Below, piece by piece: positions 1 through 50,387 of a stretch of 50,387 bases of DNA (position 1 is its first letter; each line of letters starts with the position of its first letter). Under the pieces are notes generated by a model. The model was not told the DNA's origin. It searched no databases and saw only the letters and a program-made list of their open reading frames with translations. The stretch is from Chryseosolibacter indicum. GTDB lineage: Bacteria; Bacteroidota; Bacteroidia; Cytophagales; Cyclobacteriaceae. The translations under genes and the position numbers were made by a program. The stretch spans positions 1-50,387 of the forward strand of contig NZ_JAHESD010000044.1 of NCBI RefSeq assembly GCF_018598585.1. The letters run 5' to 3'.

Positions 1-32
1 AGGATAACACCTGGGAGAGTAAGTCGTCGCCT
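1..32 (+). rRNA. rrf: 5S ribosomal RNA, 3' end (partial)
   Basis: The first 32 bases match the 3' end of a Bacteroidota 5S rRNA: a short helix (CCTGG before GAGAG) and then GAGAGTAAGTCGTCGCC, close to the family's GGGAGAGTAGGTCGCCGCC. An 11-bp intrinsic terminator follows directly. The rest of the gene, and presumably the 16S-23S-5S operon, lies left of the window. The decayed copies at 165-260 and 395-489 align to the same part of 5S and support the call. It rests on remembered family sequence, not on a computed alignment. Confidence 0.7.
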
Positions 33-45
33 ATCTTTATTACAT

Positions 46-82
46 AAGCCTTGCAGATATCCTCTGCAAGGCTTTTTGTTTT
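46..82 (+). terminator. Intrinsic terminator of the rRNA operon
   Basis: A perfect 11-bp stem (AGCCTTGCAGA with TCTGCAAGGCT, loop TATCC) is followed by TTTTTGTTTT. It lies 14 bases after the 5S end, where an rRNA operon should stop. The same hairpin recurs twice downstream. Confidence 0.85.
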
Positions 83-164
83 GTAGCTGGTCCGGCTGGT
101 CACAAAACAGGATTAACTGAATGAAGGAATAGGAATCAGTAAGTTCTACAGTTTAACATTAGAT

Positions 165-260
165 TATCGCTTCCCATATCGAATAAAGCAATTAATCCAC
201 CAGCACTGATAGGACCAGGATAATCCCGATCCCTATCGGGAGGAGAGTAAGTCGTCGCCT
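165..260 (+). pseudogene. Decayed 5S rRNA remnant, copy 1
   Basis: TTCCCATATCGAATAAAG and CCACCAGCACTGATAGG correspond to the 5S stretches TTCCCATTCCGAACAGAG and CCACCAGCGCCGATGG. The remnant ends in GAGAGTAAGTCGTCGCCT. Substitutions in otherwise invariant positions, an inserted CCCGATCCCTATCGGG hairpin and an unrecognisable 5' half suggest it is not functional. Confidence 0.65.
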
Positions 261-274
261 ATCTTTATTACATA

Positions 275-310
275 AGCCTTGCAGATATCCTCTGCAAGGC
301 TTTTTTTGTT
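275..310 (+). terminator. Duplicated rRNA-type terminator, copy 2
   Basis: It has the same 11-bp stem and TATCC loop as the hairpin at 46-82, followed by seven T. The hairpin is fully conserved while the 5S body before it has decayed. Confidence 0.8.
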
Positions 311-394
311 TTGGTAGCAGCTCTGGCTTGTCACAAAACAGAATTAACTGAATGAAGGAATAGGAATCAGTAGGTTCTACAGTTTAACATTAGA

Positions 395-489
395 TTATCG
401 CTTCCCATATCGAATAAAGTAATTAATCCACCAGCGCTGATGGTACCAGGATAATCCCGATCCCTATCGGAGGAGGTAAGTCGTCGCCT
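395..489 (+). pseudogene. Decayed 5S rRNA remnant, copy 2
   Basis: This is nearly identical to the remnant at 165-260. It is slightly closer to real 5S, because CCACCAGCGCTGATGGTACC keeps the family sequence better. The base of the last helix is damaged (AGGAGGTAAG instead of GGAGAGTAAG). Confidence 0.65.
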
Positions 490-503
490 ATCTTTATTAC
501 ATA

Positions 504-536
504 AGCCTTGCAGATATCCTCTGCAAGGCTTTTTTG
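504..536 (+). terminator. Duplicated rRNA-type terminator, copy 3
   Basis: This is a third identical 11-bp stem-loop with a T run. It lies about 165 bp upstream of the next gene and would insulate that gene from rRNA read-through. Confidence 0.8.
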
Positions 537-700
537 TTTTGTAGCTGGTCCAATCTGGTAGCTGGGTCAGAAAACAGGATTAACTTCAGTATGGAACATA
601 TCCTCGCATAGCTCTTTTGTTTTTAGTAATATTCCGATATCTCTGTCGTTCAGTTGTCAATTGATATCGTCACCTGTATCTTCACACGCAAAAATATTCT

Positions 701-3364
701 TTGAAGAAGCTCCCGTTACTCATCACTATTGGTATAGTGCTCCTAATGTTAGGTGGCTATTTTCTTTATACACATAATTTAAAGAATAGGGCTATTGGGG
801 CATGGGATCTTGTTCCTTCTGATGCATTGGCAGTGTATGAAAGTGATAACTGCAAAAGCTGTATCGAGAAGACGAAAGAAACTGCCGTTTGGACCGTCTT
901 CAATAAGGCTTCGCTATACAACAAAGCAATTGATTCTTTAAGAGACGACGTATTTACTTTGCTTTCCCCCGGAGCTAATTATCTTTTGTCAGTTCACGCT
1001 ACTAAAAAGGATGACTTTGATTTTATTGTCTTCTATCCTCAGCTCCAAAAAGCTGTCAGTCTTTTTAGTGATATTAAAAATAAGTCCTCTAAATTTTCTA
1101 CAAGAGAATTCAGTTCAATCACTATTAATGAAGTACATCTTGCAGGGCAAATCCTGTCCTGGTGTGTAATTGATAATATCTTGGTGGCTAGCTTCACCCC
1201 TTTTCTTATAGAAGATGTTATAAGAACGTATGATGCATCTAAGGACAACTTTAAGAAGACGCTTTCATCACTCCGGCAACTAACAAAGATTAGGGGCGAC
1301 GCGGGTAATTTATACCTGCGACTAAATGCCTTAGAAGAAATCGTGTCAGTATTTTCGAGAGAGTATTCTACTTTGCTCAACTCGTTTGGAAAGGTGTCTG
1401 TTCTTGATATAAAAGCCGAGGACAATAATCTATCATTGAATGGCTTTAGCGCCGATACTTCGGCGCTGGTTGCGGGTACCCTTTCATTATTTCGAAGTCA
1501 AAGTCCTGTTTCATTTAAATTAGAGAATTTTATTCCCAATCGTACAATCGCCCTTAATAACTTAGGTATAAGTAATGGAAATGATTTTAATAAGGATTTA
1601 ATCAATTACCGTAAAAGCAAGGCTGCTCATCTAAACGATACCCTGAAAAAAATCGGATCTTCTCTTAACGTAGATCTTAATGCACTATACAACAACATCG
1701 AAGATGAAATTGCCATTTGTTATGTAGAATCATTTAAAAGAAAAGGCTATAGTAAAATACTTTTTATTGAAACGGCTAAGTATTCCTCCTGGATAAAAGT
1801 TTTTTCAGACTTATCAGCTAAGCTTAGTGTCGACACTATTTTTTATGAGAAGTTTGGTAACTATCAAATCAAGGATGTTCCTGTTTTCAGATTCCCGGAG
1901 AAAATCCTGTGGCCTTTAGTAAATGGCTTTGATGACATGTACTACACCAACATAGGTAACACGATTATCATTGGTGATGATTTAGACGAGTTGAAGAAAG
2001 TACTTACCGACATTGATGAAGATGATACATGGGGCAAGTCGGTATCCGTGAACAAGTTCCTTGGTACCACACTTCTGGAGGCCAACATTAGCTTCTATGT
2101 AAATACCCCTAAAGTTTGGAGTGTTATATCATCCTCCCTCCATCCCAAATGGAATAAATTCATTAGAGATAATCAAAAATTAGTCAGCTCTTTACAGATG
2201 GGAGCGATACAGTTTAGCAATCTCAATCACAGCTATTATACCAACATCTCATGGAATTATAAAACCGTTGAAGCTGCAGGCCAAAGTCCGCCACGTGAAA
2301 GATATGTCACCCGATTAAATTCGAACATCACTCGGATTCACGCTGTTAAAAGCCATATCAGTAAAAGCGATGAACTGCTCGTACAGGATTCTTTGAATGA
2401 TCTCGCGCTTCTATCTAATGAAGGTGAGGTGCTTTGGAAAAAATCAATTGGAGATCCTATAGTAGGTGAAATTTATCAAATTGATTTTCTTGCCAATGGT
2501 AAGCTGCAGTACTTCTTTGCAACAAAAGATGCCCTTCATGTTATAGACAGACTTGGTAACTATGTAAGTCCTTATCCATTGCGACTTTCAGTTTCTGATA
2601 TTGAACACGTAAGTGTAATAGATTACGATCACAGTAAGAGATACCGCTTCATCGTTACTGAGTCGTCGGGTAAAATTTGGATGTACGATAAAGAAGGTAA
2701 TGATCTTGATGGTTGGAATCCTAAAGATTTAGCAAGTAAATTATTGATGTCTCCTCAGCACTATCGAATAAAGGGAAGAGACTATATAATTGGAGTCTCG
2801 AACAACGGGGTAGTGCATTTAATGAATAGGAGGGGTGAAAGTATTAAAGGTTTTCCTCTTGATGTTAAAGCAAGGTTGCGCGGAGACTTCTTTTTAGAAA
2901 CGGGAAGAGCTACAGCAGATACATATTTTGTAGTAGTAGATGAAGATGGTTTTAAAGTCAAGTTTAACATCGAAGGAAAAATAGTAGCAAGAGAAACGTT
3001 ATTAAAATCATCTGTTACAAGTAAGTTCTACTTGCTTAACGAGAAGAATGCAAAGTCCTATTTGGTGGTACAGCAAGACGCACGACAGTTTAAAATATTA
3101 GATCAAACAGGAAAGCAAATCATATCAAATGATTTTACGGGATCAAATCCTGCTATCGTAAACTTTTATGACTTTGGTTCTGGTAAATCGTATATATCGG
3201 TCACAGACTTGACACAGGAACTTACATATATTTATGACATGGAAGGCAACCTGCTGACATCCCCACCAGTTGAGTCATCATTATTAACACTCAGGCCAAA
3301 GGAATCCGGTCAGATAAGGATATACTATATACAGAACAACGCAGTTGTTATAGAGAGTTTATAG
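701..3364 (+). CDS. Membrane-anchored DUF3352-like protein with propeller-like C-terminus
   Basis: The function is unknown. Residues 4-23 form one N-terminal hydrophobic helix, a signal anchor. After it comes VPSDALAVYES (38-48), the kind of opening seen in DUF3352-type proteins. From about residue 560 there are repeated beta-rich units of the form 'LLSNEGEVLWKKSI...', 'VIDRLGNYV...', 'MYDKEGNDLDGW' and 'LMNRRGESIKGFPL', which suggest a beta-propeller or WD/PQQ-like fold. Most of the 887-residue protein should lie in the periplasm. The start is TTG; no ATG lies upstream in frame before a stop, and the next ATG falls inside the hydrophobic helix, so TTG is preferred. The gene stands alone, and its stop codon abuts the bioA stop on the other strand (TAGCTA). 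The family assignment is tentative. Confidence 0.8.
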   Translation: MKKLPLLITIGIVLLMLGGYFLYTHNLKNRAIGAWDLVPSDALAVYESDNCKSCIEKTKETAVWTVFNKASLYNKAIDSLRDDVFTLLSPGANYLLSVHATKKDDFDFIVFYPQLQKAVSLFSDIKNKSSKFSTREFSSITINEVHLAGQILSWCVIDNILVASFTPFLIEDVIRTYDASKDNFKKTLSSLRQLTKIRGDAGNLYLRLNALEEIVSVFSREYSTLLNSFGKVSVLDIKAEDNNLSLNGFSADTSALVAGTLSLFRSQSPVSFKLENFIPNRTIALNNLGISNGNDFNKDLINYRKSKAAHLNDTLKKIGSSLNVDLNALYNNIEDEIAICYVESFKRKGYSKILFIETAKYSSWIKVFSDLSAKLSVDTIFYEKFGNYQIKDVPVFRFPEKILWPLVNGFDDMYYTNIGNTIIIGDDLDELKKVLTDIDEDDTWGKSVSVNKFLGTTLLEANISFYVNTPKVWSVISSSLHPKWNKFIRDNQKLVSSLQMGAIQFSNLNHSYYTNISWNYKTVEAAGQSPPRERYVTRLNSNITRIHAVKSHISKSDELLVQDSLNDLALLSNEGEVLWKKSIGDPIVGEIYQIDFLANGKLQYFFATKDALHVIDRLGNYVSPYPLRLSVSDIEHVSVIDYDHSKRYRFIVTESSGKIWMYDKEGNDLDGWNPKDLASKLLMSPQHYRIKGRDYIIGVSNNGVVHLMNRRGESIKGFPLDVKARLRGDFFLETGRATADTYFVVVDEDGFKVKFNIEGKIVARETLLKSSVTSKFYLLNEKNAKSYLVVQQDARQFKILDQTGKQIISNDFTGSNPAIVNFYDFGSGKSYISVTDLTQELTYIYDMEGNLLTSPPVESSLLTLRPKESGQIRIYYIQNNAVVIESL

Positions 3365-4639
3365 CTATAATTCATTATTAATAAACTTTTCTATTTCATC
3401 GTAAATGAATTTTAATTCATCTTCCTTAATTACGTATGGAGGAAGTATGTAAATGATATTCCCTAAGGGCCTTAATAAAATACCACGTTCCAGGAAATAA
3501 GGATATATCTTTTTCCTAACCGGACTCGTATAAGAAGTTCCCGTATCTGTTCTCAATTCAACGGCTAGAACGGTACCCAGACTTCGAACATCTGCTAACT
3601 TATCAGACTGCTCAATTCTTTCCTTAAAACTTCTATGGAGAGACGAAATTTTTAAGATGTTTTGCCTGCATTCTGCTTTCATTAACAATTCAAAACTTGC
3701 ATTTGAGGCAGCACAGGCAAGCGGATTTGCCGTAAAGGAATGACCATGAAAGAACGTCTTTCCAACTTCCGATGAATCAAATGCTCCAACTATTTTCTTT
3801 GAACAGGATGTAATACCGATAGGTAAAGTTCCTCCTGATAGCCCTTTTGAAATGGCCATAATATCTGGCTTGTATGTCATATGGTATGACGCAAATAGTT
3901 CGCCTGTTCTTCCAAATCCTGTAAATACTTCGTCAGCGATACAAATAACGTCGTGCTCTTGCGCAAAGCCGATCATCTTATCCAATAGTGTACTGCTATA
4001 CATTCGCATACCTGCTGCGCCTTGTACCAACGGTTCGTAAATAAACGCTGCTACGTTATCCTCAACTACTAACTGCTGAAATCTCTGATAAACTATTTCT
4101 TCATTTTCTGCATTTGGAAAATCAATAAAAATCGTCTGAAAAAGATGGTCTTGAAAAGGTGCAGTAAAGATGCTTCGTTCACCAACAGACATTGCCCCAA
4201 AGGTGTCACCATGATAGGCACCATCTATAGCGATTATCTTTTTTCTTTCAATACCTTGATTGTGCCAGTATTGCAACGCCATTTTAATTCCTACTTCAAC
4301 AGCGGTGCTCCCGTTGTCTGAAAAGAATATCTTGCTTTGATTATCGGGCAAAATAGTGAGTACATTTTCAGAGAGTTTTATTGCAGGCTCGTGGGTGAAT
4401 CCAGCAAAAATTACATGTTCCAGTTTTAGTGCTTGCTCAGCAATTGCTTTTGCAATTGCAGGATGTGAGTGCCCATGAATATTTACCCACCAGGATGAAA
4501 CCGCATCGATGATCTTTTTTCCATCGTGTGTTTTTAGGTAAACTCCTTCCCCAGATTCAATGAGTATTGGATCATCAGCTCCTTTTAAGGAAGTAAAGGG
4601 ATGCCAGATGTTGTTCTTATCTTGCGTTAGTAGATTCAT
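3365..4639 (-). CDS. bioA: Adenosylmethionine-8-amino-7-oxononanoate aminotransferase
   Basis: BioA moves the amino group of S-adenosylmethionine to 7-keto-8-aminopelargonate to give 7,8-diaminopelargonate, the third step of biotin ring assembly in the cytosol. The protein is a fold-type I, class III PLP aminotransferase of 424 residues, the usual length. Visible features are SSWWVNIHGHSHP near the N-terminus, DNGSTAVEVGIKMALQYW, the PLP-contacting Asp236 in IADEVFTGFGRTG and the Schiff-base Lys265 in AISKGLSGG. The start is ATG. It is the last gene of a leftward run SDR-bioF-bioD-bioA and overlaps the end of bioD by 23 bp, so the two are probably translationally coupled. No separate promoter is evident. 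Confidence 0.97.
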   Translation of the reverse strand: MNLLTQDKNNIWHPFTSLKGADDPILIESGEGVYLKTHDGKKIIDAVSSWWVNIHGHSHPAIAKAIAEQALKLEHVIFAGFTHEPAIKLSENVLTILPDNQSKIFFSDNGSTAVEVGIKMALQYWHNQGIERKKIIAIDGAYHGDTFGAMSVGERSIFTAPFQDHLFQTIFIDFPNAENEEIVYQRFQQLVVEDNVAAFIYEPLVQGAAGMRMYSSTLLDKMIGFAQEHDVICIADEVFTGFGRTGELFASYHMTYKPDIMAISKGLSGGTLPIGITSCSKKIVGAFDSSEVGKTFFHGHSFTANPLACAASNASFELLMKAECRQNILKISSLHRSFKERIEQSDKLADVRSLGTVLAVELRTDTGTSYTSPVRKKIYPYFLERGILLRPLGNIIYILPPYVIKEDELKFIYDEIEKFINNEL

Positions 4640-5243
4640 AAAATAATGGAGCTATTCTTTCTGCGTAATGCTTTACAATCTCAGGGGTGATAGTCTTTTC
4701 TTTTCTAATGTGCAATAACGTTGGCAGCTTTGAATAATGAGTAATAAAATTTTGGCTTTCTATGTTTTCTTCACCGTTAAAAATAATACCCTTAATTCTT
4801 AACTTCCTCTTCATTAAGGCTTCAATCGTTAATAAAGTATGATTGATGCTCCCCAGGTAAAGGTCTGCAACAAGAATGATTTCAGAATTAAGTTTAGCCA
4901 TTAAATCGACTATAAGCGTGTTATCATTCAAAGGAACAAGGCATCCTCCTGCTCCCTCAATTACAATCCTGTTCTCTGTTTTAGGAATTATAAAGCGCTC
5001 TAAATTTATCTCGACTTCATCTATTTTAGCTGAGGCATGAGGAGATGCGGGAGTTTTTAATAAATAAGTTTCCGGATGTACTACCGTGACGCGATTAGTT
5101 ATTAATGATTCGATAGTTTCCGAATCTCGTGGATAGCCTGATTGAATAGGTTTCCAGTAATCTGCCTTTAGTGCTTCACATAATATAGCTGAAGCAAGTG
5201 TTTTGCCACTATCGGTATCTATTCCCGTAACAAAATAGTTCAT
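4617..5243 (-). CDS. bioD: ATP-dependent dethiobiotin synthetase
   Basis: BioD carboxylates 7,8-diaminopelargonate with CO2 and ATP and closes the ureido ring to form dethiobiotin. At 208 residues it fits the family. It opens with the P-loop variant VTGIDTDSGKT (catalytic Lys14), has KPIQSGYP for substrate and ATP contact, and carries IEGAGGCLVPL, the second conserved glycine-rich loop. The ATG start lies one base after the bioF stop, and the gene end overlaps bioA by 23 bp. That spacing indicates a single transcript for bioF-bioD-bioA. Confidence 0.95.
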   Translation of the reverse strand: MNYFVTGIDTDSGKTLASAILCEALKADYWKPIQSGYPRDSETIESLITNRVTVVHPETYLLKTPASPHASAKIDEVEINLERFIIPKTENRIVIEGAGGCLVPLNDNTLIVDLMAKLNSEIILVADLYLGSINHTLLTIEALMKRKLRIKGIIFNGEENIESQNFITHYSKLPTLLHIRKEKTITPEIVKHYAERIAPLFYESTNAR

Positions 5244-5244
5244 C

Positions 5245-6375
5245 TTAATTGTTGTAAAAAATTAACAAATCAGCAAGTTTAGAAACTTCCTCGTCTGTAT
5301 TAAAAGCATGAAGACAAATTCTTATTCGCTCTTTGCCCTTTGGTACTGTAGGTGAAAGTATAGGTCGAATATCAAATCCATTATTTTGGAGATGAAGCGC
5401 TAATGACCTTGCTCTTTCACTACATTCAACTACTACTGTTTGAATGCTGGAATTACTATCAGTCCTGTTTGTAATTGATTTCGTCTTAGCAAGAAAGAAA
5501 TCAATTCTTTTACGTAGTTGCTCTTTTAGTGAAGGTGTTCTGTCAATAAATTCAAACGCTGCGTCAATTGAACAAAGACTATGCGGAGTCATCGCTGTGG
5601 TATAGATAAATGGCCTGGCAAAATTAATAAGATAATTAATTAAGTGATCTGAGCCGGCAACGCAAGCTCCATGTACACCGATAGCTTTGCCAAAGGTATA
5701 GATTCTAATATCGATATTATGATGAAGATTTAATGAACAAGCGTAACCGTTTCCCCCCTCACCATAAACACCCGTACTGTGGGCCTCATCCAGTATTATT
5801 GTTATGTCGTATTTGCTTTTTAACGCAACTAAGCCTGCAAGGGGACAAGCATCACCATCCATTGAATAAATGGATTCAACGACAACCAATACCCTACCTG
5901 TTGATTTTTTTATCTTGTTCTCAAGATCGTTGAGATCATTGTGCTTAAAAGAATAACGATTCGCCAGACTTAATCTTGCTCCATCTTTTATGCATGCATG
6001 AGCAAGTTCATCATATAGAATAGTATCACCTTTTTGAGCAATAGAGGAGATCACACCTAAATTCGCAGTATACCCGGAATTAAATAAAAGAACCTTAGAG
6101 CTCTGAAAGATGGATGCTAATCGCTCTTCAACTTGCTCAGCATATAAAGAGTTTCCTGAAAGTAGACGAGAGCCAGTTGATCCATTATATCTTAGCGCAA
6201 GTGCCCTAAACTTTTGTTCAATAAAATCCCAAAGCTCTTGTGAGCGTGAGAGGCCCAAATAATCGTTAGAACAAAAGTCTATAAGCGTTTTCTCTACAGA
6301 TAGTTTTCTTAGTGTACCTTCTTCCTGTCTCTTCCTAAGTTTTTCAAAGAAATACTGATCGAGATTCGACATCAT
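5245..6375 (-). CDS. bioF: 8-amino-7-oxononanoate synthase
   Basis: BioF condenses a pimeloyl thioester with L-alanine, releasing CO2, to form 7-keto-8-aminopelargonate, the first committed step of biotin ring building. It is an alpha-oxoamine synthase of 376 residues. Motifs include FCSNDYLGLS, NGSTGSRLLSG, DELAHACIKDG with PLP-stacking His126, LDEAHSTGVYG (Asp196, His199) and the PLP-binding Lys230 in TFGKAIGVHG. Two consecutive ATG codons stand at the start (6375 and 6372), and either could be used. The SDR gene upstream ends only 6 bp before it. bioB and the pimeloyl-forming genes are not in this window. Confidence 0.95.
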   Translation of the reverse strand: MMSNLDQYFFEKLRKRQEEGTLRKLSVEKTLIDFCSNDYLGLSRSQELWDFIEQKFRALALRYNGSTGSRLLSGNSLYAEQVEERLASIFQSSKVLLFNSGYTANLGVISSIAQKGDTILYDELAHACIKDGARLSLANRYSFKHNDLNDLENKIKKSTGRVLVVVESIYSMDGDACPLAGLVALKSKYDITIILDEAHSTGVYGEGGNGYACSLNLHHNIDIRIYTFGKAIGVHGACVAGSDHLINYLINFARPFIYTTAMTPHSLCSIDAAFEFIDRTPSLKEQLRKRIDFFLAKTKSITNRTDSNSSIQTVVVECSERARSLALHLQNNGFDIRPILSPTVPKGKERIRICLHAFNTDEEVSKLADLLIFYNN

Positions 6376-6381
6376 CCTTGT

Positions 6382-7239
6382 TTACTTCCCGCGCGTTTTT
6401 TCAAGCATGTCCCACATTTCATCAGGAATCATTTCCAAATGGCTAAACTCGCCACCATTTCTTAACCATTCACCACCGTCAATAGTTATAACTTCACCAT
6501 TCACGTAAGCAGAAAAGTCAGAGATTAAATATGCTGCAAGGTTCGCCAACTCCTGATGTTCGCCAACACGCTTCAACGGAACACGTTGTGCAGGATCGAA
6601 TTTTTTAACGAGTTCACCTGGTAGTAGTCTGCTCCATGCGCCTTCCGTTGGAAATGGACCAGGAGCAATTGCATTACTTCTTATGTTGTATTTTGCCCAC
6701 TCTACGGCTAAACTTCTTGTTAAAGCAAGTACACCAGCTTTTCCGCATGCAGAAGGAACAACGAAGCCTGAGCCCGTCCACGCATATGTTGTTACAATAT
6801 TAAGGAAAGTGCCTGGTTGATTTTTAGCAATCCAATTTTTACCTGCAGCTAGTGTAGTGTAGTATGTCCCTTTCAATACAATATCAACAACAATATCGAA
6901 AGCTCTGTGCGAAAGCCGTTCGGTTGGACTAATAAAATTACCAGCCGCATTATTTACTACTCCATGTACCTGACCAAATTCTGCTTCCGCAGATTTAATC
7001 ACGTTTTCAATTTCTTCATACTTCCTTACATCGCAGGCAACAGGTAGTACTTTTCCCTTTGTTTCATCAGACAGTTCTTTCGCAGCTTTCTCCAGAACTT
7101 CTTTTTTCCGGCTTGTAATTACTAGGTTGGCGCCTAGTTCAAGAAAGTACTTGCCCATAGAACGACCTAGCCCGGTACCTCCTCCTGTTATAATGATAGT
7201 TTTGCCACTAAGTGACCCTGGTTGAAGCATTCCTGTCAT
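6382..7239 (-). CDS. SDR oxidoreductase, 2,4-dienoyl-CoA reductase type
   Basis: This is a short-chain dehydrogenase with the NADP-binding TGGGTGLGRSMG loop and NNAAGNF. The usual catalytic YxxxK is replaced by SACGK, while a Tyr stands earlier in IVTTYAWTGSGFVVPSACGK. This pattern, and the APGPFPTEGAWSRL and INGE-like VNGEVITIDGGEW stretches, match the dienoyl-CoA reductase (DECR) branch, which reduces 2,4-dienoyl-CoA during oxidation of unsaturated fatty acids. The longest frame would begin with TTG at 7275. The ATG at 7239 is chosen because the TTG start lies in promoter-like DNA; the ATG at 7230 is also possible. It appears to be the first gene of the biotin operon, 6 bp before bioF, but its role there is not obvious. 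Confidence 0.9.
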   Translation of the reverse strand: MTGMLQPGSLSGKTIIITGGGTGLGRSMGKYFLELGANLVITSRKKEVLEKAAKELSDETKGKVLPVACDVRKYEEIENVIKSAEAEFGQVHGVVNNAAGNFISPTERLSHRAFDIVVDIVLKGTYYTTLAAGKNWIAKNQPGTFLNIVTTYAWTGSGFVVPSACGKAGVLALTRSLAVEWAKYNIRSNAIAPGPFPTEGAWSRLLPGELVKKFDPAQRVPLKRVGEHQELANLAAYLISDFSAYVNGEVITIDGGEWLRNGGEFSHLEMIPDEMWDMLEKTRGK

Positions 7240-7369
7240 AGTTTTGTTTTTGGGTAAATATAAGAAAGAGAACAAATTAAGTTATAAATTCATTAGCATG
7301 AGTAAGAGCGTAAAAACGTTGTTTTACTTGTATATTATATTAGCTAATTTTCCATCCTAATTACGATCT

Positions 7370-8317
7370 ATGAAGTATCTGTTTACAATTGTCTTAATGT
7401 CTTCCATTCTAACTTCCTGTATTGTTTCTAAAAAGAAGTATGACGAGTTATTGGCACAAAAGGTACTTATGGAAGCAGACCTGGCTGACAAAAATGCAAA
7501 CCTTGATAGAGCCAATGCATTCGTCAAAGACCTGGAAGAGATGCTTCAGAAGTTAAAGGAAGATACAACCAATCTGGGGATTGACTTACGTAATAACAGT
7601 CAAAAATTAAGTTCGTTGGAAAAAGAGCATCAGCAGCTTAATACTTATTACAAAAACTTAATGACCAGTAGTGGTAAGCTCAACCGCGATCTGTCCCAGC
7701 AACAAGCGCAGCTACTTGCCATCCAGCAAAATCTTGAAGCTACCAGGAGAACAAACGACTCTCTAAGTAACAGCCTGGCAGAGCGTGAGAAGAAAGTACA
7801 GGAGCTAGAACAAATACTTGCCAATAAAGATAAGGCTGTTCAGGATTTGAAGAATAAAATCAGCAACGCTCTTCTTAACTTTAAAGAGAATGACATCTCC
7901 ATTAAAGTTAAAAACGGGAAAGTGTATGTCTCGTTGGCAGAACAGTTACTTTTTCAGTCAGGAAGTATAGAAGTTGACAGCAAGGGAGTGAGTGCACTTC
8001 AGCAACTTGCAAAAGCAATCAAAGATCAAAAGGACATCAATATTATGGTTGAAGGACATACAGATAATGTTCCTATTTCCAAAAAGACAGCGTACATGAG
8101 TGATAATTGGGATCTAAGTGTGATGAGAGCTACATCAATCACGAGAATTCTCACCAGAGGTGGTGTAATGCCTAACCAAATCACAGCTTCAGGAAGAGGC
8201 GAATATTCTCCTATAGCTAATAATGATTCGCCTCAAAGCAAACAAAAGAACAGGCGGACTGAAATAATCATTACGCCCAACCTCGACGAGTTATTTAAAA
8301 TACTGGCTACTAATTAA
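7370..8317 (+). CDS. OmpA-family lipoprotein with coiled coil
   Basis: This is an outer-membrane-anchored, peptidoglycan-binding protein of 315 residues. The N-terminus is a lipoprotein signal ending in SILTSC (Cys17). Residues 25-170 are a long heptad-rich coiled coil. Residues 180-310 form an OmpA/MotB domain with VEGHTDNVPIS, LSVMRATSITRIL, ASGRGEYSPIANNDS and QKNRRTEIIITP, which carry the Asp and Arg that bind diaminopimelate. It is transcribed divergently from the biotin operon. A 55-codon membrane peptide follows after 8 bp and is probably cotranscribed. It may tether the envelope, but the partner is unknown. Confidence 0.92.
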   Translation: MKYLFTIVLMSSILTSCIVSKKKYDELLAQKVLMEADLADKNANLDRANAFVKDLEEMLQKLKEDTTNLGIDLRNNSQKLSSLEKEHQQLNTYYKNLMTSSGKLNRDLSQQQAQLLAIQQNLEATRRTNDSLSNSLAEREKKVQELEQILANKDKAVQDLKNKISNALLNFKENDISIKVKNGKVYVSLAEQLLFQSGSIEVDSKGVSALQQLAKAIKDQKDINIMVEGHTDNVPISKKTAYMSDNWDLSVMRATSITRILTRGGVMPNQITASGRGEYSPIANNDSPQSKQKNRRTEIIITPNLDELFKILATN

Positions 8318-8325
8318 CAATTACT

Positions 8326-8493
8326 ATGGGAAGACTTATTTCACTCGCTATTCTTGTTATCGATATCCTTGTAATAATAGATATCGTAAAAAGTAATAAA
8401 GATACAGAACGAAAAGTGCTATGGATTATAGCCGTAGTTTTTCTTCCTATACTAGGTCCTATTCTTTGGTACTTTATTGGAAAGGACAAGTAA
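8326..8493 (+). CDS. Small PLDc_N-type membrane protein
   Basis: This is a 55-residue protein. Two transmembrane helices (about residues 3-20 and 31-51) flank a short charged loop (KSNKDTERK). The second helix reads WIIAVVFLPILGPILWYFIG, which fits the phospholipase D N-terminal membrane domain family (PLDc_N). These domains occur alone in many bacteria and have no catalytic residues. The ATG lies 8 bp after the OmpA-family gene, and a strong terminator follows at 8530, so the two genes probably form one unit. The specific function is unknown. Confidence 0.8.
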   Translation: MGRLISLAILVIDILVIIDIVKSNKDTERKVLWIIAVVFLPILGPILWYFIGKDK

Positions 8494-8529
8494 GGCGACT
8501 ACTAACAATGGATTTGACATTTAAAAAAT

Positions 8530-8558
8530 GGAGGGCGGGTTGCCCTCCTTTTTATTTT
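8530..8558 (+). terminator. Intrinsic terminator after the OmpA/PLDc_N pair
   Basis: GGAGGGC and GCCCTCC form a 7-bp GC-rich stem around GGGTT, followed by TTTTTATTTT. It lies 37 bp after the small membrane gene. Confidence 0.85.
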
Positions 8559-8651
8559 AATAGATTTCCTTGATATATTACGTGGCTGGGTTAAAGGGTA
8601 GCAGGGCTGGTAACATTTCATTATTTACTTTATTTTGGTAAAAATTTCTTT

Positions 8652-9932
8652 ATGGAACAAAAGGATTACAAGCAACTCCTTAGCTTACCTGTTATCGTTG
8701 CTGCCTTAGGTTATTTTGTTGATATCTACGACTTATTATTATTCAGTATTGTTCGAAGGCCAAGCCTTATTTCATTAGGAGTACCCGAAGATGAACTTTT
8801 CAATAAGGGAGAGTTTCTTCTGCAATGGCAGATGACGGGTCTTTTGGTGGGAGGTTTAATATGGGGAATAATGGGAGACAAAAGAGGCCGCCTGTCTGTT
8901 CTTTTTGGATCGATACTTCTCTATTCACTAGCAAATATTGCAAATGGATTTGTAACCTCGGTAGACCAATATGTTGTTCTTCGCTTTATAGCAGGTATTG
9001 GTTTGGCTGGCGAGCTGGGTGCCGGGGTTACGCTTGTGTCAGAGACGTTACCTCCTCATATAAGGGGTTATGGAACAACAATAATCGCCACCGTAGGGCT
9101 AATGGGTGCTGTGCTTGCTAATTTTATATCAAAAGTATTCGATTGGCAGGTGTCTTATTTTATAGGTGGCGGTCTTGGTCTTTTACTCCTTATTACAAGA
9201 ATTAGCGTATTTGAATCAGGAATTTTCTTAAGAACAAAAGAAAAGGAAATCTCACGTGGAAATTTCTTTAAACTGTTTCAGAATGGCAGAAGGTTTAAAA
9301 AATTTATTGGATCTATTTTCATTGGCTTACCAATATGGTATGCTATAGGCATTCTGGTAACATTCTCTCCTGAGTTTGCTAAAGCATTGTCAATAACAGG
9401 AAATGTTGTTGCTGGTGATGCTGTGATGTTCAGCTATCTGGGGCTTGCTGTGGGAGATATGTCAAGTGGAGTACTTAGTCAAATGCTTAAATCAAGAAAA
9501 AAGGTTGTAGCTATTTATATTTTACTTACACTTCTTTTTATTGTATTGTTTCTGTTCTTGCCAGTTCGTACTGCAGAATTCTTTTATACTGCTTGTTTTA
9601 TTTTAGGTATTGGCATTGGTTACTGGGCCTTGTTTGTAACCATTGCAGCAGAACAATTTGGTACAAATCTTCGATCTACCGTAGCTACATCTGTTCCTAA
9701 TTTTATAAGGGGAACAGTGGTGCCAATTACTCTACTTTTCAAGTTTTTAAGAGATACTATAAGCTCTTCCAATGCAACTTCAATGGATTTGACGCAAGCA
9801 AAGAATACCGGAATTCTTTATGGAGCTTTAATAGTGGGGCTTTTAACCGTTATAATAGCATTTATAGCGCTTACCGCAGTAGACGAGACCTATGGTCGTG
9901 ATCTGAATTTTGAAGAAGAGGATCGCGCCTAA
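8652..9932 (+). CDS. MFS transporter
   Basis: This is a major facilitator superfamily permease of 426 residues with about 12 hydrophobic segments. The signature loop between helices 2 and 3 reads WGIMGDKRGRLSVLFGS, and the helix 4-5 region has RFIAGIGLAGELGAGVTLVSE followed by LPPHIRGYGT, which resembles the metabolite:proton symporter branch (sugar or organic acid uptake). An acidic residue sits early in helix 1 (GYFVDIYDLLLF). The substrate cannot be told from the sequence, and no metabolic gene cluster adjoins it. The start is ATG. The gene is expressed independently behind the terminator at 8530. Confidence 0.9.
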   Translation: MEQKDYKQLLSLPVIVAALGYFVDIYDLLLFSIVRRPSLISLGVPEDELFNKGEFLLQWQMTGLLVGGLIWGIMGDKRGRLSVLFGSILLYSLANIANGFVTSVDQYVVLRFIAGIGLAGELGAGVTLVSETLPPHIRGYGTTIIATVGLMGAVLANFISKVFDWQVSYFIGGGLGLLLLITRISVFESGIFLRTKEKEISRGNFFKLFQNGRRFKKFIGSIFIGLPIWYAIGILVTFSPEFAKALSITGNVVAGDAVMFSYLGLAVGDMSSGVLSQMLKSRKKVVAIYILLTLLFIVLFLFLPVRTAEFFYTACFILGIGIGYWALFVTIAAEQFGTNLRSTVATSVPNFIRGTVVPITLLFKFLRDTISSSNATSMDLTQAKNTGILYGALIVGLLTVIIAFIALTAVDETYGRDLNFEEEDRA

Positions 9933-9990
9933 GCAACCATACGGTCGGTAAATTCGTTATGAGGCAACGGTAGTATCTTTTGAAATTGAG

Positions 9991-9998
9991 TATCTTTG
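9991..9998 (+). promoter_or_regulatory. Candidate -7 element (TATCTTTG)
   Basis: TATCTTTG matches the Bacteroidota -7 consensus TAnnTTTG exactly and lies 31 bp before the GTG start of the histidine kinase gene. A clear -33 TTTG at the usual 19-bp spacing was not found, so the call is weak. Confidence 0.35.
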
Positions 9999-10029
9999 AT
10001 ATAATATACCTAAGGAAGGACTGTCTTTT

Positions 10030-12114
10030 GTGAAGAGACTTATTTATCTACTTTTCCTGTGTGTTCTGTTGCTAAGCCATGTTTCCTTTGGGCAGAATAG
10101 CGAGCTCATAAAGAGCATAAAACGAAAGCTTTCAACTGCTGAGGGCCCCACCCGTTTTGATTTATTAAACGACCTGGCATGGGAGCATCGTTTTGCAAAT
10201 CCTGATAGCACTATTTTCTACGGTGTACAGGCATACGACTTTGGGAAGCAATTGAATTTGAAAAACGGTTTGGCAAGGCCACTTAATCTTATTGGGCTTG
10301 GCAACAACTACAAGGGAGAACGCCTTCTTGCCTATGAGAACTATTCGAAAGCATTACAAATTGCAAATGCGCAGAATGACTCCGTACAGATAGCTCACTC
10401 AAATAATAACATCGGAAGGTTGTTTTATGAGCAGGGTTTATTAGGAAGATCATATGAACATTTCATAACAGCCAAAGGTATCTTTCAGATGCTAAACGAT
10501 TCTTCAGGATTAGCTTATGCATTACAGAGTTTGGCGAACTTGTATAAAACACAACGCGACTACACTAAGGCAGAAGATAATTATTTGAAAGCGTACAAGA
10601 TCAGACTTGCCTTAGGTAACACAAGAGATATTATGTCTGCCTATGTTTACTTAGGAAGATTCTACTTGGAGTTAAATCAGTTTAATAAGTCCGTTTTTTA
10701 CTTCCAGCGTGCCGATTCAACAGGTCACGTTATTAAGGATGAAATAAACATTGCTGAAATAAAAACATACCTGGCAGAGAGCTACCTTAATATAGGTTTG
10801 CTTAACCAGGCGGAAGCAATCAGTAAGGAAGGCTTGGACGTAATCCTTCGGCATAATAACCTTAGGATGATGCCGCAAGCATATCGCATTATAGGCCAGA
10901 TATACTTTAAGAAAAACAACCTCGCTGAAGCAAAGAAATATTTCTCGCTATCATTAGATGTGTCGATTAAGATTAAGGAATTAAACGCTCAGATGAATGC
11001 TTACTACTACCTCTGGAAAATTTCCGAGCATGTAGGCAATGAGCGCGATCGCCTGACTAACTTGAATCAATATCTATTGTTGAAAGATTCAGTTAAAGAT
11101 TTGGATCTGGCAAGGCAGGTTGAGCGACTTCAATTTGAAATAGAGATTCAGAAAAAGGAGCAGGAGAATAAATTGCTGAAGTCAGAAGATGCCGTACACG
11201 AAGCAATTATTCAAAAGCAGAAGATGCAAAACAATGTTCTTTACATTGTTATTGTTTCTATAAGCATCGTAGGATTTTTGATATGGAGAAACAGTAAAAG
11301 AAGAACGGAAGTAAACAGGAAACTAATACAGCAAAACGCAGAGATAGAAGCACAACGCAAGGAAATTATTAAACAAAATAGTAGTCTTTCCTTAAGGAAT
11401 CAGCAGCTTTCGGATTTGAATAATGAGAAGGATACATTGATGAGCATTGTTGCCCATGATTTAAAGTCTCCTTTACACAGAATTAACGGCATTGTTGATT
11501 TAATGGAATCAGAAACAGCTCTCTCCGAAGATCAAAAGATCTACATGAAAATGACAAGGGATGCAACAAGGCAGGGCCTTTCCTTGATTACGGACTTGCT
11601 CGACGTACACATGATTGAAGAGAACATAGAGCCTAATTATATTACTTTCGATATTAGTACTTTTCTTTTAGAGAAGACTCAAAATTTTACACCTGCTGCC
11701 GATGCAAAAAATATTCATCTATATATCAAAGAAGTAACGAGTGAAGAAGTAACGTCAGATATAGATTACTTAGATCGCATTGTCGATAACCTTCTTTCAA
11801 ACGCCATTAAGTTTTCAGGAACAGATTCTACAATTGTTCTTGCTGCCGGAAAGAAGGGCAACGAATTCTGGATTTCCATAAAAGATCAGGGGCAGGGATT
11901 TACAGAGAGAGATAAACAACAGCTCTATCAAAAGTTTAAGAAGTTGAGCGCACGGCCTACACGTGGTGAATCATCCAACGGACTGGGGCTTGCTATTGTA
12001 AAGACCCTTGTTGATCGATTAAAGGGTAAAATAGAGCTTAACTCAGAACAAGGAAAAGGGAGTGAGTTTATTGTAAGAATTCCTTCGCAGGAGACTCCCG
12101 CTATAAAAATTTAA
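10030..12114 (+). CDS. TPR-containing sensor histidine kinase
   Basis: This is a hybrid-fold sensor typical of Bacteroidota. It has a signal peptide (1-21, ending SFGQ), a periplasmic stretch of about six tetratricopeptide repeats (60-340), a coiled segment, one transmembrane helix (about 401-417), a second coiled coil, then HisKA and HATPase domains. The phospho-acceptor is His476 in SIVAHDLKSPLHRI. The ATPase domain shows the N box (NLLSNAIKFSG), the G1 box (DQGQGF) and the G2 box (GLGLAIVKTLV). The start codon is GTG. No response regulator gene is adjacent; the nearest receiver protein is at 42.2 kb. The signal is unknown, and the TPR part probably binds a protein or peptide in the periplasm. 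Confidence 0.93.
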   Translation: MKRLIYLLFLCVLLLSHVSFGQNSELIKSIKRKLSTAEGPTRFDLLNDLAWEHRFANPDSTIFYGVQAYDFGKQLNLKNGLARPLNLIGLGNNYKGERLLAYENYSKALQIANAQNDSVQIAHSNNNIGRLFYEQGLLGRSYEHFITAKGIFQMLNDSSGLAYALQSLANLYKTQRDYTKAEDNYLKAYKIRLALGNTRDIMSAYVYLGRFYLELNQFNKSVFYFQRADSTGHVIKDEINIAEIKTYLAESYLNIGLLNQAEAISKEGLDVILRHNNLRMMPQAYRIIGQIYFKKNNLAEAKKYFSLSLDVSIKIKELNAQMNAYYYLWKISEHVGNERDRLTNLNQYLLLKDSVKDLDLARQVERLQFEIEIQKKEQENKLLKSEDAVHEAIIQKQKMQNNVLYIVIVSISIVGFLIWRNSKRRTEVNRKLIQQNAEIEAQRKEIIKQNSSLSLRNQQLSDLNNEKDTLMSIVAHDLKSPLHRINGIVDLMESETALSEDQKIYMKMTRDATRQGLSLITDLLDVHMIEENIEPNYITFDISTFLLEKTQNFTPAADAKNIHLYIKEVTSEEVTSDIDYLDRIVDNLLSNAIKFSGTDSTIVLAAGKKGNEFWISIKDQGQGFTERDKQQLYQKFKKLSARPTRGESSNGLGLAIVKTLVDRLKGKIELNSEQGKGSEFIVRIPSQETPAIKI

Positions 12115-12130
12115 GATGTTGCTAGGTGTT

Positions 12131-12180
12131 ATGTTTAGGGTTAAAGGCAAAACAATAAGAAAAGCTTTAACCCTAAACAT
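12131..12180. terminator. Perfect 16-bp inverted repeat between convergent genes
   Basis: ATGTTTAGGGTTAAAG (12131-12146) is exactly complementary to 12165-12180, with an 18-base A-rich loop. It lies between the histidine kinase end (12114) and the metB-like gene end (12186), so it probably acts as a terminator in both directions. There is no strong T run. Confidence 0.65.
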
Positions 12181-12185
12181 ATATA

Positions 12186-13331
12186 CTAGACTTTACTAAG
12201 AGCCTGGTCAAGATCTGCAATTAAATCTTCAGCGTCTTCTACTCCTATACTTAACCGGATAAGAGAGTCTACAAGCCCCCCTTTTAAACGTTCTTCTTTA
12301 GGAATGCTTGCATGTGTCATTGAAGCAGGATGATTGATCAGCGACTCAACACCACCCAATGATTCCGCGAGCGAAAACAGTTCAACACTAACCATAAGGT
12401 TTGATGCTTTCTCCATGCTGTCGTCTTTTAATGTAAAGGATAACATTCCTCCGAAGTCGCGCATCTGCTTTTTCGCAATTTCGTGATTGGGATGGTCAGG
12501 GAAGCCCGGCCAGTAAACTTTTCCTACTTTAGGATGTCCTTTCAGATATTCTGCTATTTTCCTTCCATTGAGGCAATGGCGCTCCATGCGGAGATGAAGG
12601 GTTTTAATTCCTCGCATTACCAGGAAAGAATCCTGAGGGCCAGGAACAGCACCACATGAATTATGGATAAAGGCAAGGTCCTGATACAATTTGTCATCAT
12701 TCATCACCAAAGCACCCATAATCACATCAGAGTGACCTCCGAGATATTTGGTCACAGAATGCATTACTATATCAGCACCAAGATCGAGTGGGTTTTGCAG
12801 ATACGGAGAAGCAAAAGTGTTATCTACCGCCACAATTATATTTCTCTTTTTAGCCAGCGCAACACATGCCTGAATGTCAACGATATTCATGAGTGGATTT
12901 GTTGGTGTCTCCAGCCAGAATAACCGCGTCTTATCATTTATTAAAGGCTCAATGTTAGCTGCCTTAGTAAGATCTATAAAATGAAACTTAATACCATATT
13001 TCTCAAATACTCTTTTAAACATTCGGTATGAACCGCCGTACAAGTCATTACTTGTAATTACTTCATCACCTGGGTTAAGCAATTTAATAACCGCATCTGT
13101 GGCACCCATACCGGATGAAAAGCAGAGGGCATACTTACCATTTTCCAGCGCAGCAATGCTTTTTTGCAAGCTATTTCTCGTGGGGTTCGCCCCGCGGGCA
13201 TAAGCATAACCTTTATGTTTAGCAGGAGCTTCCTGTACGTAAGTTGAGGTTTGAAATATTGGCGTCATTATGGCGCCTGTAGATGGGTCAGGTTCTACAC
13301 CTGCATGTACGGCTTTCGTTCCGAATCTCAT
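12186..13331 (-). CDS. Cystathionine gamma-synthase / gamma-lyase family enzyme
   Basis: This is a PLP-dependent trans-sulfuration enzyme of the Cys/Met metabolism family, 381 residues, complete. It shows [42 protein letters not shown] and the PLP lysine (Lys195) in [11 protein letters not shown]. Members join O-acyl-homoserine with cysteine (MetB) or split cystathionine (gamma-lyase). The sequence alone does not separate the two, so no symbol is given. It is a single gene with an ATG start, convergent with the histidine kinase. The 203 bp upstream hold no recognisable riboswitch. Confidence 0.92.
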
Positions 13332-13534
13332 ATTACATTGTTTAGAAGAGCAATATTACACTTCTTCACAACAATTAATAACGCTTCGAAAATAAACGAT
13401 GGAAAAGCCTATGCTGCTTTACGAATACTTATTACTACTCCGGCAGCCTTGGAAGATTAGGGTTGTCATTCTTTGAATAACACCTGGTTTAAGGATGGTT
13501 CTGTTTAGGTACAAATCAAAAGTACTTTAGGTAA

Positions 13535-13900
13535 TCACTTCTTATCCTTCCAATAGCCGCGGATAGCCTCTTTCCAGTTGCTTCCGTGCTTCAGGTAAAG
13601 AGCGGTGTTAATAAGCATGCGATCTTCAGGGGTAAGATTGTTTTGCGTTCCTAATGAGGTAAGTATAACCCTGTAAAGTGTTTCCTGTAGACTTATACTG
13701 TTTTGTTCTGCAAAAGCTTTTATCGTATCTGTTAAAGAGTTAATGGTAATGGTATCTTGTGTATCTACAATAGTAAGTGGCTCTTTTACGGCCACAGGTT
13801 CTTCTGTTTTTACACTAAGTTTTTCAGGAGCTACTAAAGTGGCAGCTTGTTGCTTTAAAAAATCATTAAGATCTTTTAATGTATTCTTCTTTTTGCTCAT
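13535..13900 (-). CDS. Small partner protein of the ParA-like ATPase (unknown)
   Basis: This 121-residue protein matches no family I recognise. The N-terminal 50 residues are basic and then Ala/Val/Pro/Glu-rich, probably disordered. Residues 50-121 look helical (SLTDTIKAFAEQNSISLQETLYRVILTS is split by short loops; TPEDRMLINTALYL). Its start overlaps the stop of the ParA-like gene by 4 bp (ATGA), so the two are translationally coupled. By analogy with ParA/ParB, MinD/MinE and McdA/McdB pairs it may stimulate the ATPase or act as cargo adaptor. That role is inferred from position only. Confidence 0.8.
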   Translation of the reverse strand: MSKKKNTLKDLNDFLKQQAATLVAPEKLSVKTEEPVAVKEPLTIVDTQDTITINSLTDTIKAFAEQNSISLQETLYRVILTSLGTQNNLTPEDRMLINTALYLKHGSNWKEAIRGYWKDKK

Positions 13901-14520
13901 GCAATATGTTTTAAAATCTCCTGGGCAACAGGGTGGTACTCTTTTTCGGCACTCATGGTGCTGAAGTTTACAAAAAGGTTTTTCTGTGGAACGATAACCG
14001 GAAGAATAATAGCATCAAGGTTTTTAAGGTTCTCGCGCACGGTGTAAAGATTCGTTCCGCTGTGAATACGGTTCGGAAGAATCAGGATCTTCAGTTTGGT
14101 ATTTATTTCACGGGCAGGCGCAAGGTCGGTAACAGTTTGGTATGTTACCAGCAAATCATTTTGTGTTAAACTTGTAGGAACAATGACAACATCACTTACA
14201 AGGCAAAGCTTTTTAATTCCTTCGTCTGTGGTCTTACCTGCGCTATCTACAACCACCACGTCCGTACCTCTCTTCTGCTTCATCAAAGTAAGTTCTTCCG
14301 CTACTTCATGGTCCTGCGATCCTACGATGTTAAATCCCTCTTGCTCTTCTTTGGATTTGAACTGCTCCATTTTGCGGAGGGTATTAAGCGTGTAATTAGT
14401 GTCTGTTTCCACTAAAACAACTTTTTTGCCTAGCTGATGCAGGGTTGTGGCTAGGTTTATAGCATTCGTAGTTTTACCAGTACCGCCTTTGCGGCTGATA
14501 AATGAGATAACCTTCGGCAT
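13897..14520 (-). CDS. ParA/MinD-family ATPase, orphan
   Basis: This is a P-loop ATPase of the ParA superfamily, 207 residues. It starts with the deviant Walker A SRKGGTGKTTNAINLATTL, including the signature lysine before the two glycines. The A' motif is altered to VETDTNYTLNTL where ParA usually has (L/I)D(L/A)DPQ, and the Walker B equivalent is VVVDSAGKTTDEG. Such ATPases pattern cargo (chromosomes, plasmids, protein complexes) on the nucleoid. There is no ParB with a helix-turn-helix nearby, nor any replication gene, so this is not a normal plasmid partition locus. The next gene overlaps by 4 bp. A 12-bp palindrome and a longer inverted repeat lie upstream. Confidence 0.88.
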   Translation of the reverse strand: MPKVISFISRKGGTGKTTNAINLATTLHQLGKKVVLVETDTNYTLNTLRKMEQFKSKEEQEGFNIVGSQDHEVAEELTLMKQKRGTDVVVVDSAGKTTDEGIKKLCLVSDVVIVPTSLTQNDLLVTYQTVTDLAPAREINTKLKILILPNRIHSGTNLYTVRENLKNLDAIILPVIVPQKNLFVNFSTMSAEKEYHPVAQEILKHIA

Positions 14521-14566
14521 GATTTAAAATTATGAAAAGCCGGATGGTTTTAAAAATGCAGCTGGG

Positions 14567-14578
14567 GTTTAATTAAAC
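14567..14578. promoter_or_regulatory. 12-bp palindrome upstream of the ParA-like gene
   Basis: GTTTAATTAAAC is a perfect palindrome, 46 bp before the ParA-like start codon. It could be an operator or parS-like site, but AT-rich palindromes of this size also occur by chance. Confidence 0.3.
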
Positions 14579-14662
14579 TGATGTAAGGTAAAATGCATTT
14601 TGCTTGATAATTCATAAAGAGAGAGCGCGCAAGAATGGTCTTGCCCAGCTTTCACGACGAAT

Positions 14663-14721
14663 GAATTACTATCCATGAAGTTGAATGAAACATCAATTCA
14701 TTAATCCATGGATAATAATTC
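14663..14721. repeat. Inverted repeat between the E2 and ParA-like genes
   Basis: GAATTACTATCCATG (14663-14677) pairs with CATGGATAATAATTC (14707-14721) at 14 of 15 positions. The 29-base loop contains a smaller TGAAT/ATTCA stem. It lies downstream of the E2 gene and upstream of the ParA-like gene, both leftward. It may be an RNA hairpin or an operator; no T run follows. Confidence 0.5.
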
Positions 14722-14771
14722 AGGAGTATAATCAGTAATTATTATCTGTCTAAAAGGGAGCAAAATGAATA

Positions 14772-14800
14772 TTGATATTAAAAAGTTCTGTTAATATCAA
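14772..14800 (-). terminator. Weak hairpin at the end of the E2 gene
   Basis: TTGATATTAA and TTAATATCAA form a perfect 10-bp AT-only stem around a 9-base loop. The TAA stop of the E2 gene (14778-14780) lies inside one arm. It is AT-rich and has no long T run, so it is probably a weak terminator. Confidence 0.4.
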
Positions 14801-16103
14801 ACTTCTCCAAGTAGTCTGCTATCCTTCTTACCACGCTGCCTCCTAAAGCACCATCTACAACACGGTGGTCGTATGAATGCGAGAGGAACATTTTATGACG
14901 GATGGCTATGGCATCACCGTAAGGTGTTTCTATAACTGCCGGTTTCTTTTGTACGGCACCAAGCGCAATAATAGCTACCTGCGGTTGCATGATGATAGGC
15001 GTACCCATCACATTGCCAAAGGAGCCAACATTAGAAACCGTGAAGGTTCCGCCGGCAAGTTCATCGGGTTTGAGTTTGTTATCACGGGCACGTTTTGCCA
15101 GGTCATTTACAATTTTGGTAAGCCCTGTAATATTATACTGATCGGCATTTTTGATAACCGGAACAATCAGATTTCCTGATGGTAATGCTACCGCCATGCC
15201 AATATTAATATCACGCTTTTTAATAATCTTATCGCCATCAACCTGCACGTTAATCATCGGGTAATCTTTAATAGCCATGGCTACGGCTTCAATAAAGATT
15301 GGTGTGAGGGTTAAAGTATCACCTTCACGTTTTTGGAACTCATTCTTTACCTTGTTTCTCCAAAAAACAATATTGGTAACATCGGCTTCAACAAAAGAAG
15401 TAACGTGTGGTGAAATTCTTTTTGAGTCTACCATGCGCTCAGCAATCATTTTGCGCATACGGTCCATCTGAATAATCTCATCACCACCGCTGATGGATAC
15501 CGGCACTTTAGGTGAAGAAGAAGTAACCGTCGCACTTTGGGCTGCCTGTTCCTTAATGCTGGTGCCAAGCTTACGATTCTGAACATACGCCAGAATGTCT
15601 TTTTTTGTCACCCTGCCTTCGCTACCCGACCCGGGTATTGTTTCAAGCTCTGCTACCAGAATGTTCTCTTCTTTCGCAATATTTTTCACCAGAGGTGAGT
15701 AAAAGCGTGTAGTGTTCTTAAAGTCCGCAGCGCCATGGTGTGTGCCGTTAGCGCCGTTAGTTGGGGTTGCCATCAGGTCCTCAACACTGCTTTTTTCCTG
15801 CCCATCAATTTTTTCAGGAGATGCAGATGATGGTGTTGGCGAAGTGCCTGCTTCCGCCGTAGCTTCTGTCGAAATAATAGCAATAGGTTTACCTACCTTT
15901 ACAACTTCACCTTCTTTAGCAAGAATTTCCTTCAATACACCAGCGTGGGTTGATGGTACTTCAGTGTCAACCTTATCAGTAGCTACTTCTAATACAGATT
16001 CATCCTGATCAATCTTGTCACCAGGTTTTTTAAGCCAGTGAAGGATTGTAGCTTCCATGATACTTTCGCCCATTTTAGGCATTACCAATTCTACTTGCGC
16101 CAT
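14778..16103 (-). CDS. 2-oxo acid dehydrogenase E2 (dihydrolipoamide acyltransferase)
   Basis: This is the core acyltransferase of a pyruvate, 2-oxoglutarate or branched-chain oxo acid dehydrogenase complex, 441 residues. Residues 2-77 are a lipoyl domain with the lipoylated Lys44 in EVATDKVDTEVPS. A Ser/Thr/Ala-rich linker follows, then a peripheral subunit-binding domain (about 135-175, YSPLVKNIAKEENI with GSGSEGRVTKKDI), a second linker and the catalytic domain with His413/Asp417 in SYDHRVVDGALGG. The single lipoyl domain and the DRMRKMIAERMVDSK opening resemble branched-chain or 'BkdB-like' E2s. No E1 or E3 gene is adjacent, so the substrate is left open. ATG start. Confidence 0.93.
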   Translation of the reverse strand: MAQVELVMPKMGESIMEATILHWLKKPGDKIDQDESVLEVATDKVDTEVPSTHAGVLKEILAKEGEVVKVGKPIAIISTEATAEAGTSPTPSSASPEKIDGQEKSSVEDLMATPTNGANGTHHGAADFKNTTRFYSPLVKNIAKEENILVAELETIPGSGSEGRVTKKDILAYVQNRKLGTSIKEQAAQSATVTSSSPKVPVSISGGDEIIQMDRMRKMIAERMVDSKRISPHVTSFVEADVTNIVFWRNKVKNEFQKREGDTLTLTPIFIEAVAMAIKDYPMINVQVDGDKIIKKRDINIGMAVALPSGNLIVPVIKNADQYNITGLTKIVNDLAKRARDNKLKPDELAGGTFTVSNVGSFGNVMGTPIIMQPQVAIIALGAVQKKPAVIETPYGDAIAIRHKMFLSHSYDHRVVDGALGGSVVRRIADYLEKFDINRTF

Positions 16104-16554
16104 GGTTGGTGTTTTACTGTTATAGCAAAGTTAAATAGTTTTTCTATGATCTCCCGACCACTATTTTGGGGCGCAAATTAAGAATTCCATTATTTCTTTC
16201 TAGTAGTAACGAAATCGTATGCAGTATTATTTATACATCAAGCGACATTAATATCCTTCCCAGAAATTTTAATTTCCTTATACGTAGCCGACAGACAATT
16301 AAATTCTGCCCTTATTGCAATATCCTTGACATTCATCTTCACTTATTTTTTTAAAATTTCTCAAGCCAAAAAACAGTTATCAGCACGATTAATAACAGCT
16401 AAAGAAAATTTTGGTGATGATTGTACATTACTGAACAGCCACCTGTGCAGTTTTGGATTACTAGCTAGGGCGAAAGACTTAAAAAAAGCTGTTAAACACA
16501 GTTCTAAAAAATGGCAAGTGGTTTGAAAGGCTCTATGAAATACAATTTGCGAAG
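16104..16554. other. Gene-free 451-bp stretch
   Basis: This AT-rich region lies between two divergently transcribed genes. Apart from the leftward -7 candidate at 16126-16133 I see nothing definite. Short open frames at 16166-16354 and 16326-16526 have low-complexity, non-protein-like translations and no family resemblance, so they are not called. Confidence 0.5.
16126..16133 (-). promoter_or_regulatory. Candidate -7 element (TAACTTTG) of the E2 gene
   Basis: Read leftward, TAACTTTG fits the Bacteroidota -7 consensus TAnnTTTG and lies 22 bp before the E2 start codon. No good -33 TTTG was found at 19-bp spacing. Confidence 0.4.
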
Positions 16555-16755
16555 ATGAGAACTTTTATAGCCTTAATTCTTTGGTGTCTTTTGTTTGTTA
16601 TCTGTTGGCCTGTTGCTTTAGCGGCATTATTCCTGTTTCCTTTAATATGGCTTGTCCTTCTGCCATTTAAAATTGTTGGTCTTTCTATAGAACTGGTATT
16701 CAAGCTGATAACCGCCATCTTCATGTTGCCTTTTAAATTGATAAAGGCTATATAA
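16555..16755 (+). CDS. Small hydrophobic membrane protein (unknown)
   Basis: This 66-residue protein is almost wholly hydrophobic. A first long segment (4-39) is rich in Leu, Ile and Trp and probably spans the membrane once or twice. It is followed by two amphipathic-looking stretches, each with the motif LPFKI/LPFKLIKAI, so the sequence carries a small internal repeat (LLPFKIVGLSIELVFK, MLPFKLIKAI). It has an ATG start and ends 3 bp from the helicase stop on the other strand. No family is recognised. It is preferred over the overlapping leftward frame because its composition is coherent for a membrane peptide. Confidence 0.6.
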   Translation: MRTFIALILWCLLFVICWPVALAALFLFPLIWLVLLPFKIVGLSIELVFKLITAIFMLPFKLIKAI

Positions 16756-16758
16756 GTA

Positions 16759-18102
16759 CTAACGAATTCCGGAACGCCCCGCAAAGTATTCCACTGCTTC
16801 GTCTACAATAATATCGCGCGGAGTAATCTTTGTCTTAAGCGTTATTCCCTCAAGTGTTTTGCATCGGCTTAAAGCCACATAGAGCTGGCCATGTGCAAAT
16901 GCGCCTTTGCCCATGTCAATGATAATGTTGTCAAAGGTTAAACCCTGACTTTTGTGAATGGTTATAGCCCACGCAAGCTTAATGGGAAATTGTGTGAACG
17001 TGCCATGCACTACAAAGTTGATTGTATTCTCAATCTTATCCCACGTATATGTTTTATTTTCCCAGAGGGCTGGTTCTACAGGATAAATGTTGCCATCTGC
17101 AAAGCGCACCATAATTCTTTCTCCTGCCAGGTCTTCAATTTTTCCTATGCTTCCATTTACCCATCTGCCTTGCAAATCGTTTTTCACCATCATAACCTGT
17201 GCACCTCTTTTTAATTTTAAAACCGCTGGGGCGGGATATAATCTTTCATGAAAGGTGCCTTCTATCTCAGCTTTATAGGTATATAGGGGAGTTTTTAAGT
17301 TCATTAATTCGCGAAGGTTCTCAGTATCGGCAATGGCGTTAACTGAGCTAAGCGTAATTGCAAAATCTTTACTGAATTTACTATCGGGGTTATAGCGTTG
17401 ATTGATATCATTCAGATCATCTTGAGTAGCTATTCCCATTCTTATCCTGTTTAACAGGTAGATGAAATTTTCATCCTGCTGGCGATAAATCTTTTTCAGC
17501 TCAATGATCCTTGGTTTTGAGTTTCTGAAAACATCCGCACTAAAGAAATACGGCGTTTCGTAGATATCCTCTTCCAGTACGGCGTAGTCCTTAGCGTTTA
17601 CAACCGGTGCAAGCTGAAATATATCTCCAACCAGTATAAGTTGTTTCCCTCCGAAAGGAATGTCATTTCCTGTGTTTAATCGCAGTGCCTGGTCAATGGC
17701 ATCCATCAGATCAGCGCGTACCATAGATACTTCGTCGATGATGAGTGTTTCCATCTTTTTCAAAATCCTGTATCTCGGGTGACTCCGACTCCAGATCCTG
17801 ATGTCAGGATCATTTTTCACCATTGGCCTTAACGGGAATCCAAAAAAAGAATGAATAGTACTGCCTCCAACCTGCAAAGCTGCAAGGCCTGTGGGAGCAA
17901 GCACCACGTGTTTCTTGGTGGTTGTTTTTCTGAAGTAGTTTAAGAGTGTTGATTTCCCTGTGCCGGCGCGGCCTGTGAGAAATACGGTTTCGCCCGAATG
18001 CTGCATAAGGTCATATGCAGAAGCAAGGTCATCTTCAAGACGAAAATCATGCGGAATTATAATCGATTCTCTAATCGAACTATTTGAAGAAGCCTTACCC
18101 AT
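16759..18102 (-). CDS. Pif1/RecD-like superfamily 1 DNA helicase
   Basis: This is an ATP-dependent 5'-3' DNA helicase of the Pif1 group, 447 residues. Motifs in order: Walker A GRAGTGKST (Lys50), Ia-like VVLAPTGLAALQVGGSTIHS, Walker B LIIDEVSMV, motif III VGDIFQLAPVV, then motif V WAITIHKSQGLTFDNI and motif VI YVALSRCKTLEGI. These are the conserved Pif1 elements, including the TIHSFFGFP signature stretch after motif Ia. Pif1 helicases unwind forked DNA and G-quadruplexes. The start is ATG. The RRM gene lies upstream on the same strand beyond a terminator, so this gene is probably transcribed alone. Confidence 0.95.
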   Translation of the reverse strand: MGKASSNSSIRESIIIPHDFRLEDDLASAYDLMQHSGETVFLTGRAGTGKSTLLNYFRKTTTKKHVVLAPTGLAALQVGGSTIHSFFGFPLRPMVKNDPDIRIWSRSHPRYRILKKMETLIIDEVSMVRADLMDAIDQALRLNTGNDIPFGGKQLILVGDIFQLAPVVNAKDYAVLEEDIYETPYFFSADVFRNSKPRIIELKKIYRQQDENFIYLLNRIRMGIATQDDLNDINQRYNPDSKFSKDFAITLSSVNAIADTENLRELMNLKTPLYTYKAEIEGTFHERLYPAPAVLKLKRGAQVMMVKNDLQGRWVNGSIGKIEDLAGERIMVRFADGNIYPVEPALWENKTYTWDKIENTINFVVHGTFTQFPIKLAWAITIHKSQGLTFDNIIIDMGKGAFAHGQLYVALSRCKTLEGITLKTKITPRDIIVDEAVEYFAGRSGIR

Positions 18103-18170
18103 TATTGATTTGTAAAATTAGTGAACGTACTTGTATTTCTTCAAATCAACAGGAGAGAGAGGGATAATAA

Positions 18171-18203
18171 AAAAAACACCGACTGAAGTAGCCGGTGTTT
18201 TAT
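18171..18203 (-). terminator. Intrinsic terminator of the RRM gene
   Basis: AAAACACCG and CGGTGTTTT make a 9-bp stem around an 11-base loop. On the leftward strand the stem ends in eight T. It lies 7 bp past the RRM stop codon. Confidence 0.85.
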
Positions 18204-18210
18204 TCAGAGC

Positions 18211-18516
18211 TTAGTGTTTAAACCTATCGCGGTAGCCATAATAACTTGCGAAGCTATTGTAAACTACAGTTGATTTTTTAGGCTTGGCTTCATTTACTTT
18301 TAGTCGTTTATTAGCAAAAGGTTTTGCATCCAATTCCTGAATGGCCTTTGTTGCTAATTGATCATCAGTCATTTCTACGAAGGCAAAACCTCTTGGTTCA
18401 CCTGATTCATGATCTTTTACAATTCTTACAGATTTTACTTCACCGAATTGATTGAAGAGGCTTCTCAATTCTTTCTCGGTCGCCTGGCGATCGAGATTTC
18501 CGACATAAATATTCAT
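18211..18516 (-). CDS. RRM-domain RNA-binding protein
   Basis: This is a small single-stranded-RNA-binding protein, 101 residues. One RNA recognition motif fills residues 1-78, with RNP2 as IYVGNL and RNP1 as RGFAFVEM. The C-terminal tail is basic and aromatic (KPKKSTVVYN, SYYGYRDRFKH). Such single-RRM proteins are widespread in Bacteroidota and cyanobacteria. In Bacteroides they have been proposed as global RNA-binding regulators. The longest frame starts with TTG at 18522; the ATG two codons later is chosen. The 650 bp before it hold no gene but do hold a striking inverted repeat array, which might be its leader or an unrelated element. Confidence 0.95.
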   Translation of the reverse strand: MNIYVGNLDRQATEKELRSLFNQFGEVKSVRIVKDHESGEPRGFAFVEMTDDQLATKAIQELDAKPFANKRLKVNEAKPKKSTVVYNSFASYYGYRDRFKH

Positions 18517-19167
18517 TCTCAAATAAGACTTAAGGTTGATAATGTGGTAATTCTGTCTCGAGATGTGCTAACAGGACGATAGGGAAATTACCAGTTGTTA
18601 AAGAAGATGGGAATCCACTTCTTTGATTTCTGTATGTATAACTATCTGAACCATGTGTTTGGTTCCATTTTTCTGCTAAGAAATATCAGATCTTACGCGG
18701 TAAAATTTCTTTAATGTGACCCCAAGTTTATGCAACCGGATTTTACCAAAGTAGTATCCGGGATGAGCACTTCTTCATCCCCAAAAACATACCCTGGAAG
18801 AACAAATCTAATAGTATCCCTGGCAATAAACTGTAGGGTTTCTTAGCTACTGGTCTGTACAGCCAACACCAGAAAGTAAATTGCGGTGCGAATAGGATTT
18901 CCACAATTGAGCCGCAACTTACTTTAGCCGTATTTGAGACCGGGTTAAGCCGTACTTGAGCCGTATATGAGCCGTATCAGGCCTCAAATTTCGCTAAAAA
19001 CAGGGTTTATACGGCTCATATACGGCTTATATACGGCTCAACTATGACTAATCTACCGGTACCATCCGAAATACCCCTGCCAATTCAAACATTTTAACCT
19101 CCTATGTAGGAACATTAAAAATCGGGAGGTTTTCAGTTTACGACATGAAGATTTAGATCAAAGCCTT
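18517..19167. other. Gene-free 651-bp stretch with repeat array
   Basis: No convincing gene is present between cinA and the RRM gene, both leftward. It contains the 11-bp repeat array at 18926-19038. Near the cinA end, AACCTCC and GGAGGTT (19096-19131) may form a weak cinA terminator. A 43-codon leftward open stretch (18714-18842) lacks a start codon and is at most a remnant. Confidence 0.6.
18926..19038. repeat. 11-bp repeat array folded as a long inverted repeat
   Basis: Five head-to-tail 11-bp units with consensus AGCCGTATnTG fill 18926-18980 (units at 18926, degenerate 18937, 18948, 18959, 18970). After a 25-base centre, three units in the opposite orientation (AnTATACGGCT-like) fill 19006-19038. 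The 30-base arms 18948-18977 and 19009-19038 are complementary at 27 positions, so a transcript from either strand would form a long hairpin. The 11-bp period is close to one DNA helical turn, so the units could also be face-aligned protein-binding sites. Confidence 0.85.
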
Positions 19168-20415
19168 CTATTGAGGCAGGTTTTGTCTAATAAGATTTAA
19201 GGTTGCAATTGCAGTCATCCGGATATTAATCATTCGGTCTTTAGAGAGCTGGAGTTTGCGGGTTTGCGTTTTGCCCTTATCGGCGTAAGCGATCCATACA
19301 GTGCCTACGGGCTTTTCAGGCGTACCTCCGCCGGGCCCTGCTATTCCGCTTGTAGCTACTCCAATATCGGTATTGAATTTTGTTCTTATCAGGTTCGCCA
19401 TTTCTATAACGGTTTCTTCGCTTACCGCACCGAATTGGTTCAGGGTTTCCGGGTTAACGCCAAGCTGCGCCATTTTAATGTCGTAGGCGTAGGGTACCAA
19501 ACCGCCAAGAAAGTATTCAGAACTGCCAGGAGCGCTTGTAATGAGGTGAGAGAGGTATCCTCCGGTACAGCTTTCTGCTACCGCCAACGTAAGCTTCTTC
19601 TGGCATAGGGCGTTACCTAGAACTACCTCAAGGGGGTCTTCGCCTATTCCGAATATGTACTCGCCTGCCAGTGGCCTTAATTGCTCAACCAATCTGTTTG
19701 ATTCTGCTGCCAGCTGATCTTTATTTTCCCCCATGGCCGTAAGTCTTAGCCTTACTTCACCGAGACTTGGCAGATACGCTAGCTTAAAATGCGGAGGTAA
19801 TGATTGCTCCCAAGGTTGGATCTTATCAGCCAGGAAAGACTCTCCGATACCTACGGTTCTTATGACTGTATGCTGGATAGTAGGTGTCTGGAATGTCTTC
19901 TGTAGTTTAGGCACCACTATATCGGTCATCATCAATTTCATTTCGTGTGGCACACCAGGCATGGATACGAATACTTTGCCCTTTCTTTCGAACCACATAC
20001 CTGGAGCGGTGCCCATTTTATTGGTAACCTTTTCGCAGCATATGGGTAACGCGGCCTGCTGACGGTTTATTTCAGTAAGCTCACGGCCTCTGCTCTTGAA
20101 GAATTCTGTTACTTCGGCTAGTGCCTCCTCATGAATGCGTACCTCACAATTGAAGTATTTTGCGAGACAAGGTTTGGTGATGTCATCGCTGGTAGGGCCG
20201 AGGCCACCAGTAATTAATATAATGTCAGCTCGTGTTTCTGCTTCCGCGAAAGCGTTAAGAATTTCTTCTTCCAGATCCCCTACTGTTGTTTTCCTGATCA
20301 CCTTTATACCTACGTTTGACAGTGCTACGCTCATCCATTGTGAGTTGGTATCTACAATCTGTCCATATAAAATCTCATCGCCTATGGTAAGAAGTTCTGC
20401 TGTTATTGTTCTCAT
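19168..20415 (-). CDS. cinA: CinA family protein (NMN amidohydrolase-like)
   Basis: This is a 415-residue, two-domain CinA. Residues 1-170 are the MoaB/MogA-like COG1058 domain (ELLTIGDEILYGQIVDTNS, TGGLGPTSDDITK, GTAPGM, MPGVPHEM). Residues about 250-412 are the PncC domain (AVAESCTGGYLSHLITSAPGSS as split motifs, SGIAGPGGGTPEKPVGTVW), which hydrolyses nicotinamide mononucleotide to nicotinate mononucleotide in NAD salvage. The first domain is linked to ADP-ribose pyrophosphatase activity in some bacteria. The start is ATG. It is divergent from the lipoprotein gene at 20562 and stands alone. The symbol follows the family name and does not imply a role in competence. Confidence 0.95.
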   Translation of the reverse strand: MRTITAELLTIGDEILYGQIVDTNSQWMSVALSNVGIKVIRKTTVGDLEEEILNAFAEAETRADIILITGGLGPTSDDITKPCLAKYFNCEVRIHEEALAEVTEFFKSRGRELTEINRQQAALPICCEKVTNKMGTAPGMWFERKGKVFVSMPGVPHEMKLMMTDIVVPKLQKTFQTPTIQHTVIRTVGIGESFLADKIQPWEQSLPPHFKLAYLPSLGEVRLRLTAMGENKDQLAAESNRLVEQLRPLAGEYIFGIGEDPLEVVLGNALCQKKLTLAVAESCTGGYLSHLITSAPGSSEYFLGGLVPYAYDIKMAQLGVNPETLNQFGAVSEETVIEMANLIRTKFNTDIGVATSGIAGPGGGTPEKPVGTVWIAYADKGKTQTRKLQLSKDRMINIRMTAIATLNLIRQNLPQ

Positions 20416-20561
20416 TAATGTTAATTCTGTGTGCTCAAATACAGTAAATTTTAAAACCTATGCAATTGTTCTTCTGATTGATTAAAAAATTAAATAATCT
20501 TTCCAGCGTTTGGATAATCATGGCGGTCTTACCATTAAGACCAACATTAACTGAAAAGTTT

Positions 20562-21575
20562 ATGCATTTAAAAAAAGAAAAAAGCCTACCGGCTACCCTC
20601 GTTCAACTTGTTTTGATTATTTGTATTACCACCTTTATTGGTTGTGATGTGCTGGAACCTGATGAAATAGATGAAGAATCAGCGGTACAGTTAAATGCTG
20701 AACCTATTTATATCTCACCTTCAGGTTCTGGAATTATCGATCTTAAAGCTCTGATAACATCTTCATCCAATGTTAAACTATCAATTGCTTATCAACCAAA
20801 GCTTGGAACATTAAAATCATTAGGAGAATACCTGTTGGAGTACACCCCTAATAAAGGAGTGCGAAATGCAAGAGATCGATTTGGTATTTCCATTTTTGGA
20901 AAAAACAATGCAGTGATATTGCAAGACTCAATTCCAATTATAATAGGAGATTCAACAGATATTCCTTGCGGGATGTTTGCCAATAACGATTACATCTATA
21001 ATGTTCTTGGCCCTGTTGAGATTAACGTTCTCAGAAATGATACACTTTGCAATGGCAATAAGGCTGATCTCCAAGTCTCCATTCCTGCTATTGGGAGTGA
21101 TACAATACCGATGCCATCTCATGGAACAGTGCAGGTGTTATCAAACGGTAATATTCGTTATACACCAGGTGCGGGATTTAATGGAAACGACTCATTTGTT
21201 TATCGTATTGCGCTTGCGCAGGCAGGGGGTAGTGAGTTGATACGCCACGCCTTTGTATACATCAGTAAGACAAATAACTGTAGCGATAGCCTTACAGTTG
21301 TTGACGACTTGTATACTTTCGATATGGATACGGTTAACCTGTCTAAGCCTTTCCACATGGATGTGTTACGCAATGATGAATATTGTTATAATGCAAGACT
21401 GAAAATAACTGTGGTTGACCTTCCGCAAGGAAAGCTTGTATCGGATTCCACAAGGGGGTATTACTATACTTTTCCAGCAAATACTGTAACAGGTTTTACA
21501 GATCGATTTAAATACCGGGTTTGTTTAAATGATAGTATCTGTGAAGAAGCTGAAGTAACGATCGAAACCCGGTAA
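20562..21575 (+). CDS. Lipoprotein with tandem cadherin/Ig-like domains
   Basis: This is a surface or periplasmic lipoprotein of 337 residues. The ATG at 20562 gives a clean lipoprotein signal (KKEKSLPATLVQLVLIIC, lipobox FIGC, Cys28); the longer frame from TTG at 20478 would bury it and is rejected. After an acidic stretch (EPDEIDEES) there are three beta-sandwich-like repeats. The second contains VQVLSNGNIRYTPGAGFNGN and then DSFVYRI, the signature of bacterial cadherin-like/Big_9 domains. Paired cysteines recur about once per repeat. The gene lies just upstream of an ECF sigma factor gene but a terminator separates them. It could be an adhesion protein or a sensor lipoprotein for that sigma system; neither is shown. 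Confidence 0.88.
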   Translation: MHLKKEKSLPATLVQLVLIICITTFIGCDVLEPDEIDEESAVQLNAEPIYISPSGSGIIDLKALITSSSNVKLSIAYQPKLGTLKSLGEYLLEYTPNKGVRNARDRFGISIFGKNNAVILQDSIPIIIGDSTDIPCGMFANNDYIYNVLGPVEINVLRNDTLCNGNKADLQVSIPAIGSDTIPMPSHGTVQVLSNGNIRYTPGAGFNGNDSFVYRIALAQAGGSELIRHAFVYISKTNNCSDSLTVVDDLYTFDMDTVNLSKPFHMDVLRNDEYCYNARLKITVVDLPQGKLVSDSTRGYYYTFPANTVTGFTDRFKYRVCLNDSICEEAEVTIETR

Positions 21576-21593
21576 CCAACATCATAGTATCTT

Positions 21594-21624
21594 ATCATCC
21601 GCATGCATTATGCGGATGATTTTA
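21594..21624 (+). terminator. Strong hairpin between lipoprotein and sigma factor genes
   Basis: ATCATCCGCAT and ATGCGGATGAT form a perfect 11-bp stem with a GCATT loop, followed by TTTACTGTTTT. It fits an intrinsic terminator for the lipoprotein gene. The stem ends only 11 bases before the sigma factor ATG, so it could also affect sigma factor translation. Confidence 0.75.
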
Positions 21625-21631
21625 CTGTTTT

Positions 21632-22180
21632 ATGACTGATCGAGAATTAGTATACCAATGTGGGAAGGGGGATGCGGAAGCACAACGTATCCTGTATGAT
21701 CTCTACAAATACCGTTTAATGGGTATCTGCCGAAGGTATACATCTGGCCGTGAGGAGGCGCAGGATGTGTTACAGGAAGTATTTATAAAAATTTTTACTA
21801 AGATTAATCAACTGGATAACGTTGAGAAGCTGGAGAACTGGCTAATCAAAATTACAGTGAATACGGCTGTTAACTATTATCATCATGCTAAACGACTTCG
21901 TTTTGATAGCCTGGAAGAAATACAAGCTGAAAGTGGCGACTACGAGTTAATACTTTCAAATGTATCTGATGAGTTTTTGTTGGGTTTAATTAATGCTTTA
22001 CCTGATGGTTGTCGCGTGGTTTTCAACCTTTACATTGTTGAAGGTTATAGTCATGCTGAAATTGCAGAGATGTTGAATATTTCGGAGTCTACGTCACGTT
22101 CACAACTGGTTTATGCGAAGAATATTTTGAAGGATAAATTAAGTAAAGCAGGTGTTTTACGATATGAAAAGTATGCATGA
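21632..22180 (+). CDS. ECF-type RNA polymerase sigma factor
   Basis: This is an extracytoplasmic-function (sigma-70 group 4) factor of 182 residues. Region 2 covers about 8-80 with YDLYKYRLMGICRRY, DVLQEVFIKIF and LENWLIKITVNTAVNYY. Region 4 covers about 115-172, with a helix-turn-helix in YIVEGYSHAEIAEMLNIS followed by ESTSRSQLVYAKNILK, the usual ECF ending. Region 3 is absent, as expected. The next gene overlaps by 17 bp and carries anti-sigma-like features, so the two form a sigma/anti-sigma pair. The ATG start follows closely after a strong hairpin. The target genes are unknown. Confidence 0.96.
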   Translation: MTDRELVYQCGKGDAEAQRILYDLYKYRLMGICRRYTSGREEAQDVLQEVFIKIFTKINQLDNVEKLENWLIKITVNTAVNYYHHAKRLRFDSLEEIQAESGDYELILSNVSDEFLLGLINALPDGCRVVFNLYIVEGYSHAEIAEMLNISESTSRSQLVYAKNILKDKLSKAGVLRYEKYA

Positions 22181-23828
22181 CGATTTACCAGAAGATGAAC
22201 TGAAAAAAAGACTGGGGAATTTTAAGGAGTCGCCAGACGAAGGACTTTGGAAGAGAATCCAGGCGGGTAAACCTTCTGGAGATATAAACATTGCTGATAA
22301 ACTAAAAGCATATGAGGAAAAGCCTGATAATATTGTTTGGAATAATATTCGCACTGAAATTTATCGCCAACGCTTTGTAGATAGGCTTGACGTTGTACAG
22401 CACGTATTGGCAGTGGCGACAATGCTACTACTAATTCATCCAGGTTTATTCCAATCATTTGAAAAAATGGAAAAGCAAAAGGAGGCGCTACATATTGATA
22501 CATTATCGCTTAGGCTTTATACTTTAAAAGGTGCTGATACTTCCGCTAATGAGAACATTAAAAAAGGAATATATGACAATGCAGAGCGTGTTGAGCGGAA
22601 AAATAGTAAAGCAGTTAATAGTAACAATAGAAATGATAATTCGAGTGCCTATAATGATAGCAGAAAGCCTGGTGTAATTGACAGAAGTAGGAAGGCTATT
22701 GATCTAACAAAGGAGTCAGCCGTTAAGAGAAAGTATAGTAACGGGAAGTCTGAAAAAATCTCTGATTCCACTAATGTTTTTACAATAAGTGAAGATGTTT
22801 CCATTGTAAAAAAGGAATATCGAGCTAATGGTGTCGTTACTGCCGATAATACAGCATTGTCTTCTGGTGAAAAACTTTCTACCTCAGGCACAACAGCTCA
22901 CAAAGAACGCTTTGAACATAAGCTCCAAATGCAATCTAAAGAGAAGGCCAATATTAATCATAACATGTATTTAAAGGATACCGTTATTAACAAAAGTGAT
23001 TTTGAAGAACGCCTTGGTGCCCATATTCTCAACAACATACATTTTACTTCAGAACAGGATAATAAGTTTAAAGATGGCGTAATTCAGGATTCGGTACAGA
23101 AGAATGATTCAGTTTCCCGTGAAGTAGCTCACCTCTCAACAAACAAGGCAGATACTTTGGTTGCCAGAAAAATTATAATTCAAGATGATAAGGAAGAAAG
23201 AAACCAACACTTCTCTTTGTATGTGCTGGTGATGCCTACGCTCGGGTACCAACAGATAAAGCCTGTAAAAGATGATGGAATACTTGTTGAGAGCATAGAT
23301 AAATTGTCAGCATTTTCACCGAAAAGACTTGGTATTAGAGCAGAGTTTGGAGTAGAGAAGAAGTTGTCAGATAAGGTGGCTCTTGACCTGGGGCTGGTTT
23401 ATTTTCAACGCAAGCAAACGTTGCAATATCGATTTAGAAGTACAGCAGAGGTAGAGGTGACCCCCATTAACCCGGGCTCCTTAGAGTATGATATTTCTAT
23501 GGGTAACACGCATGATACTTATGAATATGAGCTTAAAAATTTAGGGATGCTAGCCGGCTTGAATTATACAATTAAAGCAAGGTCATGGATGCAAATGGTT
23601 GGTTTGGCAGCTGAGCTCCATCGTAACCTTTCAAAGTCCAATGGCCAGGTATATCTTTTTGGCAATGTGTATTACAGAGTTTCTCGTCAAATAAGTAGAC
23701 AGTTTCATTTAATAATTCAACCTACGGTTAATTACTCCTTAAATATGGGTAAACAAGTAGGTACTCCTTTTTACGTGAAGCCATACGGTTTAGGCTTAAA
23801 CTTTGGTGTATACTACCGGTTTGAATAG
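22164..23828 (+). CDS. Anti-sigma-like protein with predicted outer-membrane barrel (Dma-like)
   Basis: This 554-residue protein seems to span the whole envelope. Residues 1-70 are cytoplasmic and hold two copies of a motif, LGNFKESPDEGLWKRI and LKAYEEKPDNIVWNNI, like the N-termini of Bacteroidota anti-sigma factors. One transmembrane helix follows (about 78-96, VQHVLAVATMLLLIHPGLF). Residues 100-335 are polar, Ser/Asn/Lys-rich and probably disordered, long enough to cross the periplasm. Residues 345-554 alternate hydrophobic and aromatic residues as in an eight-stranded outer-membrane barrel, ending GLNFGVYYRFE. I recall this layout as that of the dual-membrane-spanning anti-sigma factors (Dma) of Bacteroides thetaiotaomicron. 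The ATG at 22164 is preferred to GTG at 22152; it overlaps the sigma gene by 17 bp. Confidence 0.85.
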   Translation: MKSMHDDLPEDELKKRLGNFKESPDEGLWKRIQAGKPSGDINIADKLKAYEEKPDNIVWNNIRTEIYRQRFVDRLDVVQHVLAVATMLLLIHPGLFQSFEKMEKQKEALHIDTLSLRLYTLKGADTSANENIKKGIYDNAERVERKNSKAVNSNNRNDNSSAYNDSRKPGVIDRSRKAIDLTKESAVKRKYSNGKSEKISDSTNVFTISEDVSIVKKEYRANGVVTADNTALSSGEKLSTSGTTAHKERFEHKLQMQSKEKANINHNMYLKDTVINKSDFEERLGAHILNNIHFTSEQDNKFKDGVIQDSVQKNDSVSREVAHLSTNKADTLVARKIIIQDDKEERNQHFSLYVLVMPTLGYQQIKPVKDDGILVESIDKLSAFSPKRLGIRAEFGVEKKLSDKVALDLGLVYFQRKQTLQYRFRSTAEVEVTPINPGSLEYDISMGNTHDTYEYELKNLGMLAGLNYTIKARSWMQMVGLAAELHRNLSKSNGQVYLFGNVYYRVSRQISRQFHLIIQPTVNYSLNMGKQVGTPFYVKPYGLGLNFGVYYRFE

Positions 23829-23922
23829 TTCTATTGCCGTTCAACTAGTGAAACTCTAAGTTGTTGAAATGCTTTACTTCGGCCTGTTTACTTTGTGTAT
23901 CTTGCGATTGAATTTTAAAAAT

Positions 23923-24648
23923 ATGAAGAGAATTGTTTTGTGTGCTTCCCTCATTCTGGGAGCTTGTACATCCGCGCAAATAAATCAGACTATTGGTGAA
24001 GTAAATAAGTCTTTGGGAAAGGGCACTTCAACAAAGGCATTAACAACAGCTGAAGTAGCTGAAGGTTTAAAAGAGGCTTTGATCAAAGGTATCTCTACAG
24101 GGTCTGATCTTGTTTCACAAATGGATGGGTATTTTAAAAATCCTGAAATAAAAATTCCTTTTCCTCCTGATGTTCAGAAAGTAGAAGACAGGTTAAGACA
24201 GATTGGTTTTGGAAATGAAGTAGACAAATTTATTATGACATTGAATCGTGGAGCTGAAGATGCTGCAAAGGAAGCAAAGCCTATCTTTATTACAGCCATT
24301 AAATCAATGACCATAGAAGATGCGTGGGCTATTCTTAAAGGGCAGGATGATGCTGCAACACAATACCTGAAACGTACAACTTCATCACAGCTGAAGGAAA
24401 AATTTAAGCCTGTTATTCAAAATTCGTTAAACAAAGTAAACGCTACAAAGTACTATGGCGATATTGTTACGCGCTATAACCAGATACCATTGGTTCAAAA
24501 AGTAAATCCGGATCTGGATGATTATGCTACTGATAAAGCGATAGAGGGATTGTTTTTGATGATATCAAAAGAAGAAAAGAATATTCGCGAGAACCCTGTT
24601 GCAAGAACTACCGAGCTGCTGAAACGTGTTTTTGGTGCACAACAGTAG
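23923..24648 (+). CDS. DUF4197 lipoprotein
   Basis: This is a 241-residue protein of the DUF4197 family. The ATG at 23923 gives a short lipoprotein signal, MKRIVLCASLILGAC (Cys15). The longer frame from 23869 would add a poor extension and is rejected. The mature part is helical, with ALTTAEVAEGLKEALIKGIS, PFPPDVQKVEDRLRQIGFG and NRGAEDAAKEAKPIF, all typical of the family. Its role is unknown. It follows the anti-sigma-like gene by 94 bp and may or may not belong to that transcript. A hairpin lies just after its stop. Confidence 0.9.
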   Translation: MKRIVLCASLILGACTSAQINQTIGEVNKSLGKGTSTKALTTAEVAEGLKEALIKGISTGSDLVSQMDGYFKNPEIKIPFPPDVQKVEDRLRQIGFGNEVDKFIMTLNRGAEDAAKEAKPIFITAIKSMTIEDAWAILKGQDDAATQYLKRTTSSQLKEKFKPVIQNSLNKVNATKYYGDIVTRYNQIPLVQKVNPDLDDYATDKAIEGLFLMISKEEKNIRENPVARTTELLKRVFGAQQ

Positions 24649-24671
24649 TGCCGCGATATATTAATCATAGC

Positions 24672-24700
24672 TGTGGCTGTGAGGTTATCTTACAGCCACA
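24672..24700. terminator. Hairpin between DUF4197 and SDR genes
   Basis: TGTGGCTGT and ACAGCCACA form a perfect 9-bp stem with an 11-base loop between convergent genes. The SDR stop codon (24685-24687) lies in the loop. ATTTCTT follows on the plus strand, so the T run is weak. Confidence 0.6.
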
Positions 24701-25485
24701 TTTCTTATCACCCGGGAGAAGAGTTTGGGAAAGAACCTTTTGATGTAAACTCCAAATACTTCTCTGCCTCCTATGTAAACTTCTTCTTTATCTTTCTCTA
24801 CAGCTGCAACTATTTTTCTGGCGCACCATTCGGCGGGTTTTCCTTTGTACTGTGCATCGTCCATCTTTTGGAGCGGAGATCCATCTGCTGTTAATGCAGA
24901 AAGTGTAATGGGGGTATGAATAAATCCGGGACAGATCATCGTTACCTTAATGTTGTCTTTGTAGTGTTCTGCACGAACAGCATCAAAGAAACCATGCAAG
25001 GCATGTTTGGATGCTGCATAACCGGAGCGGTATGGTGTACCAAATTTACCGGTAACACTGCTAACAGTAACAAAATGTCCTTGTTTTCTCTTGATAAAAT
25101 GCGCGAGTAAATATTTAGTTAAAGTAATAGCGCCGAAATAGTTGACCTCCATAATTCTTCTGTCAACCTCGATGGATGTTTCGGCCACCAGGCTCCGCTG
25201 ACTGATACCTCCATTGTTGATTAAGATATCAACATGACCAAAGATTTGAATGGCAGCATCTGTTGAAAGCTTAAGTGTAGATTGATTTTCGAGATCCAAG
25301 GGAAGAATTCTTATATCAGGTTGGGCGGAGGCAGCACAATTTCCTTTTACTCTCTCCAATTCTTCTTTGCGTCTAGCCGATAAAATTAGTTTGGCTTTGC
25401 CCTTTGCGAGTTCGTAGGCCAGGGCTTCACCAATGCCAGATGATGCTCCCGTTATCCATATTACTTTATTTGCTATGCCCGGCAT
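24685..25485 (-). CDS. SDR family oxidoreductase
   Basis: This is a classical short-chain dehydrogenase/reductase of 266 residues. It shows the cofactor loop TGASSGIGEALAYEL, the structural NNGG, the catalytic Ser142-143 (VSSVTG) and the YxxxK pair Tyr156/Lys160 in SGYAASKHAL. Arginines after the second strand (SARRKEE) suggest NADP(H). The C-terminal half resembles the DHRS7/'SDR7C'-like group, with a hydrophobic helix near the end (FGVYIKRFFPKLFSRV) that may touch the membrane. The substrate is unknown. The ATG lies 3 bp after the folA stop, so it is the last gene of a leftward folA-SDR or fmt-folA-SDR operon. Confidence 0.92.
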   Translation of the reverse strand: MPGIANKVIWITGASSGIGEALAYELAKGKAKLILSARRKEELERVKGNCAASAQPDIRILPLDLENQSTLKLSTDAAIQIFGHVDILINNGGISQRSLVAETSIEVDRRIMEVNYFGAITLTKYLLAHFIKRKQGHFVTVSSVTGKFGTPYRSGYAASKHALHGFFDAVRAEHYKDNIKVTMICPGFIHTPITLSALTADGSPLQKMDDAQYKGKPAEWCARKIVAAVEKDKEEVYIGGREVFGVYIKRFFPKLFSRVIRNVAVR

Positions 25486-25488
25486 ATG

Positions 25489-25989
25489 TTATATTTTATC
25501 ATAGATTACAAAGTCAAACGCAAAGGCATGTCTCTCATCACTGGCGTGATGTTGTCTTGATGTCTCTTTCCATTCTTCTTTTTTTACTTGAGGAAAGTAA
25601 GTGTCACCATCTATGGTAGCTTTAATTTCAGTAAGGTATAAACGGTTGGTGAAAGGCATAGCGAGTTTATAGATATCAGCGCCTCCTATAATGAAACATT
25701 CCGGTTCGCCATTATTTTTAGCGATCTGAATTCCTTCTTCAAGATTATTAAGTACAATGCAACCGGGGGCAACAAAATTTTTCTGACGGGTAATAACAAT
25801 ATTGGTTCTGTTGGGAAGCGGTTTAAACTTTCCCTTTAAGGAATCATAATTCTTCCTTCCCATAATAACATAATGCCCTTTCGTGGTTTCCATAAAAAAC
25901 TTCATGTCGTCAGGAAGTTTCCATGGAAGGTCATTGTTCTTACCGATTACCCGATTCTCTGAAAGTGCTGCTATAGCTGATATGATCAT
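25489..25989 (-). CDS. folA: Dihydrofolate reductase
   Basis: DHFR reduces dihydrofolate to tetrahydrofolate with NADPH. The ATG at 25989 gives a 166-residue protein beginning [20 protein letters not shown], exactly the family's N-terminus. A longer frame up to 26112 would overlap fmt and is rejected. Motifs are [19 protein letters not shown] with the catalytic Asp, [11 protein letters not shown] and the NADPH-binding [15 protein letters not shown]. It lies 52 bp after fmt on the same strand. The pairing is sensible, since Fmt uses 10-formyltetrahydrofolate and DHFR maintains the folate pool. Confidence 0.96.
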
Positions 25990-26041
25990 AGTTAGTAGTT
26001 CGAAGTTGCTGCTCTTGAGTTGACCGTGTTTTTTTAACTTC

Positions 26042-26971
26042 TTAAATTTTATTGCCTCTGAAAAACTCTTGGATGGACATACGTTTCTTTCCTTCAGGTT
26101 GAAGTTCTTCAACAGAAACCCATCCGTCGTTAGTCTTTATGTAAAGATAATTTTTATTGTCAGTATCTATTGTGCCCGGCGTAGGTGACGGATCTTTTTT
26201 ATCTGCAATGGACAGCTTGTAAATTTTGAAATGTTTACTATTGAGGTGCACCCACGCAGCAGGGTAGGGGCTTAATCCTCTTACAAAGTTTCTGATGTAA
26301 TAGGTGGTATTATCCCATTTTATTTCACAAGTTTCTTTGAAAATCTTTGGTGCGTGTTTTATTTCAATATTTTCTGGTTGAGGCATTGAGGGATAACTGC
26401 CTTTTTCAATAGCTTTAACAGTGCGTAATACAAGTTCTGATCCCTTCTTCATAAGGCGTTCATACAGCTCGCCTACATTGTCACTATCGCGGATGGTTTC
26501 CTTTTCCTGAAAAATGATACTGCCTGTGTCAATCTCATGTTTGAGAAAAAAAGTAGTGACTCCGGTTTCTTTTTCGCCATTAATGATAGCCCAGTTTATG
26601 GGCGCAGCACCTCTGTATTGAGGTAGAAGAGAAGCGTGCAGGTTAAATGTTCCCAATGCAGGCATAGACCATACAACTTCAGGCAGCATTCTGAAAGCAA
26701 CAACAATTTGCAGGTTTGCATCGAAGCTTTTTAGCTCGTCGAGAAACTGAGGTGATTTTAAGTTAGCAGGTTGTAGTACGGGTATGTTATATTTTAAGGC
26801 ACATTCTTTAACAGGAGAGCCTACCAGCTTTTGACCGCGACCCTGTGGTTTATCCGGTGCCGTAATTACTGCTACTACATTAAACTTATTTTGCACTAAT
26901 ATCTCAAGACTGGGTACTGCAAATTCGGGAGTACCCATAAAAATAATTCGTAAAGGATTCATTTGACTCAT
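26042..26971 (-). CDS. fmt: Methionyl-tRNA formyltransferase
   Basis: Fmt transfers a formyl group from 10-formyltetrahydrofolate to the initiator Met-tRNA. The protein is 309 residues, near the family length. It opens with [15 protein letters not shown] and has the folate-site signature [19 protein letters not shown], followed by GVTTFFL. The C-terminal tRNA-binding domain (about 205-300) includes [16 protein letters not shown]. The first ATG gives MSQMNPLRI; the second, three codons in, is equally plausible. It heads the leftward fmt-folA-SDR group, with nth upstream 44 bp away. Confidence 0.97.
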
Positions 26972-27015
26972 TAGCTCGGCAAAGCTAACATATTAAAATA
27001 AAAGGATGAGTTTGT

Positions 27016-27651
27016 TTAGTCCCTGAGTTCTTTTCTCATGTATTTCGAGCAGATGGGGCATGTCGTCCAGATGTGACCTCTGGCCGGGCAATACTTTCTT
27101 CCAAAGTAAATGATTTGAAGATGAGCTTTATCCCACTTCTCCTGAGGTATCAGACGTTTAAGGTCTTTTTCAGTTTGCTCAACACTTTTGCCACTGGATA
27201 ATCCCCATCGATAAGCTAAGCGATGGATGTGAGTATCAACAGGAAAAGCGGGCATACCAAAAATTTGAGTCATTACTACAGAAGCTGTTTTATGGCCAAC
27301 CCCAGGTAACTCTTCCAGTTCTTCAAACGTGCTTGGTACTTCTCCGTTATGTTTTTCTATTAATATCTGTGAGAGTTGACTTATGGCCTTCGACTTTGCG
27401 GGAGACAGACCACATGGTTTTATGATCTCCCTGATTTCGTCAACAGGAATTTTTGCCATATCAAATGGATTATCAGCCATGCGAAAGAGTGTAGGTGTTG
27501 TTTTGTTTACTCTTTCATCCGTGCACTGCGCTGATAATAAAACAGCAATTAATAAAGTGTAAGCATCTTTATGATCCAGCGGAATGTCAGGATCAGGAAA
27601 GTGCTTTTCTAGTATCTTAAGAATATCTTTTACTTTTTCTGCTTTGGTCAT
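27016..27651 (-). CDS. nth: Endonuclease III with atypical Fe-S region
   Basis: This is a base-excision repair DNA glycosylase/AP lyase of 211 residues for oxidised pyrimidines. It has a helix-hairpin-helix at LPGVGHKTASVV with catalytic Lys121, and Asp139 in FPVDTHIHRLAYR. The end of the protein differs from the norm. E. coli Nth ligates a 4Fe-4S cluster with C-x6-C-x2-C-x5-C; here the pattern is Cys188-x9-Cys198-x2-Cys201, and no fourth Cys follows. The cluster may be lost or altered, or another residue may ligate it. Start ATG. An inverted repeat separates it from namZ upstream. Confidence 0.95.
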   Translation of the reverse strand: MTKAEKVKDILKILEKHFPDPDIPLDHKDAYTLLIAVLLSAQCTDERVNKTTPTLFRMADNPFDMAKIPVDEIREIIKPCGLSPAKSKAISQLSQILIEKHNGEVPSTFEELEELPGVGHKTASVVMTQIFGMPAFPVDTHIHRLAYRWGLSSGKSVEQTEKDLKRLIPQEKWDKAHLQIIYFGRKYCPARGHIWTTCPICSKYMRKELRD

Positions 27652-27658
27652 GCGCTAC

Positions 27659-27737
27659 ATTCTGGATGCTTGATCTGGATTCTCGTTTAGCGGATTCTGA
27701 AAGCTAGAGACCAGTACCAGCACCTAGCATCCAGAAT
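27659..27737. repeat. 12-bp inverted repeat in the nth-namZ spacer
   Basis: ATTCTGGATGCT (27659-27670) and AGCATCCAGAAT (27726-27737) are exact complements. The interval also has related GATCTGGATTCTCG and TCGAGTATC stretches, so the spacer is made of variations on 'tggatnct'. This looks like a small dispersed palindromic repeat; other copies would be expected elsewhere in the genome. Confidence 0.6.
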
Positions 27738-27743
27738 CGAGTA

Positions 27744-28970
27744 TCAAGGATACAACAAATATTTTGCTCTCATTTGTTTATAAGTGTCCAGGTCTTTTTG
27801 CCAGGTTTGTCTTATGGCTTCTTCTGTTAGCCCAGCCTTAATTTGTTCTCTGAGCTTTGATGTTCCCAGATGCGTATCAAAATTCCTGTCGTTAAAGAAT
27901 TTATTTTTATCAGGGAAAGCATTATACATCTCAAGCAGGTATTTAAGCGTAAGGGATGGAGGCATTTGAATGGTTCGGAGATCAAGTCCATAACAAGCTT
28001 TGTTTTCATAGGGAGGATTTTTCGCCATTCCTACAATACTTACCGGTGTAAACTCAAATGGCATTATTCCCTTTAAATCAGGGTGCCCCACAACCTGAAA
28101 AGGCATTTGTGTGCCACGCCCAACGCTAAGGTTAGTGCCTTCAAATAATCCCAGCGAAGGGTACAGCCTTATTGCCTGATCATTAGGCAGGTTAGGAGAG
28201 GGCTTTTCCGGCAACGAGTAGAAGTCAGTATGCTTCCAGTTTTTCATAGTAATAACTTCCAGTTCACACTTCCTGCCTTCCGGCAACCAGCCCTCGCCAT
28301 TGATCATCTGCGCCAGTTCACCAATAGTAAGACCGTGAACCAATGGTATGGTGTGCATGCCAAGAAACGATTTAAATGAAGGCTCGAGAACGGGGCCGTC
28401 TACATAGCTTCCATTCGGGTTAGGTCGATCGAGCACAATCACTTTTTTGTTTAGCGCAGAACAAGCTTCCATAACAAGATGCAACGTGCTAATGTATGTA
28501 TAGAACCTCACCCCTACGTCCTGTATATCAAAGATTATGACATCAACATCAGCGAGCTGCTCGGGAGTAGGTTTCCTGTTACTGCCATAAAGTGATACAA
28601 GTGAGAGACCTGTTTTAATATCGACACCATCTTTTACATGTTCCCCAGCATCTGCTGTGCCCCTGAATCCATGCTCTGGTGCAAATATTTTTCTAATGTT
28701 AACTCCTCGTGATTTTAAGGTATCGGCAAGATGGGTTTTCCCGATGAGCGAAGTGTTGTTTACAACCAGGGCAACAGACTTAGAGGCAACTTTGGTAATC
28801 AGTAGATCTATTTGTTCTGCTCCTAATACCAGTTTAGGTTGAATAAATTTTTCAGCATTTGGAGTTTCAGTTGCTGGCTCGGGTACTGATGAAGTAGCCT
28901 TCTTACTGCATAAAGAGAGCAAGGGGAGAATAACCAGTGCTACAATTATTATTTTATACTTGGCCATCAT
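27744..28970 (-). CDS. namZ: Exo-beta-N-acetylmuramidase NamZ-type lipoprotein (DUF1343)
   Basis: This is a DUF1343 protein of 408 residues. The family was shown in Bacillus and Tannerella to release MurNAc from the non-reducing end of peptidoglycan fragments (GH171), serving cell-wall recycling. The N-terminus is a lipoprotein signal with lipobox LLSLC (Cys21), so it probably works in the periplasm. Conserved stretches are ALVVNNTSLIGKTH, IFAPEHGFRGTADAGEHV (with the conserved Glu and His), FDIQDVGVRFYTYISTLH, LDRPNPNGSYVDGPVLE and LGLFEGTNLSVGRGTQ. Two ATGs stand at the start. It is divergent from the permease gene at 29042. Confidence 0.93.
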   Translation of the reverse strand: MMAKYKIIIVALVILPLLSLCSKKATSSVPEPATETPNAEKFIQPKLVLGAEQIDLLITKVASKSVALVVNNTSLIGKTHLADTLKSRGVNIRKIFAPEHGFRGTADAGEHVKDGVDIKTGLSLVSLYGSNRKPTPEQLADVDVIIFDIQDVGVRFYTYISTLHLVMEACSALNKKVIVLDRPNPNGSYVDGPVLEPSFKSFLGMHTIPLVHGLTIGELAQMINGEGWLPEGRKCELEVITMKNWKHTDFYSLPEKPSPNLPNDQAIRLYPSLGLFEGTNLSVGRGTQMPFQVVGHPDLKGIMPFEFTPVSIVGMAKNPPYENKACYGLDLRTIQMPPSLTLKYLLEMYNAFPDKNKFFNDRNFDTHLGTSKLREQIKAGLTEEAIRQTWQKDLDTYKQMRAKYLLYP

Positions 28971-29041
28971 AGGGAATGCGTTGAATATGGATGTTTATTT
29001 ATATTTTGCAATTGCCATTAAGGGCAAAAGATAATAATAAA

Positions 29042-30262
29042 TTGAACCTTTCGTACTTCATATCAAAAAAGTTAGCAAGCGGACAAAAGGAGGGATTCTC
29101 ATCCACCATTCACACCATCGCTATTATTAGTATTGCTATCGGCCTTGCCGCTTCCATAGTTGCATTCCTTATCATGAAAGGTTTTCAGGAGACTGTAAAA
29201 AATAAGATATATGGTTTTAGTGGTCACCTGGTGATCACAAAATTTACGATGAGCAACTCCCAGGAAGAGCAGCCCATGAACTATCAGATAGACCTTTACA
29301 AAAATCAGGTTCAGTATCCTTTTATAGACCATATACAGGAGTATGCACACAAAACAGGGTTGATAAAAACAGAAAATGATGTAGTAGGTGTTGTGATTAA
29401 AGGTGTAGGCAAGAGCTTTGACTACAATGCCTTTAAGGAGAATATGGTAGAGGGTGAGTTTATTACTTTTCCTGATTCGGGTTATGCAAGTCAGGTGGTG
29501 CTTAGCAGAACCATCGCAGATAAATGCGAAGTAAAGGTAGGAGATAACATACTCATACATTTCTTTCAGAATCCACCGCGTTTCAGAAAATTGAAAGTTG
29601 TAGGTGTCTATGAAACCAACCTATCAGAATACTACGACAGTAAGGTGATCCTTGCGGACTTAAGAATGTTACAGCGCTTAAATGACTGGTCCGATAGCCT
29701 CGCAGGTGGTTTGGAGGTATTTGTTAAAGATCCTGAAAAGGTAGATGACGCGGGGGTAGCAATAGGAGAGATGATGGACTTTGATTTGAATATTGAACGC
29801 GTAAGTGACAGGTATCTCCAGGTATTTGAGTGGCTTCATCTGCTGAGTAGACAGGTAAATATTTTACTTGGTATTATCCTTACTGTAGTTTGTGTTAATA
29901 TGATCTCTATTATCCTGATATTGGTGATGGAGCGAACGCAGATGATTGGTCTGTTGAAGGCGTTAGGAGCAAGAGATCGTTTTATACGATCTGTATTTGT
30001 ATACAACGGGATAAATCTGGTAATTAAGGGACTTCTGCTGGGCAATGCTATAGGATTAGGATTGTGTTTTTTACAATACCAGTTTAAAATATTCAAGCTT
30101 AATCCAAAAGATTACTATATGAGCTTTGTGCCAATAAGCTGGCACTGGGAAATTGTTCTGCTGTTAAATGTTTTGATGCTTCTTATTGTAAGCCTTGTAT
30201 TGCTTTTGCCTACCATGGTTATCTCACGGATAAATCCAATTAAAGCAATTCGATTTGATTAG
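29042..30262 (+). CDS. ABC transporter permease, LolC/LolE-FtsX type
   Basis: This is an inner-membrane permease of the LolCE/MacB group, 406 residues from the chosen start. It has one N-terminal transmembrane helix (TIAIISIAIGLAASIVAFLI), a long periplasmic domain (about 60-265) and three C-terminal helices carrying the FtsX domain (LGIILTVVCVNMISIILIL, MIGLLKALGARDRFIRSVF). Such proteins, with an ATPase of the LolD type, extract lipoproteins or other substrates from the inner membrane. No ATPase gene is adjacent. The open frame begins with ATG at 28991, but homologues normally start close to NLSYFISKKL, so TTG at 29042 is preferred; the ATG remains possible. Confidence 0.9.
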   Translation: MNLSYFISKKLASGQKEGFSSTIHTIAIISIAIGLAASIVAFLIMKGFQETVKNKIYGFSGHLVITKFTMSNSQEEQPMNYQIDLYKNQVQYPFIDHIQEYAHKTGLIKTENDVVGVVIKGVGKSFDYNAFKENMVEGEFITFPDSGYASQVVLSRTIADKCEVKVGDNILIHFFQNPPRFRKLKVVGVYETNLSEYYDSKVILADLRMLQRLNDWSDSLAGGLEVFVKDPEKVDDAGVAIGEMMDFDLNIERVSDRYLQVFEWLHLLSRQVNILLGIILTVVCVNMISIILILVMERTQMIGLLKALGARDRFIRSVFVYNGINLVIKGLLLGNAIGLGLCFLQYQFKIFKLNPKDYYMSFVPISWHWEIVLLLNVLMLLIVSLVLLLPTMVISRINPIKAIRFD

Positions 30263-30268
30263 TAAAAG

Positions 30269-31018
30269 TTAAGAGGTAGCAATATATTTTTTAAACCAAC
30301 TTTGAATAGTCATTTGTAAGACGCCAAAGAATGCTTCCTTAAAAATACCCGCAGACATCTTCGATTCTCCTTTGGTGCGATCTGTAAATATGATCGGCAC
30401 TTCTTTCAGTTCAAAGCCGTACTTCCATGCGAGGAATTTCATTTCGATCTGGAAAGCGTAGCCGACGAATTTAACATGGTCTAAAGGAATGGTTTCAAGT
30501 ACCTTACGTCTATAGCATACAAAGCCCGCAGTAGTATCGTGAATAGGCATACTGGTAATGATCCTGACATAACTACTCGCGAAGTAAGAAAGCAGTACTC
30601 TGCCAATAGGCCAGTTCACAACGTTAACACCAGTTGCATATCTTGAACCAATAGAGAGGTCTGCGCCCTGATCAGCACATTTAATATAAAGATTGACAAG
30701 GTCTTTAGGGTCATGAGAAAAGTCTGCATCCATTTCCAGAACATAGTCATAACCATGTTCAATAGCGAAGCGAAAGCCTGTGATGTATGCAGTGCCCAGC
30801 CCTAGTTTACCTGGCCTTTTTAACAAGTGTAGTTTAGTAACCTCTGGTGTATTATAGTATTGCTGTAGCTGTTCAACAATTTCGGCAGTACCATCAGGAG
30901 AATTATCATCAACGATGAGGATGTGAAACTCTTTTGGCAACGCGAACACCGACTCTATAATAGGACGAATATTCTCCCGTTCCTTATACGTAGGAATGAT
31001 AACAATGGCGTTACTCAC
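30269..31018 (-). CDS. Polyprenol-phosphate glycosyltransferase (dolichol-phosphate mannose synthase type)
   Basis: This is a GT2-family, GT-A fold enzyme of 249 residues. It moves a sugar from an NDP-sugar to a polyprenyl phosphate on the cytoplasmic face. Motifs are IVIIPTYKERENIRPII, LIVDDNSPDGTAEIV, KLGLGTAYITGFRFAIEHG, the metal-binding DADFSHDP and IGSRYATGVNVVNWP. There is no C-terminal membrane domain, so this is the short Ppm1/DPM1-type form. The start is GTG; no ATG alternative lies upstream. It is convergent with the permease gene, 6 bp away. The sugar (often mannose) cannot be assigned from sequence. Confidence 0.92.
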   Translation of the reverse strand: MSNAIVIIPTYKERENIRPIIESVFALPKEFHILIVDDNSPDGTAEIVEQLQQYYNTPEVTKLHLLKRPGKLGLGTAYITGFRFAIEHGYDYVLEMDADFSHDPKDLVNLYIKCADQGADLSIGSRYATGVNVVNWPIGRVLLSYFASSYVRIITSMPIHDTTAGFVCYRRKVLETIPLDHVKFVGYAFQIEMKFLAWKYGFELKEVPIIFTDRTKGESKMSAGIFKEAFFGVLQMTIQSWFKKYIATS

Positions 31019-31124
31019 GGACTTAATACATTAGTGGTTTATAACAAATCTAAAAAAATAAAGATTCTGTACAATCGTTTTCTATTCTAACTAATGGTAT
31101 TTCTGCTCAATTATATTTTTAGCG

Positions 31125-31244
31125 GTGGAACATCGTTACAAAACTTGTAAAGGATGTTGTGAAGGGTTCAGAAAAATAAATGAAGAAGAGCTAAAGGAAC
31201 AACAGATCGTTCCAACTGGATTGCAATGGAATGATGGCAAATAA
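31125..31244 (+). CDS. Possible 39-residue Cys-containing small protein
   Basis: A short frame starts with GTG and encodes VEHRYKTCKGCCEGFR, then KINEEELKEQQIVPTGLQW, then NDGK. The translation is strikingly protein-like, with a CxxCC cluster and a charged helix, although the surrounding DNA is otherwise non-coding. No ATG start exists in frame and no ribosome site is clear, so this could also be the remnant of a longer gene. Only the open frame and its composition support it. Confidence 0.35.
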   Translation: MEHRYKTCKGCCEGFRKINEEELKEQQIVPTGLQWNDGK

Positions 31245-31260
31245 AAAGAAAGGAAAAAAG

Positions 31261-31288
31261 CTAATCCTGTTTTATTCAACAGGATTAG
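31261..31288 (-). terminator. Intrinsic terminator overlapping the speA stop codon
   Basis: CTAATCCTGTT and AACAGGATTAG form a perfect 11-bp stem with loop TTATTC. Leftward the stem is followed by CTTTTTTCC. The TAA stop of the decarboxylase gene (31272-31274) is inside the loop, so its last four sense codons form one arm. Confidence 0.85.
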
Positions 31289-32708
31289 ATGCTACTGGTT
31301 TTTTCTTGGTAGCAGGCTCATAGCCCAACACTTTTAACATACTTTCGCTCGTCTGTTCTCCTGCAAATAACTGCGTTGTTATTTCACCGTCTTCATTTCT
31401 ATCAATGAGAACATGTTTAGGAGCAGGAATAAGGCAATGTTGAATGCCTCCGTAGCCTCCTAAAGATTCCTGATAAGCGCCTGTATGAAAGAAACCAATA
31501 TACAGTGGCTCTTCATCATTAATCATGGGAAGGAATACTTCCCCAGTATGGGCCTCGGAGTTGTAATAGTCCATACTATCACAGGTAAGGCCACCCATGT
31601 TTATTTTATGATATGGATCGTCCCACTTATTGCATGCGAGAAGTACATACTTTTGATTTAATCCCCATGCATCAGGCAAATGAGTGATGAATGATCCATC
31701 AATCATATACCACAATTCTTTATCGTTCTGAAGCTTCTGGTCGATAACCTGATACAGTACTGCACCACTTTCCCCTACGGTGTAACTTCCGAATTCAGTG
31801 AAGATATTTGGTACAGGCACGTTGTTCTTATCGCAAATCCACTTAATGTTTTCGACAATCTGCTCAATCATGTACTTGTAATCGTAATGAAAGGTGAGCG
31901 AGGTCTTAATAGGGAACCCACCACCGATATCAATAGAATCAAGCGTAGGGCAAATCTTTTTCAATTCGCAGTACTTGAAAATAAAGCGGCTTAATTCACT
32001 CCAGTAATAAGCAGTATCTTTAATACCGGTATTAATGAAAAAGTGAAGCATCTTTAAAGAGGCTTTGTCGCTCTTTTCAATTTTCTCTTTATAAAAATTT
32101 GTAATGTCGCTATAGCGGATGCCTAAACGCGAAGTATAGAATTCAAACTTGGGTTCTTCATCAGCGGCTACACGAATTCCTACCTGATAAGGATTTTGAA
32201 CATTCTTTTCGTAATGTTCAATTTCTCCCATCTTGTCGAGAATAGGGACACAGTTTTTAAAACCGTCATTTAGCAGTTCTGTAATGTACTGCGTATAGAG
32301 CGGCATTTTAAAGCCGTTGCATATGATGTACGTATCCTTTGTTACTTTTCCTCTTTCATAGAGGGATCTCACGATAGGAATATCAAAGGAAGACGAGGTT
32401 TCAATATGAACATCTTTATTCTTAAGGACTTCTTCTAAAACAAAAGAGAAATGAGAAGACTTAGTACAGTAGCAATACGTGTATTTGCCGTTGTACTTAA
32501 ATCGTTCCATGGCATTGTTAAAAGTTGCCTGTACATACCGGATGTTTTCACTAATTCTCGGTAAGTAGGTTAGTTTTAAAGGAGTGCCATACTCCTTTAT
32601 GATATCCATAACAGGGACGTCGTTAAACAGCAACTCATGATCCCTGACTTTAAATTCTTTTTGCGGAAATTCGAAGGTTTGCTCAATCAGCTCACGGTAA
32701 CTCTTCAT
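31272..32708 (-). CDS. speA: Arginine decarboxylase, short Bacteroidota form
   Basis: This is a PLP-dependent, alanine-racemase-fold decarboxylase of 478 residues, converting arginine to agmatine, the first step of a polyamine route. It closely resembles the roughly 465-residue decarboxylases of Flavobacteria and Cytophagales and lacks the insertions of the 630-residue E. coli enzyme. The PLP lysine lies in YCYCTKSSHFSFVLEE. Other conserved parts are HIETSSSFDIPIV, FEFYTSRLGIRY, DIGGGFPIKTSLTF, EFGSYTVGESGA and LGGLTCDSMDYY-like GLTCDSMDYYNSE. ATG start. It is divergent from the arginase-family gene at 33133, and a deoxyhypusine-synthase-like gene lies nearby. Confidence 0.93.
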   Translation of the reverse strand: MKSYRELIEQTFEFPQKEFKVRDHELLFNDVPVMDIIKEYGTPLKLTYLPRISENIRYVQATFNNAMERFKYNGKYTYCYCTKSSHFSFVLEEVLKNKDVHIETSSSFDIPIVRSLYERGKVTKDTYIICNGFKMPLYTQYITELLNDGFKNCVPILDKMGEIEHYEKNVQNPYQVGIRVAADEEPKFEFYTSRLGIRYSDITNFYKEKIEKSDKASLKMLHFFINTGIKDTAYYWSELSRFIFKYCELKKICPTLDSIDIGGGFPIKTSLTFHYDYKYMIEQIVENIKWICDKNNVPVPNIFTEFGSYTVGESGAVLYQVIDQKLQNDKELWYMIDGSFITHLPDAWGLNQKYVLLACNKWDDPYHKINMGGLTCDSMDYYNSEAHTGEVFLPMINDEEPLYIGFFHTGAYQESLGGYGGIQHCLIPAPKHVLIDRNEDGEITTQLFAGEQTSESMLKVLGYEPATKKKPVASNPVE

Positions 32709-33132
32709 TTATCTTGAAAAACCTGCCTTAGCCGGCAGGCGGGCGATAATTGTGTGTTTGTTTAAAATTATTAATTCAAAACTAACCTGTTAAACTCACC
32801 GGGCCGTATTTTAGTTTGGGTTAACTGTAAATTTTAATGCCATTAAAATCAATTAACTTACCTAATGACGCTACCGAAAGGAGTGCAATATTGGTATAAA
32901 TTTGCCATCTTTGCAATACACAACAGAATGCATGAGTAACCGTTTCTTCTGTATGACTTTTGTCCCATTACCCAATTGGACATATTCAGTGCCCGACTTC
33001 TAAAGGGGTAGCAGGGGAAGGAATTTCTATACGGTTAACAAATCAAAAAAATATTCAATAAAACCGTGTTTTGGTAACCCACAAACGATTTAGTCGTGGT
33101 TTCTAGTAACAGGTAAGCAAAATAAAAGTATT
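32709..33132. other. 424-bp divergent control region of speA and arginase-family gene
   Basis: A 6-bp hairpin, CCTGCC/GGCAGG, lies at 32722-32739. A rightward TAAATTTG (32897-32904) matches the -7 consensus. It is followed by a 23-codon open frame from ATG 32932 to 33003 (MSNRFFCMTFVPLPNWTYSV plus PDF), which could be an upstream leader peptide. ACGGTT/AACCGT near 33030-33072 can pair weakly before GTGTTTTGG. None is proven; together they suggest a long leader for the rightward gene. Confidence 0.4.
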
Positions 33133-34095
33133 ATGAAAGAAATAAAGATAATAGAGGTGAAGTCTGAGATAGGTGCAGGAACGCGGGGGGCCAGTCTTGG
33201 TGTAGAGGCAATGAAAATTGCAAGTCTCGATCTGAACTCTGACTTTTTCAAACAGTATGACTCTATTGAAGTTGAGAACGTAAACGAACTTCTTTTTGAT
33301 GGTGCAAAGCATGCTTACGCCAAATTTATTGATGGCGTTTTGATAATGGAAGAACGTGTTTGCCTTGAAGTCTACGAGACCCTTTTTGATGATTTTGTAC
33401 CTTTCATCATGGCAGGTGACCATAGCACTGCCTATGGTACTATTGCTGGTATTAAAAAGGCATATCCAAAAATAAGACTAGGTGTTATTTGGATAGATGC
33501 GCATGCTGATTTTCATACTCCTTTTACAACGCCTTCTGGTAATATGCATGGCATGGCGCTCGCTATGGCATGCGGAATAGATAACTTGGAATGTAAAGTG
33601 AATGACCCCAGAGGAGAAACGCTTGATTATTGGGAGCAAATAAAGAACGTAGGGATACCAGGTGCAAAGATTTATCCTGAAGATATCGTATTTATTGGTG
33701 TTCGTGATTTAGAGAAACCGGAGAATTACCTGATTAATAAGTACAATATCAATTTCCTGGAAATTGAGGATGTGAAAAAACTAGGTGCCGCAAAGATTGC
33801 TGAAAAGGCACTTGAGATGGTAGATCATTGTGATATGATCTATGTTTCTTTTGATGTTGACAGCATGGATTCAAGAATATCTACAGGTACAGGAACTCCA
33901 GTGCCAAATGGGTTAACTGTTGATGAGGCAAAAACATTGAACGCAGAATTGGCAAAAAGTCCTAAGGTATGTGTCTGGGAAATAGTGGAGGTAAACCCTA
34001 CCCTTGATACGGAGAACAGGATGGCCGAAAGTGCTTTTGAAATTGTAGAAGCAACTGCTAAATCATTAGTTAGTCGCCCTGTATTGGCGGAGTAA
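33133..34095 (+). CDS. Arginase-family ureohydrolase
   Basis: This is a binuclear-manganese ureohydrolase of 320 residues. All metal ligands are visible: His97 (MAGDHS), Asp122/His124/Asp126 (WIDAHADFH) and Asp241/Asp243 (SFDVDSMD). The loop TTPSGNMHGM (about 132-141) is the substrate loop found in arginases, which cleave arginine to ornithine and urea; agmatinases usually differ here. The neighbouring arginine decarboxylase, on the other hand, makes agmatine, so agmatine remains possible. No symbol is assigned for that reason. Start ATG. It ends 5 bp from the START-domain gene on the other strand. Confidence 0.9.
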   Translation: MKEIKIIEVKSEIGAGTRGASLGVEAMKIASLDLNSDFFKQYDSIEVENVNELLFDGAKHAYAKFIDGVLIMEERVCLEVYETLFDDFVPFIMAGDHSTAYGTIAGIKKAYPKIRLGVIWIDAHADFHTPFTTPSGNMHGMALAMACGIDNLECKVNDPRGETLDYWEQIKNVGIPGAKIYPEDIVFIGVRDLEKPENYLINKYNINFLEIEDVKKLGAAKIAEKALEMVDHCDMIYVSFDVDSMDSRISTGTGTPVPNGLTVDEAKTLNAELAKSPKVCVWEIVEVNPTLDTENRMAESAFEIVEATAKSLVSRPVLAE

Positions 34096-34100
34096 GAAAA

Positions 34101-34772
34101 TTATTTTAGAGAAGCTTTCTTTTGAGGCTCCTCCAAAATTTTAATATAGCTTTTAATTGTACTGAGAAGATTGCTTCGGATAACCGGGTCTGTAAAGATC
34201 CGGGGTATATTCCCAGGCATTGACAATATTCTATAAGCAATTTTAATCTTATTGTCTTCAACTTCTTCAAAAAGCCAGCTTCCTGCCAAAACCATTCTGG
34301 TTGCATCATCATCTACCGGAGCATGTGTATCATTAGTTGCTGTTTCAAAGACTACAAAGAGCCGGTTGGAAGTTGAACCTTCCTGAATTCTGTATTCCAG
34401 ATAATGGTCCTGATCACTTACCGGCCATGGTAAATCATGATAAGAGTATTCATACCATACAGAAGTATCTTTTTGAAGATAAACTTTGAATTTTGATACG
34501 TGTTTTTGCCATTCATATATTTTGGATTCATTCTGTACCAGGGCCAGTGCTTCTTTTATTGTTGCTCTAACCGTAAATTCTCCTTTTACTTCGCGCGCGC
34601 GAACCGGAGGATTTGATTTAGGGAATGTAATCCATCGTTCGTAAACAGAGATGTTTCCATCCTCCTTTACTAATTGAAAACCTTCATCTTGTTTTTCCTG
34701 GGAACAGGCATGGAATGCGCCCAGCAGAATGAACGAAAAGAATATAAAATGTGTCTTGTGAGAAAAAATCAT
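34101..34772 (-). CDS. START-domain lipoprotein
   Basis: This is a 223-residue lipoprotein with signal and lipobox AFHAC (Cys23). The mature part is one START/SRPBCC-like domain, a helix-grip fold that binds lipids or other hydrophobic ligands. Visible features are VYERWITFPKSNPPVRAREV, the region KIYEWQKHVSKFKVYL, YEYSYHDLPWPVSDQDH (the DLPWPVSDRD-type motif of bacterial START proteins) and a C-terminal helix IRSNLLSTIKSYIKIL. The ATG at 34772 is used; a TTG one codon earlier is ignored. It stands between polyamine genes on the opposite strand, and a link to them is not evident. Confidence 0.88.
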   Translation of the reverse strand: MIFSHKTHFIFFSFILLGAFHACSQEKQDEGFQLVKEDGNISVYERWITFPKSNPPVRAREVKGEFTVRATIKEALALVQNESKIYEWQKHVSKFKVYLQKDTSVWYEYSYHDLPWPVSDQDHYLEYRIQEGSTSNRLFVVFETATNDTHAPVDDDATRMVLAGSWLFEEVEDNKIKIAYRILSMPGNIPRIFTDPVIRSNLLSTIKSYIKILEEPQKKASLK

Positions 34773-34886
34773 CAATTAAACAAAACCTAAAATACGATAA
34801 CAGGAGCGAAAAGCCAACTTAGAATTAGCCTTGACCTTTCAATCAGCAATTTTTGTGTATTTTCGCCCGAATTTGATTTACAAAAC

Positions 34887-35864
34887 ATGAGCCAGAACAG
34901 ACCAATCTCTTCTTTCATTGAAAAACACTACCTACACTTTAATGCAGCGGCATTGGTAGATGCAGCTAAAGGTTATAAAAAGCATTTAGCGGAAGGAAAA
35001 AAAATGATGGTAACACTTGCCGGCGCAATGAGTACCGGTGAGCTTGGAATCAGCTTTGCAGAGATGATCCGTCAGGACAAAGTGCATATCATTTCATGTA
35101 CAGGTGCAAATCTTGAAGAAGATATCATGAACCTTGTAGCACATTCTCACTACAAGCGTATCCCTAATTACAGGGACTTAACACCTCAGCAGGAGTGGGA
35201 TCTTTTAGAGAATCATCTTAACCGCGTAACAGATACTTGTATTCCTGAAGAGGAAGCTTTTAGAAGATTGCAGAAACATCTTTATAAAGTATGGAAAGAT
35301 GCAGAAGACAAGGGTGAGCGCTTATTTCCTCATGAATTCATGTTCCGCTTATTAAATAGCGGTGACCTGAAACAATACTATGAAATCGATCCTAAGAACT
35401 CGTGGATGATCGCTGCTGCCGAGAAGGGCTTACCAATGGTTGTTCCAGGATGGGAAGATTCTACCATGGGTAATATCTTTGCTTCATACTGTGTTACAGG
35501 TGAGTTAAAGGCATCAACAATGAAGTCTGGTATAGAATACATGATATGGCTTGCAGACTGGTATACACAGAATTCAGGAACCGAGGGCATTGGCTTCTTC
35601 CAGATTGGAGGAGGTATAGCTGGAGATTTCCCGATTTGCGTAGTGCCTATGCTTCACCAGGACCTTGAGCGTGACAACGTTCCTTTCTGGAGTTATTTCT
35701 GCCAGATCAGTGATTCTACAACGAGTTATGGGTCTTATTCAGGAGCCGTACCAAATGAAAAAATCACTTGGGGAAAACTGAGTATAGATACACCTAAATT
35801 TATCGTAGAAAGTGATGCAACAATTGTTGCTCCATTGATCTTTGCATACGTGTTAGAGTGGTAA
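34887..35864 (+). CDS. Deoxyhypusine synthase-like protein (possible polyamine synthase)
   Basis: This is a 325-residue member of the deoxyhypusine synthase family, an NAD-dependent enzyme that transfers an aminobutyl group from spermidine. The catalytic lysine is kept (Lys297 in ITWGKLS), as are VTLAGAMSTGELGISFAEM, CTGANLEEDIMN and GGGIAGDFPI. The eukaryotic KHHIANANL and GSDSGARPDE substrate loops are altered to GDFPICVVPM and GSYSGAVPNE, so the acceptor pocket differs. Bacteria have no hypusinated eIF5A; some bacterial homologues act as homospermidine-type synthases. Next to speA and an arginase-family gene, polyamine formation is the best guess. Start ATG. A terminator follows. Confidence 0.93.
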   Translation: MSQNRPISSFIEKHYLHFNAAALVDAAKGYKKHLAEGKKMMVTLAGAMSTGELGISFAEMIRQDKVHIISCTGANLEEDIMNLVAHSHYKRIPNYRDLTPQQEWDLLENHLNRVTDTCIPEEEAFRRLQKHLYKVWKDAEDKGERLFPHEFMFRLLNSGDLKQYYEIDPKNSWMIAAAEKGLPMVVPGWEDSTMGNIFASYCVTGELKASTMKSGIEYMIWLADWYTQNSGTEGIGFFQIGGGIAGDFPICVVPMLHQDLERDNVPFWSYFCQISDSTTSYGSYSGAVPNEKITWGKLSIDTPKFIVESDATIVAPLIFAYVLEW

Positions 35865-35893
35865 TTGAAAAACTCTGAAAATGATACAACAGG

Positions 35894-35923
35894 CCCATAG
35901 GAAACTATGGGTTTTGTTTTTTT
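35894..35923 (+). terminator. Intrinsic terminator after the DHS-like gene
   Basis: CCCATAG and CTATGGG form a 7-bp stem around GAAA, followed by TTTTGTTTTTTT. It lies 29 bp after the stop. Confidence 0.9.
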
Positions 35924-36003
35924 ATAACCATGTATTCCAGTTTATCTTATTTTTTTAAAAGTCTAATAATCTGCACATTTGCACACCAGAAATTACAGTA
36001 TCC

Positions 36004-37791
36004 ATGAATATTGATTCAGTTCTTCGTTCTTCCATTCAAAAGGCAATACAGGATTTATTTAATCAACAGGTTGATAACTTTCAATTACAACCTACCAATC
36101 AGGAATTTGAAGGATCTCATACTCTTGTTTGTTTTCCTCTAACAAAGCTTAGCAGAAAGAGTCCTGAAGAAACAGGAAAAATCATGGGAGAATACCTAGT
36201 GCAGCATGCGGGAATAGTTGAGCGGTTCAATGTTGTTAAAGGTTTTCTGAATCTTGTGCTGAATGATAAAGTGTGGATTGAAACGCTTCAATCCATTGTA
36301 GAAAACTCTTCTTACGGCCAATTGCCAGAAAGAGGTGAGGAGATAATGATTGAATATTCTTCTCCCAATACAAATAAGCCACTTCATCTTGGTCACCTTA
36401 GAAATAACTTCCTGGGATATAGTGTTGCAGAGATCTATAAGGCCAATGGTTACAAGGTGCACAAAGTGCAGATAATTAACGATAGGGGTATACACATTTG
36501 TAAGTCGATGGCTGCATGGACCCTGTATGGTGAAGGCGAAACACCTGAGAGCAGTGGAATAAAAGGCGATCACCTTGTTGGAAAATATTATGTGGAATTT
36601 GATAAGGCATATAAAGCCCAGGTAAAGGCACTTGTAGAAAAGGGAATGACACAAGACCAGGCTGAGAAGGAGGCTCCCATGATGAAGCTCGCGGCAGATA
36701 TGCTTCGTAAGTGGGAACAGAAGGATTCTGATATAGTTGAACTATGGAAGATGATGAATGGCTGGGTATACAAGGGATTTGATGAGACCTATAAGTTAAT
36801 GGGTGTCGAATTTGACAAGCTTTACTACGAATCAGATACTTACTTGTTAGGAAAAGCAGAGGTTCTAAAAGGTCTTGAAAAAGGCGTATTCTTTAAAAAG
36901 GATGATGGGTCTGTTTGGGTTGATTTAACAGTTGATGGACTTGATCAAAAAGTTTTGCTGAGGTCGGATGGAACATCAGTTTACATGACGCAGGACATAG
37001 GAACTGCTATTCTGCGCTTCAGCGATTTTCCTAAGATCGTTGGTCAAATATATACAGTTGGTAATGAACAGGAATATCACTTCAAGGTTCTGTTTCTTAT
37101 TTTAAATAAACTCGGATACGAGTGGGCGAGGCGCTGTTATCATTTGTCGTATGGTATGGTCGATCTCCCTACAGGTAAAATGAAATCGCGTGAGGGTACT
37201 GTGGTTGATGCTGATGACCTGATCGCAGAAATGATCGAAGAAGCAGAAAAACAGACAAGAGCGCTGGGAAAGATTGAAGATATGAATGGAGAAGAAGCAA
37301 GAGATCTTTTTAAAATGATTGGTCTGGGAGCACTAAAATTCTTTTTGCTTAAAGTAGACCCTAAGAAGAGAATGTTATTTGATCCAAATGAATCAATTCA
37401 ACTACAAGGTTTTACCGGACCATTTATTCAATATACACACGCACGTATAAGGGCTATTATAAGAAAGGCAGAGAGTATCGGAGTTTTTCAGAGTAAATCC
37501 AATTTTAACGAGATAGCGTCACTGGAGCCGGCGGAGCGGGAGGTGATAAAATCCTTAAGTATGTTTGAAAATAAACTTAGGGAGGCAGCTAGAGATTATT
37601 CGCCAGCAGTAATAGCAAATTTTGCGTATGAACTTGCAAAAGAATACAACCAGTTTTACCAAACCATCCCTATATTTAATGAAGCTGATCAAAACAAGCT
37701 TAGGTTAAGAATAGCATTGTCTAAATCAGTAGCTGATGTTATTAACAGGAGCATGGGTCTTCTTGGAATTCACGTTCCTGAGAAGATGTAA
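36004..37791 (+). CDS. argS: Arginyl-tRNA synthetase
   Basis: This is a class Ia aminoacyl-tRNA synthetase of 595 residues. The N-terminal Add-1 domain (1-115) binds the tRNA D-loop. The HIGH motif is HLGH (128-131) in NTNKPLHLGHLRNN. The KMSKS counterpart is KMKSR (about 394-398) in LPTGKMKSREGTVVDADDLI. The C-terminal anticodon-binding helical domain contains FTGPFIQYTHARIRAI and ends in NRSMGLLGIHVPEKM, both usual for ArgS. Start ATG. The gene is isolated between a terminator and an unknown gene; its position after arginine-using genes is probably coincidental. Confidence 0.98.
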   Translation: MNIDSVLRSSIQKAIQDLFNQQVDNFQLQPTNQEFEGSHTLVCFPLTKLSRKSPEETGKIMGEYLVQHAGIVERFNVVKGFLNLVLNDKVWIETLQSIVENSSYGQLPERGEEIMIEYSSPNTNKPLHLGHLRNNFLGYSVAEIYKANGYKVHKVQIINDRGIHICKSMAAWTLYGEGETPESSGIKGDHLVGKYYVEFDKAYKAQVKALVEKGMTQDQAEKEAPMMKLAADMLRKWEQKDSDIVELWKMMNGWVYKGFDETYKLMGVEFDKLYYESDTYLLGKAEVLKGLEKGVFFKKDDGSVWVDLTVDGLDQKVLLRSDGTSVYMTQDIGTAILRFSDFPKIVGQIYTVGNEQEYHFKVLFLILNKLGYEWARRCYHLSYGMVDLPTGKMKSREGTVVDADDLIAEMIEEAEKQTRALGKIEDMNGEEARDLFKMIGLGALKFFLLKVDPKKRMLFDPNESIQLQGFTGPFIQYTHARIRAIIRKAESIGVFQSKSNFNEIASLEPAEREVIKSLSMFENKLREAARDYSPAVIANFAYELAKEYNQFYQTIPIFNEADQNKLRLRIALSKSVADVINRSMGLLGIHVPEKM

Positions 37792-37828
37792 TTGAATTGC
37801 GGAATATTGTTAGACTCATTGGTTGATT

Positions 37829-38425
37829 ATGGAAGTACCAGAATTCGAAACAACAAATAACTTTATTAGGATACCAAAAACTTTTCGGAATTCTGAAACT
37901 GGTAAACTGTTTTCAAATTGCCTTGTATGCGAAAAGTACCTATTAAATGAGGGTACTCCTTACGTGATTGAGAAGGCCGTAAAGCAACATCATGAAGTTA
38001 AAGTAAAGGAGGTAATCTTTGAATATGCGATGTGTATGGAATGTGTTGTTGTAATGAACAACGCGTTAAGTAATGAGTCAAGGGAACGAATTCAAAATTA
38101 TTTTGCAGAAAATACCAACCTCGAATATCGAAGTGAAGAATTGCTAAAGCATAAATCTCTAAGAACTAACAGATGGGTTAGCCATTGTTTAATAAAGAAG
38201 ACTCCTATTTCAAAAAGCCCTGAGTATCAGTTGGTGGCTCAATGCGATGGAAAGTACATGGTGTTTACCGCAATGCCTTTTGCTTTGTCAATGGAAGCAA
38301 TGGGTGAAATTTCTTCATTGTTATCAGCGAAAAGCTTAGGAGAGATGGATGATTTTATAGGTAGGTATTTTACGGGGCCCCCAGAGGTTTCTGAAATACT
38401 AAAGAAGCGATTGATTTTGGTCTGA
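37829..38425 (+). CDS. Cys-rich protein of unknown function
   Basis: This is a 198-residue soluble protein that I do not recognise. Two CxxC knuckles, Cys31/Cys34 (NCLVCEKYL) and Cys69/Cys72 (MCMECVVVM), are 34 residues apart and could hold one zinc ion; Cys120 and Cys139 are additional. The second half is a mixed alpha/beta region ending in GRYFTGPPEVSEILKKRL. The longest frame begins with TTG at 37823; the ATG two codons later is preferred. The gene follows argS by 37 bp on the same strand. Its end overlaps the end of the histidine-kinase-like gene on the other strand by 27 bp. Confidence 0.85.
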   Translation: MEVPEFETTNNFIRIPKTFRNSETGKLFSNCLVCEKYLLNEGTPYVIEKAVKQHHEVKVKEVIFEYAMCMECVVVMNNALSNESRERIQNYFAENTNLEYRSEELLKHKSLRTNRWVSHCLIKKTPISKSPEYQLVAQCDGKYMVFTAMPFALSMEAMGEISSLLSAKSLGEMDDFIGRYFTGPPEVSEILKKRLILV

Positions 38426-39388
38426 TGTGTCTTTGTAGTCGTCACCCTTTTCTATTGCCTTCGTAATTGAGTTAACAACGGCGTCCAGCTTGTCTGCACT
38501 AAGTTGCAGATGACTAACCATGTTTCTGGTATCTTCATCAAGATTTCCTTTCTTTATTAAATTGATTAATCCCAATATGCTTGCCACCGGTGCTCTTAAT
38601 TTATGTGCATTTATAAAGGCATATTCCTCAAGTGCTTGATTCTTCTTTTTTAATTCCAGTGTACGTACATGAATTAAATTTTCGAGGTTCTCATTAATGC
38701 CTCTTATTATTTCTTCCTGTGCCTGAAGTTCTTCATTCTGAAGTTGCACTTCTTCATTGCTTATTTGTAATGCAATTCTTGTTTTTATTTCTTTAACAGT
38801 AAGATTATAACGTGTTTGTATAAGTACAAGCATAAATATTGTTACAACACAAAGGAGTAAACCTCCGTTGGGAAAGAATTCATTTAGAGAAAGATAGGGA
38901 TTGTTGTATATGAAATAGGCTGTTGTAAAAACTGATATAACGATTACAATGGCAGAGTATAACCAATGCCATAGAACAAACATCGCCGCACCTATTATTA
39001 AGGCCATGTAGTTAAAGTTATGTCCAACCAGATGAGTATTATCGTTGTCCAGAAAATTATAAGTGTATGCATTCTGGAGCGAGATTAAAAGCAGGGGAAC
39101 TCCAGCGATATAACTTGAAGGAAGGCTAAGCTTTCTGCATACCCAAAGATTAGCCAAAGTAATCAGCGAAACGCTTACTCTAAGAATAAAGATGTGAAAC
39201 CAGTTCTCGTGAATATTAATGTAATCCGTGACCGCGAAGAGAGGATCTAACAAAATAGCAAACCATGCTGCAGCATGATGATACTTTCCGGAGGCTACCT
39301 CTAGTTCATTTCTCCAGGATCCTTCAGAAACTTGTGCGATTGATTCCTGGGGAGAAATCTTAAATAGGGGGTTGAAGAATAATCGCAT
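38399..39388 (-). CDS. Histidine-kinase-like membrane protein lacking the ATPase domain
   Basis: This 329-residue protein has five to six hydrophobic segments (about 40-190), a coiled coil (205-255, rich in Gln/Glu) and a dimerisation/phospho-acceptor (DHp) helix pair with His262 in FINAHKLRAPVASILGL. It then stops at residue 329, only about 16 residues after the second DHp helix. A HATPase domain of about 120 residues should follow but is absent, and the downstream DNA is a different gene on the other strand. It cannot autophosphorylate alone. It may be phosphorylated by another kinase, form mixed dimers, or be a decayed sensor. The reading frame itself is intact. ATG start. Confidence 0.88.
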   Translation of the reverse strand: MRLFFNPLFKISPQESIAQVSEGSWRNELEVASGKYHHAAAWFAILLDPLFAVTDYINIHENWFHIFILRVSVSLITLANLWVCRKLSLPSSYIAGVPLLLISLQNAYTYNFLDNDNTHLVGHNFNYMALIIGAAMFVLWHWLYSAIVIVISVFTTAYFIYNNPYLSLNEFFPNGGLLLCVVTIFMLVLIQTRYNLTVKEIKTRIALQISNEEVQLQNEELQAQEEIIRGINENLENLIHVRTLELKKKNQALEEYAFINAHKLRAPVASILGLINLIKKGNLDEDTRNMVSHLQLSADKLDAVVNSITKAIEKGDDYKDTSDQNQSLL

Positions 39389-39476
39389 TTAAATGCAAAA
39401 TACTAATGTAAGAAAGTAAAAAAGCGCGCTTGACTAAAAATAAAATATAGAGGTAAGAAAATTGCTGAGGTTAAAA

Positions 39477-39498
39477 AAAATCCGCATGGGCGGATTTT
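39477..39498 (-). terminator. Intrinsic terminator after the small basic protein gene
   Basis: AAAATCCGC and GCGGATTTT form a 9-bp stem around ATGG. Leftward the stem is followed by eight T in total. It lies 30 bp past the stop of the 70-codon gene at 39529, which supports that gene being transcribed. Confidence 0.8.
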
Positions 39499-39528
39499 AA
39501 ATACTTTAATTAATCTATGATGTGAGAT

Positions 39529-39741
39529 TTATAATTCTTCGTCTGCTCCTTTGCTTTTTTTTCTATCACGCTCCCATTGTAGGATACTTGCATCTTCAAG
39601 TGTTAACTTATTTCCCTGATCTTCAACCAATGCAGTACTATTTCCGTTTTTCTTAATACTCGTTTTTCCTGTAGGGGCTGATGTACTACTTTTTGATCGG
39701 CCCTTCTTAATTTTTGAAATCTTATTTTTGCTTGCTTTCAT
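39529..39741 (-). CDS. Small basic protein (unknown)
   Basis: This is a 70-residue protein. Residues 1-35 are rich in Lys, Ser and Thr (KISKIKKGRSKSSTSAPTG), similar to nucleic-acid-binding tails. The rest is acidic to mixed (LTLEDASILQWERDRKKSK). It has no membrane helix and no family I know. It has an ATG start and its own terminator. It is probably a real gene, although short Lys-rich frames in AT-rich DNA can be spurious. Confidence 0.6.
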   Translation of the reverse strand: MKASKNKISKIKKGRSKSSTSAPTGKTSIKKNGNSTALVEDQGNKLTLEDASILQWERDRKKSKGADEEL

Positions 39742-39964
39742 ACCTTCTTCTTTTCAAGTGGATGTAACATACTGACAAATTTTAAGCCCGCAAGGCGGCA
39801 ATCAATAAATATTATTGTTTCTGATGTTACTCCGGCGCTCGTTACTTTCTATCTGTGTTGTGGGGATTTTTTTACATGGCTGATTGCTTCTCTTCATTAA
39901 TTGTTAAAATAACATTTGATTATTGTCCTTTGGCCTTAGGAACAGGTTTTTCGCAACTGCTCTG

Positions 39965-40537
39965 ATGAATGAAGAAGATTTATTAAAAAAGATTGAACGA
40001 TTTGCAGATGCGGCTCATGGTGCTCAAACCAGAAAGTATACAAATGATCGCTATATAGTCCATCCTATTCGCGTAATGAACTTATGCGAGCACTATAACA
40101 ATGATATTGCCGTATTGGCAGCCGCTTTATTGCATGATGTTCTTGAAGATACCGCTGTAACAAGAGATGAATTATTTACTTTCCTCAAGATGCAAATGGA
40201 TACAAAAACAGCCAACAGCACCATAAAACTAGTAGAGGAATTAACTGACATTTATACAAAAAATAATTTTCCTTCTTTGAATAGAAAGGTAAGAAAGGCT
40301 CTCGAGGCACAGCGACTATCTCTTGTTAGCTCAGACGCTCAGACAATTAAATATGCCGATATTATTGATAATTCTGACCTTGTTACCGCAGATCCTGATT
40401 TTGCAACTGTATATCTGCGGGAAGCTTCGATACTTTTAGAGATAATGCAAAAGGGGAACAATGATTTACGAGATAAAGCAATTCAGCGAATAACAGAATG
40501 TAAGCGCATTCTAAAAAGGATAAAATTTTCTCAATAG
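39965..40537 (+). CDS. HD-domain protein, small alarmone hydrolase-like (MESH1/SpoT-type)
   Basis: This is a single-domain HD phosphohydrolase of 190 residues, the size of MESH1-type (p)ppGpp hydrolases. The metal-binding set is complete: His33 (YIVHPIRVM), His57-Asp58 (LLHDVLEDT), Glu61-Asp62, and the later KYADIIDN (Lys129, Asp132), the counterpart of SpoT KLADRLDN. No synthetase or TGS domain is attached. The ATG at 39965 is chosen over an upstream TTG (39923) that adds a non-conserved tail. It stands alone before the aldehyde dehydrogenase gene. Activity on (p)ppGpp is likely from family, not shown. Confidence 0.88.
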   Translation: MNEEDLLKKIERFADAAHGAQTRKYTNDRYIVHPIRVMNLCEHYNNDIAVLAAALLHDVLEDTAVTRDELFTFLKMQMDTKTANSTIKLVEELTDIYTKNNFPSLNRKVRKALEAQRLSLVSSDAQTIKYADIIDNSDLVTADPDFATVYLREASILLEIMQKGNNDLRDKAIQRITECKRILKRIKFSQ

Positions 40538-40624
40538 GTTTCATATTCTGAAAATCCTATTTTGCATGTAAAAATGATTATTCCCTGATCCTGGAAGTAA
40601 TCCGATCATTAATAGTAAACACTA

Positions 40625-42166
40625 ATGAAGCAATTTGGCATTAAAGAAGCGCTTGAAGTCCTAGGAGTTAAAAAGAAGAACAATGGTGTATCTACTGGAA
40701 GTAAGTGGTTAAAGACTACGGGTGCGCAAATTGATTCTCTCTCTCCTGTTGATGGAAAGCTCATTGGGGCCGTTCTTTCTGCTGATGAAAGGTCATATAA
40801 TGAGGTAGTACAGCAAGCTTCCCAGGCTTTTAAGGAATGGAGAAGATGGCCTGCTCCGAAACGTGGTGAAATTGTAAGACAAATAGGCGAAGCGCTAAGA
40901 AATTATAAAGAATCTTTAGGCAAACTTGTTTCTTATGAAATGGGGAAGTCATACCAGGAAGGTTTGGGAGAAGTACAGGAGATGATCGACATCTGCGATT
41001 TTGCTGTAGGTCTGTCGCGTCAGCTTCACGGGCTTACCATGCATAGCGAAAGACCCAACCATAGAATGTATGAGCAATGGCATCCAATTGGGCCTGTGGG
41101 AATAATCACAGCATTTAATTTTCCGGTTGCCGTCTGGTCGTGGAATGCTATGATAGCATGGGTTTGCGGGGATACATGTATATGGAAACCTTCAGAAAAA
41201 ACTCCTTTATGTAGTATTGCATGCCAAAACATTGTACAGGAAGTATTTGAAAAGAATGCAGTGCCAGAAGGGGTTTCATGTTTAATAAATGGTGATTACA
41301 CCGTTGGTCAAATGCTTGCTGAAGATGAGAATATACCGCTTATATCTGCGACTGGCTCAATCAGAATGGGTAAAGCCGTAGCCAGAACTGCAAGTGAAAG
41401 GTTAGGAAGAACACTCCTGGAGTTAGGAGGAAATAATGCCATTATCATTACAGAAAATGCAAATCTTGATATAGCAGTACGGGGAGCGTTGTTCGGGGCA
41501 GTAGGCACCGCAGGCCAACGGTGTACAACAACAAGAAGATTAATTGTTCAGGAGAGGGTTTATGACGAAGTTAAAAATCGTCTGGTGAACGCATACGCCC
41601 AACTGAAAATAGGTAATCCATTGGATCCTGTCAATCATGTGGGGCCTCTTATTGACGAGAATGCTGTAAAACTTTACACGAGTGCACTTAAACAGGTTAG
41701 AAAGGAAGGAGGCAAAATTCTGGTAGAGGGCGGAGTGCTTGAAGGGAAGGGGTATGAGTCCGGTTGCTATGTAAAACCTTGCATTGTTGAGGCTGAAAAT
41801 CATTACGCTATCGTGCAACAAGAAACCTTTGCTCCTATTTTGTACCTGATAAAATATAAAAAACTAGAGGAGGCAATAGAATACCAAAATGGTGTTAAGC
41901 AGGGACTTTCATCCGCTATTATGACTACCAGTATTCACGACATGGAAAAATATTTATCACACGAGGGGTCGGATTGTGGAATTGCAAATGTTAATATAGG
42001 AACTTCTGGTGCAGAGATTGGTGGCGCTTTTGGGGGAGAAAAGGAAACAGGTGGGGGCAGAGAGTCAGGGTCAGATGCATGGAAGAATTACATGAGAAGG
42101 CAAACAAACACCATTAATTATGGTGATACCTTGCCATTGGCACAGGGAATAAAATTTGCCATTTAG
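40625..42166 (+). CDS. ALDH7-type aldehyde dehydrogenase (piperideine-6-carboxylate/aminoadipate semialdehyde)
   Basis: This is an NAD(P)-dependent aldehyde dehydrogenase of 513 residues. The fold markers are AFNFPVAVWSWNAMIAWVCG, WKPSEKTPL, the Rossmann SATGSIRMGKAVA, catalytic Glu in LELGGNNAIII and catalytic Cys in AGQRCTTTRRLIVQ. The longer FNFP...WSWNAM stretch and GAEIGGAFGGEKETGGGRES at the end mark the ALDH7A1 (antiquitin)/AmaB family. Members oxidise alpha-aminoadipate semialdehyde (in equilibrium with piperideine-6-carboxylate) in lysine breakdown. No lysine-catabolic neighbour is seen here, so the physiological substrate is inferred from family. Start ATG. Confidence 0.94.
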   Translation: MKQFGIKEALEVLGVKKKNNGVSTGSKWLKTTGAQIDSLSPVDGKLIGAVLSADERSYNEVVQQASQAFKEWRRWPAPKRGEIVRQIGEALRNYKESLGKLVSYEMGKSYQEGLGEVQEMIDICDFAVGLSRQLHGLTMHSERPNHRMYEQWHPIGPVGIITAFNFPVAVWSWNAMIAWVCGDTCIWKPSEKTPLCSIACQNIVQEVFEKNAVPEGVSCLINGDYTVGQMLAEDENIPLISATGSIRMGKAVARTASERLGRTLLELGGNNAIIITENANLDIAVRGALFGAVGTAGQRCTTTRRLIVQERVYDEVKNRLVNAYAQLKIGNPLDPVNHVGPLIDENAVKLYTSALKQVRKEGGKILVEGGVLEGKGYESGCYVKPCIVEAENHYAIVQQETFAPILYLIKYKKLEEAIEYQNGVKQGLSSAIMTTSIHDMEKYLSHEGSDCGIANVNIGTSGAEIGGAFGGEKETGGGRESGSDAWKNYMRRQTNTINYGDTLPLAQGIKFAI

Positions 42167-42224
42167 TCTTTTTTGGAAATAATCTTCAAACACTTATTTT
42201 TATAAACTATTCAAAATCTGCTCT

Positions 42225-42632
42225 ATGCCAGAAAAGAAATACCGTACGGTCATGCTTATAGATGATAATGAGATTGATAATCTTATCAATCAAAAAATGA
42301 TCGAAGCGGCTTCCATCACCGATAATATTTATACACACACAGGAGCTAAAAGTGCCATCGAGTTTTTAAAGAACATGGAAAAGCTTGATGTCGCAGAGAA
42401 AGTTCTGCCCGATGTTATTTTCCTGGATATTGATATGCCTCTTATGGATGGCTTTCAATTTCTGGATGAATTTGAAAAATTGAGTAATGTGGCTAAACGT
42501 AAGTGCAAGATAGTTATGCTTACGTCATCTATAAATCCGCAGGACTTCAATAGATCGAAGAAATACGAGAACGTTAAGTTATACCTTAACAAACCGCTTT
42601 CTCACGAAAGTATTATAAAACTGGAAGTTTAA
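42225..42632 (+). CDS. Single-domain response regulator (CheY-like)
   Basis: This is a receiver domain with no output domain, 135 residues. The acidic pocket is DDNE (13-16), the phospho-acceptor Asp68 lies in IFLDIDMPLMDGF, Thr is in VMLTSS and the conserved Lys in LNKPLSH. It belongs to the receiver type common in Bacteroidota next to hybrid sensors. No kinase gene adjoins; a kinase-like protein without ATPase domain lies 3 kb away. It could be a phosphate shuttle. Its stop codon lies in one arm of a hairpin shared with the convergent neighbour. Confidence 0.95.
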   Translation: MPEKKYRTVMLIDDNEIDNLINQKMIEAASITDNIYTHTGAKSAIEFLKNMEKLDVAEKVLPDVIFLDIDMPLMDGFQFLDEFEKLSNVAKRKCKIVMLTSSINPQDFNRSKKYENVKLYLNKPLSHESIIKLEV

Positions 42633-42651
42633 CATCTTGTGTTAAACTTCC
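42623..42651. terminator. Bidirectional hairpin containing both convergent stop codons
   Basis: GGAAGTTTAAC (42623-42633) and GTTAAACTTCC (42641-42651) form a perfect 11-bp stem with a 7-base loop. The receiver's TAA (42630-42632) is in the left arm and the TAA of the leftward gene (42642-42644) in the right arm. It is likely a shared terminator. Confidence 0.7.
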
Positions 42652-44087
42652 GTTAATAACCTTACGAATTTATCGTCCAGCTTAATTAGTCGGGTAGGAG
42701 CGAAGTAAGATACCGTCGTGGAACCTAATCTAGGTATTAAGGCGCTTATCTTTTTAGCTTTTTCCTTTTTAGCTTCGCTTGTTGCTATTTTTAGTATTTT
42801 AAGGAATAGCATGATATTTTCACAGCTGTCCTTTCCAAACAACCGTATCTGACGCTGGATACTATTAGAAAGCTGGTTAAACAGTTCATAATCGCGCATG
42901 AGCACGTATTGAAGCGCCAGCAACGATTTGATTTCAAGCTGGGCAAATGGATACTTCTTTAGACTCACTTCATTTAGCAGGTTGTTAATCATTTTTGCCG
43001 CCTCATCAAACTTTTCAACATAGTAGCATGACAAAGCCCGGTAAACAACATATATGATGTGTTTAGGAATATCCTGCTGGTCTATTTCATAGTCTTCAAA
43101 TATGTTTTCGTTTTCCTGGTAAAGCTCACTCTCTGTTCCGTTTCTTAAGTGTCGTTCAATCTTCGATATTAGGAACTGAGCAGGGAATGTATATGTAGAG
43201 TAGTTAACCATAAGGTTAGCACAAGCGTCATTTACTTCTTCAAAGTATTTTTCTGCCTGTCTGTACACTTTGTAGTGGTTGTAGTACTCCAGCTTCAGGA
43301 ATTCAAAAACAAGATTTAAATGGTAATAAATGGCATCTAAATGGTAGCTCTCAAATACCTTTTGAACCTTTACGAAGATATCTTCAATAGACTCGCCTTC
43401 CTGTTGCATGCTGTCATCCACCTCTACAAACAACCGATGGAAGATGTACATGCAGCTTTGGTATACATACAAACGGTGCGATTCATATAATTTGCCCACG
43501 TTATGCATTTCCTTCATAACCAGGTTTAATCCAAGTCGCTCAATTTCGCCGCCGTTCAAAAGATAATCACCAAATTTCTTGAAGTAGTCGGCCAACAGAT
43601 CCTCGGCTTTGTCAACTGCAAGCATATACGCAACATGCCGGTTATAAAGCTGAGAGTATTGAAAATGATCCTGAGAATTTATATTCAGCCTTTTCAATGA
43701 CTTGTATATTACGGTCAGCTCGTTCGCTAAATCATAATCAAGTAGCTCTTTTTCCAGCTTTTTAAGGGTTGCAATTGATATTGCTTTTTTCTTGGTGAAC
43801 ATCACTTCGTTAATATTAGCTACTTTACGAAGCACATCCGTGCGTGGGCTATCCAGCTGCTCCATCAGGTACTCCTCAATCTTAAGATTAAGACGAGAGC
43901 GAAGTGTATAGTAAGCGTTGGCGTTTACTTCCAGCTCTGTCATAATCTTGCTGTCGGATAGCGAGCGTTCCCGAAGTGATTTCAGCAAGTAGGCTGACTT
44001 TTCAGCGTTACTTTCAATAAGTGAAGTATAAATAGCGGTAAAATCTTTCTCTGATAATTGCTTGATAATATTTTTTAGCTTGGCCAT
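42642..44087 (-). CDS. Conserved-looking helical protein of unknown function
   Basis: This is a 481-residue cytoplasmic protein, almost wholly alpha-helical, without signal peptide, membrane helix or catalytic motif. The helices pair with a periodicity suggesting TPR- or HEAT-like repeats (for example AAKMINNLLNEVSLKKYPFA and AEKYFEEVNDACANLMVNYS). The N-terminus, MAKLKNIIKQLSEKDF, is basic. I recognise no named family, although such proteins occur in related genomes as hypotheticals. It is convergent with the receiver and shares its terminator hairpin. A scaffold or adaptor role is possible but not shown. ATG start. Confidence 0.85.
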   Translation of the reverse strand: MAKLKNIIKQLSEKDFTAIYTSLIESNAEKSAYLLKSLRERSLSDSKIMTELEVNANAYYTLRSRLNLKIEEYLMEQLDSPRTDVLRKVANINEVMFTKKKAISIATLKKLEKELLDYDLANELTVIYKSLKRLNINSQDHFQYSQLYNRHVAYMLAVDKAEDLLADYFKKFGDYLLNGGEIERLGLNLVMKEMHNVGKLYESHRLYVYQSCMYIFHRLFVEVDDSMQQEGESIEDIFVKVQKVFESYHLDAIYYHLNLVFEFLKLEYYNHYKVYRQAEKYFEEVNDACANLMVNYSTYTFPAQFLISKIERHLRNGTESELYQENENIFEDYEIDQQDIPKHIIYVVYRALSCYYVEKFDEAAKMINNLLNEVSLKKYPFAQLEIKSLLALQYVLMRDYELFNQLSNSIQRQIRLFGKDSCENIMLFLKILKIATSEAKKEKAKKISALIPRLGSTTVSYFAPTRLIKLDDKFVRLLTEV

Positions 44088-44181
44088 GAAGTCTGTTTTA
44101 CAACGTGAAAAGTTACAAAATTTATTTTTTCATGCAATAATTGAAGTGATTGGCTGCTCAAAAAGTTACAGAAGTAAAAAG

Positions 44182-44212
44182 TTTCTTATAAGAGCAGGTT
44201 ACTTTATGTTTG
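44182..44212 (+). promoter_or_regulatory. Candidate Bacteroidota-type promoter of the WG-repeat gene
   Basis: TTTC (44182-44185) stands exactly 19 bp before TATGTTTG (44205-44212). The -7 box fits TAnnTTTG perfectly and the -33 box differs from TTTG by one base. The predicted start point is about 25 bp before the GTG codon at 44241. Confidence 0.55.
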
Positions 44213-44240
44213 TGGTTTTGGTTAATCCCAGGATTATTAC

Positions 44241-46832
44241 GTGATCAGAAAACTTGCTATAAGCTTACTTTTGTTCCTGATAGCAGGCATAGGCCTGGCG
44301 CAAACTAAAGCTATTTTAAAATCGGTACAAAAAAACATAAAAAAAGAAGAGTGGGCCAAATCTTTAGAGCTTCTTAATCAAGGGACAGCAAAAGATAGTG
44401 TTAATCCGGCTTTAAGTTTTGCCTATTGCCTGTTCTACATTCAACCTGCAAATCCCAGCTATAGCTTAGATTCTGCTTACCATTACGTTAACAAAGCCTT
44501 AATACAATACACCGGGTCATCTAAGAAGGAACAACACCGTTTAAAAAAGGATAAAATAGATTCCATAACCCTTACTCATTTCAGAAGCAGGATTGACAGT
44601 GCTGCTTTTGAAAGGGCAAAACAAATTAATACAGAAGGGGCCTTCCTTCATTTTCTTACTTATTACAACTCAGCGAGCCAGCACGACGAAGCGGTTATTC
44701 TCAGAGATGAGGCTGCATATCGAAATGCCTTGAACGTTAATACCTATCAAAGCTTTTTAACCTTTCTGGAAAAATATCCTACAGCCACAAAAGCTGCGGA
44801 TGCAAAAAAAAGGTACGAACGGCTTCTTTTCGAATCAAGAACGAAAGAAAGAACCCTTAAAAGCTATCAGCAGTTTCTTAAGGACTACCCTGCCAGTCAA
44901 TATAAAAAGGAGGTTGAGAAGCACATATTTGAAATATGGACGGCGTCAGGAGAAGCATCAGCATTTCTTTCTTATCTGGAGCAGTACCCCCGCAGCTCCT
45001 TTGCATTAAAAGCAAAGAATATTCTTTTTTACCTGTTATCTGAATTTGATGACGTTGGCCTGGCAAATACTTTCCTCAACGACTCACTTACTAAGATCAA
45101 TATCCTTAATGAAAGTTATCTTATTCCTGTTCTTGATAAGGGACTGTTTGGTTTTATGAATAATAAAGGAGAAATGATCATTTCTCCCTCCTGGGCAGAG
45201 GTTCAGGATGATTATAAATGTGGCAACCTTATGGAGGACGTTTTGGTAATCGAGAACAAACTAGTTGCCAGAGACGGTTCGGTCATCTACGGAGATTCAG
45301 TTGATGCCATTACCAATATCGAAGACATAGGACTTGGCTATCTTATGGTATCTACAAACAATTGTACAAAACTGATCCATAAATCTGGGTTTGTTTTTGA
45401 CGATTGTATTGATGACGCCAAAATTGTCTTAGGTCGGTTTATCGCTTTAAAGAAAAATGACCAGTGGGCTTTAAGTACATTAACTGGAAAGAGTTTAACC
45501 GCATATGCTTACGCGGGTATTGATGTTCTAAAAAGCGTTATTCTGTTAAAAACAATAGAAGGAACTGTGTTGGCCCATGCAGATAAATTAGCGCTTCTTG
45601 CAGACCAGCAAAAGTTGCAGTACATCGGTCCCTATGACGAAGTTAGAGCATGGAATGCAGATAAGTTCTGGGTTAGAAAAGGTGGTCAGACTGGTATTGT
45701 TGATACAAAATTAAATGACGTGATCTGTGAGCAGGAGCACGATTTGAAGCAAGCCTTCTTCGGCACCTTGGCAAGCTCAAAGAATAATTCTTTTTTATAT
45801 AATCAGAGGGGCGAGTTAATCGATTCTGCAACAAGTGTAATGGTAAATGAGCCTTGGGTGGCAGTAAAGAAAAATGATTATTGGCAGTATGTAAATTATA
45901 AGCTAAACCAGTCTTACAAGAGATGCGATAGTTTGTGGTTTGTTGGTCCTTTTGTTGTTGAAACCTCAAAAGATACAATAACGGTTGTTTTCAACGCCAA
46001 TGTTCGTCATTCATTTACACAAAAGATCACCACCTCATTTATACCCGGTAAAGATTCAAGCTCGTATCTTATAATTTCTCAAGATAAAAAGAAGACACTT
46101 TATAATCAGCGGGGGAACCGTCTTTTCTCTATTGAATGTGACAATATTCAAGCCGCCGCTAAGGATCATTTTATAGTTTGGAAGAAGGAAAAGAAGGGGC
46201 TAATTAATGGTGAAGGTAAATTAGTATTGCCGATAGAGTTTGATGCAATAGGAAGTGCTTCTAATAACGAATATGCGACACTTCTTAAAAGTTCAAGATT
46301 TGGTATTTATAACTTCAATACGAAAAAGTTTATAAAACCTCAGTATGATAAGAATCTGGTAGTTTATAACGATCATTTTCTCACTGCCTTTCAAAAAGGT
46401 TCTTATGGCTTTATTGATTGGGAGAATAAACCAGCAAGTCCTTTTACTTTTAATGAGGTCAAATATTGGGGCGATACCCTTGCCTTTGTGAGGCAAAACG
46501 ATATATGGAAATTCTACAACCTGTATAGAAGAAAGACAACTGGTGATAATTTCAGGGAGATAAAATTCGTTTCAGAATTACCGGATGAGCGCGTAGCAAT
46601 TGTGTATCCGGATTATGGTGCCGGTATACTAAGTAGTAAACGAGGTGAAATTATCAGGCCTTCGTTTAATTTTATTTCAAATGTCGGATCTCAGGAAGAA
46701 CCCTGCTATCTTACCGAAAAGCATGTCGAAGAAGCATCGGTTTATATCATCATGTATTACGATAAGGATGGAAAAATGATCATGCGTAAGGTGTACGATG
46801 ATGATGATTATGAGAAGGTTTTATGCCAGTAA
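44241..46832 (+). CDS. WG-repeat-containing exported protein
   Basis: This is an 863-residue secreted or periplasmic protein. It begins with a signal peptide (ISLLLFLIAGIGLAQ). Residues 25-280 are helical, TPR-like (YQSFLTFLEKYPTATKAADA, YQQFLKDYPASQYKKEV and a third SFLSYLEQYPRSSFALKA-type repeat, each with a YP turn). From about 290 to 840 there are many WG-type repeats: GLFGFMNNKGEMIISPSW, KGLINGEGKLVLPIEFDAI, RFGIYNFNTKKFIKPQYD, SYGFIDWENKPASPFTF. The repeats probably form a beta structure that binds a ligand. The start codon is GTG, behind a good promoter. Its role is unknown; such proteins are common in the phylum. Confidence 0.9.
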   Translation: MIRKLAISLLLFLIAGIGLAQTKAILKSVQKNIKKEEWAKSLELLNQGTAKDSVNPALSFAYCLFYIQPANPSYSLDSAYHYVNKALIQYTGSSKKEQHRLKKDKIDSITLTHFRSRIDSAAFERAKQINTEGAFLHFLTYYNSASQHDEAVILRDEAAYRNALNVNTYQSFLTFLEKYPTATKAADAKKRYERLLFESRTKERTLKSYQQFLKDYPASQYKKEVEKHIFEIWTASGEASAFLSYLEQYPRSSFALKAKNILFYLLSEFDDVGLANTFLNDSLTKINILNESYLIPVLDKGLFGFMNNKGEMIISPSWAEVQDDYKCGNLMEDVLVIENKLVARDGSVIYGDSVDAITNIEDIGLGYLMVSTNNCTKLIHKSGFVFDDCIDDAKIVLGRFIALKKNDQWALSTLTGKSLTAYAYAGIDVLKSVILLKTIEGTVLAHADKLALLADQQKLQYIGPYDEVRAWNADKFWVRKGGQTGIVDTKLNDVICEQEHDLKQAFFGTLASSKNNSFLYNQRGELIDSATSVMVNEPWVAVKKNDYWQYVNYKLNQSYKRCDSLWFVGPFVVETSKDTITVVFNANVRHSFTQKITTSFIPGKDSSSYLIISQDKKKTLYNQRGNRLFSIECDNIQAAAKDHFIVWKKEKKGLINGEGKLVLPIEFDAIGSASNNEYATLLKSSRFGIYNFNTKKFIKPQYDKNLVVYNDHFLTAFQKGSYGFIDWENKPASPFTFNEVKYWGDTLAFVRQNDIWKFYNLYRRKTTGDNFREIKFVSELPDERVAIVYPDYGAGILSSKRGEIIRPSFNFISNVGSQEEPCYLTEKHVEEASVYIIMYYDKDGKMIMRKVYDDDDYEKVLCQ

Positions 46833-46903
46833 CAATTGAGTTTTTACATTAAGTTAATGATTGCCACATCTTTAATTACTAATATTGTTTTTTAGATATT
46901 TCA

Positions 46904-48553
46904 ATGAATAAAATATTATTTCTCCTTTTAGCTGTAACTGCTTTGCAGGTGCAAAGTCAGGTTCCTGAATCAAAAAAACCAAAGCTTGTTATAGGAATTG
47001 TGGTGGATCAGATGAGACAGGAATATCTCTACAGGTTCTCCAATAAATTTGGCAACAACGGGTTTAAACGATTGATGCGCGACGGTTTCTATCTAAAAAA
47101 CGCGCATTATAACTACGCACCAACAGTAACGGGTCCAGGCCATGCTTCTGTTTTCACAGGCTCTACCCCCGCCATACATGGTATAATCAGTAACGATTGG
47201 TACGATAAGAATCAGAAGAAAGAGGTGAATTGCGTGAACGACCCAAATCAAAAAGCTGTAGGCAATCCTGAAGGCCGGGGTGGGGTGTCACCTGCAAGAC
47301 TTCTCAGTTCTACCATCACAGACGAATTAAAATTGTTTACACAGAAGAAGGCAAAGGTTATCGGTATCTCTTTAAAAGATCGTGGTGCTGTGCTGCCAGC
47401 AGGGCATATGGCTAATGGAGCTTATTGGTATGATAGCAAAACCGGTAAGTTTATAAGTAGTACTTATTACATGACTAGCCTGCCTGCCTGGGTTGAGAAG
47501 TTTAATCAGTTGAATCTGCCTGATAAGTATTTGTCGCAAGAGTTAAATACGCTTTTACCAATCAACCAATATGTAGAAAGCGGACCAGATGATACACCTT
47601 ACGAAAATAAAATAGGCGGAAAAGAAAGACCTACATATCCTTACAACCTTAAAGAACTAAGAAAGAAGAATGGCGATTATGATCTATTGGCAATGACTCC
47701 CTTTGCTGATGATTACCTCACTGAAATGGCGAAGGCAGCGATTGCCGGAGAAGAGCTTGGAGCAGATGAATGGACAGACTTCCTTACGCTCTCATACTCA
47801 AGCACTGATATAATTGGCCATGCTATGGGCCCTAATTCTGTTGAAGTACAGGATGTATACTTAAGGCTCGACAAAAATATTGAAGATCTTTTAAACACGT
47901 TGGACCAAAAAGTAGGAAAGGATAACTATATCTTATTTTTAACTGCAGACCACGCAGTTGCTGATGTTGCCCAATACCTGAAGGATAATAGAGTGCCTGC
48001 CGGATATTTTAATCAAGCCAATGTAAAAGCAACACTTAATGAGTACTTACAACGCTATTTTCCGGGAAGAGATATAATAGAAGCTATAGATGGAGAGCAA
48101 GTGTTTTTCAACCAGGAAGCTTTTCAACGCGATCCTAAATCTTCAGGAATTGAGTTAATGGTGGCAACCGAACTGGTTATGAACTTTCTGATGGCTCAGG
48201 ATGGCGTTGCCAATGTTTATTCTGAAAGTTTAATAAGGCAAAGTGCTTATGATGAGGGTGGCATAAAGGGCATGGTAGTACGCGGGTATCATCCAAAACG
48301 GTCTGGCGATCTCATCATCGTACTTGAACCAGGTTGGTACAGCTCATCCCGTATTCAGGGCACTACGCATGGATCTCCTTATCGATACGATACAAATGTT
48401 CCTGTTATGTTCTATGGTGCAGGAATAAAAAAAGGTTTTTCAGTAAAGTATCATCCTATTACTGATATAGCACCTACTGTCTCAGTACTGCTCAATATTA
48501 AATTCCCTAATGGCTCTACAGGTCAACCCATTGAAGAGCTGTTTGAAGAATAA
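46904..48553 (+). CDS. PafA-like alkaline phosphatase
   Basis: This is a secreted alkaline phosphatase superfamily enzyme of 549 residues with a signal peptide (ILFLLLAVTALQVQSQ). The active-site residues match the PafA pattern: Asp35 (VVDQMR), Thr76 as nucleophile (TGPGHASVFTG), Asn97 (IISNDWYDK) and the Lys158-x-Arg160 pair (ISLKDRGA) that marks phosphate monoesterases. The zinc ligands lie in SSTDIIGHAMGP, FLTADHAV and TTHGSPYRYDTNVPV. In Bacteroidota, PafA frees phosphate from organic esters in the periplasm. It is a single gene with ATG start, with no Pho-box recognised. Phosphodiesterase activity cannot be ruled out. Confidence 0.92.
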   Translation: MNKILFLLLAVTALQVQSQVPESKKPKLVIGIVVDQMRQEYLYRFSNKFGNNGFKRLMRDGFYLKNAHYNYAPTVTGPGHASVFTGSTPAIHGIISNDWYDKNQKKEVNCVNDPNQKAVGNPEGRGGVSPARLLSSTITDELKLFTQKKAKVIGISLKDRGAVLPAGHMANGAYWYDSKTGKFISSTYYMTSLPAWVEKFNQLNLPDKYLSQELNTLLPINQYVESGPDDTPYENKIGGKERPTYPYNLKELRKKNGDYDLLAMTPFADDYLTEMAKAAIAGEELGADEWTDFLTLSYSSTDIIGHAMGPNSVEVQDVYLRLDKNIEDLLNTLDQKVGKDNYILFLTADHAVADVAQYLKDNRVPAGYFNQANVKATLNEYLQRYFPGRDIIEAIDGEQVFFNQEAFQRDPKSSGIELMVATELVMNFLMAQDGVANVYSESLIRQSAYDEGGIKGMVVRGYHPKRSGDLIIVLEPGWYSSSRIQGTTHGSPYRYDTNVPVMFYGAGIKKGFSVKYHPITDIAPTVSVLLNIKFPNGSTGQPIEELFEE

Positions 48554-48633
48554 TCAGATAAACTATTCCTTAAGCAACAGTCAATTATTGTATCTTCAAA
48601 AAAAAATTAACCTGAACTAATACCCCTTACGTA

Positions 48634-50043
48634 ATGAGTGAAACTAAGTTTAAACCTGTATTAGGTTTATGGGATGCAACTATGATTGTTGCGGGCTCCA
48701 TGATAGGCTCCGGTATTTTTATAGTAAGTGCTGATATCGTAAGAAATGTAGGAAGCGCCGGATGGTTGATTGCAGTATGGCTTATTACAGGTTTTATGAC
48801 AATTACCGCTGCGGTTAGTTATGGCGAACTCAGCGGAATGTTTCCCAAGGCAGGAGGACAATATGTGTATTTAAAAGAAGCTTATAATCCCCTTGTTGGC
48901 TTCTTATACGGGTGGAGTTTTTTTGCGGTAATTCAAACCGGAACAATTGCAGCAGTAGGAGTAGCATTCTCAAAATTTACTGCTTACCTGGTTCCTGGAG
49001 TTAGTGAAGATATTGTTCTTCTGAATCTTGGCTTCATAACAATTTCTCCGGCTCAGCTTCTTAGTATTGCTACCATTATCCTGCTCACCTATATTAATAC
49101 ACGTGGTGTTGAAGGAGGTAAGCTAATTCAAACAACGCTTACCGCTACAAAACTCCTGAGTCTTTTTGGATTGATAATTTTTGGACTGGTTATGATGAGA
49201 AGCGATGTTTGGAATGCTAACTGGGCCGATGCATGGAAATTGCAAAGTTTATCAAGAGAAGGTTCAATTGGCGATTATACAACCATCGCCGCATTTGGTG
49301 CCATAGCTGCGGCAATGGTGGGTTCTATATTCAGCAGTGATGCTTGGAATAACGTAACTTTTATTGCAGGCGAAATTAAAAATCCGCAAAAAAACATCGG
49401 ACTTAGTCTTTTCCTTGGAACATTAATCGTTACGATTGTCTATGTAACTGCCAATATCATGTACACTTCAGTGTTGCCGTTACAGGAGATTGCAAGTGCT
49501 GAAAAGGATAGGGTAGCAGTTTCTGCTTCGCATGCGATCTTTGGCAACATTGGTACCTATATCATTGCCATCATGATTATGATCTCAACCTTTGGATGTA
49601 ACAATGGATTGATATTGTCTGGCGCACGAGTGTATTATACCATGGCAAAAGATGGTTTATTCTTTAAGAGAGCCGGCCACCTGAATAAATTTGCTGTACC
49701 TCAACAGGCACTTTGGGTACAATGTATCCTGGCGTCCCTTTGGTGTTTAAGTGGCAAGTACGGCGACCTGCTTGACATGGTATCTTTTGTTGTTGTGCTT
49801 TTCTACATGCTTACCATCGTTGCCATTTTCATTCTGCGCAAGCAAAGGCCTGATGCAGTAAGACCATACAAAGCATTTGGATATCCTTTTCTTCCGCTGA
49901 TATATATTACTATGGGTTTATCATTCTGTACGTTACTGATTATCTATAAGCCTCAGTACACCTGGCCCGGATTGATCATTACGCTGATAGGTATACCGAT
50001 CTATTATTTCGCTCTTCAGCAGAAGAAAGCCCCGAATGCCTAG
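48634..50043 (+). CDS. APC-family amino acid permease
   Basis: This is an amino acid-polyamine-organocation transporter with 12 predicted transmembrane helices, 469 residues. The first helix has the unwound substrate motif GSMIGSGIFIVSADIV, and the second helix region reads TAAVSYGELSGMFPKAGGQY, both typical for the family. Helix 6 has FGAIAAAMVGSIFSSDAW, giving LAT/serine-threonine-exchanger-like character. A cluster of aromatic residues precedes the C-terminus. The substrate is unknown. The ATG lies 80 bp after the phosphatase gene on the same strand, without an evident terminator between, so co-transcription is possible. Confidence 0.93.
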   Translation: MSETKFKPVLGLWDATMIVAGSMIGSGIFIVSADIVRNVGSAGWLIAVWLITGFMTITAAVSYGELSGMFPKAGGQYVYLKEAYNPLVGFLYGWSFFAVIQTGTIAAVGVAFSKFTAYLVPGVSEDIVLLNLGFITISPAQLLSIATIILLTYINTRGVEGGKLIQTTLTATKLLSLFGLIIFGLVMMRSDVWNANWADAWKLQSLSREGSIGDYTTIAAFGAIAAAMVGSIFSSDAWNNVTFIAGEIKNPQKNIGLSLFLGTLIVTIVYVTANIMYTSVLPLQEIASAEKDRVAVSASHAIFGNIGTYIIAIMIMISTFGCNNGLILSGARVYYTMAKDGLFFKRAGHLNKFAVPQQALWVQCILASLWCLSGKYGDLLDMVSFVVVLFYMLTIVAIFILRKQRPDAVRPYKAFGYPFLPLIYITMGLSFCTLLIIYKPQYTWPGLIITLIGIPIYYFALQQKKAPNA

Positions 50044-50371
50044 GTAAGCATTTGTGTTTAGTCTTTTCTTTTGTTGATCGTAGTTCGTCTTTGATGATTG
50101 AGTTCCGTCTAAATTTCGCATGAGTATTGTGTTTTAGTACAAAAGTAGGCGCGCGCACCGCAATCCATACGCGGTTAAAAAAATAGCTTAAAATATTTTC
50201 AAGGTCTTTGAATGGCACCCGTTTGTTTGGCGAGAAGCTGATAATAAGCTTGGGAGTGTCCGATGCGAGCACCATGCCAGCACCGTGCGTACAGCATGTC
50301 TGCGAGCAATTTGGGTATTTTAAAGCCGAACCGCTGCTGGCATTGTGAGCCACCCGTTGAGGCAGCATCAT
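49979..50371 (-). CDS. Uncertain 130-residue frame at the right edge
   Basis: This leftward frame starts with two ATG codons (50371) just after an in-frame TAA. The middle of the translation is protein-like (SDTPKLIISFSPNKRVPF, KDLENILSYFFNRVWIAVRA), with two close cysteines in CSQTCCTHGAG. The first 75 codons have more G/C in third positions than neighbouring genes. The last 21 codons run antisense to the permease gene, which argues against it. No family is recognised. The rest of 50044-50387 holds nothing else that I can see. Confidence 0.3.
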   Translation of the reverse strand: MMLPQRVAHNASSGSALKYPNCSQTCCTHGAGMVLASDTPKLIISFSPNKRVPFKDLENILSYFFNRVWIAVRAPTFVLKHNTHAKFRRNSIIKDELRSTKEKTKHKCLPRHSGLSSAEERNNRSVYLSA

Positions 50372-50387
50372 ATTGTGAGGCAGTTAT

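Follow-up and report, generated by a model that had tools for sequence, protein, structure and literature searches.

Can a single protein extending from the cytoplasm as far as the outer membrane hold a gene switch? Two overlapping genes of Chryseosolibacter indicum raise this question, and our analysis of the 50,387-nt stretch that contains them (contig NZ_JAHESD010000044.1; hereafter the window) suggests that one such protein probably does. A first-pass annotation made from the letters alone had described an ECF sigma factor gene overlapped by a gene for an anti-sigma-like protein spanning both membranes, and both open reading frames (ORFs) lie where it placed them, on the + strand at 21632..22180 and 22164..23828. 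The first encodes an ECF sigma factor of 182 aa in which both sigma domains score above the Pfam cut-offs (Sigma70_r2, 5.8e-13; Sigma70_r4_2, 6.2e-13); the nearest NCBIfam model, TIGR02985, scores under its cut-off. The sigma gene stop ends at 22180 and the ATG of the following gene is at 22164, giving a 17-nt overlap.

The protein encoded by the second gene (554 aa, identified as Dma-like from its ORF, structure model, fold match and relatives) goes unmatched in both Pfam and NCBIfam at E ≤ 1. We modelled it with AlphaFold2 on an alignment of the window protein and 15 relatives (16 sequences). Three short N-terminal helices are followed by one long helix (residues 57–123) that spans the single hydrophobic stretch of the protein, near residues 77–95 (22392..22448, + strand; hydropathy maximum 1.75). 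No second inner-membrane helix is predicted, and the one helix originally described is thus retained. Residues 121–168 and 170–345 have pLDDT below 50, forming a tether of ~220 residues (residues 124–345 in our delimitation; 22533..23198, + strand) that is rich in K, S, N and D and has a mean hydropathy of -1.0; the disordered spacer, put at ~235 residues from the sequence, is reproduced nearly throughout 121–345. Eight main strands lie between residues 350 and 552 (23211..23819, + strand), with an additional hairpin in the second outer loop, and close into the C-terminal barrel that the first-pass annotation had anticipated. Mean pLDDT of the barrel blocks is 70–95. The whole model has a pLDDT of 59 and a pTM of 0.40, and its cytoplasmic part is weak because the N-terminal 120 residues reach a pLDDT of only 48–73. 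In Foldseek comparison with the PDB the top ranks are outer-membrane proteins (Pla/OmpT, 2e-7; OmpA, 4.6e-7), and NspA matches the barrel model with a target-normalised TM-score of 0.67. On this model the tether would be long enough to cross the periplasm and the barrel would be placed in the outer membrane.

With the window protein as sole query, 12 of 59 genomes, among them its own, yielded relatives of the C-terminal part; alignment A2 gave a match in 66 of 98 genomes, many of the weaker matches spanning the N-terminal part only. The viral contigs contained no relative. Of 57 barrel proteins, 51 have a tether of 120 residues or more (the remaining six are without a clear tether length), and 29 of 54 have an aromatic residue among the last three. 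Locus L057, which is the same locus as L062, was left out of the tether counts and likewise of the motif count, the loop comparison and the sigma tree given below. Two apparent links to known proteins were discarded. A PDB profile search with the Dma alignment returned YukC (5.3e-5) and innexin (0.061), both taken as chance through helix and linker, and NCBIfam NF052375 matched two of the 16 members, yet also 9 of 14 control genomes, and was therefore dropped as a link to known anti-sigma factors.

This architecture has been described before. Proteins named Dma (“dual membrane-spanning anti-sigma”) by Pardue and colleagues have, in the available portion of that report, an N-terminal anti-sigma region, one helix, a disordered tether, a C-terminal barrel and an adjacent ECF gene (PMC13088901), so the window protein is not a new architecture. 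The suggestion that it is a relative of Dma stands as a likeness of architecture compared by description: the helix, tether, closed barrel and ECF neighbour of the window protein correspond to the helix, long tether, barrel and ECF neighbour of Dma1 and Dma2 as that portion presents them, and the motif module may correspond to their anti-sigma region. Dma genes lie beside sigma factors of group ECF21; the neighbour in the window is certainly an ECF sigma factor and a possible member of that group. Loss of a Dma protein is described as freeing the sigma factor and increasing vesiculation, and a vesicle role for the window protein would be conjecture. Scanning genomes with the sigma alignment brought up 80 titled loci, which are all from Bacteroidota where the tree listing gives names; none of the 80 is titled Bacteroides.

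The cytoplasmic part of the window protein had been read as carrying two LxxYxExPDxxxW motifs. Both are there (LGNFKESPDEGLW and LKAYEEKPDNIVW), the first with F in place of Y. A motif HMM scores copy 1 (KKRLGNFKESPDEGLWKRI; 22203..22259, + strand) at 21.4 bits and copy 2 (DKLKAYEEKPDNIVWNNI; 22296..22349, + strand) at 19.5 bits, and the 19-residue consensus is RDKFEDFEAEPSDGVWDKI. At least one copy was detected in 64 of 90 proteins: one in 58, two in four (window included) and six in two, the motif being undetected in 26. The control of 1800 shuffled N-termini gave four hits. These counts describe a tandem cytoplasmic module that is mostly single-copy and has two copies in the window; the position and conservation of the motif suggest that it may bind the sigma factor. 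The two proteins with six detected tandem copies ahead of the membrane helix are L074:6604-8391 and the protein 3' of the L095 sigma gene; similar repeats below threshold are visible by eye in others, such as L105 and L131.

Upstream of the sigma gene lies a gene for an Ig-like lipoprotein (20562..21575, + strand; Big_9, 2.1e-18), which is found beside the sigma–Dma pair in relatives as well. Its ATG was chosen by the signal peptide, the ORF being open from a TTG at 20478. The lipobox FIGC is followed by DVLEPDE, and the protein has an N-terminal domain of its own ahead of the Big_9 domains. AlphaFold2 predicts a mainly beta, multidomain protein behind the signal helix (pLDDT 78). The best Foldseek match is a fucoidan hydrolase chain (6dms), followed by many cadherin chains and by SGBP-B (6e57), a glycan-binding lipoprotein of Bacteroides; these alignments extend across multiple domains at large rmsd and thus indicate fold type only. 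The residue right after the lipid Cys (+2) is acidic in 27 of 30 lipoproteins, and 28 of 30 carry two or more acidic residues within +2 to +7. The published lipoprotein surface export signals (LES) are K-(D/E)2, SDDDD and SDDFE, the criterion being a pair of acidic residues that follows a positive or polar one close to the +1 cysteine (PMC5080379). The lipoproteins of these 30 are acidic there and resemble the published signals without equalling them, and a location at the cell surface is likely.

The lipoprotein gene travels with the regulator. Across 98 genomes, we took lipoprotein matches at E ≤ 1e-20 in open frames of less than 600 aa, which gave 22 places, and a Dma match lies within 4 kb of 21 of them (counted by eye); two of the 22 are tandem copies that share one Dma. 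Frames of 600 aa or more were excluded, most being large Big_9 proteins elsewhere in the genomes. Neighbours were also scored at 91 loci (the 80 titled loci, ten earlier ones and the window). A lipoprotein HMM matched 20 ORFs there, all 5' of the sigma gene on the same strand and 18 of them overlapping it or within 140 nt (435 nt in L066, 793 nt in L058). A lipoprotein is present at 20 of the 22 loci with the top sigma scores (≥239 bits; L057 and L062 being one locus) and at none of the remaining 69, five of which have less than 800 nt of upstream sequence. The sigma model was built from the lipoprotein clade, which biases this score, and we therefore made a sigma tree as well. On the tree of 94 sigma factors the lipoprotein label changes four times, compared with a mean of 17.4 for shuffled labels (0 of 500 shuffles as low). 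A clade of 21 rows with a support of 97 contains the window and 15 further lipoprotein loci; its five members without this type of lipoprotein (three Dyadobacter, L060 and L074) carry another upstream protein with a lipoprotein-like start, and three lipoprotein loci fall outside it (L058, L059 and L069). The upstream Ig-like lipoprotein is, by this distribution, characteristic of the sigma clade, and gene order makes this a three-gene unit of Ig-like lipoprotein, sigma factor and Dma.

Several single loci depart from this arrangement. The exception among the 22 places, L171 (G037), has a promoter-like site and neither sigma nor Dma nearby. In G066 a unit of this kind is headed by a 930-aa lipoprotein frame outside the length limit (L174), and in L178 (G068) two tandem lipoprotein genes lie 5' of the sigma gene, each with a promoter-like site before it. 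The L177 locus looks degenerate. The barrel is a separate ORF in L172 (G056), and the congener L173 (G094) has one continuous Dma gene. At L181:1253-2275 (G011; the same as L046), which lies between DUF4197 and cinA, the N-terminal domain of the lipoprotein runs into a shortened barrel; sigma and anti-sigma are absent and a promoter-like site is kept upstream. We read this locus as a deletion remnant; that the lipoprotein domain near the membrane and the barrel are the parts left over is no more than suggestive.

Of the two neighbours that had been proposed as the unit's own, the lipoprotein is borne out by its place beside Dma in 21 of 22 cases and the downstream DUF4197 gene is not. In 10 of 30 loci (L184, L188, L190, L191, L193–L197 and L202) cinA and DUF4197 are head-to-head neighbours and the unit is absent, which rules out both as members; three of these genomes, G013, G018 and G032, have the unit elsewhere. 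The unit comes and goes between two stable neighbours. The best promoter-model score before DUF4197 is only 8.7. In the window, a strong hairpin at 24672-24700 between the convergent DUF4197 and SDR genes has the appearance of an ordinary terminator.

A promoter predicted to be read by the sigma factor itself precedes the lipoprotein gene. Upstream of this gene the clade shares a two-box consensus (TGCAACccTTT, 11 nt, cTGTCTTA), and a two-box model trained on the relatives, with the window excluded from training, finds TCCAGCGTTTG-11 nt-CGGTCTTA at 20502..20531 (+ strand), 30 nt before the lipoprotein ATG. The site scores 15.0, the top score of the 50-kb window; about 1.2% of shuffled upstream regions reach that value, so the score taken alone is modest evidence. 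Of 19 upstream regions, 14, the window's among them, have a best site with the two boxes precisely 11 nt apart; L070, with a site of 19.0 at this spacing, is a fifteenth case. Convincing sites are lacking in L053, L063, L064 and L066 of the first set, no match of at least 13 bits precedes the lipoprotein in four of 11 later loci (L172–L175), and the five clade loci with a different upstream protein all stay below 12. The most independent result comes from sigma genes of the wider family, beyond the clade: 24 of their 62 upstream regions score at least 12 bits, where shuffles predict 0.30. Under dinucleotide-type resampling, and after removal of two near-copies, this becomes 23 of 60, where 0.53 would be expected. 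Autoregulation therefore looks common in the wider family, many members of which seem to read this promoter and to regulate themselves. A paralogue in the window's own genome (L047) has a site of 24.0 directly before its sigma gene.

A strict pattern derived from this and related sites has a single exact match in the window's genome, at the 20502 site. Across four genomes, its exact matches fall on the operon promoters of G000, G017 and G002, with one extra match in G002; G026, whose own promoter deviates from it, has none. As the pattern was derived from these promoters, such matches speak to regulon size only. A wider regulon found no support: with one mismatch allowed, the four genomes gave 33 matches compared with 35 for the reversed-pattern control, G002 lying furthest above its control (10 versus 4).

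Between the lipoprotein and sigma genes lies a terminator-like hairpin that could act as an attenuator (21594..21620, + strand), a 12-pair stem followed by TTTACTGTTT. It is listed by a terminator scan that found six such sites, compared with 2.7 in shuffles, and the intergenic stretch has a folding z of -8.5. Among the 18 loci with an intergenic stretch at this junction, z is -5 or lower in five (the window, L052, L053, L054 and L061), the other four with differing sequences and z from -5.0 to -7.2; the remaining 13 fall short of -5. Where the hairpin is present, partial termination may favour the lipoprotein over sigma and Dma.

The barrels of the lipoprotein clade carry a mark of their own. 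Comparing 19 of them with 38 others in window numbering, we found P358, P367, D371 and R388 each in 95% of the clade barrels, while the commonest residue in these columns reaches at most 28% among the 38 others plus the window; the comparison barrels are more divergent, which exaggerates the contrast and makes it partly an alignment effect. The four positions are located in strand 1 and loop 1, and a periplasmic N-terminus would put D371 and R388 in the first outer loop.

Sequence evidence supports the architecture, the operon, the promoter, the hairpin and the co-occurrence; sigma binding, membrane insertion, the release step, a lipoprotein–barrel contact and the signal are steps that we infer, and they would combine as follows. 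The barrel would sit in the outer membrane, the disordered tether would cross the periplasm and the helix would anchor the chain in the inner membrane, where the two W-motif modules would keep the ECF sigma factor inactive. A change of state at the barrel end would free the sigma factor to transcribe, from the CAAC/GTC promoter at 20502, the operon that encodes it. With the hairpin after the first gene, the main product would be the Ig-like lipoprotein, and small amounts of sigma and Dma would be made anew. The output of the switch would be the lipoprotein, which is probably located beside the barrel at the outer membrane and may act back on the barrel by way of the first extracellular loop with its conserved residues. 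The available portion of the Dma report states that deletion of dma2 in B. thetaiotaomicron strongly raises das2 and neighbouring genes (PMC13088901), which by analogy would follow the same logic. We consider it likely that the unit is a self-regulated switch of Dma type from outer membrane to DNA with the lipoprotein as its main product. That the lipoprotein is the specific ligand of the barrel, in a closed homeostat that makes more lipoprotein when the surface copy is missing, is a more doubtful extension. If it were true, a single chain from the surface to the sigma factor would report the amount of one surface lipoprotein, and the tandem motifs would let one Dma chain hold several sigma molecules for a sharper response.

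The role of the lipoprotein is where other accounts diverge. It is possible, if somewhat less likely than not, that the sigma–Dma pair acts as its Bacteroides counterparts do and that the lipoprotein is a target kept beside its regulator, with no feedback. The promoter that precedes the lipoprotein gene, the hairpin that parts it from sigma, the Dma loci entirely without this lipoprotein and the orphan lipoprotein L171 with its promoter-like site all fit such an account; the near-exclusive pairing with this lipoprotein across many genera, together with the clade-specific loop, argues against it. These same two features weigh on another account, in which the barrel is its own probe of failing outer-membrane protein assembly: a barrel left unfolded in the periplasm would be cut by a protease and the sigma factor released, the lipoprotein being a mere response product that never touches the barrel. 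An aromatic residue near the barrel C-terminus is expected of assembly signals, and the 29 of 54 barrel proteins with such a residue, the long unstructured tether of the AlphaFold2 model, well suited to cutting, and the promoter that puts the lipoprotein in the regulon are all consistent with it. The clade-specific residues, however, are conserved in strand 1 and the first extracellular loop, not at an assembly signal, and a general sentinel needs no dedicated lipoprotein in almost every case; we think this account rather unlikely.

A third departure concerns the two-membrane topology itself. The C-terminal domain might be a periplasmic beta domain or be cleaved off, leaving an ordinary single-pass anti-sigma factor, as could be argued from the downstream proteins of 175–284 aa without a barrel match in the same sigma family and from the separate barrel ORF in G056 (L172). 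Given the closed eight-strand model, with outer-membrane proteins as its best matches, and tethers long enough to cross the periplasm in 51 of 57 barrel proteins, we regard this as improbable.

In FecR-type signalling, too, an ECF sigma factor is under the control of the outer-membrane state by way of an anti-sigma factor in the inner membrane; receptor and anti-sigma are two proteins in that case, whereas the window unit has barrel and anti-sigma in one chain. The Rcs system is a phosphorelay, not an anti-sigma factor, and its signal is carried by the lipoprotein rather than the barrel. The pairing of a surface lipoprotein with an outer-membrane barrel as an envelope sensor nevertheless has a counterpart in RcsF-OmpA and RcsF-OMP of Escherichia coli, as the accessible parts of two reports present them (PMC7553776, PMC4942254). 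Within the Dma family, as covered by the available portion of its report, the window unit differs from Dma1 and Dma2 in the Ig-like lipoprotein that heads the operon, the predicted autoregulated promoter and the two docking motifs. There the dma2 neighbours encode DUF4943 and DUF4858 proteins, unlike the Ig-like lipoprotein of the window, and Dma3 of B. thetaiotaomicron, assigned to the family by its authors, carries at its own N-terminus a domain acting as sigma factor, the window sigma factor being a separate gene (PMC13088901). In open-licence papers we found no Dma locus reported with an Ig-like lipoprotein, with tandem docking motifs or with this promoter, and no description of the three-gene unit with its shared promoter and tandem docking module, the architecture itself being known. 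The authors of the Dma2 work hypothesise, in that same portion, that the barrel senses an unknown glycan (PMC13088901). The co-encoded lipoprotein adds a named candidate partner for what Dma barrels sense or control, with strand 1 and loop 1 as the candidate contact surface. The promoter signature could help to predict which genes this sigma family controls, and the differing numbers of docking motifs among relatives, from one to six, are natural variants that lend themselves to direct testing.

The window's own genome holds four paralogous sigma loci (L047–L050). Two of them, L047 and L048, have long downstream proteins that are Dma-like by length and position, with an OMP_b-brl_2 match of 1.3e-6 for L047 and of only 0.068 for L048; the other two have a short downstream protein and then a separate gene. 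Most sigma factors of the lipoprotein clade end in a YEK-like tail (alignment A1).
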